Origin: an uncultured SAR86 cluster bacterium
GTDB taxonomy: Bacteria > Pseudomonadota > Gammaproteobacteria > Magnimaribacterales > D2472
Reading direction: 5' to 3'
NCBI GenBank assembly: GCA_902626385.1
Contig: CACOEZ010000010.1
Coordinates: forward strand, 1 to 37,659
Length of the DNA stretch: 37,659 bases
Under the pieces are notes generated by a model that saw only the letters and a program-made list of their open reading frames with translations, ran no database searches and had not been told where the DNA came from. The position numbers and the translations under genes are program-made. This document shows, in pieces, positions 1 through 37,659 of the stretch (positions are counted from its first letter, which is position 1; every line of letters starts with the position of its first letter).

Positions 1-859
1 CAAGCGTTCTAATACCTTCTGCTACCTGTCCCACTTTAGATTTTGAGTCTAATAAATTTAATCCGCTTCCAATGTTGTAACCAAGTTGGTAATTTCTGGA
101 CAGTTTGGATGTACAAGTTGCTACCAAATCACCCATTCCCGATAATCCAAGAAAAGTAATTGGATCAGCACCTTTTGCAACAGCAAATCTGCTCATCTCA
201 GCCATGCTTCTTGTTAAAATTAAGCCAATAGCATTTTCTCCAACATTCATTGATTCAGCCATTCCACAAATAATGGCATAAATGTTTTTCAATGCTCCTG
301 CTAACTCAACGCCTTGCATATCCCTACTGGAGTATATTTTGAAGGTATTTGATGACAAAATTGACTTCACAGAAGATAAAAGTTCTTCGCTTTGGCTAGC
401 AATTACCGTTCCAGCAACTTTATTTTCTGCTATTTCTTTTGCTAGATTTGGCCCACTTAGGACTCCTACATCATTTTTTATATTTCTTGATATAACATCA
501 GACAGTAATCGAAATGGATCAGATAAGATTCCCTTCGTACATGAGATTACAAATGCATCATTATTTATAAAAGGTGTAATTCTTTGAACTATATTTTCAA
601 ATATTGAACTTGGTGTGGCTATCAAGATCACTGATGCACTTTCAATTACTTTCTTAAGATCGTCTGACGCTTCAATTTTCTCTGAGAGCCTCAACTCAGG
701 ATGATAATCAGTATTTGCACCCTCGGAATTAATTCTTAGCGCTTGTTCCGCATCTCTAACCCAAAGAGAAACATCATATCCATTTGATGCGGCTAGATTT
801 GCAAGAACAGTTCCGAAACTTCCTCCCCCAAGAACAACGACTTTTTTACTTTTAATCAT
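1..859 (-). CDS. gpsA: Glycerol-3-phosphate dehydrogenase [NAD(P)+], 3'-truncated by window edge
   Basis: GpsA reduces dihydroxyacetone phosphate to sn-glycerol-3-phosphate in the cytoplasm, supplying the backbone for phospholipids. Translating the minus strand from the ATG at 859 gives about 286 codons running off the left edge. Visible are an N-terminal Rossmann loop, GGGSFG (residues 11-16), the GPNLAKE segment and the catalytic lysine in GALKN (K191; K192 in the E. coli family). The later motif GLSGMGDLVATCTSKLSRN is highly characteristic. The family is usually about 330-340 aa, so roughly the last 50 residues lie outside. The start is 3 bp after the htpG stop on the same strand, so it is probably the distal gene of the htpG transcript. 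Identification is very secure. Confidence 0.96.
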   Translation of the reverse strand, partial: MIKSKKVVVLGGGSFGTVLANLAASNGYDVSLWVRDAEQALRINSEGANTDYHPELRLSEKIEASDDLKKVIESASVILIATPSSIFENIVQRITPFINNDAFVISCTKGILSDPFRLLSDVISRNIKNDVGVLSGPNLAKEIAENKVAGTVIASQSEELLSSVKSILSSNTFKIYSSRDMQGVELAGALKNIYAIICGMAESMNVGENAIGLILTRSMAEMSRFAVAKGADPITFLGLSGMGDLVATCTSKLSRNYQLGYNIGSGLNLLDSKSKVGQVAEGIRTL

Positions 860-862
860 TTG

Positions 863-2689
863 TTAAGATAGATATTTATCTAATTGACGAAGGTACTTTG
901 CAGGATCCTTTGGCGAACCACCCTCAGCAATGACAGCGTAGTCATACAAAAAGTCCACAAAAGAATTAAATTGTTTGCCATTAAGGGTTTTTAACTTTTT
1001 TAGTAATTTGTGCTGCTTGTTAATCTCAAAAATTGGTTGAGTATTTCCAAAATTTTGTCCTGAAGCCTCTAAAATTTTTCTCAGTTGAGCTCCTGGCTCT
1101 GATTGAGGCAATATCAAACATGAAGCTGAATCGATAAGTCTATCGCTTATGAGAACATCTGATACTCGTTCACCTAACTGTTTTTTTATCTTTTGTATTA
1201 ATTCACTATCTTGTTTATTAACTTTTTTATCATCGTTGTCCTTTGACATACTCTCTTTGGAAACATTTACTAATTGCTTGCCTTTATATTCATGGATGCT
1301 TGTCATAAGCCATTCATCGATTCGATCTGTTAGAAGAAGAACTTCAATATTTTTAGACTTTAACTTTTCAATATGTGGTGAATTAGAGGCGGCCTCAAAC
1401 GTATCAGCAACACAAAAATATATCTTATCTTGTGAATTCTCCATGTTCTCGAGATATTTATCCAACGATGTATATTCAGAACTTTGATTAAAATTTGAAG
1501 AATTAAATAACATTAAACTAGCAATCAATTCTCTATTCTCAAAATCTTCAGCTGGGCCCTCTTTCAAAACAAGCCCAAATTCTCTCCAGAATTCAACATA
1601 TTTTTCAAACTCGCCCTCTTTCAATTTTTTTAGAGCATCTAATGTCTTTTTAGTTATAGATTTTTTTATGGTTTCAACTAGAGGATTTGTTTGGAGTATT
1701 TCTCTTGAAACGTTAAGAGGCAAATCACTTGTGTCAATTATTCCCCTAAGAAAACGCAAATAAAGTGGAAGAAAATTTGAAGCGTCGTCCATGATAAAGA
1801 CTCTTTGAACATAAAGTTTTAGACCTCTTGGAGACTCTCTATTCCATAGATCAAAAGGTGGTTTTGAGGGAATATAGACCAAATTTGTGTACTCATTTTT
1901 ACCTTCAACTTTATTATGAATCCATAACAAAGGATCGTTTTGATCCAAACTTATAAATTTATAAAAATCTTTATATTCTTCATCTTTGATAGATCTTTTT
2001 GTTTTTAACCAAAGCGCATCAGCCTCATTAATTCTTTCATCTAAATCTTTATCATCTGAAATAAGCAAGGGAAAGTTAATGTATTGTGAATATTTTTCAA
2101 GAAGAAACCTTACTCTTCCAACATCTGCAAATTCATTATTATCTTTATTTAAATATATATGAATTTCTGTTCCATTATCCTTCTTCTCAATTGATTTAAT
2201 TTTATATTTTTCTTCGCCAGAGCTTTCCCATAAAGTACCCTCATCATCATTGTTAAGTGCAGATTTTGTTATAACCTGAACCTTGTCTGCAACCATAAAT
2301 ACCGAGTAAAATCCAACACCAAATTGACCGATCAGATTTGAATCCTTTTTTTTGTCTCCTGTTATATTTTCAAGAAAAGAAGCCGTGCCTGATCTAGCAA
2401 TTGTTCCAATATTTTCAATGACCTCTTCTTCAGTCATACCAATTCCATTATCAGAAATTACTATTTTGTTTTTATCTGTCAGGACTTGTACATTTATTCT
2501 TAAATCTTTAACAAGCTTTGCAAGTTTTTTATTTTGAACCGAATTAAATCTTAATTTATCGAGAGCATCAGAAGCGTTAGATACTAGTTCTCTTATAAAA
2601 ATTTCTTTGTTTGAATATAAAGAATGAATCATAAGCTTAAGTAACTGCTTAGTCTCAGTTTGGAAAGCTCTTGTTCTAGATTTGCTCAT
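863..2689 (-). CDS. htpG: Molecular chaperone HtpG (bacterial Hsp90)
   Basis: HtpG is the cytosolic ATP-dependent Hsp90 chaperone. The 608-aa product is close to the E. coli length (624). The N-terminal GHKL ATPase domain shows [15 protein letters not shown] with E34 and N38, ISDNGIGM with D80, and the lid/glycine motif GQFGVGFYS (residues 121-129). The middle domain contains the conserved SREILQ stretch, followed by the usual dimerisation domain. It lies downstream of tRNA-Val, tRNA-Asp and the DUF4149-like gene (57-bp gap) and directly upstream of gpsA. The 57-bp gap contains a sigma32-like promoter (see 2711-2738), fitting heat-shock control. The ribosome-binding site is weak (AAAG about 8 nt before ATG). 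No anomaly in the reading frame. Confidence 0.98.
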
Positions 2690-2710
2690 AATTTCTTTAC
2701 TTATATGACT

Positions 2711-2738
2711 TATTGGAGATTAAAATTTTTAATTCAAG
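2711..2738 (-). promoter_or_regulatory. Candidate sigma32 (heat-shock) promoter of htpG
   Basis: On the minus strand CTTGAA (2738-2733) is followed after 14 nt by CTCCAATA (2718-2711). This resembles the RpoH consensus CTTGAA-N13-17-CCCCATNT: the -35 is perfect and the -10 is partial. It sits in the 57-bp gap before htpG, a classical RpoH target, and would give a leader of about 15 nt. The placement is convincing; the -10 match is modest. Confidence 0.45.
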
Positions 2739-2746
2739 TAGTAATG

Positions 2747-3154
2747 TTAAAGAGTGGTAACCCTAAAAATTTGTAATATTGCAATAATCATTATTATTAA
2801 GGTATTAAAAACACTTAAATTATGAAGCCACTTAAATAATTTTTCCCATCCTCTGTCTCTAGCACTATTTGTAATTGGAATTATCATAAAACCAATTAAT
2901 GCAAATATTGCCGCTGTCAATGCAAGATAGACATCAAAGTCTTCAAAAAATAAAAATGAAATTAATAAAGCTATCAGAATTATTAAAAATAGTAATAAGT
3001 AATAACGTGGAAAAATCTTCCTAAGAAATTTAGAAGCGCTTTGATCATCTAAAACCTTAAAAACTACAGGTGCTGTTAATAAGACTTGGGTAAAAATTAT
3101 ACCCAGTACTAATGAATAGCACAGAATTAGCAGAGTCAGGATCATTGTATTCAT
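2747..3154 (-). CDS. DUF4149 / TMEM205-like small membrane protein
   Basis: A 135-aa protein with four predicted hydrophobic segments: an N-terminal helix, two central helices around residues 53-95, and one near the C terminus. The pattern TAPVVFK ... FPRYY ... TNSARDRGWEKLFKWLHNLSV is the one I associate with the DUF4149 (TMEM205-like) family of unknown function. The ATG lies only 8 nt downstream of the tRNA-Asp CCA end on the same strand, with no clear ribosome-binding site. The gene is therefore probably cotranscribed with the two tRNAs and released by tRNA 3' processing. htpG follows after 57 bp. Family call is good; function unknown. Confidence 0.75.
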   Translation of the reverse strand: MNTMILTLLILCYSLVLGIIFTQVLLTAPVVFKVLDDQSASKFLRKIFPRYYLLLFLIILIALLISFLFFEDFDVYLALTAAIFALIGFMIIPITNSARDRGWEKLFKWLHNLSVFNTLIIMIIAILQIFRVTTL

Positions 3155-3162
3155 AACATATG

Positions 3163-3237
3163 TGGCGGTCCGACGGGGAATCGAACCCCGAACGCCGCCG
3201 TGACAGGGCGGAATTATAACCGTTTAACTACCGGACC
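3163..3237 (-). tRNA. tRNA-Asp (anticodon GTC)
   Basis: The reverse complement folds as a complete cloverleaf. Acceptor GGTCCGG pairs with TCGGACC (one G-T), anticodon stem CCGCC pairs with GGCGG around loop CTGTCAC (anticodon GTC), and the T arm is GGGGTTCGATTCCCC. Discriminator G and CCA are encoded. It lies 47 nt downstream of tRNA-Val(TAC) on the same strand and 8 nt before a protein gene. Confidence 0.97.
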
Positions 3238-3284
3238 ACATTTCAGATTGCATATTATATATAAAATTAAAAACTGCAACCTTA

Positions 3285-3361
3285 TGGTGGGTGATGACAG
3301 GTTCGAACTGCCGACCCTCTCGGTGTAAACGAGATGCTCTACCAAACTGAGCTAATCACCC
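3285..3361 (-). tRNA. tRNA-Val (anticodon TAC)
   Basis: The reverse complement is a complete 77-nt tRNA. Acceptor GGGTGAT/ATCACCC, anticodon stem TCTCG/CGAGA around loop TTTACAC (anticodon TAC, normal U33), T loop TTCGAAC and encoded ACCA are all present. It is the first of two tandem minus-strand tRNAs and a different Val isoacceptor from the one at 26830. A TATTAA hexamer just upstream could serve as -10; no convincing -35 was seen. Confidence 0.97.
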
Positions 3362-3388
3362 TTTTCTCTTAATATTTAATTAAGGTTG

Positions 3389-3407
3389 CTAATAATACTA
3401 TTATTAG
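3389..3407. repeat. Short AT-rich perfect palindrome upstream of tRNA-Val
   Basis: CTAATAATA-C-TATTATTAG is a 9-bp inverted repeat with a 1-nt centre. It lies between the EamA-family gene (ends at 3425) and the start of tRNA-Val (3361). An A8 run follows it on the plus strand, so for the minus-strand transcript the T run precedes the hairpin, which is the wrong order for an intrinsic terminator. It may be an operator or chance in AT-rich DNA. Confidence 0.3.
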
Positions 3408-3424
3408 AAAAAAAATAATATGAT

Positions 3425-4324
3425 TTATTGGCTATGTTTTGCTTCGGTGCCAGCAATATTTAATCTTGCTAAATAAATACCAAACATTGTTAATACTACA
3501 AAAATTATCTGCATGAAATTTAGAACTTCATTAAACAAGAAAACTGCGAGTATCGTCGCTGTTAAAGGTTGCATTAATAGCCCAATTGATCCATCAGATG
3601 CAGGAATTTTTCCGATTCCGTGAGTTATAAAGTATTGGCCACCAACTTGACATAAAATTGCCAGTGAAAATAGATTGATCCACTCAAATGAAGATTCTGG
3701 AATAAAATTACCGCCTTGGAGCAACATTGGTACTAAAGAAAATATACAACAAAAGAAAGTTGTGTAAAAAATTATGTTTAATGAGTCTTCATTACCTAGT
3801 TTTGAAATTACCAACAAATAAATTCCATAAAAAAGTGCGGCAATTAGACACAAAATATCTCCTAAAATCTTTCCATTCATATAATTATTAGAAAAGTAAA
3901 CTAATCCAATTATTCCGACATAAGTAATTAAAAATGAACTTGCAAAACCTTTAGACGGTTTTTCACTGTAGATAAAATATGCAAGTATTGCTACAAATAT
4001 AGGAGCTGAATTAACAATAATCGTAGCATTAGAAACTGAAGTAATATTCATACTAAAGTGCCATAAAGTTAGATCAGTTGTAAAAGCAAGTGATGCTAGT
4101 GAAGAATAAAAAATTGTTTTTTTATTTTTAACTGAAAACTTAAAAGTTTTATTTAGCTTAAAATTTAGCATCAATAAAAATGGAATTGCAAGAAACATTC
4201 TGTAAAAAGATATTGCTGTTGGCGTGAGAGCGCTCCACTTAACAAATATTGGTGCAAAGCCAATTAGCGTTGCTCCAAGTGCAAGTATAAGAAAATAATT
4301 TGTTCGCTGAAAATTAGTTTTCAT
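3425..4324 (-). CDS. EamA-family (DMT superfamily) transporter
   Basis: A 299-aa inner-membrane protein with about ten hydrophobic helices arranged as two EamA repeats. The first begins near residue 11 (FAPIFVKWSALTPTAISFYR) and the second near 150 (GDILCLIAALFYGIYLL). The second repeat contains the usual late motif SIGLLMQPLTATILAVFLFNE. The fold and length (about 300 aa) are typical of drug/metabolite exporters. The substrate cannot be read from sequence. The start ATG is 17 bp from the divergent xseA start, and no ribosome-binding site fits in the gap. Confidence 0.88.
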   Translation of the reverse strand: MKTNFQRTNYFLILALGATLIGFAPIFVKWSALTPTAISFYRMFLAIPFLLMLNFKLNKTFKFSVKNKKTIFYSSLASLAFTTDLTLWHFSMNITSVSNATIIVNSAPIFVAILAYFIYSEKPSKGFASSFLITYVGIIGLVYFSNNYMNGKILGDILCLIAALFYGIYLLVISKLGNEDSLNIIFYTTFFCCIFSLVPMLLQGGNFIPESSFEWINLFSLAILCQVGGQYFITHGIGKIPASDGSIGLLMQPLTATILAVFLFNEVLNFMQIIFVVLTMFGIYLARLNIAGTEAKHSQ

Positions 4325-4335
4325 AAAGTTATACT
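4307..4335 (+). promoter_or_regulatory. Candidate promoter giving a leaderless xseA mRNA
   Basis: TATACT (4330-4335) lies in the 17-bp divergent gap, 6 nt before the xseA ATG. CTGAAA (4307-4312) is 17 nt upstream of it, a 4/6 match to TTGACA. With normal spacing from -10 to +1, transcription would begin at or next to the ATG. There is no Shine-Dalgarno sequence in the gap. Confidence 0.4.
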
Positions 4336-4341
4336 TTGTAA

Positions 4342-5706
4342 ATGCAAAACGACATTGTAAGTCAGAATGAAGAAATAATCTCAGTAGGAGAACTAAACAG
4401 ATCTGCCAAATATCTGCTTGAAAATAATTTCAATAATATTTCTGTGTTGGGCGAAATATCTAATCTAGCAAGACCAAGTTCTGGACACATCTACTTCACA
4501 CTCAAAGATGAAGGTGGGGCAATAAGGTGTGCAATGTTTAAAAATCAAAATCTTAAATTAAATTTTTCTCCTGAAAATGGAGATCAATGTGTTTTGAAAG
4601 GACAGGTTAGTCTTTATGCACCACGTGGTGATTATCAGTTGATTGTAAAAAGTATTCAGCCTGCAGGAGCAGGAAATTTAATGCAAAAATTTGAGGCTCT
4701 TAAAAAGAAACTCGATGAGGAGGGTCTATTTAGTTTAGATAAAAAAACTGCGATACCTGAATCACCAAAACATATTGGAGTTATTACATCATTATCTACT
4801 GCGGCTTTGCAGGATATAATCTCTACAGTTGAGAGGAGAGCTCCATCTACTCAAATCTCCATAAGTGATGCATCCGTGCAGGGAGATAATGCACATGTCA
4901 CAATTATTAAAGCCATGGAGCGCATTCTTAAGTTCAATAAGAATACAAAATCCGATCCGATTGATCTCGTGGTTTTTGCCAGAGGAGGAGGATCAATCGA
5001 GGATTTATGGTGTTTTAATAATGAAGAGCTTGCCAGAGAAATATATAACTACCCTATCCCAACAATATCTGGCGTTGGACATGAAATTGATTTTACAATT
5101 TGCGATTTTGTATCTGATATAAGAATGCCAACCCCAACCGCCGCAGCAGAATTAATTACAGAGTTTAATTATCAACTTCAAGATAAATTTACAGACTATA
5201 AAATAAACATAGATCGAATTATTTATCAAAAAATTGAGAGCTTTTATAATTATTTAGCTAAGCATGAATCAAAATTAAAAAATCCTCTCACTAAATTAAG
5301 AGAAATTTCTCAGAGCATTGATAATGTTGATCTAAGGCTTCAGCAAAGTCAGAGATTTATTATTACAAATTATAAAAATAAAATTCAATTATTAGTAAGT
5401 GATATAAATAATCTGAATCCAGAAAAAAAGTTGTTTGATCTAAATAATAAAGTAGATTTATTCAATGAGCTTTTGCAAAAAGGAATTTCTTTGAGTCTAA
5501 AAAATTTTACAGATCAACTCACAAAATTTAAAAGGAATTTAGACATTTTAAGTCCCTTGTCAATTCTTGATAGAGGTTATGCAATTGTTACAAATAAAAA
5601 TGGTAAAGCCATTAAAAGTTTTAAAGAGGTAACCAAAGATGAGCTTTTAACAACGAGGCTTAGCCAAGGATCAATTGATGTGAGTGTTCAAGATACTAAT
5701 GAATAA
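4342..5706 (+). CDS. xseA: Exodeoxyribonuclease VII large subunit
   Basis: XseA is the catalytic subunit of exonuclease VII, which degrades single-stranded DNA from both ends. The 454-aa protein matches the family length. The N-terminal OB fold (about residues 14-105) carries GEISNLARPSSGHIYFTLKD. The nuclease core has HIGVITSLSTAALQDI, VVFARGGGSIEDLW, SGVGHEIDFTICDFVSD and RMPTPTAAAEL. A long coiled-coil C-terminal region follows and ends with the SPLSILDRGYAIV motif. The small subunit gene xseB is not in this window. The 3' end overlaps the start of the M23 peptidase gene, implying translational coupling. Confidence 0.97.
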   Translation: MQNDIVSQNEEIISVGELNRSAKYLLENNFNNISVLGEISNLARPSSGHIYFTLKDEGGAIRCAMFKNQNLKLNFSPENGDQCVLKGQVSLYAPRGDYQLIVKSIQPAGAGNLMQKFEALKKKLDEEGLFSLDKKTAIPESPKHIGVITSLSTAALQDIISTVERRAPSTQISISDASVQGDNAHVTIIKAMERILKFNKNTKSDPIDLVVFARGGGSIEDLWCFNNEELAREIYNYPIPTISGVGHEIDFTICDFVSDIRMPTPTAAAELITEFNYQLQDKFTDYKINIDRIIYQKIESFYNYLAKHESKLKNPLTKLREISQSIDNVDLRLQQSQRFIITNYKNKIQLLVSDINNLNPEKKLFDLNNKVDLFNELLQKGISLSLKNFTDQLTKFKRNLDILSPLSILDRGYAIVTNKNGKAIKSFKEVTKDELLTTRLSQGSIDVSVQDTNE

Positions 5707-6481
5707 ATCCTTTTTAGGAATAAGTTTAATTACATTACTTTGTTTTGAAGTCATAGCTGATTCTATTGGGCAACCTGGAGAAATATTTCCTGTTATGGTT
5801 GAAAATAAGAGCACAGATAATCATATGGGTTTAGTCGAAATAAACGGAAGTTTCTATAAACTTGTCCCTCTCTCATTCTCAAAACAAGGAAAATACATTG
5901 TTTTTAATGATACAAGGATATTTATCCAAGCTCAGGATTTTGGAGAATCAAGAATAACAATTACTAATGATTCTCTTGTGAATTTAAATGATCAAGATAG
6001 AGAGAGAACAATTAAAGAATCAGCAATGATACAAAAAGCTCTTAAATCGTATTCAAAAGATATGTTGTCCTCATTTAATTTCATTAATCCGGTTGAAGGT
6101 ATTATCTCAAGTCGATATGGTAAAAAAAGGTTTATTAATGGATCTCCTCGATCTCCTCACTTAGCACTGGACATAGCAGCGCCTGAGGGAACAAAAATAA
6201 TTTCACCAGAAAATGGAAAGGTAATTTTAGTTGGTGATTTTTTCTATTCAGGTAAATATGTGATCATTGATCATGGACATGGATTATTAAGCTCATATAG
6301 CCATATGTCGAAAGTTTCTGTTTCAAAAAATGATATTGTTATGAAAGGACAAAAGATCGGAGAAGTCGGTTCAACAGGAAGAGTTACAGGGCCTCATCTG
6401 CATTGGACCGTTTATTACGAAAATGTAAGAATTAACCCTGAGTCTTTGCTCAAAGAAAACTACCTAGAAAGTCTCCTTTAA
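5699..6481 (+). CDS. Secreted M23-family metallopeptidase
   Basis: A periplasmic zinc endopeptidase-like protein of the lysostaphin/LytM type. These enzymes usually cut or regulate cutting of peptidoglycan cross-bridges. From the ATG at 5699 the first 20 residues form a signal peptide (MNKSFLGISLITLLCFEVIA). The catalytic domain shows HLALD (H154, D158) and the closing HLHW (H235), with the typical GNxVIIDHGHGLLSSYSHMS-like region between. All expected zinc ligands are present, so it is probably active rather than an EnvC-like activator. An in-frame ATG at 5684 would add five residues before the signal peptide; I prefer 5699. It overlaps the xseA stop by 8 bp and the convergent TlpA-like gene by 18 bp. 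Confidence 0.9.
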   Translation: MNKSFLGISLITLLCFEVIADSIGQPGEIFPVMVENKSTDNHMGLVEINGSFYKLVPLSFSKQGKYIVFNDTRIFIQAQDFGESRITITNDSLVNLNDQDRERTIKESAMIQKALKSYSKDMLSSFNFINPVEGIISSRYGKKRFINGSPRSPHLALDIAAPEGTKIISPENGKVILVGDFFYSGKYVIIDHGHGLLSSYSHMSKVSVSKNDIVMKGQKIGEVGSTGRVTGPHLHWTVYYENVRINPESLLKENYLESLL

Positions 6482-6916
6482 CTCAGAAAAAATCTTGTTT
6501 AAATCCTCTTTTGTTTGAGGTCTAAATAACGATGAAGTAATTTCGCCATTTGGATTTATAAAAAAAGTTGCAGGAACAGCTGGTGGTGTTGGTATACCCC
6601 AAATATCTCTTGGATGAGAAATTAATGAAGGTACTTGTATATCAAACTTTTTTGCAATTGGTTTTAGGTCTTCAACTTCAAGTTGATCGAAATTAAAGGT
6701 ATAAACTACTAAATCCTTATTTTCTTGGGCAAATTCATTAAGCTCTGGAATTTCCTTTATGCATGGAGCACACCAGTCAGCCCAATAATTTATAACTATC
6801 CAATTGCCATTCAGATCACTAATGTTTGTATTCGAGCCATTGAATACTTCGATATCGTTTTTTTGACAGCTAATAAGAATCAATAAACATAAAAGTTGTA
6901 TAATCTTAATTTTCAT
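6464..6916 (-). CDS. TlpA/ResA-like thioredoxin-fold lipoprotein
   Basis: A 150-aa exported thiol-disulfide protein. The first 17 residues form a lipoprotein signal with lipobox LISC (C17). The redox motif WCAPC (C49 and C52) sits in NYWADWCAPCIKEIPEL, characteristic of the TlpA/ResA/DsbE group. The downstream cis-proline stretch is TPPAVPATFFI. Likely role is periplasmic thiol reduction, for example in cytochrome c maturation, but no ccm genes are nearby. An alternative ATG at 6925 adds three residues. I chose 6916 because it begins a clean signal peptide and has TATTAT 7 nt upstream. The 3' end overlaps the convergent peptidase gene by 18 bp. Confidence 0.88.
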   Translation of the reverse strand: MKIKIIQLLCLLILISCQKNDIEVFNGSNTNISDLNGNWIVINYWADWCAPCIKEIPELNEFAQENKDLVVYTFNFDQLEVEDLKPIAKKFDIQVPSLISHPRDIWGIPTPPAVPATFFINPNGEITSSLFRPQTKEDLNKIFSELKETF

Positions 6917-6923
6917 CGCGTAC

Positions 6924-6929
6924 ATAATA
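6924..6929 (-). promoter_or_regulatory. Candidate -10 element, leaderless TlpA-like gene
   Basis: On the minus strand TATTAT (6929-6924) lies 7 nt before the preferred ATG at 6916, with no Shine-Dalgarno sequence. This is the same geometry as at xseA and DUF2066. No clear -35 was identified. Confidence 0.3.
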
Positions 6930-6952
6930 TAAAGATTATTACAAAAGTAAAT

Positions 6953-7555
6953 ATGGAAAAGGATTTTTTATTAGTATTGTTCTACTCTGCTTCAGGTTCT
7001 GTGAGGCACTTGGCTCATGCAATTGCCGATGGTGCTGAAGAAACTGGGATCAATGTAAAAATTAGGACAGTACCAAAAGTATCAGCAAATTTAGAAAAAA
7101 CAGAAGCAACTGTTCCAGAAAAAGATGAAATATATTGCACAAAGGATGATTTGATTAACTGTGGCGGAATTGCAATTGGATCACCAACTAGGTTTGGCTC
7201 AATGGCTGCTCCATTAAAGCATTTTCTTGATTCTACTGGTGACCTTTGGGCTACAAATGTTCTTGAAAATAAACCTGGTATTCCCTTTACTTCTACTGGA
7301 TCAATGCATGGAGGACAAGAGATAACTTTATTTAATATCATCACCTATATGTTTCATCATGGGATGATTGTTTGTGGAACACCATATTCTTTTGAAGAAT
7401 TAAATAAATCAAAGTCTGGCGGGACACCATATGGCCCATCTCATGTTGAAAGCTTTAATAGGTCAAATGAATTAACTAATGATGAATATGAAATTGCAAA
7501 AAAATCAGGTAAAAGATTGGCTGATTTGATGTCTAAGATTAATGCAAACAATTAA
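6953..7555 (+). CDS. wrbA: NAD(P)H:quinone oxidoreductase, WrbA family
   Basis: WrbA is an FMN-binding flavodoxin-like enzyme that reduces quinones by two electrons, limiting oxidative stress. From the ATG at 6953 the product is 200 aa, matching the family (about 198). Diagnostic segments are the FMN phosphate loop FYSASGSVRHLA, GGIAIGSPTRFGSMAAPLKHFLD, and the C-terminal FTSTGSMHGGQE, followed by GTPYG. An upstream in-frame start at 6896 would add 19 non-homologous residues overlapping the divergent gene, so it is rejected. The gene overlaps the following DUF2069 gene by 14 bp, a pairing that is common in gammaproteobacteria. Confidence 0.96.
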   Translation: MEKDFLLVLFYSASGSVRHLAHAIADGAEETGINVKIRTVPKVSANLEKTEATVPEKDEIYCTKDDLINCGGIAIGSPTRFGSMAAPLKHFLDSTGDLWATNVLENKPGIPFTSTGSMHGGQEITLFNIITYMFHHGMIVCGTPYSFEELNKSKSGGTPYGPSHVESFNRSNELTNDEYEIAKKSGKRLADLMSKINANN

Positions 7556-7874
7556 AAAATATAAGACACTAACTAACTTCATATTTGCCACATTAATAAT
7601 TTTAAAAATTTCAAATGTATTTTTAGATAGAATCGATATTATTCTATTCTTATTCTGGTCATTGCCTTTGTTGGTTTTTTGGATATTTATAAATAAACTA
7701 CATATTAAAGCTTACCAATGGTTCTGTTTCATATTAATTATTTATTTTCTCTCAGCTTCATTAAGAGTATTTGGTACAGTGCCTTATTGGCTAGATATAG
7801 TTGAATTAATATTCATATCTATTTTATTCATTCAAATTATGTTTGGCCCAAAAATTATTAATAAAATGAACTAA
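7542..7874 (+). CDS. DUF2069 small membrane protein
   Basis: A 110-aa protein with four hydrophobic helices (roughly residues 10-28, 32-50, 58-76 and 84-102) and almost no soluble part. Family assignment to DUF2069 rests on size, topology and position directly after wrbA, with the late motif SASLRVFGTVPYWLD. Function is unknown. It begins 14 bp inside the wrbA coding region, so its translation is probably coupled to wrbA. Confidence 0.75.
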   Translation: MQTIKKYKTLTNFIFATLIILKISNVFLDRIDIILFLFWSLPLLVFWIFINKLHIKAYQWFCFILIIYFLSASLRVFGTVPYWLDIVELIFISILFIQIMFGPKIINKMN

Positions 7875-7933
7875 AATCATTTTACTTAGTCTATTTATTA
7901 GAATATTATCTTCACCCTTTTGGAGAAAAATTA

Positions 7934-9772
7934 ATGAGCAAAGCAAAATCAATATGGTCTAAAGCAGATTCTTTTTTATCGCTTACTAGAAAAATACTAG
8001 TAAATTCATTTACAGCGCTTATTTTAGTTTTTTTAACAATTTCAATTTTCGGATTCTTAGGTTCTTTCTTTGAAGCTGAGGATGAAATTAATACTCAAGA
8101 TAAAATATTATGGTTTAAGCCCGTCGGGGTCGTTGTAGATAATTCTTCAAGTTCAGCAACTTCATTAGATTCTCTTATTTTAGGTGCAACTGAAATTCAG
8201 CAACATAAGCTTAGTGATTTGATTAAAGTTTTAAATAACGCTGCGACTGATGAGAAGCTTGCTGCTGTATATTTAAATGTATCAGAGCTTGGTATGTATT
8301 ATGCTTCGGCATTTGATATTGCTAATGCTGTTAAAAATATTAAAGAAAATGGTAAGAGAGTCATTGCTTATGGTGAAAACTTTGGAAACAATGCTTATTT
8401 AATAAGCTCTCAAGCTGATCAAATTATACTTAATAAATATGGGACAGTTGGTGCATTTGGATTTTCAAGAAAAAGAGAGTACGTAAAAGATCTATATCAA
8501 AATGTGAAGCTCAACCAACATGTATTTATTGCTGGTGAATGGAAAACCGGGCCTGAACCATTTACAAGAAATGATATGTCAGAAGAAGATAAAACTTCTT
8601 GGAATGACTTTGCAGTTCCTTTATGGAAAAAAATGACAAGCTACATTGAAGAAGCAAGGAATCTACCAGAAGGAACAATTCAAAATTATGGAGATTCTTT
8701 TTGGGAATCATCTCTAATTGAGCCAGAAGCATCATTGATTGCTTTTGATAATGGTCTGGTTGATAAAGTTTTTACTGTAGAGGAGTTACGTCATTGGCTT
8801 TTTGAGGAATTTCCAAATGAAGATGATGATGTATCTAAACTGCCTGATTCTGTTTCAATATATGAATATCTTTCTACTATTAAGTCTGAAGAGAATGACT
8901 CTAAAAATAAAATTGCTGTAATTCATATAGAAGGTACCATCACAACAGGCGAAGCAACATTTGGTATTGCTGGTTCAGATACTATTGTCAAAAATATCAG
9001 AAAAGCAATAAAAGATGACAATGTAAAAGCGCTTGTTTTAAGAGTTAATAGTCCTGGTGGTGGTGTTTATGCCAGCGAATTAATAACAAATGCTTTAAAA
9101 GAATTCAAAGATACAGACAGACCAATAGTAAGTTCAATGGGTGATATAGCCGCATCTGGTGGTGTTTGGGTTACAACCCTATCAGATGAAATATGGGCTA
9201 AAAACGAAACCCTCACTGGTTCAATTGGCGTATATGCTACTCTTCCAACTTTTGAAAATCTATATGATTGGGCTGGTATACAAGTAGATGGTATAAGCTC
9301 AACGAAAGCTGGTGAATGGGATCCAAGGCTTTCTATGCCAGATAATGTAACTAATGCTATACAAGCTTCAGTTGATGATACATATGATAATTTTGTTGAT
9401 AAAGTTTCTGAAAATAGAGGAATGAGATATGAAGAGGTTCATGCAATTGCTAAAGGCAGAATTTGGTCAGGCGATAAGGCACTTCAGCTTGGCTTAGTTG
9501 ATAAAATTGGTAATCTAGACGATGCAATATCTGCTGCTTCCTCATTAGCAAATATTGAAGATTTTAAGGTTATAAGATATTTAAAGGAAATAGATCCTTT
9601 TGAAGCATTTGTTGCTGAACTAATTGGAAATATTGATTTAGACTTAAAAATCAATAGAAATACCAAAAGATTTTTAGATTTTATAGATGATGGATATGAT
9701 TTCATTGATGACAAAAAAGATATTAATATGATTTCTTATTGCTTCGAATGTGAGTTTTTTATTGCTAAATAA
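7934..9772 (+). CDS. sppA: Signal peptide peptidase SppA, 67K type
   Basis: SppA is a membrane-anchored serine protease that digests released signal peptides in the periplasm. The 612-aa product is the long tandem-domain form (E. coli 618). One transmembrane helix is at about residues 23-46. The general base K204 lies in GEWKTGPEPFTRNDMS, and the nucleophile S408 lies in MGDIAASGG of the second domain, matching the family Ser/Lys dyad. The substrate-pocket sequence VNSPGGGVYAS precedes it. A GGAG element lies 9 nt before the ATG. The final residues overlap the convergent hda stop by 8 bp. Confidence 0.96.
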   Translation: MSKAKSIWSKADSFLSLTRKILVNSFTALILVFLTISIFGFLGSFFEAEDEINTQDKILWFKPVGVVVDNSSSSATSLDSLILGATEIQQHKLSDLIKVLNNAATDEKLAAVYLNVSELGMYYASAFDIANAVKNIKENGKRVIAYGENFGNNAYLISSQADQIILNKYGTVGAFGFSRKREYVKDLYQNVKLNQHVFIAGEWKTGPEPFTRNDMSEEDKTSWNDFAVPLWKKMTSYIEEARNLPEGTIQNYGDSFWESSLIEPEASLIAFDNGLVDKVFTVEELRHWLFEEFPNEDDDVSKLPDSVSIYEYLSTIKSEENDSKNKIAVIHIEGTITTGEATFGIAGSDTIVKNIRKAIKDDNVKALVLRVNSPGGGVYASELITNALKEFKDTDRPIVSSMGDIAASGGVWVTTLSDEIWAKNETLTGSIGVYATLPTFENLYDWAGIQVDGISSTKAGEWDPRLSMPDNVTNAIQASVDDTYDNFVDKVSENRGMRYEEVHAIAKGRIWSGDKALQLGLVDKIGNLDDAISAASSLANIEDFKVIRYLKEIDPFEAFVAELIGNIDLDLKINRNTKRFLDFIDDGYDFIDDKKDINMISYCFECEFFIAK

Positions 9773-10442
9773 CTTCTTTTATTAAAGGTATGGTTATCTT
9801 TCTTTTTTGTTCAATAGAAAACTCATCAAGTTTATTGATTATGCTAACTAGACTTGAAATACTTCTTTCTGTGTAGGTAAGAAGATAGTTAAGCTCCCTT
9901 TCACCAAGATTTATTGATCGTAATTTTGAAATAAATTCAATTGCTTCTATCAAACTGTCATCACTAACAGGAAAAATCTCAATAGAATTAATTTTTTTTA
10001 TACGCGAGGCCAAATCATTTAAGGAGAATTTTATTGAAGATGGATTTTCTAAAGAACTAAAAACTAATCTACAGCCTGATATCTGACAGTTATTTATTAG
10101 ATTAAATATCGCTGTTTCCCAATCGTAAATTTCAGCAATTGAATCAATTTCATCGATACAAATAATATCCATATTTTCAATTGAATCTAATATTTGTGTT
10201 TCTAGGTTACTAATTTCAGATAAAGGGACATATAAGCTTGATTTACTTTTCTTAGCATATTCATTGCAAAGAGATTGGAGTAGAAAAGTTTTTCCTGTTT
10301 TTTTTAATCCGTATAAGAAAAGATCATCCTTTTCAAAAAGAATGTCTTTAAGTTCAAAATTAGATTTATCAAAATAAAATTCATCATAATTTGATTTGTT
10401 TGGTTTGCTCCACGGAAAAGTGAGCTGCTTTGGTTTATTCAT
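9765..10442 (-). CDS. hda: DnaA regulatory inactivator Hda
   Basis: Hda couples the DNA-loaded beta clamp to ATP hydrolysis by DnaA, preventing re-initiation. From the ATG at 10442 the protein has 225 aa, close to E. coli Hda (233). Near the N terminus QLTFPW (residues 6-11) fits the clamp-binding motif QLxLPL. The P-loop is GLKKTGKT, Walker B is IICIDEID, and LASRI matches the conserved AAA+ sensor/arginine region. A GTG at 10454 is an alternative four-residue extension, rejected because the clamp motif normally sits at the extreme N terminus. The start overlaps the upstream phosphatidyltransferase gene by 8 bp. The position after DUF2066 and purM is typical for gammaproteobacteria. Confidence 0.9.
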   Translation of the reverse strand: MNKPKQLTFPWSKPNKSNYDEFYFDKSNFELKDILFEKDDLFLYGLKKTGKTFLLQSLCNEYAKKSKSSLYVPLSEISNLETQILDSIENMDIICIDEIDSIAEIYDWETAIFNLINNCQISGCRLVFSSLENPSSIKFSLNDLASRIKKINSIEIFPVSDDSLIEAIEFISKLRSINLGERELNYLLTYTERSISSLVSIINKLDEFSIEQKRKITIPLIKEVI

Positions 10443-10986
10443 TATGGTACTCACGAAGATCTCTGTACCAGCTTATGGCATAAACAATCAAACTGAGCAA
10501 AGTTATAGAAATCGTAATAATGTTTAAAAAATCGAAACTAATATTAAAATTAAAAATCTCATTTAAGAAAATTATAGAAATGTAAATAATTTGAAGGCTT
10601 GTAGTCATTTTGCCCAATAAATTTGGTGCAGGAGTATATGATTCTATTAAAGACATTTGGACTGCGGCTCCAACCAAGATTGCAACATCCCTGCTTATAA
10701 AAATTACAAAAATATAAAATGGTAGAAAGTTATTTAGCCACAGAATAAAAACTGTGCCAGAGAGAAGAAGCTTATCAGCTACCGGATCTAGTATTTGTCC
10801 AAGTTCCGTTTGCCATTCCATTTTTCTTGCCAAGAATCCATCTAAGGCATCAGTCAGAGACGCAACTAAAAAAAAGGCAATACTAATTTCAAAGTTGCCA
10901 AGATAGATATTATTTAGAATCGGATAAACAAGAGCTATTCTGATAATTGAAAGTAGATTTGGAATAAAAATAAAGTATTTGGTCAT
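10435..10986 (-). CDS. CDP-alcohol phosphatidyltransferase (PgsA-like)
   Basis: An inner-membrane enzyme that transfers a phosphatidyl group from CDP-diacylglycerol to an alcohol. PgsA itself makes phosphatidylglycerol-phosphate from glycerol-3-phosphate. The 183-aa protein (E. coli PgsA 182) has the complete signature D-x2-D-G-x2-A-R-x8-G-x3-D-x3-D, beginning at DALDGFLAR (about residues 45-53) and ending at ILDPVADK. Five or six membrane helices are visible. Similar genes between DUF2066 and hda in gammaproteobacteria are often annotated only to family level, so I do not assign pgsA. The start overlaps the DUF2066 stop by 4 bp. Confidence 0.9.
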   Translation of the reverse strand: MTKYFIFIPNLLSIIRIALVYPILNNIYLGNFEISIAFFLVASLTDALDGFLARKMEWQTELGQILDPVADKLLLSGTVFILWLNNFLPFYIFVIFISRDVAILVGAAVQMSLIESYTPAPNLLGKMTTSLQIIYISIIFLNEIFNFNISFDFLNIITISITLLSLIVYAISWYRDLREYHNE

Positions 10987-12017
10987 TGTTTATATGCTAA
11001 ATGTAAATATTCCTCATTAAAAGAACTTTCTATGATCTCAAAAAAACTATTAACAGAAACCTGTTTTTGCACTGAATTAAAATCACCAAATATATTTACA
11101 CTATATGTAATATTGTCAATTTCAAATTTTTCAATTTTTAAATTTTTGACTCCAACTAGACTCTCTATTGCTATTCTTGAATTTTTATAATTTTCAACAT
11201 TTTTAATATTATTGATTTTAATTTTGATTGATGTTTCCCTGGAAATATCTATCAAATTTTTCTTGAGAATTTTATTAATGATATTTTCAATAAATTCATT
11301 AAAATCATTTATAAAGTTTTTGTTAAATTCCTCAGCACTATATTTGCTTTCTATGTCACCTGTTGCAGACCAGTTATCTAATCCAATTTTAATGAGATCA
11401 AGTGTAATCAAAGTATCAAATTTGTACTTTGAGGAAATATAATCTTTTGAATCTATAAGCTTTTCGTAGTTAAGTAAATTAATCTTATCAGAGAGGTCTA
11501 GTTCTGGAAGCTCTAAAAATATTCCCCTTGATTCTGAATATTTTTTTATTGAATCTCTAATAAGCTCGTTTATAGCACTTCCATCTTTCTCCATTGTTAG
11601 AAAATATGGCGCTGAATTGCCTGAATCAATTTTTATAAGAAATAAAATTACTGGTCTTGAATTCCCAACAATCGGAATTTCTAACTCTTTGAATTTTTCA
11701 ATAAGAAGATTCTTATCAAAATTCACTTGCAAGTAGCTTTTTTTATCAATATTTTTAACTGAATAACTAGTAATAAAATCTTTTCTCGCGTTACCTGCAT
11801 TGATTATCCGCCAAATGTTTGAAGGTGATGAATCTCCACTTAATCTGTATATCATTGTATTAAACGCTTGATTTATAGATTTATCTATTAGAGTAGAATC
11901 TTCGATAGGTTCATATATAACAAAAAGTTCTTTAAAATTCTTTCCAAAGGATGGAATAGAAAACATAATAAGTAACAATAGAAAATATTTTATGTTTTTC
12001 GTTGAATAAAAATCCAT
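10983..12017 (-). CDS. DUF2066 family exported protein
   Basis: A 344-aa protein from the ATG at 12017, beginning with a signal peptide (MDFYSTKNIKYFLLLLIMFSIPSFG). The mature part is Lys/Asn/Ile-rich with no catalytic motif I recognise. The assignment to DUF2066 rests on position (divergent from purM, upstream of the phosphatidyltransferase and hda), size, and the N-terminal VIYEPIEDSTLIDKSINQAF / YRLSGDSSPSN region. Function is unknown. An in-frame ATG at 12038 would add seven residues and overlap purM; 12017 is preferred because TAAAAT lies 7 nt upstream and the signal peptide begins there. Confidence 0.72.
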   Translation of the reverse strand: MDFYSTKNIKYFLLLLIMFSIPSFGKNFKELFVIYEPIEDSTLIDKSINQAFNTMIYRLSGDSSPSNIWRIINAGNARKDFITSYSVKNIDKKSYLQVNFDKNLLIEKFKELEIPIVGNSRPVILFLIKIDSGNSAPYFLTMEKDGSAINELIRDSIKKYSESRGIFLELPELDLSDKINLLNYEKLIDSKDYISSKYKFDTLITLDLIKIGLDNWSATGDIESKYSAEEFNKNFINDFNEFIENIINKILKKNLIDISRETSIKIKINNIKNVENYKNSRIAIESLVGVKNLKIEKFEIDNITYSVNIFGDFNSVQKQVSVNSFFEIIESSFNEEYLHLAYKQ

Positions 12018-12024
12018 GTTCGGT

Positions 12025-12030
12025 ATTTTA
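12025..12030 (-). promoter_or_regulatory. Candidate -10 element, leaderless DUF2066 gene
   Basis: TAAAAT on the minus strand (12030-12025) stands 7 nt before the ATG at 12017, inside the 14-bp divergent gap to purM. No Shine-Dalgarno sequence is present. The -35 would fall inside purM, where no good match was seen. Confidence 0.3.
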
Positions 12031-12031
12031 A

Positions 12032-13063
12032 ATGACAAAAGAAATTATAGAAAACGATCCATATAAATCTTCAGGCGTTGATATTGATGCTGGCAATAAG
12101 CTTGTTGATATTATTAAATCAGATGTAGCTGAAACATTGAATAAAAATGTTCTTGGCAATATAGGTGGGTTTGCTGGAATGTACCAACTCAATGAGGGTT
12201 TTAAAGAGCCAGTTCTTGTAGCATGTACTGACGGAGTGGGCACAAAAGTTTCACTAGCTCAAGAATATAAGAAATTAGATGAAATTGGACAAGATCTTGT
12301 TGCTATGTGTGTTAATGATTTGATTGTGTGCGGAGCAAAACCGTTATTTTTTTTAGATTACTATGCGTCTTCAAAGTTAGATGTCAATGAAGCATCAAAA
12401 GTAATTAAGAGTATTGCAAATGCTTGTAAGAAATCTGACTGTGCCTTGTTGGGTGGTGAAACTGCAGAAATGCCAGGTCATTATGTTGGTAATAATTTTG
12501 ATCTTGCTGGGTTTTCAGTGGGCTGTGTAGAAAAAGAAGATATCCTAAACAAGAATGAGGTTGCTTCGGGTGATATTCTGATCGGAGTGGAATCAAGCGG
12601 ACCTCATTCAAATGGTTTTTCTCTTATTAGAAAAATCATTAATGATTCTGATAGGTCAGAAGAAGAAAAGAAAGAAATTGCCCTTGAGGTTCTAAAGCCA
12701 ACAATTTTATATCCAAAACTTGTCAGATCTTTAATAAGCAAACACAAGATAAAATCTATTTCTCATATTACAGGAGGCGGACTTACTGAAAATCTACCAA
12801 GATCAATTCCAAAAAATTTTACTATTGATATTAATACAAAAAGCTGGGAATTCTCAGACGTATTTAAATGGTTGAAATCAGAAGGAGGTCTTAGTGACAG
12901 TGATATGTATAGAATTTTTAATTGTGGAATTGGAATGGTTTTCATCGTCGATGCTAAGGATGAGAATGATATTACTTCTTCAATAAAAGATCTAAATTTT
13001 GAATGTTATAAAATAGGGAAAATAATTCCTAAAATTGAAAATCAAGAAATTATTTTTTCCTAA
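12032..13063 (+). CDS. purM: Phosphoribosylformylglycinamidine cyclo-ligase
   Basis: PurM (AIR synthetase) closes the imidazole ring in step five of purine synthesis, using ATP. The 343-aa product matches E. coli (345). Conserved segments are YKSSGVDIDAGNKLV near the N terminus, GFAGMYQL, ACTDGVGTK, IGQDLVAMCVNDLIVCGAKP, LLGGETAEMPGHY and ITGGGLTENLPR. purN follows after 4 bp, the standard purMN pair. No Shine-Dalgarno sequence is visible in the 14-bp divergent gap with DUF2066. Confidence 0.98.
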   Translation: MTKEIIENDPYKSSGVDIDAGNKLVDIIKSDVAETLNKNVLGNIGGFAGMYQLNEGFKEPVLVACTDGVGTKVSLAQEYKKLDEIGQDLVAMCVNDLIVCGAKPLFFLDYYASSKLDVNEASKVIKSIANACKKSDCALLGGETAEMPGHYVGNNFDLAGFSVGCVEKEDILNKNEVASGDILIGVESSGPHSNGFSLIRKIINDSDRSEEEKKEIALEVLKPTILYPKLVRSLISKHKIKSISHITGGGLTENLPRSIPKNFTIDINTKSWEFSDVFKWLKSEGGLSDSDMYRIFNCGIGMVFIVDAKDENDITSSIKDLNFECYKIGKIIPKIENQEIIFS

Positions 13064-13067
13064 AACA

Positions 13068-13712
13068 ATGAAAAAAATAGCTGTACTAATATCAGGTAGT
13101 GGTTCTAACCTTGAAGCAATAGCCAAGGCGTGTGAAAAGAATGAGATTAATGGCGAAATAAAATGCGTAATTTCAAATGTTCCAAATGCATTTGGTCTTG
13201 AAAGAGCAAAAAAGTATAATCTTCGATCAATTGTTATCGATCATAGTTTATTTGATTCAAGAATAGAATTTGAAAAAGAAATAGATAAATATCTAAGCTT
13301 ATTAAAAATTGATGTGATTGTATTGGCAGGTTTTATGCGAATTCTAGGAAAAGATATCACTAATAAGTATTTTGGAAAAATGATTAACCTTCATCCCTCG
13401 CTTCTGCCACTGTATCCGGGTTTAAACACTCATTTAAATGTGTTACAAAATAAAGATAAGAGTCACGGTATTTCTATCCATTATGTTTCTGCAGAGCTTG
13501 ATGCTGGACCAATAATTGCACAAGGGTCTATTAAAGTTAACAGCAATCAGTCTATAAGTGTGTTAGAAAATAGAATTCATGAAGTTGAGCATATTCTCTT
13601 ACCAGAAATTGTTAATGAAATATGTAATGAAAACATATATCTAAAAGACAATATTGTTATTTTTAAAAATAATGAAAGATCTGGGCATATTTTAAAACAC
13701 TACGATGTATAA
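13068..13712 (+). CDS. purN: Phosphoribosylglycinamide formyltransferase
   Basis: PurN transfers the formyl group from 10-formyl-tetrahydrofolate to GAR, step three of purine synthesis. From the ATG at 13068 the product is 214 aa (E. coli 212). It shows the phosphate loop ISGSGSNLEAI, AGFMRILGK, the catalytic Asn/His in MINLHPSLLP, and the catalytic Asp in SAELDAGPII. The loop has YPGLNTH where most members have (Y/F)xGxxxH, so it is intact. An upstream in-frame ATG at 13035 lies inside purM and adds no homologous sequence. The 3' end overlaps the DUF3108 start by 8 bp. Confidence 0.97.
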   Translation: MKKIAVLISGSGSNLEAIAKACEKNEINGEIKCVISNVPNAFGLERAKKYNLRSIVIDHSLFDSRIEFEKEIDKYLSLLKIDVIVLAGFMRILGKDITNKYFGKMINLHPSLLPLYPGLNTHLNVLQNKDKSHGISIHYVSAELDAGPIIAQGSIKVNSNQSISVLENRIHEVEHILLPEIVNEICNENIYLKDNIVIFKNNERSGHILKHYDV

Positions 13713-14382
13713 GATATTACTAATTTTTTTCATTTCTTTTTCTGTATTCTCAGAAGATGTCACTTTGTATAAAGCAAAGTATCAATTTGATTCTGAAGAA
13801 ATTTCAATTACAGGAATTCGTGAGTTTAAAAAAACTGATGATGGTTATGAGCTTAAATTTAGAGCGTCAAATATTGTTGCAAGTATGTTTTTCTCATCGG
13901 TTTTTTCAATAAATGAATATGGGATTAAGTCCTCAAAGTACGAAATTAAAATCAGACCAAAATTTTTAAAAAGAGATCAATCAATAAATTTTAACTATGA
14001 AACTGAAGTGGTTGAATCAAGTGGAAGAAATGAATGGAAAAGTGATTTTAAAATAGATGAAGTTACTGTAGATCCTCTTAATGCTCAAATTATGATAAGA
14101 AGTAACCTTAAAAAAAATATTAACAACTTTTCATTAAACTTAATCAACATGCAAGAAGGCGGAATAGAAAAATTTGATTATAAGGTTACAGGAATAGAAG
14201 AGTGTAAATTTAAAGAAAAGATTTATAACTGTTCAATCTTAGAGAGAATAAGAGAAGGCAGCTCTAGAAAAACAACATATTACTTAGCGAAAGAATTAGA
14301 TTATATGTTTTTAAAAATTACTGATGTCAGTGAAGATTGGACAAATACTCTTGAATTGAAAGAAATTTTAAGTTTTGGGTAA
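13705..14382 (+). CDS. DUF3108-like exported protein
   Basis: A 225-aa protein with a short signal peptide ([18 protein letters not shown]). The beta-rich mature part has features of DUF3108: the opening LYKAKYQF, and a core ending in [27 protein letters not shown]3108 gene behind purMN is common in gammaproteobacteria and supports the call. The function is unknown, probably envelope-associated. It starts inside the purN stop (8-bp overlap, ATGTATAA) and ends overlapping the convergent dcd by 15 bp. Two cysteines near residues 170-180 ([12 protein letters not shown]) could form a disulfide. Confidence 0.75.
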
Positions 14383-14937
14383 AGTTACGCCTGTCTGTCC
14401 TTGATATTTACCTCCACGATCTTTGTAACTTGTCTCACATTCTTCATCAGATTCAAAAAATAACATCTGAGCAACGCCCTCACCCGCATAAATTTTTGCC
14501 GGTAAGTTTGTGGTATTTGAAAATTCTAAGGTAACGTGACCCTCCCATTCGGGCTCAAGAGGTGTAACATTAACGATTATTCCACATCTTGCATATGTCG
14601 ATTTTCCAAGACAAACAGTTAGTACATTTCGGGGAATTTTAAAGTATTCTATTGTTCTAGCTAATGCAAATGAATTTGGTGGGATAACACAGACATCGGA
14701 ATTTATATCTACGAAACTTTTTTCATCAAATGATTTTGGATCAACAATAGCTGAATGAATATTCGTAAAAACTTTAAACTCATTAGAACATCTCACATCA
14801 TACCCATAACTCGAAACACCATAAGAGATCAACTTATTTCCTGCATCATCCAAACGTATTTGATTTTCAGAAAATGGTTTTATCATATCTTTTTCAAGCG
14901 ACATGGTAGTTATCCATTTATCAGATTTAATCGACAT
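14368..14937 (-). CDS. dcd: dCTP deaminase
   Basis: Dcd deaminates dCTP to dUTP, the main source of dUMP for thymidylate synthesis in gammaproteobacteria. The 189-aa protein is near the E. coli length (193). It has [12 protein letters not shown], the core [33 protein letters not shown] with the catalytic Glu, and the C-terminal [14 protein letters not shown] that closes over the nucleotide. It is the last gene of the dnaX-recR unit and overlaps recR by 11 bp. An ATG at 14904 is possible, but the full length fits the family. Confidence 0.97.
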
Positions 14938-15523
14938 TAATTTCTACCCTTCCTTCAATAGCTCTTGCAATAGTTGTTCCATCTACGTACTCTAACTCGC
15001 CTCCAATTGGAATACCATATGAGATTCGAGAAACCTTTGCAGTTTTAACATGGTCGGTAATATATATTGCAGTTGCATCACCTTCAACCGTACTGCTTGT
15101 AGCAAGAATGATTTCATTAATTTCTTCATTTTTTATAATGCTAAGTAAATCATTAATGCCAAGTTCATCAGGGCCTACTCCGTCTATCGGAGAAAGTCGG
15201 CCTAAAAGAACAAAATATTTTCCTCTAAAGCCACCTGTTGATTCAATCGCTAAAACATCAGAGGGGCTTTCAACAACACATATCTTTTTTGTATCTCTTG
15301 AAGAATCATTACAAATTTTACAAAGACTATTTGAAGTAAGCATTCTACAGGCACTGCATCTTTGAATATTATCAATAGCATCTTTCATAGTGCTAGCAAG
15401 AATACTTGCACCATCCTTGTTTCTATCAAGTAAATATAATGCCATCCTTTGTGCAGACTTTTTTCCAACACCGGGCAATATTGTTAGAGCATTGATTAAT
15501 TCTGTAACTAAATCTTTATTCAT
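14927..15523 (-). CDS. recR: Recombination protein RecR
   Basis: RecR works with RecF/RecO to load RecA on gapped DNA. The 198-aa product has the N-terminal helix-hairpin-helix [13 protein letters not shown] (about residues 16-28), a C4 zinc finger (C56, C59, C68, C71) and the Toprim domain starting [14 protein letters not shown], then [13 protein letters not shown] and [12 protein letters not shown]. Its start overlaps the dnaX stop by 4 bp (ATGA). In most bacteria ybaB lies between dnaX and recR; here it is absent. Confidence 0.97.
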
Positions 15524-17121
15524 TTAACTGGTTTTATGCTGTCATCCTTTATGGACCCTTTAAACTTTTTAACAAATTTTTGGATTGATTCATCATTTTT
15601 TATATTTGATTGAGCTTCATCGAGACTCTCTTGTTTTAATTTTGATTGTATCTCAATTGGTGAATCAGTAACTTTTCCTATCTTATATTTTATTTTTATA
15701 TTTTTAGACAGCATAGATTTGAGCTCAGAGGTAAACTCAATTTCTATATTTTCTGGCACGTCTCCAACTGAATCTTCAATTATTAGAGAAAGTTCATAAT
15801 TTTTGTATGACAAAAAGGACATATTCCCATAATAATTTCTTGCAAATGGGCTAATGCTCATTGATTTAAAGAACCTTATCCAATCTGCGTTATTTTTCAA
15901 TTCGATATCACTTTTACTTGAATCATTATTCGCATGATTATCGGAAGCATCTTTTTCTTTCACTTTATTTTCAGCTGGCGTGTGTTCAGTTTTGAAATTT
16001 TTTTTTTCAGGAGCACTTTTATCCTCCTCATTAGATTCGCTTAGTTTTTGGAGTGGGTTAAAGGTAAGCATTCGTAATAGGCAGATTTCAAGTGCCTCTT
16101 TTGGATCTGGGTGAACACTAAATTTTGCGTATGCATTCATTGCAATTTCGTATAACAATTGACAGAATTCTTTATCAATTTTATCTGCCAATTCTCCTAT
16201 AGCCTTAGAATTAGAATTACCTAAAACCTGTTGCAACGAGACCTTGTGAAGAGTGGATATAATATCTCTGAGTATTAAGTCATATGCTGGAGATAATTCT
16301 TCAATTTTGGATAAAATATCAAAGGTTATTTTTCCGTTACCTTCAATAACACTGTCAATTAGATCAAATAACAGAGAATCATCTATAGTTCCAAGAAGTC
16401 TTTTCACTTTTGCTTCATTTAACTCTCCGTCACCATGAGCAATCGCTTGATCAAGAAGTGTAAGCCCATCTCTTACAGATCCTTTAGCAGAATTTGCAAT
16501 TAACGAAACACTTATATCATCAAATTTAATTTTTTCTGTTTTAAGAATACTCTTTATATGATCAATTAAGAGAGATTCATTGACTGTTTTTAAATTAAGT
16601 TGAAGGCATCTTGATTGTACTGTTTTTGGAATTTTTTCTGGATTTGTCGTAGCAAAAATAAAAACAACATGGGATGGAGGCTCTTCAAGTGTTTTAAGTA
16701 ATGCATTGAAACTTGCAGTTGAGAGCATATGAACTTCATCAATCAAGTAAACCTTGTATCTTCCTTTTGCTGGTTTATATTCAACTGTTTCAATTAAATC
16801 TCGCATTTTCTCAACTTGTGTGTTTGATGCAGCATCTATTTCTAAAAAATCTACGCTCCTACCGATCCTAATTTCCGAACAATTTGTACATTGATTGCAG
16901 GGATTTGAGGATGGCAAATCTGTTGCTTCGCAATTCAAACATTTAGCCAAAATTCTTGCTAATGTTGTTTTACCAATACCGCGAGTACCAGAAAAAATAT
17001 ATGCTTGATGCAGCCTTTTTTGATTTATGCCATTAGCAATAGCTTCAACTATATGCTCTTGTCCAATAACTTGATCGAAGTTTGATGGTCTATATTTTCG
17101 TGCTAAAACTTCATATGACAT
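15520..17121 (-). CDS. dnaX: DNA polymerase III subunit tau (clamp loader)
   Basis: DnaX forms the motor of the clamp loader. The 533-aa tau is shorter than E. coli (643), mainly in the C-terminal domains. Visible are Walker A GTRGIGKT (45-52), a zinc module with C64, C75, C78 and C81, Walker B LIDEVH (126-131), and the SRC arginine finger in KTVQSRC. Domain III ends near residue 370, followed by a charged linker and a Pol III-binding-like tail. At codons 372-375 an A10 run occurs; a -1 shift would end four codons later (TGA at 15988-15986), giving a gamma-like protein of about 378 aa. It overlaps recR by 4 bp and follows recX by 9 bp. Confidence 0.97.
   Translation of the reverse strand: MSYEVLARKYRPSNFDQVIGQEHIVEAIANGINQKRLHQAYIFSGTRGIGKTTLARILAKCLNCEATDLPSSNPCNQCTNCSEIRIGRSVDFLEIDAASNTQVEKMRDLIETVEYKPAKGRYKVYLIDEVHMLSTASFNALLKTLEEPPSHVVFIFATTNPEKIPKTVQSRCLQLNLKTVNESLLIDHIKSILKTEKIKFDDISVSLIANSAKGSVRDGLTLLDQAIAHGDGELNEAKVKRLLGTIDDSLLFDLIDSVIEGNGKITFDILSKIEELSPAYDLILRDIISTLHKVSLQQVLGNSNSKAIGELADKIDKEFCQLLYEIAMNAYAKFSVHPDPKEALEICLLRMLTFNPLQKLSESNEEDKSAPEKKNFKTEHTPAENKVKEKDASDNHANNDSSKSDIELKNNADWIRFFKSMSISPFARNYYGNMSFLSYKNYELSLIIEDSVGDVPENIEIEFTSELKSMLSKNIKIKYKIGKVTDSPIEIQSKLKQESLDEAQSNIKNDESIQKFVKKFKGSIKDDSIKPVK
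15986..16007 (-). promoter_or_regulatory. Possible programmed slippage site in dnaX (A10) with -1 stop
   Basis: In the coding strand ten consecutive A (16007-15998) span GAA-AAA-AAA-AAT (E372 to N375). In the -1 frame the following codons are AAA TTT CAA AAC TGA, ending at 15988-15986. The position matches the end of domain III, where gamma ends in other bacteria. Slippage on poly-A (ribosomal or transcriptional, as in Thermus dnaX) is plausible. I see no clear stimulatory hairpin just downstream. Confidence 0.5.
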
Positions 17122-17130
17122 AGCAAAGAA

Positions 17131-17580
17131 TCATAACATGTCATCGCCAAAAACTGATTCAATTTCTTGAAAACCAAAACCTCTATTCGTTAAAAAGTTT
17201 TTTTGTTTAAGGGTGACTTTAATATCATCTGTTTTGCCATTTGGAAATTTCTTTTTAAAGGCTACTAAAGCAGCTTGGTTCCAACCACCAATTTCAGTAA
17301 GCACACTTTCAACTTCTTTTTCTCTCAGACCTTTTCCTACTAATTCAAAAGATATTTTTTTAGGCCCAAACCCTTTCCTTTTTCGGGATACAGTATATGC
17401 CTCTGCAAATCTTAAATCATTTAATAAATTCTTATTAATAAGTTTGGAAGTGACCTCATGAATCAGATCATGTTCTTCAAATTTATTTTTTAACTTTTGA
17501 ATTAGTTCTTTTTCTGAATGCTCTCGCCTAGAAAGAATATCTAGAGCTTTGTTATAAATTAAAGATTTTTGTTCATTCAT
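17131..17580 (-). CDS. recX: Regulatory protein RecX
   Basis: RecX caps RecA filaments and limits recombination. The 149-aa helical protein contains the family pattern ALDILSRREHSEKELIQKL, then NLLNDLRFAEAY, RKRKGFGPKKISFEL and GLREKEVESVL in successive three-helix repeats. recX usually follows recA; here it lies between a lipoprotein gene and dnaX, which is unusual. It shares 1 bp with the upstream gene and is 9 bp from dnaX. Confidence 0.88.
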   Translation of the reverse strand: MNEQKSLIYNKALDILSRREHSEKELIQKLKNKFEEHDLIHEVTSKLINKNLLNDLRFAEAYTVSRKRKGFGPKKISFELVGKGLREKEVESVLTEIGGWNQAALVAFKKKFPNGKTDDIKVTLKQKNFLTNRGFGFQEIESVFGDDML

Positions 17581-18038
17581 TAATCAAAAGGTATTACTCT
17601 TGATTTACCATTTCTTTTTATAATTCTTACTTTTTGATTAACCTTAAAATTATACTTTCCAACCTCTTGAATTATTGAAACCATCCTTCCGCCATTTGTT
17701 TCAATAAGTATCTCAATTCCCTCTTTTTTTGTGAGATTAGAACCTATTTCTGCACCAACAGCAGAACCCAATAAACCTCCGATAACAGCAGCTATATTTG
17801 ATTCTGGCTCAGAATCAGTTACTTCTTTTCCAGCTGCGCCCCCAATAAGTGCTCCAGCAGCTGCACCTGTTTCTCTGTCACCATCAATCACTACATCATT
17901 CAAGTCCACAATAGTTCCTATGACGACATATTGCTGTTTTTGCACATCAGACTTTCTTACAACCTCAGGAGTAAGAGACATATTAGAGCATGAGATTAAA
18001 AAAAATGATAAAGATAAAAATAATAGGTTACGATTCAT
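17580..18038 (-). CDS. Glycine-zipper 2TM-domain outer-membrane lipoprotein (SlyB/Pcp-like)
   Basis: A 152-aa lipoprotein with signal peptide and lipobox LISC (C17). The centre carries the glycine-zipper repeats GAAAGALIGGAAGKEV and then AAVIGGLLGSAVGAEIGSNL, characteristic of SlyB/OsmB-type envelope lipoproteins. The C-terminal beta-rich segment (IEILIETNGGRMVSIIQEV ... VRIIKRNGKSRVI) is the usual second half of the Pcp/SlyB family. Role is likely outer-membrane stability. It overlaps the upstream hypothetical gene by 11 bp and recX by 1 bp. Confidence 0.85.
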   Translation of the reverse strand: MNRNLLFLSLSFFLISCSNMSLTPEVVRKSDVQKQQYVVIGTIVDLNDVVIDGDRETGAAAGALIGGAAGKEVTDSEPESNIAAVIGGLLGSAVGAEIGSNLTKKEGIEILIETNGGRMVSIIQEVGKYNFKVNQKVRIIKRNGKSRVIPFD

Positions 18039-18432
18039 TAGATTGCTCCATTAAAATAAAATCTGAAACTAAATCTTCTTTAATAACAAAATATTTTCTA
18101 TTTTTTTCAAATCCGTCTAATAGTTCAACTTCGTAAATTTTCTCTTGATGTTTAGAATTCATAATTTTAATTCTGTCGCCTTTATTAAGTCTTACTAAGT
18201 TTCTTGAATCAGTGACCGAAAATTCATTCCAATCATTAAACTTTCTGGCTTGATAGGTATTGTATGCATCAGTTGAAAAAAAATATAAAACTTTTGAATT
18301 ATGCAAAGACAGCCTATTGCTTTTTTTAATAAGGGACCAAGTTTGGCCTTGTTCAACAGAAATTTCTTCATTGCTAGCACTTAGGTTAAACGTAAAGAGC
18401 ATTACTCCAAGGATTATAAAAATTTTATTCAT
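18028..18432 (-). CDS. Exported hypothetical protein, 134 aa
   Basis: I do not recognise a family. Residues 1-19 (MNKIFIILGVMLFTFNLSA) form a signal peptide. The rest is polar and probably beta-rich, with NLVRLNKGDRIKIMNSKHQEK resembling a small SH3-like or beta-barrel turn pattern, and one possible duplication in VLYFF...YEVELLDGF. It opens the six-gene minus-strand unit and overlaps the glycine-zipper lipoprotein gene by 11 bp. It is divergent from the heat-shock gene hsp20 across a 190-bp regulatory gap, so it may have its own promoter there. No cysteine, so no disulfide. Confidence 0.6.
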   Translation of the reverse strand: MNKIFIILGVMLFTFNLSASNEEISVEQGQTWSLIKKSNRLSLHNSKVLYFFSTDAYNTYQARKFNDWNEFSVTDSRNLVRLNKGDRIKIMNSKHQEKIYEVELLDGFEKNRKYFVIKEDLVSDFILMEQSNES

Positions 18433-18501
18433 ATTGTTTTGACAAATTTAAAAGATTAAAGTTCTTACTAAAGCATATTTTAATTACATCTAAAAATAAA
18501 G

Positions 18502-18527
18502 CTTGAATTTCAATTAAAAACCCATAT
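18502..18527 (+). promoter_or_regulatory. Sigma32-type heat-shock promoter of hsp20
   Basis: CTTGAA (18502-18507) is followed after 13 nt by CCCATAT (18521-18527), closely matching the RpoH consensus CTTGAA-N13-17-CCCCATNT. Transcription would begin around 18534-18536, giving a leader of about 88 nt before the ATG at 18623. The same hexamer CTTGAA precedes htpG. Confidence 0.7.
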
Positions 18528-18538
18528 TTATATACTGA

Positions 18539-18619
18539 TGGAAATGCCATAACGGATTTCCGCTTAACAAGTGTAGTCTTAGAAGATACACATTTATTTA
18601 GTTGCTTTAAAGGAGGACT
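18539..18619 (+). ncRNA. ROSE-like RNA thermometer in the hsp20 5' leader
   Basis: Three consecutive hairpins fill the leader. The first is GGAAAT (18540-18545) with ATTTCC (18556-18561). The second (18571-18591) pairs GTGTA and TCT with AGA and TACAC around a short loop, with one bulged G. The third (18600-18619) pairs AGUUGCU with the Shine-Dalgarno region AGGAGGACU; UUGCU is the conserved anti-SD element of ROSE thermometers. This modular layout, with the SD occluded in the last hairpin, is the ROSE arrangement known from small heat-shock genes. Inferred from sequence, not folded by computer. Confidence 0.65.
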
Positions 18620-18622
18620 ATT

Positions 18623-19075
18623 ATGATACTTAATTTTACTGATCCATTTTTCACAACACGTGTCTTGGGTTTTGAACCTTTATTTGATAGATTGCAGAGA
18701 CTCTCAGAATCTAATGAGCGCTCTTCAAGCTATCCTCCGTATAACATAAGTAAAGATGGTAATTTGTTTGCTATCGAAATTGCGGTGGCAGGTTTGTCAA
18801 AAGAAGATATTCAAATCGAACTTGCTGATGGTGTTTTATCAATTAGTTATGACGGACCATCGACTGAGGTAGTTAATGGAGAAAATAAGGTTGTCTATCA
18901 AGGAATTGCGCAACGAGCATTTAAACAACAATTCACTCTTTCAGAGGATGTCGTTGTTCAAGGAGCTGAGCTTATCAATGGTTTGCTTACCGTAAATCTT
19001 GAAAAAATAATTCCTGATGAGAAAAAACCGAGAATGATTGAGATTAAATCACCAAAAAGAATCTCAAGCAAATAA
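18623..19075 (+). CDS. Small heat-shock protein, Hsp20/IbpA type
   Basis: An ATP-independent holdase that binds unfolding proteins. The 150-aa product has the alpha-crystallin domain from about residue 40 (YNISKDGNLFAIEIAVAGLSKEDIQIEL) to 130 (GLLTVNLEK), which ends in the typical GxLxVxL-type strand. A short variable N terminus (FDRLQRL) resembles class A IbpA proteins. The C-terminal IxI/V-type anchor may be MIEIK. The SD AGGAGG (18611-18616) is strong but lies inside a hairpin. A sigma32-type promoter precedes it. It stands alone, with a hairpin 15 nt after its stop. Confidence 0.93.
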   Translation: MILNFTDPFFTTRVLGFEPLFDRLQRLSESNERSSSYPPYNISKDGNLFAIEIAVAGLSKEDIQIELADGVLSISYDGPSTEVVNGENKVVYQGIAQRAFKQQFTLSEDVVVQGAELINGLLTVNLEKIIPDEKKPRMIEIKSPKRISSK

Positions 19076-19090
19076 TCCACAAATTGTGAA

Positions 19091-19113
19091 ATGGGGTGCA
19101 TAATGCACCCCAT
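19091..19113 (+). terminator. Strong hairpin after hsp20, probable transcription terminator
   Basis: ATGGGGTGCA (19091-19100) pairs perfectly with TGCACCCCAT (19104-19113) over a TAA loop, a 10-bp stem with six G-C pairs. It starts 15 nt after the hsp20 stop. The following ATGTTTATT is only a weak U tract, so termination may be partial and dsbD could receive read-through. Confidence 0.6.
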
Positions 19114-19126
19114 ATGTTTATTGGGA

Positions 19127-19132
19127 TAAAAT
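19127..19132 (+). promoter_or_regulatory. Candidate -10 element upstream of the dsbD-like gene
   Basis: TAAAAT lies 8 nt before the ATG at 19141, just after the hsp20 hairpin, and there is no Shine-Dalgarno sequence. This is compatible with a leaderless or near-leaderless transcript. No good -35 was seen. Confidence 0.25.
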
Positions 19133-19140
19133 GACACTTT

Positions 19141-21120
19141 ATGAAGTTTCTTGAAATATTCTTTTTATTATTTTTTTGCGTTGCCATAAATGCGGTCACT
19201 GTAAATACTGGTCACGCAAATGTATCGTTGGTGAAGTATGAAAATACTCAAGGAAATCAAAATAGAAATCTGATTGGAATTCGAATGGATATGCAAAAGA
19301 ATTGGCATACCTATTGGAAAAATCCTGGTGACTCGGGTGGTCCTATAAAAGTTAATTGGTCACACGATGATAATGTATCAATAAGTGAGTTAAATTGGCC
19401 GACTCCAAGCTTAATTCCTTATGAGCCATTAATGACTTATGGATATAAAGATTTCGTCATTTTTCCATTTGAAATCACTAATTCAAATAATAAAAACTCT
19501 GTTATAGAGGCAAGCATAGATTTTTTGATTTGTGATGATATATGTGTTCCAGAAAAAGCATTTATAAAAACAAACCTCCAGGATATTGAAACAGACAATT
19601 CACTTTATGAATGGTTTTTGAGAGTTCCAGCTCAAACACTTCCAGTAAGGGCATCGTTAGATAAAGATTTTATTAACATAAGATTTTCATCGCCATTTAA
19701 TGTGACTTCTGCAATATTTTTTGTTGATGATCAAGATATTGTTGAACATGCATCTGATCAGTTTCTTTCTAAAGAAGAAAATAACTACCTCTTGAGAGTC
19801 AAAAAAATTGAGGATGTGGGAATCTTAGATAGCCTGTCTGGGGTAATATCTATCAATAATAATGAAAGTTTTATTATTAATGCTGAAATTGACGGTGCTT
19901 CACAAAACTCTCTAAATATTTCATTCTTACAAGCACTAATTTTTGCATTTGTTGGTGGATTAATTCTTAATTTAATGCCATGTGTTTTTCCGATAATTTC
20001 TTTAAAAGTTTTAAGTTTTGTTTCAATGAGTAATCAATCTCCATCAAAGATTAGAGCTCATGCTCTGTCGTTTTGTACTGGAGTAATGATTTCATTTCTC
20101 ATGATTGGTCTTGCTATGATTCTTCTTAAGCAAGCTGGCTTATTTCTTGGTTGGGGGTTTCAATTACAGTCGCCAGTAATAGTTGGATTACTAAGTTTAT
20201 TAATGTTTGTCATTGGTTTGGTTCTTCTGAGTGATATAAATATCGGCTCATCACTCACTAGACTCGGTGGCGTAGGTTCCAGCGATAACTTAATTGGATC
20301 TTTTTCTACAGGTATTTTAGCAGTGATTGTAGCTTCGCCCTGTACAGCACCTTTTATGGGAGCTGCTCTTGGTTATGCATTAATTCAACCCTCTGGAGTA
20401 ACATTACCGGTCTTTTCTGCTCTCGGTCTAGGCTTTGCGTTCCCTTATTTTATGTTGTCAGCCTCGCCTAATTTAATAAATTATCTACCAAAACCTGGCA
20501 GTTGGATGGTTACGCTAAAAGAATTTTTTGCATTCCCTATGTTTGCTACATCAATTTGGCTTATATGGGTATTTAGCTTCCAAACATCTTCGAACGAGGT
20601 AATATTTTTATTGATAACAATTTTACTAATTTCATTACTAATTTGGATTGCTTCAAAAATTAATAAGCCAAATTACAGCATGGTAATTTTTATTGTTGCG
20701 GTCTTTATAATTTTCTTCCAATTTAAAGATATCTCATCAAAAGAACTTCAAAGTCCAAACGCCTTGAAGCTTGAAAGTTTTAATTATGTTGAATGGAATG
20801 AGAATATAGAGAATGAATATCAGAATAAAAATCAGGCTTACTTGATAAATTTCACTGCCGCCTGGTGTATTACGTGTCAAACAAATGACAAAATTGCATT
20901 ATCTAGACCCAACATAAAAGAATATATATATGAAAATAATATTGAATATATTGTTGCTGATTGGACAAACAAAAATGACGATATTCTTAAAACTCTTGAG
21001 TCATACAACAGAAATGGTGTTCCATTATATATTTTTTGGAAACCTGGAATGATAGAACCCAAGATATTACCTGCAATTTTGACTGAACAGATTTTATTGG
21101 ATAGTTTCAACAATTCTTAA
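19141..21120 (+). CDS. Thiol:disulfide interchange protein, ScsB/DsbD family
   Basis: A 659-aa membrane electron conduit passing reducing power from cytoplasmic thioredoxin to periplasmic proteins. A signal peptide precedes a periplasmic N domain with NWHTYWKNPGDSGGP and a CDDIC pair (C131, C135), as in ScsB-type proteins. About eight transmembrane helices follow, with reactive cysteines in NLMPCVFPIISLKVLSF (C281) and ASPCTAPFMGAALGYAL (C401). The C-terminal thioredoxin domain has AAWCITCQ (C576, C579). All three redox pairs are present. It heads a plus-strand run of five genes. The ScsB label reflects the N domain; classical DsbD is less likely. Confidence 0.92.
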   Translation: MKFLEIFFLLFFCVAINAVTVNTGHANVSLVKYENTQGNQNRNLIGIRMDMQKNWHTYWKNPGDSGGPIKVNWSHDDNVSISELNWPTPSLIPYEPLMTYGYKDFVIFPFEITNSNNKNSVIEASIDFLICDDICVPEKAFIKTNLQDIETDNSLYEWFLRVPAQTLPVRASLDKDFINIRFSSPFNVTSAIFFVDDQDIVEHASDQFLSKEENNYLLRVKKIEDVGILDSLSGVISINNNESFIINAEIDGASQNSLNISFLQALIFAFVGGLILNLMPCVFPIISLKVLSFVSMSNQSPSKIRAHALSFCTGVMISFLMIGLAMILLKQAGLFLGWGFQLQSPVIVGLLSLLMFVIGLVLLSDINIGSSLTRLGGVGSSDNLIGSFSTGILAVIVASPCTAPFMGAALGYALIQPSGVTLPVFSALGLGFAFPYFMLSASPNLINYLPKPGSWMVTLKEFFAFPMFATSIWLIWVFSFQTSSNEVIFLLITILLISLLIWIASKINKPNYSMVIFIVAVFIIFFQFKDISSKELQSPNALKLESFNYVEWNENIENEYQNKNQAYLINFTAAWCITCQTNDKIALSRPNIKEYIYENNIEYIVADWTNKNDDILKTLESYNRNGVPLYIFWKPGMIEPKILPAILTEQILLDSFNNS

Positions 21121-21162
21121 ATAATAATATAATCACAATTCATAAATTAATAGGTAAGTTTT

Positions 21163-21864
21163 ATGTTTGGTTCGCCCTTTGAGATTTTTGGGACAGTTCA
21201 TCTCTTAACAATTTTATCAATTGTTCTTGTTTCAATTTTCTTGCCTAAATTTTATAAAAATAAATCTGATGAACAAATTTCTCTAATGAGAAAGATTGTT
21301 GCTGGAATTATCGCCGCTCATGTAATAATTTCACCATATAAAGACTTATATTTACTGGCTGAACCTTACGATTGGAGAGAGACAATTCCACTTCATATGT
21401 GCGATTTATCTGAAATTTTTTTAGTTTGGTTTTTACTTGGAGGCCCACGCTTACTATACACATGTGCTTTCTTCTGGGGTCTTGGTGGAGCTACAATGGC
21501 TATCTTGACACCTGATATCAGTCATCATGACTTAGATTACATATTTTTTATGATTGGTCATGGCATGATTATAGTTGGGATAATGTATGCAACTGTTACT
21601 CTTGGAAATAGGCCATATGCTAAAGACATTATCACGGTCTCTTTAATTACAGCACTAGTACTATTACCAATAGTATATGTAATAAATTTAATTCTTGGCG
21701 AGCCTGCAAATTTTTGGTACTTAATAGCTAAACCGGAAGGAGCTTCTTTGATGGACGTTTTTCCAGATCCTCCACTTCACCTTCTGGTAACAACACCATT
21801 GGCAATTGCGGTATTTTATTTAATTTATTTACCTTATTTTATAAAAGATAAGTTTGCTAAATAG
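21163..21864 (+). CDS. TIGR02206 (YwaF-like) integral membrane protein
   Basis: A 233-aa protein with about seven hydrophobic helices. The start MFGSPFEIFGTVHLLTIL, the central motif ETIPLHMCDLSEIFL and GAYFWGLGGATMAILTPDI-like region are characteristic of the TIGR02206 membrane protein family. Function is unknown. The GG of AATAGGTAAG 8-9 nt upstream may be a weak ribosome-binding site. It is flanked by dsbD (42 bp) and mscS (61 bp), so it may share their transcript. Confidence 0.82.
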   Translation: MFGSPFEIFGTVHLLTILSIVLVSIFLPKFYKNKSDEQISLMRKIVAGIIAAHVIISPYKDLYLLAEPYDWRETIPLHMCDLSEIFLVWFLLGGPRLLYTCAFFWGLGGATMAILTPDISHHDLDYIFFMIGHGMIIVGIMYATVTLGNRPYAKDIITVSLITALVLLPIVYVINLILGEPANFWYLIAKPEGASLMDVFPDPPLHLLVTTPLAIAVFYLIYLPYFIKDKFAK

Positions 21865-21925
21865 CCTATTCTTTTTGATTTAATACTCGAAATAACCTTA
21901 AAATAACTTAAACAGGGATTTTATT

Positions 21926-23011
21926 ATGCAAGATTTTTTGAATTTATTATCTGAAGTATGGTCAACAGGATTTCTAGGAATTGACCTTGGTTCAATTATT
22001 TCTTCTTTGCTGGTAATTTTAGCAGCCTTTTTATTTAGGGGTTTTATCATATCTGTAATCTTAAATGCTCTAGGAAAGTTAGCTGACAGTACAGAATCAA
22101 AAATTGATGATGAAATTCTAAATGCTTTAAAGAGGCCTATTGGTTTAGTTCCTGTAACAATAGCTCTTTATATCTGCACATTGATTCTACCTTTATCAGG
22201 ATTAATTGGAGATATTGCAACAAATATTGTTAAAGCATTTGTTATTTTCACAATTTTTAGTGCACTCGCTAATGCGGTAAAACCAATTTTTGAAGCATTA
22301 TCAACAAGCTCGTGGCTAACTGCTTCAATGCAAATGTGGCTAGAAAGAGCTTCAAAATTTATTGTGTGGGTAGTTGGTGTAGCTATTATTCTAGATATTT
22401 TTGGTATCCAAATTGGGCCGCTTGTAGCAGGACTTGGTCTTTTCTCAGTCGCAGTTGCTTTGGGAGCACAAGATTTCTTTAAAAATTTAATATCTGGAAT
22501 TCTTATTATTGGAGAGCATAGATTTCAACCTGGGGATAGAATTGAGGTCAGTGGTCAATTACACGGAATTGTAGAAAGTATTGGTTTTAGGTCAACAGTT
22601 ATTAGAACATTTGATACTGCTCCTATGGTAATCCCTAACAAAGATCTTTCTGATGTAAAAGTCATAAATCATGGTGAAATGATTAATAGAAGAATTAATT
22701 GGAAAATTAATCTTGTTTATTCAACTACTGTTGAACAACTTGAATCAATAAGAAATCAAATAAAAGACTATATTATTAAATCCAATGATTTTGTAACTGA
22801 CGATGATTTAGATCCTGTAGTAAGAGTAGTTGAACTCGGAGGGAGTTCTATTGATTTAATGATAGTGGCATATGCTGACCCTATGGGATTTGCTGCATTT
22901 AATAAAGTTAAAGAAAATCTTGTGTTTAATATAATGAAAATCGTCAAAGAAAATGGTTCAGAGTTTGCATATCCATCTACCTCATTATATGTAGAATCAA
23001 TGCCAAAATAA
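21926..23011 (+). CDS. MscS-type mechanosensitive channel
   Basis: A 361-aa channel-like protein that would release osmolytes on hypo-osmotic shock. Several hydrophobic helices precede the pore-lining helix GPLVAGLGLFSVAVALGAQDFFKNLISG (around residues 164-192), which shows the Gly/Ala packing typical of MscS TM3. The beta domain follows with HRFQPGDRIEVSGQLHGIVESIGFRST. The size exceeds E. coli MscS (286), so it belongs to a YnaI-like longer class with additional N-terminal helices. SD AGGGA lies 8 nt before ATG. SLC13 permease follows after 10 bp. Confidence 0.93.
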   Translation: MQDFLNLLSEVWSTGFLGIDLGSIISSLLVILAAFLFRGFIISVILNALGKLADSTESKIDDEILNALKRPIGLVPVTIALYICTLILPLSGLIGDIATNIVKAFVIFTIFSALANAVKPIFEALSTSSWLTASMQMWLERASKFIVWVVGVAIILDIFGIQIGPLVAGLGLFSVAVALGAQDFFKNLISGILIIGEHRFQPGDRIEVSGQLHGIVESIGFRSTVIRTFDTAPMVIPNKDLSDVKVINHGEMINRRINWKINLVYSTTVEQLESIRNQIKDYIIKSNDFVTDDDLDPVVRVVELGGSSIDLMIVAYADPMGFAAFNKVKENLVFNIMKIVKENGSEFAYPSTSLYVESMPK

Positions 23012-23021
23012 TTGGTGCTTT

Positions 23022-24788
23022 ATGAGCGATCAATATATATTATCTCTCACACTTCTAGCCCTTCTTGGTTTATTTATATGGGGTAAAGTCAGGTATGACG
23101 CATTAGCTGTTGGCGCTTTATTTGTTTTAGTTGTTCTAGAAATTATTCCTGCGAATGAAGCATTCTTAGGATTTGCTCACCCAGCAGTAATGACAGTGGC
23201 GCTTGTTTTGATAATCAGCCAAGGTTTGAGTAATTCGGGCATAGCAGGTCTAGTTGGAAAGTTGATTGGTGGAAGAGAATTTACAGAAATGCAATTTATG
23301 ATTTCGTTGCTGCTAATTGCAGCGGTATTATCTTCCTTCATAAATAATATTGGTGCATTAGCCATTTTGTTGCCTATTACGTTAAATATATGTCAAAAAA
23401 TGGAATGGCATCCTTCTAAGTACTTAATGCCTTTAGCTTTTGCATGTATTTTAGGCGGAATGAATACCGCAATTGGTACTCCACCAAATATTATTATCTC
23501 CGAATATAAAGCATCAATTTCTAGTTCTGGATTTAATTTTTTTGATTTCTCATATGTTGGTGTTGTTATAACTGTTATTTGTATTTTATTTATAGCATTT
23601 ATTGGAAACAAACTAATTTTCTTAAGAAAAGAAATACCTTCAAATGAAAATTTAATTAATCTAAAAGGATACTTATTTGAAGTTCTTGTAAATGAGGAGA
23701 GCTCATCAATTGGGATGACATTATATGCATTTAAAAAGCAAGCTGGTGAAGACACTGAGATTTTAGGAATAGTTTCTGAAAGCGGTTCTGTAAAAAAAGT
23801 TCAAAATAATATGAGAATCAAGGCAGGACAAATCTTAGTTATCAAAACTCCTCCTGATGATATTGGTAATATCCTTGATATTTTTGATTTTTCAATTCCA
23901 AAAGAGCTTCACTCCTTCGACGAAGATGATCTTGAAGAAATTGAAGTAATGATTACGCCTGGCTCAAGACTTATAGGAAGAAAATATGAATTTTTCTTAA
24001 AACTAGCTTTTGAGGAACTAAATCTATTAGGTCTTTGGAGAAAAGGATCAAAATATAGAACTAGATTAACAAGAGAAACATTTAGAGCTGGTGATGTTTT
24101 GCTTTTAGGTGTGAGGGATTTAGCTGAAGAGGATGTATCAAATAAAATAAAGCACTTGGGTTTGATGCCTCTGAGGCAAAGAGAGCTCCAAACAATTCCA
24201 AGCAGAAGTAGATTATTGAAAGGATTAGTCTTTTTCATGCTTTCAATTTTCTTAGTTTCATTTAACTATTTAAGCGCTGCTCCTGCATTTTTATTTTGTG
24301 TACTAGCTTTTGTGAGAATAAAAATAATTGATAGTAATTTTTATAGAAAAATTGATTGGCCTATTATAGTTATGCTAGCTGCAATGATACCAATAGGTAC
24401 TGCCCTTCAAACTACTGGTGTTAGTAGCTTAATTGCGACTTCAATCTCAGCATATGCCTCAGATCTTAGTTTGTTTTGGATACTTTTAATTATCTTGATA
24501 GTGACTATGGCTACTACAGACATAATTAATAATGCAGCAACCGCAGTCATAATGGCTCCAATATCTACTGGCATAGCTGTTGAGCTTGGATATGCAATTG
24601 AGCCATTTTTGATGGTGGTTGCAGTTGGCGCAAGCTGTGCATTTTTAACTCCTATAGGACATCAATGTAATACAGTTGTTATGGGTCCGGGTAATTACAA
24701 ATTTACTGATTATTGGCGAATGGGATTACCTATGGATGTACTAATTATTTTAGCATCTATACCTATGATTCTCTTTGTATGGACTTAA
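23022..24788 (+). CDS. SLC13-family permease with two TrkA-C (RCK_C) domains
   Basis: A 588-aa anion/sodium symporter-like protein. The first half has about five helices with the motif MNTAIGTPPNIIISEYK. Residues about 212-380 form two regulatory RCK_C domains (FEVLVNEESSSIGMTL... and IEVMITPGSRLIGRKYEF...). The second half repeats the transporter motif (DIINNAATAVIMAPI and GASCAFLTPIGHQCNT). This layout is standard for the SLC13/CitMHS group with inserted RCK_C domains. The substrate (sulfate or dicarboxylate) cannot be determined. It follows mscS by 10 bp and precedes a 59-aa gene by 3 bp. Confidence 0.92.
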   Translation: MSDQYILSLTLLALLGLFIWGKVRYDALAVGALFVLVVLEIIPANEAFLGFAHPAVMTVALVLIISQGLSNSGIAGLVGKLIGGREFTEMQFMISLLLIAAVLSSFINNIGALAILLPITLNICQKMEWHPSKYLMPLAFACILGGMNTAIGTPPNIIISEYKASISSSGFNFFDFSYVGVVITVICILFIAFIGNKLIFLRKEIPSNENLINLKGYLFEVLVNEESSSIGMTLYAFKKQAGEDTEILGIVSESGSVKKVQNNMRIKAGQILVIKTPPDDIGNILDIFDFSIPKELHSFDEDDLEEIEVMITPGSRLIGRKYEFFLKLAFEELNLLGLWRKGSKYRTRLTRETFRAGDVLLLGVRDLAEEDVSNKIKHLGLMPLRQRELQTIPSRSRLLKGLVFFMLSIFLVSFNYLSAAPAFLFCVLAFVRIKIIDSNFYRKIDWPIIVMLAAMIPIGTALQTTGVSSLIATSISAYASDLSLFWILLIILIVTMATTDIINNAATAVIMAPISTGIAVELGYAIEPFLMVVAVGASCAFLTPIGHQCNTVVMGPGNYKFTDYWRMGLPMDVLIILASIPMILFVWT

Positions 24789-24791
24789 ATA

Positions 24792-24971
24792 ATGGATGAT
24801 AGATACAAAAGACTAAATCAGGAAACCGGAAAACCATTCCATGAAGGCTACCAAGATGAGAATGGAAGATACTTTATAAGATACTTAAATAAACAAGGTA
24901 ATGATGGTTACTATTTTGAAGAATGGGCAAAAGACAAAAATGCTTTTCTAAAAAAGATTAATAGTTCTTAA
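24792..24971 (+). CDS. Small hypothetical protein, 59 aa
   Basis: The reading frame from ATG at 24792 to TAA gives 59 aa, starting MDDRYKRLNQETGKPFHEGY and ending FLKKINSS. The protein is very polar and aromatic-rich (several Tyr, Phe, a YYFEEW segment), with no signal peptide. It starts 3 bp after the SLC13 stop, so translational coupling is likely. Its stop shares TTAA with the convergent serine-hydrolase stop (4-bp overlap). I know no family. The composition, charged-aromatic alternation and tight spacing argue for a real gene. Confidence 0.6.
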   Translation: MDDRYKRLNQETGKPFHEGYQDENGRYFIRYLNKQGNDGYYFEEWAKDKNAFLKKINSS

Positions 24972-26185
24972 TTGAATCTCTCGAGCGGATAACAATTACA
25001 ACTCAAGTTTTCTATTGCACTTATAAAATCTCCATATCGCACATTAAACTCTTTTGATTCACCTTCTTCATCAGTAAATGGTGTAATTACATCAGAACCT
25101 GATTCAACAGCTCCATTTTCAATTAAGATTCTGCCTAATTTGATTGCATTTTCAACACCAGCCCATCTTAGATACTTCATAATCCCCCATTTTTGAATGT
25201 CACCAGAGTCTTGCTGACTATATTTTGTAATTTTTGTAACAACTATGTCATTTTCTCTATCAACGAATGTGAATTGACCAAATTTTCCACTAGTATTAAA
25301 TATTTTAAAATCTTCTTCGTATGCAGAAACCCACCAGTGCAACGAATAACCTCTTTTTAATTCTGTGAATCTTTCTGGTGTAATGTCCCAGACTACTTGA
25401 AATGTTTCATCAACATATTTTTTTGATATTAATTGTTTCCCATCCCAGTTTCCATTTCTTGAAAATAACAATCCAATTTTTGAGTAGTCTCTAGCTGACA
25501 TATCGACACAACAATATGTAAGAACATTTCCATTTTCATCTTTCCATAACTTGTAATCTTTTACGCCAATATGATCTAAAATTCTCTCTTTCAGAAGTGT
25601 GTCGGCTTTTTTTCCTGTTGCAGCAATTAAAATATCTCCAAGCAACATTGAATTAACGTTGTTATACTCAAATTTTAGACCTGCAGATTTTTCAACACCA
25701 ACATTCATTGCATACTTTAAGTGATCCTCTTGAAAAAACATTGTCTCATGTTCATCTTTTGGAAAATCAAGTCCACTAGACATATCTAAAAGATCTCTTA
25801 TTGTTATTTCAGATCTCTCATCATTAAAATAATCTAAATATTTACCAACTTTGTCATCCAAGCTGCTTATTTCACCTTTATCAATTGATATACCTATCAA
25901 AGCAGCATAATAACTTTTAGCCATTGACCATGAGGTTCCATGAGAGTTTTTATCATATCCCTCTGCGTATTTTTCTGAAATAATTTTGCCATTTTTGACA
26001 ACTACAACTGCTTGAGTAGAATCATCTAGGAAAGCTAAATTTATTAATGCATTTACATTATCTGAACGCACTTGTTGTTGTTCAGGTGAAGAAATTTCCC
26101 ATGAGTTAGCTGGAAAATATGAAGCTAACATATCTGATGAAGACAATAATATTATTAATAAAAAATTTATTCTGAAAATATGCAT
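24968..26185 (-). CDS. Exported serine hydrolase, beta-lactamase (class C / PBP4*) family
   Basis: A 405-aa periplasmic serine hydrolase. The signal peptide occupies roughly residues 1-21 (MHIFRINFLLIILLSSSDMLA). The nucleophile motif SMAK (S87-K90) lies in TSWSMAKSYYAALIG, and the second motif YNN (Y174-N176) in KFEYNNVNSMLLGDIL. The third motif is not a canonical KTG; FNTSGKFGQFTF (HxG-like) may replace it. These features fit the beta-lactamase/PBP-like esterase superfamily (6-aminohexanoate-dimer-hydrolase type). Substrate unknown; an esterase or D-aminopeptidase is as likely as antibiotic hydrolysis. Divergent from pseudoazurin by 140 bp; convergent 4-bp overlap with the 59-aa gene. Confidence 0.85.
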   Translation of the reverse strand: MHIFRINFLLIILLSSSDMLASYFPANSWEISSPEQQQVRSDNVNALINLAFLDDSTQAVVVVKNGKIISEKYAEGYDKNSHGTSWSMAKSYYAALIGISIDKGEISSLDDKVGKYLDYFNDERSEITIRDLLDMSSGLDFPKDEHETMFFQEDHLKYAMNVGVEKSAGLKFEYNNVNSMLLGDILIAATGKKADTLLKERILDHIGVKDYKLWKDENGNVLTYCCVDMSARDYSKIGLLFSRNGNWDGKQLISKKYVDETFQVVWDITPERFTELKRGYSLHWWVSAYEEDFKIFNTSGKFGQFTFVDRENDIVVTKITKYSQQDSGDIQKWGIMKYLRWAGVENAIKLGRILIENGAVESGSDVITPFTDEEGESKEFNVRYGDFISAIENLSCNCYPLERFN

Positions 26186-26325
26186 TTGTGATTCCTTATA
26201 TGAGGTGAATATGTGTTTAATATATCTTTAATTTAATGATATTCCAACAGGAAATATTTAATATTATAAATATTATTGATATTTAATTATAAATAATTAA
26301 AATAGTAGCAAAACGGAGATTTATA

Positions 26326-26766
26326 ATGAACAAATATCTACTTGTAATTCCATTGCTGCTAGTTCAATTTGAGCTTGCTAGCGCAAACCACGTCGTAAAA
26401 ATGCTCAACCAAGGATCGGGCGGTGTTATGATTTTTGAACCTGCAGTTCTTAAAGTGGCAGTTGGTGACTCAGTTACGTTTGAGTCGACTGATGCTGCAC
26501 ACAATTCTGCTTCTTTACCAGGAATGATTCCTGCTAACGCAGTCCCATGGAATGGTCAACTAAGCAGAAATATTACAGTTACACTTACCGAGCCAGGTGT
26601 TTATGCATACCAATGTACTCCTCACTCAATGATGGCAATGGTTGGAGTGATACAAGTTGGAGATGATTCTTCAAATTTAGATACCGTAAAGACCAAAGCG
26701 CAAATGGTGAAATCTTCATTTGTAATGAATCAAACTCGTTTAGATGACTATCTTGCTGAGTTATAG
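26326..26766 (+). CDS. Pseudoazurin / type 1 copper protein
   Basis: A 146-aa periplasmic blue-copper electron carrier. The signal peptide ends near ELASA (residue 20). All four type 1 copper ligands are visible: H59 (AAHN), C97, H100 and M105 in QCTPHSMMAMVGVI, with the pseudoazurin spacing. It likely donates electrons to a periplasmic reductase or oxidase; no nitrite reductase gene is nearby. SD GGAG lies about 9 nt before the ATG. The 140-bp upstream gap is extremely AT-rich with short AATATT-type palindromic stretches, likely holding promoters for both divergent genes. Stands alone; tRNA-Val follows 63 bp later. Confidence 0.93.
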   Translation: MNKYLLVIPLLLVQFELASANHVVKMLNQGSGGVMIFEPAVLKVAVGDSVTFESTDAAHNSASLPGMIPANAVPWNGQLSRNITVTLTEPGVYAYQCTPHSMMAMVGVIQVGDDSSNLDTVKTKAQMVKSSFVMNQTRLDDYLAEL

Positions 26767-26829
26767 GATAAAAGTTATTTAATTAAAATAAGGACTAACT
26801 GCATTTATTGTGTAAAATTACGAACCTTA

Positions 26830-26906
26830 GGGCGAGTAACTCAGTTGGTTAGAGTGTCTGCTCGACACGCAGGAAGTCGGGAGTTCGAATCTCTCCTCGC
26901 CCACCA
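26830..26906 (+). tRNA. tRNA-Val (anticodon GAC), with C at position 33
   Basis: A complete 77-nt cloverleaf: acceptor GGGCGAG/CTCGCCC is perfect, D stem ACTC/GAGT, anticodon stem TCTGC/GCAGG (one U-G), T arm GGGAG/CTCTC, discriminator A and encoded CCA. The seven-base loop reads TCGACAC: anticodon GAC, but the base before it is C, whereas position 33 is U in almost all tRNAs. TAAAAT (26813-26818) may be its -10. Confidence 0.9.
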
Positions 26907-26911
26907 AATAT

Positions 26912-27658
26912 TTAATTTGTGATTTTTTCTGCTACCCAGCTTAACGACCAGTTGTGACCAAGTCTTCTTCCATTGTAAGTTTCAGGCAATCTTATTATTG
27001 TGCTTCCCTTAAGATCAATGATTTGAGGATCATAATCTAAGCTGTTAAAAGCCCCATCTAATTCTTTTATAGTTCTCCATTGAAAAAAACTCACATTATC
27101 TCTCATAAGCTTCGGTGGTGAATACTCGCATATACTTCTGAAAAGACTTGATTTAAAAGAAGTCGAGATTGGTCCTGACAGCGGTCCTGCTACAGTATGA
27201 ATTGTCAGAGGGACTTCATTAACCCATCTATCTGAAAACATTGCAACTATCATGCCTCCATAGCTATGGCCCATCAATATCACATTAGTAATATTTTTTT
27301 TTGAATCTAAAATATAAGAAATTTCACTAGCTAGTTTTAAGTACGCTCTATTTGGGCAAAAGTCATCGTTATATCTATAAAAAGAGGATAAAGTATTCGA
27401 TGAATCTAAGGTGATAAGAGGATATATCCATTCATACCCCTCGCTATCACCTCCATGAACGCCAACAAATAATGTATTTTGCGAATTTTGTTCTATTTCA
27501 AGGTAATGTAATCCGTAATCAAGCTTCATTAAGTTCCTGCCACTTTTAAGAACGTCTTCTAAATCAAAATCATCTATTAAAAAATCTGCCTTTAGAAAAG
27601 ACGAATTTACAAGGATCATAAAAATAAAAAAACAAAAATAACTATTAAATTTTTTCAT
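26912..27658 (-). CDS. Exported alpha/beta-hydrolase-like protein
   Basis: A 248-aa secreted protein with a signal peptide (residues 1-24). The nucleophile elbow is GHSYG (130-134, S132) in NVILMGHSYGGMIVAMF. An upstream oxyanion-like HGGDSEGYEW (residues 68-77) and a late His in LGHNWSLSW could complete the triad with an Asp near DPQIIDLKG. The fold is therefore alpha/beta hydrolase, probably a lipase or esterase, but substrate and family are not identifiable. It is the third gene of the ACAD-sbcB unit, 2 bp after sbcB, an odd companion for an exonuclease. Confidence 0.7.
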   Translation of the reverse strand: MKKFNSYFCFFIFMILVNSSFLKADFLIDDFDLEDVLKSGRNLMKLDYGLHYLEIEQNSQNTLFVGVHGGDSEGYEWIYPLITLDSSNTLSSFYRYNDDFCPNRAYLKLASEISYILDSKKNITNVILMGHSYGGMIVAMFSDRWVNEVPLTIHTVAGPLSGPISTSFKSSLFRSICEYSPPKLMRDNVSFFQWRTIKELDGAFNSLDYDPQIIDLKGSTIIRLPETYNGRRLGHNWSLSWVAEKITN

Positions 27659-27660
27659 TA

Positions 27661-29058
27661 TTACTTCTGCATTGATAAAAGTTTTTCTTTTGTAGCCATA
27701 AGAATTTCAAGATCTTCTTTGTCTTCCCTTTCATCTAAAAGTTTTTCAATATCTTGAAGCGCCTTTTCAACCGAGCCCCATTTTCCTTCTGTTTGAACGC
27801 GCTCATTTACAAGCTCATCATATCTCCCTTTGATATCGTTAGGGATGTCTGTTTGATATTCATTACAAATAATTCTTTCAGCTAAAATACGAAATCTTTC
27901 ATCTTCAAAATTTCTTGAAATTTTAATTCGTTGCTGAGGATCATCGGAAAGATGAAATTCCTTCATCAAATCTTGATCTCGATAGGACGGGAATCCACCT
28001 GAGTATATAGTACCCTCAACATAACTCGGTTCAGGATAATTCATGATCCTATCTTCCATAGCTTGCGAGACTTTCGCAAAGAAGTCCTCATTAGATTTTA
28101 CTACGTTTGCACGTCTCTGGAGTTCCTCATGAGTAATGTCAAAATGATCATTTTTTTTAAGAAGTTTGCTGGAGCAAATAGGAATTGTCTTATTAATCTT
28201 ATACTTTTTAAGAGGTAAATCTCTTTTTCCAGATTGAATCATTTTATTAACTTCTGAAAAATCTAGGTCAAGAATGTCATCGGGATCAAAGCTCAAATCA
28301 AAGAAGCAAATTTCATTTGGCCTTGAGCTATCTGCTCCACAAATAACAACAGGATATTTAAATGGATGACGCCTGTATACTTCACCTAAAGCAAGAAAAT
28401 CCTCAGAATAAAGAAGATTTTTAATACCCTCCTTGGTGGATATATTCAAAAAAGATTCAAATACTTCTGGAATTTGTTTTTTAATTTCTTGGCACAAGCC
28501 GATCATAAACTTGCAATCCGAGATTGCATCATGAGCGTCACTAACATCGATTCCATGTTCATTGGCTAGATGCTCAAGTTTAATACTCAAAGCTGGTCCT
28601 TGGTCAAATAAAGGAATAGATATTTCTTGTGAAAAAAATGGTGCAATGTTGTGAATCATGAGCATTAGATCAAGTCTTCCATTTTGATTGGTATTAGTTA
28701 TATAAGGTTCAAGTAAGTTACACCAGAACTGTCTTCTGATTAGCTCTTCATCAAATGCATGGCCATTGTATGTTATAAATATTGATGGCATGTCTATACA
28801 CCATTCTTTCCATTGATATTGAATATCTTTCATCATTTGATAATGCGAAACATTTGAATTGAAAGAATTAATTTTTTTATTGGTAAGCATTGCTTTTGGT
28901 TGAGGTATAACCCATGGTAATGGAGCACTTCCAATATTTTGTTGATCCTTTATGTTTAAAAGATCATCAGTAAGAATAGAACCACACTGAATTATTTGGC
29001 TAAAATCTTTATGAATTCCGGTAGTCTCTGTATCGTAAAAAATTAAGTTTTTAGGCAC
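27661..29058 (-). CDS. sbcB: Exodeoxyribonuclease I
   Basis: ExoI digests single-stranded DNA 3' to 5' in recombination and mismatch repair. The 465-aa product (E. coli 475) has the DEDDh core: FYDTETTG (D9, E11), NGHAFDEELIRRQFW, the conserved RLDLMLMIHN segment and the HDAISDC motif carrying His and Asp. The SH3-like and C-terminal helical domains follow in FAKVSQAMEDRI and the ERF/LAERI repeat. It lies 2 bp downstream of the acyl-CoA dehydrogenase gene, a strange partner that likely reflects genome compaction rather than shared function. Confidence 0.92.
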   Translation of the reverse strand: MPKNLIFYDTETTGIHKDFSQIIQCGSILTDDLLNIKDQQNIGSAPLPWVIPQPKAMLTNKKINSFNSNVSHYQMMKDIQYQWKEWCIDMPSIFITYNGHAFDEELIRRQFWCNLLEPYITNTNQNGRLDLMLMIHNIAPFFSQEISIPLFDQGPALSIKLEHLANEHGIDVSDAHDAISDCKFMIGLCQEIKKQIPEVFESFLNISTKEGIKNLLYSEDFLALGEVYRRHPFKYPVVICGADSSRPNEICFFDLSFDPDDILDLDFSEVNKMIQSGKRDLPLKKYKINKTIPICSSKLLKKNDHFDITHEELQRRANVVKSNEDFFAKVSQAMEDRIMNYPEPSYVEGTIYSGGFPSYRDQDLMKEFHLSDDPQQRIKISRNFEDERFRILAERIICNEYQTDIPNDIKGRYDELVNERVQTEGKWGSVEKALQDIEKLLDEREDKEDLEILMATKEKLLSMQK

Positions 29059-29060
29059 AC

Positions 29061-30281
29061 CTATTGACTCATATATTTGCCTAATTCATATCTAGCAACT
29101 GCTCTTCTGTGAACCTCATCTGGTCCATCTGCGAGTCTTAGTGTTCTCATATGTGCATACATTGATGCAAGTGGAGTTAATTGAGATACGCCTTCTCCAC
29201 CATGAATTTGAATTGCTCTATCAATTATTTTCAGAGCAACATTTGGAGCAAAAACTTTTATTTGGGCAATCTCACTTGCAGCAACTTTATTACCAACTGT
29301 GTCCATTTTAACAGCGGCGTCTAATGTCAAAAATCTTGCAGCATTTAATTCGATTCTAGATTCAGCAATATAATCAAAATTTGCACCTAATTGAGCAAGA
29401 TTCTTGCCAAATGCAACTTTGTTTGGATCGATGCCTCTTTTACACATTAATTCAAGTGCAACTTCTCCAGCTCCAATTGCTCTCATACAATGATGGATTC
29501 TTCCTGGTCCAAGTCTTCCTTGTGCAATTTCAAAACCTCTGCCCTCACCAAGCAATAAATTTTCTTTAGGCACTCTCACATTTGTAAATTTCATATGAGC
29601 ATGTCCATGAGGAGCGTCATCATAACCAAAGACATGCATCATTTTTTTTATTTCAACTCCCTCTGTTTCCATAGGCACCAATATCATGGAGTGACGTTGA
29701 TGTTTTGGGTTATCAGGGTTGGTAACACACATAAATATTATGATTTTGCATCTAGGGTCACCGGCACCCGAAGTCCACCACTTTTCGCCATTAATAACGT
29801 ATTCGTCTCCATCTAAAACTGCTGTTGCCTGCATATTTGTAGCATCACTTGATGCTGTACCAGGCTCTGTCATTCCAAATGCTGATCTTATTTCTCCATC
29901 TAAAAGAGGTTTTAACCACTCTTCCTGATGTTGGTCATTACCGTATCTTGCAATAACTTCCATATTTCCAGTATCTGGGGCGCTACAATTCATTGCTTCT
30001 GAAGCTATATGACTTTTACCCATCTGCTCTGCAAGATGAGCATACTCATAGTTAGTTAAGCCAGCACCAAATTCACTTTCGGGCAAAAATAAATTCCACA
30101 AACCTGAAGATTTTGCTTTATCTTTTAGCTCATCAATTACAGATGGGTATTGATTCCATCTATCTTCGCCTTCTTTAATTTGTTCATGAAAAACATGTTC
30201 TTTAGGTTTTACTTCATCGTTAATAAAGGTTTTTACTCTATCAAGTAAATCAACAGCTTCTGGTCTTAATTCAGGCATCAT
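29061..30281 (-). CDS. Acyl-CoA dehydrogenase family protein (ACAD10/11-like)
   Basis: A 406-aa FAD-dependent enzyme catalysing alpha-beta dehydrogenation of acyl-CoA in beta-oxidation. The middle domain shows [17 protein letters not shown] (FAD/substrate binding) and [20 protein letters not shown]. The C-terminal domain has [35 protein letters not shown] and [19 protein letters not shown], typical of long or branched-chain ACAD10/11-like subgroups. Catalytic base not certain. GGGAG lies 11 nt upstream of the first ATG. It heads the unit with sbcB and the hydrolase, and is divergent from the LysR gene across a 162-bp gap with inverted repeats, so LysR may control it. Confidence 0.94.
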
Positions 30282-30315
30282 GTGCTTAGGTCTCCCGTTA
30301 TATCAAAAATTTTGT

Positions 30316-30341
30316 TACTATTATAAGTATTGTGAATAGTA
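30316..30341. promoter_or_regulatory. Inverted repeat, candidate LysR-type operator
   Basis: TACTATT (30316-30322) and AATAGTA (30335-30341) are perfect 7-bp arms separated by 12 nt, a spacing usual for LysR-type sites. They lie between the divergent acyl-CoA dehydrogenase and LysR genes. A TATAAT for the minus strand overlaps the left arm (30325-30320), which would allow direct repression or activation of the dehydrogenase gene. Confidence 0.5.
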
Positions 30342-30349
30342 TATAACTA

Positions 30350-30376
30350 CTTACTTCTATAATAGCTGTATGTAAG
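30350..30376. promoter_or_regulatory. Second inverted repeat in the LysR intergenic region
   Basis: CTTAC (30350-30354) and GTAAG (30372-30376) form a 5-bp inverted repeat over 17 nt. A perfect TATAAT for the plus strand (30358-30363) sits inside, plausibly the -10 of the LysR gene. The short arms could be chance in this AT-rich gap. Confidence 0.3.
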
Positions 30377-30443
30377 GTACAAATCTACACGAAATTATAG
30401 ATAAATTGTTAATACTTAAAATAACGGTGGGGGAATCGTTAAT

Positions 30444-31346
30444 ATGAAAATTAGCTCATTTGATTTAAATTTATTTGTAATTTTAAATGCTATCTACACT
30501 GAGGGAAGCTTAACCAAAGCAGCTGAAGTTGTTGGTATTACTCAGCCAGCAGTTAGTAATGCTTTATCAAGATTAAGAGAGAAGTTTAACGATGATCTCT
30601 TCGTAAGAACTGGATCTGGAATGGTTCCAACCCAAAAAACTGAAAATATGATTTCAGATGTGCAAAATGCATTAACTCTAATTCAGCAAAGTGTTAACGA
30701 ACCAGATACTTTTGATCCAAAGTCTTCAAAAAGAAACTTCAAACTATCGTTGGGAGATGTTTCTGAAGGAAGGGTTTTGCCATTCATAATGAAAGAAATT
30801 TATCAGGACTCAAAAAATATATCAGTTGGTAGTTATGCTTATCAAAGGAGTGATCAAGTTCATGCGCTTGCTACAAACAATTTAGATTTTGTAGTTGATC
30901 CAATTATTCCTAGATCTGATGAGATAAATTCTGAAAAAGTTTTTGAAGATGACTTTGTGGTTATGTACAGAGAGGGTCATGAATTGTCTAAAATAAAAGA
31001 TGTTACTGTTGATGATATTCTTGATCAAAAACACTTGCATGTTTCAAACAGAAGAAGAGGCCTTCATTTAATTGATACAGAACTGGAAAAGCTAGGTCAT
31101 AGAAGAGAAGTAACTCTCAGATGCCAACACTTCCTAATTGCACCAACAATAATTCAATCTACTGATCTTGTTCTAATGGGAACAAGAAGCTTTGCAAATA
31201 GAAATAATATGCCTTTTGCTGAAATACCCATTGATATTCCTTCAATGGAATACTTTTTAATATGGCATAAAAATGACGAAGGTGATGGCGGTCATATTTG
31301 GATGAAAGACTTAATAGTTAGAGCTTTCAAACATGCGCAAAGATAA
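30444..31346 (+). CDS. LysR-family transcriptional regulator (NodD-like)
   Basis: A 300-aa regulator. The N-terminal winged helix-turn-helix (about residues 5-63) is LNLFVILNAIYTEGSLTKAAEVVGITQPAVSNALSRLREKF, then DDLFVRTGSGMVPT, typical of the LysR group. The substrate domain follows, around residues 90-300, with VDPIIPRSDEINSEKV and a poorly predictable ligand pocket. GGTGGGGG lies about 11 nt upstream of the ATG. It is divergent from the acyl-CoA dehydrogenase unit and convergent (1-bp gap) with an SDR gene, so both could be its targets. Effector unknown. Confidence 0.93.
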   Translation: MKISSFDLNLFVILNAIYTEGSLTKAAEVVGITQPAVSNALSRLREKFNDDLFVRTGSGMVPTQKTENMISDVQNALTLIQQSVNEPDTFDPKSSKRNFKLSLGDVSEGRVLPFIMKEIYQDSKNISVGSYAYQRSDQVHALATNNLDFVVDPIIPRSDEINSEKVFEDDFVVMYREGHELSKIKDVTVDDILDQKHLHVSNRRRGLHLIDTELEKLGHRREVTLRCQHFLIAPTIIQSTDLVLMGTRSFANRNNMPFAEIPIDIPSMEYFLIWHKNDEGDGGHIWMKDLIVRAFKHAQR

Positions 31347-31347
31347 T

Positions 31348-32151
31348 TTAACTTAAATTATGAGTTGAGGTTTTAACAATACCTCCATCTGAAGTAATTG
31401 TTTCACCAACAGTATAGGCCCCTGCCCTTGAGCATAAGAATATTGCAAGGCCCGCCATATCTTCAGGAGTTCCGACTCTATTTCTGGGATTCCTTTTCGC
31501 TATCTCTGAATAATCATGATTAACTGCTGCACCCAGCATATTGCTAGGATAAGGACCTGGAGCGATAGCATTAACTAAGATATTTTCTTTCACCAATTTG
31601 GCAGCTAAAACTCTTGTAAGATGATGAACTGCTGCTTTAGATGCACCATATGGATATGTTTCCATGGCAGGAACATTTAACCCATCAATGGAACCAATGT
31701 TTATAACTCTTGATGGATCTTCTTCAGTAGCATTTTTTGTTAGAAGAGTTTTAAATTTTTGAGTTAGGAAAAAAATTGATTTTACATTTAAATCCATAAC
31801 CTTGTCCCAGCCCTTTTCAGAGAAGCTTTCAAGAGGTTCGCCCCATGCTGCACCAGCATTATTAATTAAAAAATCAATGCCCTCTTCTTTTTTTTCAATA
31901 ATTTCTACAAACTCATTTATGCCTTCCATACTGCTGAGGTCACACGGCACTGGAATGCAATCTATTCCATATTTCTCTGAGAGTTCATTTGCTTTATCTA
32001 TAAGAGCAGGTGCCTTTCTGGCAGAAATATATACTTTTACTCCATTAGCAAGAAAACCAGAAGTAATCATTTCTCCTATTCCTCTTGATCCACCTGTAAC
32101 AACAGCAACTTTATTTTCTATGCTAAATAAATTCTCAATTTTCATAATCAA
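31348..32151 (-). CDS. Short-chain dehydrogenase/reductase (SDR)
   Basis: A 267-aa classical SDR oxidoreductase. The dinucleotide loop TGGSRGIG is at residues 19-26, NNAG follows in FLINNAGAAWGE, the catalytic Ser is in INIGSIDG, and the YGASK motif supplies Tyr and Lys. The C terminus ends with GRVGT/AGLAIFLCSRAGAYTVGETITSDGG-like, the usual SDR end. The pattern resembles the FabG/GOLD-like group with unidentified substrate. An alternative start ATG at 32145 (third residue) is equally possible. It is convergent with the LysR gene. Confidence 0.94.
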   Translation of the reverse strand: MIMKIENLFSIENKVAVVTGGSRGIGEMITSGFLANGVKVYISARKAPALIDKANELSEKYGIDCIPVPCDLSSMEGINEFVEIIEKKEEGIDFLINNAGAAWGEPLESFSEKGWDKVMDLNVKSIFFLTQKFKTLLTKNATEEDPSRVINIGSIDGLNVPAMETYPYGASKAAVHHLTRVLAAKLVKENILVNAIAPGPYPSNMLGAAVNHDYSEIAKRNPRNRVGTPEDMAGLAIFLCSRAGAYTVGETITSDGGIVKTSTHNLS

Positions 32152-32234
32152 CGCCTCTCATTTAAAGATATACATATTGTATTGTAATTAAACAAACATA
32201 ATATATTTAATTAATAACTAAGGTAAAATGATTT

Positions 32235-33188
32235 ATGGATTTTTTAATAAATTTCCTATTATTAGGACTATCGTTATCTGTTCTAATTTGGGGTGCTGAT
32301 AAATTTGTCGATAATTCGTCCATAATTGCAAAAAATCTTGGTATCAGTGAGTTAACAATTGGTCTTACAGTTGTTGCATTAGGAACATCTGCACCTGAAA
32401 TATTTGTGGGCATTTCATCAATCATTTATGAGACTGAAGCATTAGCCATGGGTGCTGTTGTGGGTTCAAATATCTCAAATATTGCACTTATTTTTGGTGT
32501 TTCGTGTATTGGTATTGCTTTAAAACCGCATAAAACACCATTCATTCAGTTTTTACCTTTTTTATTGTCAGCGTTAGTTCTTGGATATTCATTGATAGAT
32601 TTACAGATAACACCAATTGAAAGCATTTTAATGCTTATAGTTTTTGCTTATTTTTTATATGTAACTTTTAAAAACAGATCAACAAACAATTTGATTTCAG
32701 AAGTATCTTTGTCTAAAGAAAATTCATTTCGTGTTGTAGCATTTTTGCTTTTAGGCTTGATTTCTCTGATTGTTGGTTCAAATTATGCAGTTATTTATGC
32801 TGAAAAAATTGCACTTCTTTTAAATATATCTGAATTAGTAATTGGTTTAACAATTATCGCAATAGGAACAAGCCTGCCTGAATTAGCTGCAACTATAAGC
32901 GCATTAATTAAAAAGAAAACAGACATGGTTGTTGGAAATGTGATAGGTTCAAATGTATTAAATATTACTTTAGTAGTTCCAATAGTTGGTCTTTTTTCTA
33001 GCGTCAAACTTGAACAAATATTACTAGAAAGAGATTATTTAATAATGATAAGCCTGTCTGTCCTTTTTGTGATAATGGCAACTAATTACTCTTCAAAGAA
33101 AATATCGATACTTATGATACGAGCTATCGGAATGCTATTCCTCTTTGGGTATATTACCTACATATTGAAATTAAGTGGTTTGATTTAG
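32235..33188 (+). CDS. Calcium/sodium antiporter (CaCA family, YrbG-like)
   Basis: A 317-aa inner-membrane exchanger moving Ca2+ against Na+ (or H+). Ten helices and two inverted alpha repeats are visible. The signature GTSAPEIFVG (alpha-1) and its duplicate GTSLPELAATISA (alpha-2) contain the cation-binding Glu residues, each followed by VVGSNISNI or VIGSNVLNI. The size matches E. coli YrbG (325). TAAAAT (32224-32229) lies 5 nt before the ATG, with AAGG further upstream. It ends overlapping the convergent DUF4345 gene by 18 bp. Confidence 0.93.
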   Translation: MDFLINFLLLGLSLSVLIWGADKFVDNSSIIAKNLGISELTIGLTVVALGTSAPEIFVGISSIIYETEALAMGAVVGSNISNIALIFGVSCIGIALKPHKTPFIQFLPFLLSALVLGYSLIDLQITPIESILMLIVFAYFLYVTFKNRSTNNLISEVSLSKENSFRVVAFLLLGLISLIVGSNYAVIYAEKIALLLNISELVIGLTIIAIGTSLPELAATISALIKKKTDMVVGNVIGSNVLNITLVVPIVGLFSSVKLEQILLERDYLIMISLSVLFVIMATNYSSKKISILMIRAIGMLFLFGYITYILKLSGLI

Positions 33189-33593
33189 TTTTTTATAAAA
33201 ATAAAGTAGCAATATTCCAATTGTAAAAGCTGAAATCTCAAAAATGAAATAAGTATTATAAAAAGTAGGAGTTGTTGGTAACAAAGAGAATAACATTCTA
33301 CCAAGTGCTATTGATCCAACAAGAAAGGTTATAACTTTGACAGAAAAAATACCAATATTTTCTTTAAAAATGCCAACCAAACACATTAGCCCAATACATA
33401 AATTTAAACCGCCATATATACCAGCAATTTCTGAGTATCCTATTTCTGATTTAACTGAAAGACCAATTGCATCCATAAAACTTGGCCACCCTAAATCTAG
33501 TGCGCTTGCAAGAGGATCTAATATTGCCCATCCACCGATTAAAACGTAAACGAAAGACATCAAAAATAAATATACTCTAACTAACCAGATCAC
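33171..33593 (-). CDS. DUF4345-like membrane protein
   Basis: A 140-aa protein with four hydrophobic helices (about residues 5-25, 55-75, 82-103 and 114-133). The arrangement and GYSEIAGIYGGLNLCIGLMCLVG fit DUF4345-type small membrane proteins of unknown function. The assignment rests on my recollection of the pattern. It overlaps the convergent antiporter gene by 18 bp and is divergent from the thioredoxin-like gene by 54 bp. Confidence 0.65.
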   Translation of the reverse strand: MIWLVRVYLFLMSFVYVLIGGWAILDPLASALDLGWPSFMDAIGLSVKSEIGYSEIAGIYGGLNLCIGLMCLVGIFKENIGIFSVKVITFLVGSIALGRMLFSLLPTTPTFYNTYFIFEISAFTIGILLLYFYKKLNQTT

Positions 33594-33647
33594 CTTATAC
33601 TCTCCTTATTATTAAATTAAATTATAACCATAATAAGTATCTATAAT

Positions 33648-34151
33648 ATGTTAAAGAGTTTAATCAAATATTTTACTATTTCATACTTTTTTTTATTTTG
33701 TATGAACATTCATGGAAATATCATGCTAAATGAGAATGATAAATTAGTGACTCCCCTTCCGCTTCCATATAATGGAACTGTTTACAGTGTTGAAAGCTTA
33801 AATAAATTTTTAAACGAAACAATTTCAGATAATAAGCAGCCTATTTTAATGTTTGGTGCTAATTGGTGTCCTGATTGCAGAATTTTTGCAGGCACAATGA
33901 ATATTCCTAAAATAAAATCTTATATTGAAGAAAATTTTAATGTTTTATACATTGACGTTAAACGATATGAGATAAATATGAACCTTATGGAAGAATATGG
34001 TATTCCTGCTGCAGAAGGCATCCCAAGGCTTTTAGTATTTGATAAAGAAAAGAACTTGCTCAATGATTCAAGGACAGCCGAATGGAGAACTGCAAGAGAT
34101 AGATCTAGCCAAGAGATATTTGATTTCTTTCAAGAAATTACAGTTAACTAA
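33648..34151 (+). CDS. Thioredoxin-fold protein with WCPDC motif, likely exported
   Basis: A 167-aa protein. The first 24 residues are a signal sequence or anchor. The active-site-like motif WCPDC (C74, C77) lies in LMFGANWCPDCRIFAGTMN, a thioredoxin/DsbDgamma-like context. A cis-Pro region AAEGIPRLLVFD follows. The CPDC pair is less common than CGPC and points to a specialised oxidoreductase. Its partner is unknown; the DsbD/ScsB gene at 19141 could reduce it. Start has no clear SD. Convergent with the MFS gene (10-bp gap). Confidence 0.8.
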   Translation: MLKSLIKYFTISYFFLFCMNIHGNIMLNENDKLVTPLPLPYNGTVYSVESLNKFLNETISDNKQPILMFGANWCPDCRIFAGTMNIPKIKSYIEENFNVLYIDVKRYEINMNLMEEYGIPAAEGIPRLLVFDKEKNLLNDSRTAEWRTARDRSSQEIFDFFQEITVN

Positions 34152-34161
34152 TTTTAAACGT

Positions 34162-35436
34162 TTAATCAAACTGCTTACTTGCACTTGCAAATACAAGATA
34201 AAAGAGTCCACCAAAAATTAATACCAAGGAACATATATAAAAAATTGAGCTCCATGAGTTTGTAATTTCAAGGATGAATCCAGCAACTATTGGAGCAAGA
34301 ATTGCTGCAATCATTCCAATACTTCCAGCTATTCCAACCAATGAACCAGTATATTTTGGACCTAAATCTGCATGATTCACTCCAAATCCTCCAGCGCAGA
34401 TACCAGAGCAAATATTAATAAGACATAGCAAAATAACAGCGTTTATTAAAGAATCTTCAAAAGAAATTAAGTATAGAAAAAATGCAGAACCAAAAAATCC
34501 TATTGAATTAACAGTCTTTCTAACCTTGAGAACTTCATGGCCTCTTTTAATTAAACCGTCAGCTAAAAAACCACCTAATATTAGTGCAATCATTGCTACT
34601 AAGCATGGAATTACAATTGAATAGATAAATGTATTTGAGCCTAAGTCTATTCCCATGCCTCCCTGAGAAACGGGTGCATTAACATATTTAGGCAAATAAG
34701 ATAAAAATGTATAAAGAGACCAATTGTTGCAAAAAGTAGCAACAGTAATTGCCATAAAAGGTCCATTTTTTATCAGTTTAAGTAATGGTATTGATGAGGC
34801 AGAAACTTTCGAAGGTGCTTCTAATTTTATTAAATCAAGTTCGTTTTTAGATAAATTTTTATTATCTTCTGGAAAAGATGTAACACTTTTGCTCCAAAAA
34901 AAATACCAAAAGAATCCTAAGACTCCAAACGAATAAAATACCCACTCCCATGAATAGTTAGCTATGATTAAAGCTGCGACAGCATATCCAAACAAGGTCC
35001 CTGCTGCAATTCCACTGTTTGTAAAACCTACGGCTCTGGTTCTTTCCTTAAATGGTATCCATCTTGCATAAATTGCATGCCACGATGGGAAGGTCACGCC
35101 CTCTCCTAAGCCCATTAATATTCTTATTAAAATCAGCCACCATAGCCCTTGATATGCAAAAAAGGGAGTAATAATTGTGAAAAATGACCATATTAATAAA
35201 CCATATCCGAGAACTTTTTTACCACCGTATTTATCCGCTAAATATCCACCAAGTATCATCGTGATCATATATCCAAAGTAAAAAGATCCTAAAATAATTC
35301 CAACTTGTGATTCAGACCAACCAAATTGTTCCTGCATTGGAATTATTGCTACAGAAATATTCACTCTATCTATGTAGCATATAAATACTGCTAAAAACGA
35401 TAAAAAAATAACCTTAAATCTGTATGGAATAATCAT
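34162..35436 (-). CDS. MFS transporter, ACS (anion:cation symporter)-like family
   Basis: A 424-aa twelve-helix permease. The N terminus has the ACS/SLC17-like signature YIDRVNISVAI and then the loop 2-3 motif GGYLADKYGGKKVLGYG. Mid-protein is a soluble loop at about residues 185-220. The closing half repeats GGFLADGLIKRGH. It probably imports an organic anion. Its ATG overlaps the P450 stop by 4 bp (ATGA), so it is cotranslated with the P450 and may transport its substrate or product. Confidence 0.88.
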   Translation of the reverse strand: MIIPYRFKVIFLSFLAVFICYIDRVNISVAIIPMQEQFGWSESQVGIILGSFYFGYMITMILGGYLADKYGGKKVLGYGLLIWSFFTIITPFFAYQGLWWLILIRILMGLGEGVTFPSWHAIYARWIPFKERTRAVGFTNSGIAAGTLFGYAVAALIIANYSWEWVFYSFGVLGFFWYFFWSKSVTSFPEDNKNLSKNELDLIKLEAPSKVSASSIPLLKLIKNGPFMAITVATFCNNWSLYTFLSYLPKYVNAPVSQGGMGIDLGSNTFIYSIVIPCLVAMIALILGGFLADGLIKRGHEVLKVRKTVNSIGFFGSAFFLYLISFEDSLINAVILLCLINICSGICAGGFGVNHADLGPKYTGSLVGIAGSIGMIAAILAPIVAGFILEITNSWSSIFYICSLVLIFGGLFYLVFASASKQFD

Positions 35437-36791
35437 TCAGGAGTGAATTTTATTGGCATCTCTTGAATAGCATGAACAAAATTATTGGGAGCGACTTTCC
35501 AGTCACCATTCAATTCAAAATCTTTAAATCTTGTCAGAAATTGAGAATAAAATTCTTTTAATTGCATCAAGGCTATTGGTTTACCTAAGCAAGTATGTCT
35601 TCCGATACCAAATGCCAAATGCTTATCAGCATTTTCTCTTAAAATATTAAATTCATTAGGGTTTTCAAAGATATCTGGATCTCGGTTTGCAGCTCCATAC
35701 CATAACGAGATTTTTTCAAATGGCCCTATTCTTTGACCACTTATCTCTGTTTCCTCTAAAGAAGTTCTTCGCATATGAATGACTGGTGAAACACATCTTA
35801 TTGTTTCGTGAATAAAATTTGGCAGCAATGCGGTGTCTTGCATCAATAACTCTTTTTGTCCCTGATTTTCATGCAATAACTTTATTCCTCCACTCATGGT
35901 ATTCCTGGTTGTATCGTTTCCTGCGAAAATAATTAATAGCCAGGATCCATCTAAAAACTCATCTGTTAATTTTTCACCCTCAATTTCAGCATTGGCTATT
36001 GCACTAAGAAGATCATCTGAAGGATTTTTTCTTTTTTCTTTTAAAATAAATCTACCATAATCAAACATCTCATCAACCATGGCATTAAACATTTCTATCA
36101 TTGCTGGATCAGGGGTTGAGTCAGTTTTTCCTTCATTTTGCTCTTTAATCATTTCGTAAGTGAAATATTGAGCAAGTTCTAAAAACTCCATCCACGAAAC
36201 TAACTTCTGTCTATCTCCTTCAGGAATGCCTAGAATTTCAGATAATGTAAAGATTGGTAATTGCTGTGATACATGATGGACAAGGTTGCACTCTCCCATT
36301 GGTGCAATGGCATCTAAAAGTTCAGTAACTTTTATTGAAACTTTTTTTTGTAATTCTTCGACATGTCCTGGTTTAAAAAAAGGCATATGTTCTTTTCTAA
36401 GTCCTAAATGCATCTCTCCATCGAGATTAAGCATGTGATCAATGGTAGATTTGAAAAGTTTTGGATGTCTATTTTCCTCATTTCCAAGGGTTAATAAATT
36501 TCCAGATGAGTATTGTGATGAAAAGATTTTTGGATTCATTGATACATACTTAATATCTTCATATTTTGTAAGAACCCAATAGCCTGGTTCTGGATCTGTA
36601 GGCATTGGTTGGTGAAAGTATATTGGTGCTTTTTCTCTTAATTCTCTATAGAAATCAAAAGGTTGTCCTCTCGTGAATAAATCTAAATCATTTAGAGATT
36701 TTGAGGCCTTGTAAGAATACGCGCTATCAAATTTATTATCATTGATATCATTTTTTAGAATGTTATCAGATAAAACAAAGCCATCACTCAT
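35433..36791 (-). CDS. Cytochrome P450
   Basis: A soluble bacterial P450 monooxygenase of 452 aa. The heme-thiolate loop AFGIGRHTCLGKP places the ligand at C401. The oxygen-activating I helix has AGNDTTRN, and the K-helix ExxR is ETIR. HMRR and WYGAANRDPDIF fit the beta strands before the heme loop. A ferredoxin/reductase partner is not encoded nearby. The ATG at 36791 has SD GGAGGAG 6 nt upstream; a longer frame from 36893 lies inside the upstream gene and is rejected. Family class (steroid, alkane, terpene) cannot be given. It is followed by the MFS gene with 4-bp overlap. Confidence 0.95.
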   Translation of the reverse strand: MSDGFVLSDNILKNDINDNKFDSAYSYKASKSLNDLDLFTRGQPFDFYRELREKAPIYFHQPMPTDPEPGYWVLTKYEDIKYVSMNPKIFSSQYSSGNLLTLGNEENRHPKLFKSTIDHMLNLDGEMHLGLRKEHMPFFKPGHVEELQKKVSIKVTELLDAIAPMGECNLVHHVSQQLPIFTLSEILGIPEGDRQKLVSWMEFLELAQYFTYEMIKEQNEGKTDSTPDPAMIEMFNAMVDEMFDYGRFILKEKRKNPSDDLLSAIANAEIEGEKLTDEFLDGSWLLIIFAGNDTTRNTMSGGIKLLHENQGQKELLMQDTALLPNFIHETIRCVSPVIHMRRTSLEETEISGQRIGPFEKISLWYGAANRDPDIFENPNEFNILRENADKHLAFGIGRHTCLGKPIALMQLKEFYSQFLTRFKDFELNGDWKVAPNNFVHAIQEMPIKFTPE

Positions 36792-36792
36792 A

Positions 36793-37407
36793 TCAATCTC
36801 CTCCGCCGCCTGCATCTCCGGCATAAGTGCCGCCATCTGTAGCTTGAGGATGTGTTTTATAAATAGAAGACATAAAAGATACACCTTCACCAAGTGTTGC
36901 AGATATATCTTTTAAATTAAGTTTATCTGCTAATTCTGGATATGGTTCAACATCTCCAGTGTTCTTATTAACTTTCAAAGCATCTTTTTGGGAAATTAAA
37001 AAAACTTCGTCAGAAATTATTACAACTGAATATTGATTAAATATAGACTTTTTAAATCTTTTTCTAAAAATAAATCTTCCTGTGTCCCATGACATTTTTG
37101 CAATTTCCTTAGATGAAGCTAAATAATACATATTATTATCTAATGTGTGAGGTACAAAAGGAATCATTGAACTGTGAATGACTTCTTGATAATGTGACCA
37201 TAGAATCTTTCCACTATCTACTGCAAAACAGTGAACCATCTTTGATCCAAACCATTTCCCACTAAATACAATTACATAGTTTTGATATTGCCCAATTATG
37301 TATGGGATCTGTCCACTTGGAAGATCGCCAATCCAAATAGGTTTATTTGTTGTTAAATCATATTTTGCAATTGAACCTTTTTTGCCAAAAATTGCTATCT
37401 TGTTCAT
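36793..37407 (-). CDS. PQQ-like beta-propeller repeat protein with glycine-rich tail
   Basis: A 204-aa protein without signal peptide. Residues 1-180 show propeller-like repeats with Trp and DSGKI/DTGRF turns (AKYDLTTNKPIWIGDL, FAVDSGKILWSHYQ, MSWDTGRFIFRKR, VNKNTGDV), of the quinoprotein/PQQ-like type, but only about four blades. The C terminus ends in TDGGTYAGDAGGGGD. The glycine codons of the tail also supply the SD for the P450, whose ATG follows the stop after 1 bp. It likely acts in the cytoplasm, perhaps as a sensor or scaffold. Function is unknown; a BamB-like role is unlikely as it is short and not exported. Confidence 0.6.
   Translation of the reverse strand: MNKIAIFGKKGSIAKYDLTTNKPIWIGDLPSGQIPYIIGQYQNYVIVFSGKWFGSKMVHCFAVDSGKILWSHYQEVIHSSMIPFVPHTLDNNMYYLASSKEIAKMSWDTGRFIFRKRFKKSIFNQYSVVIISDEVFLISQKDALKVNKNTGDVEPYPELADKLNLKDISATLGEGVSFMSSIYKTHPQATDGGTYAGDAGGGGD
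36798..36804 (-). promoter_or_regulatory. Strong ribosome-binding site of the P450 gene
   Basis: GGAGGAG (minus strand, 36804-36798) stands 6 nt before the ATG at 36791, inside the last codons of the preceding gene. It decides the P450 start at 36791 rather than any upstream in-frame codon. Confidence 0.75.
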
Positions 37408-37412
37408 TGAAA

Positions 37413-37659
37413 TTATTTAACCCTCACAAACATGGTTCTTATAAAAGCAACGGTACTTTGGATTAAAAACATTATTAAGCAAAGCAAATAAATATTATTC
37501 TTATTTTCGATTAAATTTAAAATCATAGAACCTGATAATAAAAAAATAATGACCAACATGCCCATTTGCAAGAAAATAATTTTAAGTGGAAATAAGGATT
37601 CATATCCATCTGCTCTTAACTTTACAACTCTTTTAGGAAATATTAACAATCCAATTACA
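37413..37659 (-). CDS. Membrane protein, 5'-truncated by window edge
   Basis: The minus-strand frame runs from the window edge to TAA at 37415-37413. It is open through VIGLLIFPKRVVKLRADGYE at the edge, so the true start probably lies outside; a TTG at 37649 is a weak candidate. Two hydrophobic helices are visible (about residues 27-47 and 52-75 in the visible part). No family recognised. It precedes the PQQ-like gene by 5 bp and likely heads or belongs to the same transcript as the P450. Confidence 0.55.
   Translation of the reverse strand, partial: VIGLLIFPKRVVKLRADGYESLFPLKIIFLQMGMLVIIFLLSGSMILNLIENKNNIYLLCLIMFLIQSTVAFIRTMFVRVK

Follow-up and report, generated by a model that had tools for sequence, protein, structure and literature searches.

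Little is known of how bacteria of the SAR86 cluster sense warming, because these organisms, which are abundant in surface oceans, are hardly cultivated. The upstream region of a small heat shock gene in one of them raises the question of whether the gene is controlled twice, by a heat shock promoter and by an RNA thermometer in its 5' leader. We examined this locus in a stretch of 37,659 nucleotides (referred to as the window) from a SAR86 assembly of 1.09 Mb that is 72% complete, and compared it with the corresponding loci of related bacteria. The comparison makes it very probable that a ROSE-type RNA thermometer controls an IbpA-like Hsp20 in this bacterium, under a sigma32 (RpoH) heat shock promoter.

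The hsp20 gene and its leader

The hsp20 gene lies on the forward strand at positions 18623-19075, with its ATG at 18623, and encodes an IbpA-like small heat shock protein of 150 aa. The product matched the HSP20 family (Pfam: PF00011) with 50.8 bits at a cut-off of 20.8. The NCBIfam IbpA profile gave 99.7 bits, which is below its cut-off of 212, and alignment with E. coli IbpA showed 40% identity. Among named records, the nearest relatives of this gene carry SAR86 titles. Upstream, a divergent ORF on the minus strand (18028-18432) leaves a gap of 190 bp (18433-18622) before hsp20. Downstream, a strong terminator-like hairpin on the forward strand (19091-19113; arms ATGGGGTGCAT/ATGCACCCCAT) has a 10-pair stem with 6 GC pairs, and comparable sites were found in shuffled sequences at a mean of 0.3. 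Since this hairpin intervenes between hsp20 and the ORF at 19141, hsp20 is probably transcribed as a single gene, separately from that ORF.

Reckoned from the promoter described below, the transcript would begin near 18535 and carry a 5' untranslated leader of about 88 nt (18535-18622, forward strand). The minimum-free-energy fold of this leader consists of three successive hairpins, as the original prediction had described it, and the RNAalifold consensus of 36 leaders gave the same arrangement. Hairpin I (18540-18561) is formed by GGAAAU, a bulged G at 18546 and CC, a loop AUAAC, and the returning strand GG-AUUUCC. Hairpin II (18571-18591) pairs GUGUA, interrupted from UCU by a bulged G at 18576, with AGA-UACAC, and is an extra element with respect to relatives with two hairpins. 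Hairpin III (18599-18620), the proposed thermosensor, brings together the anti-Shine-Dalgarno sequence UUGCU (18602-18606), an instance of the motif U(U/C)GCU, and the Shine-Dalgarno (SD) sequence AGGAGG (18611-18616). In the fold, U18602 pairs with A18617, U18603 with G18616 as a wobble, C18605 with G18615 and U18606 with A18614, followed by U-G wobbles; G18604 is bulged and the lower stem is UAG/CUA. The positions originally given for the promoter boxes, UUGCU, AGGAGG and the 190-bp gap are all correct in the sequence.

Conservation of the anti-SD hairpin among SAR86 relatives

We assembled 77 leaders (76 distinct): the one in the window, 56 at loci taken from named records (L031-L086; 46 titled SAR86 and 10 only Gammaproteobacteria or Proteobacteria) and 20 from genomes of the same order. 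By similarity, the window, the 56 named-record loci and one further leader (L140) were assigned to the group f1 (58 leaders); the families f2, f3 and f4 are represented by 6, 7 and 6 leaders, respectively. A locus from Mucilaginibacter (L087; Bacteroidota, 29% identity) was excluded from every leader count, and L049, which contains N bases, was retained. The leaders of some genomes that were matched as relatives, for example G035 and G047, stand outside the 77.

All 77 leaders contain U(U/C)GCU, followed after 1-9 bases by GGAG and then ATG, and in each of them this motif can be placed opposite the SD in the ROSE arrangement with its bulged G. The original prediction had proposed that the last hairpin pairs the SD with UUGCU and had named a lack of conservation of this pairing in related genomes as the result that would speak against it; motif and pairing were kept in every leader. 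The description of UUGCU as the hallmark of ROSE elements stands insofar as the motif U(U/C)GCU covers it, but UUGCU is the rarer form, being present in 15 leaders as compared with UCGCU in 62, and within f1 only in the window and L048. The SD reads AGGAGG in 63 leaders, AGGAG in 13 and GGAGG in one.

The pair adjoining the SD-pairing stem (G18601-C18618 in the window) is G-C in 64 of the 77 leaders, namely the 58 of f1 and the 6 of f4, and C-G in the other 13 (6 of f2 and 7 of f3). As judged from the aligned leaders, this swap between SAR86 families is compensatory. The next pair outward is A-U in 68 leaders, U-A in two and unpaired in seven.

In our own reading, the number of hairpins is two in f2 and f4 and three in f1 and most of f3. 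A mechanical scan for the longest hairpin with a one-base bulge 5' of the anti-SD found the bulged base to be G in 73 of 77 leaders; for some of them the hairpin so chosen was hairpin II. For hairpin II of f1, mechanical scanning gave a bulged G in 50 of the 58 leaders; the remaining eight had a non-G bulge or no hairpin II, in some cases because the scan chose another fold. Of the 58 f1 leaders, 40 contain the sequence AUGC(C/U) where hairpin II lies, whereas the window has another bulged-G form at this place.

A sigma32-type promoter upstream of hsp20

Promoters recognised by sigma32 combine a CTTGAA-like with a CCCATAT-like box. In the window, CTTGAA (18502-18507) and CCCATAT (18521-18527) are separated by a 13-nt spacer and form a sigma32-type promoter on the forward strand (18502-18527); the corresponding stretch of E. 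coli ibpA reads CTTGAAA...CCCATTT. The string alone is not significant within a single genome, as TTGAA-N12-17-CCCATAT matched once in the assembly, at the hsp20 promoter, and twice in the reversed control. Across loci, a pattern defined post hoc, with the loci already seen (TTGA[AT], 12-17 nt, C[CT], one or two A/T, A), was found 5' of hsp20 in 64 of 76 loci versus 6.2% of dinucleotide shuffles, and as written was absent in the other 12. L062 was omitted from this count, as its sequence begins near the gene. Together with an rpoH gene in the genome (381.6 bits, cut-off 323.1), the two boxes support the sigma32 (RpoH) promoter that had been predicted, at which RpoH would be expected to act.

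Farther upstream, five of the six f4 loci (L126, L129, L135, L137 and L139) showed by eye a long inverted repeat 5' of the promoter, approximately GTAACnTATACTACTCAT and its near complement. The sequence 5' of the hsp20 promoter in L075, L076 and L078 (approximately 1300-1400), compared by eye over 200 bases, differed from that of the other loci, and these three may have a different gene neighbour at this side.

Covariation within the leader

An alignment (A1) of 36 of 57 f1 leaders, the window included, yielded an RNAalifold consensus of three helices with 19 pairs, of which 12 showed changes on both sides. In A1, 97.2% of the cells were paired, as compared with 86.5% after column shuffling and 36-48% with slid partners. 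The covariation score was 0.417 versus 0.202 for shuffled alignments, none of 500 reaching the observed value, and at most 0.102 for slid partners. Less striking was the count of further pair types, which was matched by 29 of the 500 shuffles. The three helices are thus truly paired and fall within the two to four successive hairpins of a ROSE element. Compensatory changes in relatives, which the original prediction had put forward as supporting evidence, were accordingly found in the alignment and in the G-C/C-G swap between families.

The variation was distributed unevenly over the helices. Hairpin I showed changes on both sides in 6 of 8 pairs with 99.7% of cells paired, and hairpin II in 5 of 7 pairs with 92.9% paired. 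Hairpin III is nearly invariant in A1, with two of its four pairs constant, one changed on one side and one showing a double change, in L059 only. For this hairpin, the compensation between families beside the SD is a stronger test than the variation within f1.

Searches with a covariance model of the leader

A covariance model (R1) was built from A1, with the window among its 36 sequences. In the source assembly its sole match at E up to 1 covered positions 18527-18625 and scored 94.0 bits; at the same threshold, 75 of 100 relatives had a match. For 42 genomes whose match had E < 0.001, its end was compared with the position of the gene, and in 41 it fell on the hsp20 start codon, as read from the sequence itself in the case of G043; the exception was G047, where the match and an Hsp20 fragment lie on different contigs, the fragment at a contig edge. 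Since R1 was built from f1, its f1 matches are not independent; the f3 and f4 leaders are outside its training set.

When 274 genomes of the class were searched with R1 and E up to 0.5 was allowed, there were matches at 11 places, which lie in 10 genomes. Five of these are hsp20 leaders, namely that of the window, two others from its own order (E 7.7e-5 and 0.086) and a further two from one genus in another family of the class (E 0.005). The other six places (E 0.07-0.28) were rejected as leaders and taken as chance matches, as no Hsp20 is found within about 1.5 kb on each side. The two leaders from another family of the class that were found by R1 (L143:1501-1578 and L144:1501-1578) have two hairpins with UUGCU before an IbpA-like gene; an Rfam search of L143 gave no ROSE match up to E 10. 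R1 failed to find the E. coli ibpA leader, and its only match in L088 was one of 12.9 bits elsewhere. The bare string TTGCT-N1-9-AGGAG occurred at 44 sites in the assembly versus 11 in the reversed control and is not significant alone there.

Relationship to known ROSE thermometers

Scans against all Rfam families revealed no ROSE family in the window or in 20 named-record loci of f1; weak matches to other families in these sequences were at chance level and were rejected. The ROSE model (Rfam: RF00435) had no match in the window, the 20 f1 loci or the 19 leaders of f2-f4. The ROSE_3 model (Rfam: RF02523) scored 44.1 bits, above its gathering cut-off of 43, at the hsp20 leader of L121, an f2 relative of the same order. 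Below the cut-off it matched further f2 and f3 leaders (L133, 33.9 bits; L125, 31.5; L136, 30.4; L138, 25.8), in L131 and L132 it matched only at chance-level E, and for 12 of the 19 f2-f4 leaders there was no ROSE match among the matches listed. Across 100 genomes, the four best ROSE_3 matches were all hsp20 leaders, one of them over the cut-off, and among the matches listed no f1 leader match of R1 coincided with a ROSE_3 match. With ROSE_2 (Rfam: RF01832), none of 40 genomes exceeded the cut-off and no match was listed at a known hsp20 leader; the E. coli ibpA leader, as positive control, scored 100.4 bits. The search against the ROSE models that had been suggested as a check was hence negative for the window and the 20 f1 loci and positive, just above the cut-off, for one relative of the same order. 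We regard the SAR86 leader, by way of these same-order relatives, as kin to ROSE_3.

According to the available parts of two studies (PMC3669281, PMC4166951), ROSE-like elements lie 5' of small heat shock genes and consist of two to four hairpins, the 3'-proximal of which pairs the SD imperfectly with U(U/C)GCU. Excerpts of the first of these describe short two-hairpin ibpA thermometers of Pseudomonas, in which, as in SAR86, a U(U/C)GCU:SD hairpin directly precedes the small heat shock gene and a sigma32-like promoter is present (PMC3669281). We infer that ROSE_3 represents this Pseudomonas type. The first hairpin of the ROSE_3 consensus, GAUGCC-loop-GGGUC, has the same bulged G as hairpin I of SAR86, whereas the window's group has the additional hairpin II, is AT-rich and is missed by the Rfam model. 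The E. coli ibpA leader (ROSE_2) has UCGCU opposite AGGA before ibpA, like the SAR86 leaders, and its upstream GCC-UGAU-GGGU would, in our own reading, allow a hairpin that contains a bulged G. The ROSE-G element, in the part of its description accessible to us, has opposed bulged Gs and shares with the SAR86 leader a bulged G in the anti-SD, but has CUGCU and an ABC transporter gene in place of U(U/C)GCU and hsp20 (PMC12857270). For another ROSE element, the bulged G and the U-G wobbles just past the motif are described, in the portion of the source at hand, as important for function (PMC11342760).

Folding energies and predicted opening

As a single sequence, the window leader folded with a z-score of -0.93. 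Its SD was at least as buried in 73 of 200 dinucleotide shuffles, and for 16 of the 77 leaders tested this number ranged from 37 to 182 of 200. ViennaRNA predicted an SD exposure in the window of 0.23 at 10 °C that increased to 0.55 when the temperature was 50 °C, and the accessibility in the six f2 leaders to go from 0.09 to 0.12 between 10 and 60 °C. The folding across temperatures that had been proposed as a check gave a rise in the window, little change in f2 and burial no better than that of shuffles. Temperature-dependent accessibility failed to tell real leaders from shuffled ones and was therefore left out as support. The excess over chance is, in these sequences, one of conservation, of covariation in relatives and of placement directly before hsp20, and not of fold energy.

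Opening temperatures were estimated with rough nearest-neighbour values as the point of zero free energy of the isolated hairpin III. For the window this was 47 °C, at the bottom of the f1 range (47-67 °C, median 61 °C); the medians were 31.5 °C in f2, 46 °C in f3 and 63 °C in f4, and all 77 leaders ranged from 29 to 67 °C. The values of 47 °C for the window and 61 °C for f1 far exceed seawater temperature. The E. coli hairpin drawn likewise gave 68 °C, and the E. coli ibpA thermometer operates far below this temperature, so that the predicted values rank stabilities at best.

Proposed mechanism and alternative explanations

We consider the SAR86 leader a strong candidate for a divergent ROSE type of the ibpA/hsp20 kind that is spread over the SAR86 order and would respond to temperature. 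Upon warming, RpoH would use the promoter and transcribe hsp20 from the predicted start. In the cool, hairpin III would hold the SD against U(U/C)GCU by pairs that are weakened by the bulged G and the U-G wobbles. Above a threshold it would melt in the cell, so that ribosomes could load and Hsp20 would be heat-induced, with hairpins I and II remaining folded as scaffolds.

The best surviving alternative, which we consider possible though distinctly less probable, is that the leader serves above all to bind Hsp20, by which the protein would repress its own translation until aggregated proteins draw it off, temperature acting indirectly. In the parts of the source available, E. coli IbpA represses its own translation via the 5' UTR and requires Arg93 and an aromatic residue at position 34 for this (PMC10474464). 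The equivalents, R98 and Y37 of the window Hsp20, are kept in all eight SAR86-group proteins of an alignment (A2), and hairpins I and II are strongly conserved although they do not bury the SD. R97 and K98 of the E. coli protein, which the same excerpts name as also needed (PMC10474464), correspond however to Gln-Gln in all eight proteins. Moreover, such autoregulation is an addition to a thermometer and not an alternative to it, because in E. coli both mechanisms act on one leader. In the window's SAR86 group, hairpin II often repeats the design of hairpin I, and the conserved hairpins that leave the SD free could dock Hsp20, so that one leader would sense both heat and protein aggregation; we offer this as a speculation that is rather unlikely to hold. 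If true, all three hairpins would share one bulged-G design where hairpin II repeats hairpin I.

That the hairpins merely stabilise or insulate the mRNA, with the sigma32 promoter alone providing heat control, is improbable. Hairpin I of the Pseudomonas ibpA thermometer is described, in the available part of the source, as temperature-insensitive and possibly protective of the mRNA (PMC3669281), and the nearly flat accessibility predicted for the f2 leaders would fit such a role; this reading leaves the conserved U(U/C)GCU opposite the SD and the compensated flanking pair unexplained. A chance AU-rich fold beside an ordinary purine-rich SD, for which the weak z-score, the equal burial in shuffles and the 44 bare motif sites could be cited, is contradicted by the covariation against slid controls, the compensation between families, the ROSE_3 match in relatives and the R1 matches ending on the start codon, and is extremely improbable.

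Significance for SAR86

Returning to the ROSE-type thermometer, the class itself is well known, and its presence in the SAR86 lineage has apparently not been described before: our literature search on SAR86 and RNA thermometers, outside which most subscription papers lay, found no description. The Rfam ROSE models miss AT-rich lineages such as the window's group. The 76 distinct leaders, with predicted openings of 29-67 °C, could show whether thermometers track water temperature. That a conserved leader and a heat shock promoter are kept in small genomes suggests that, for SAR86 bacteria, the cost of controlling this chaperone quickly is repaid.
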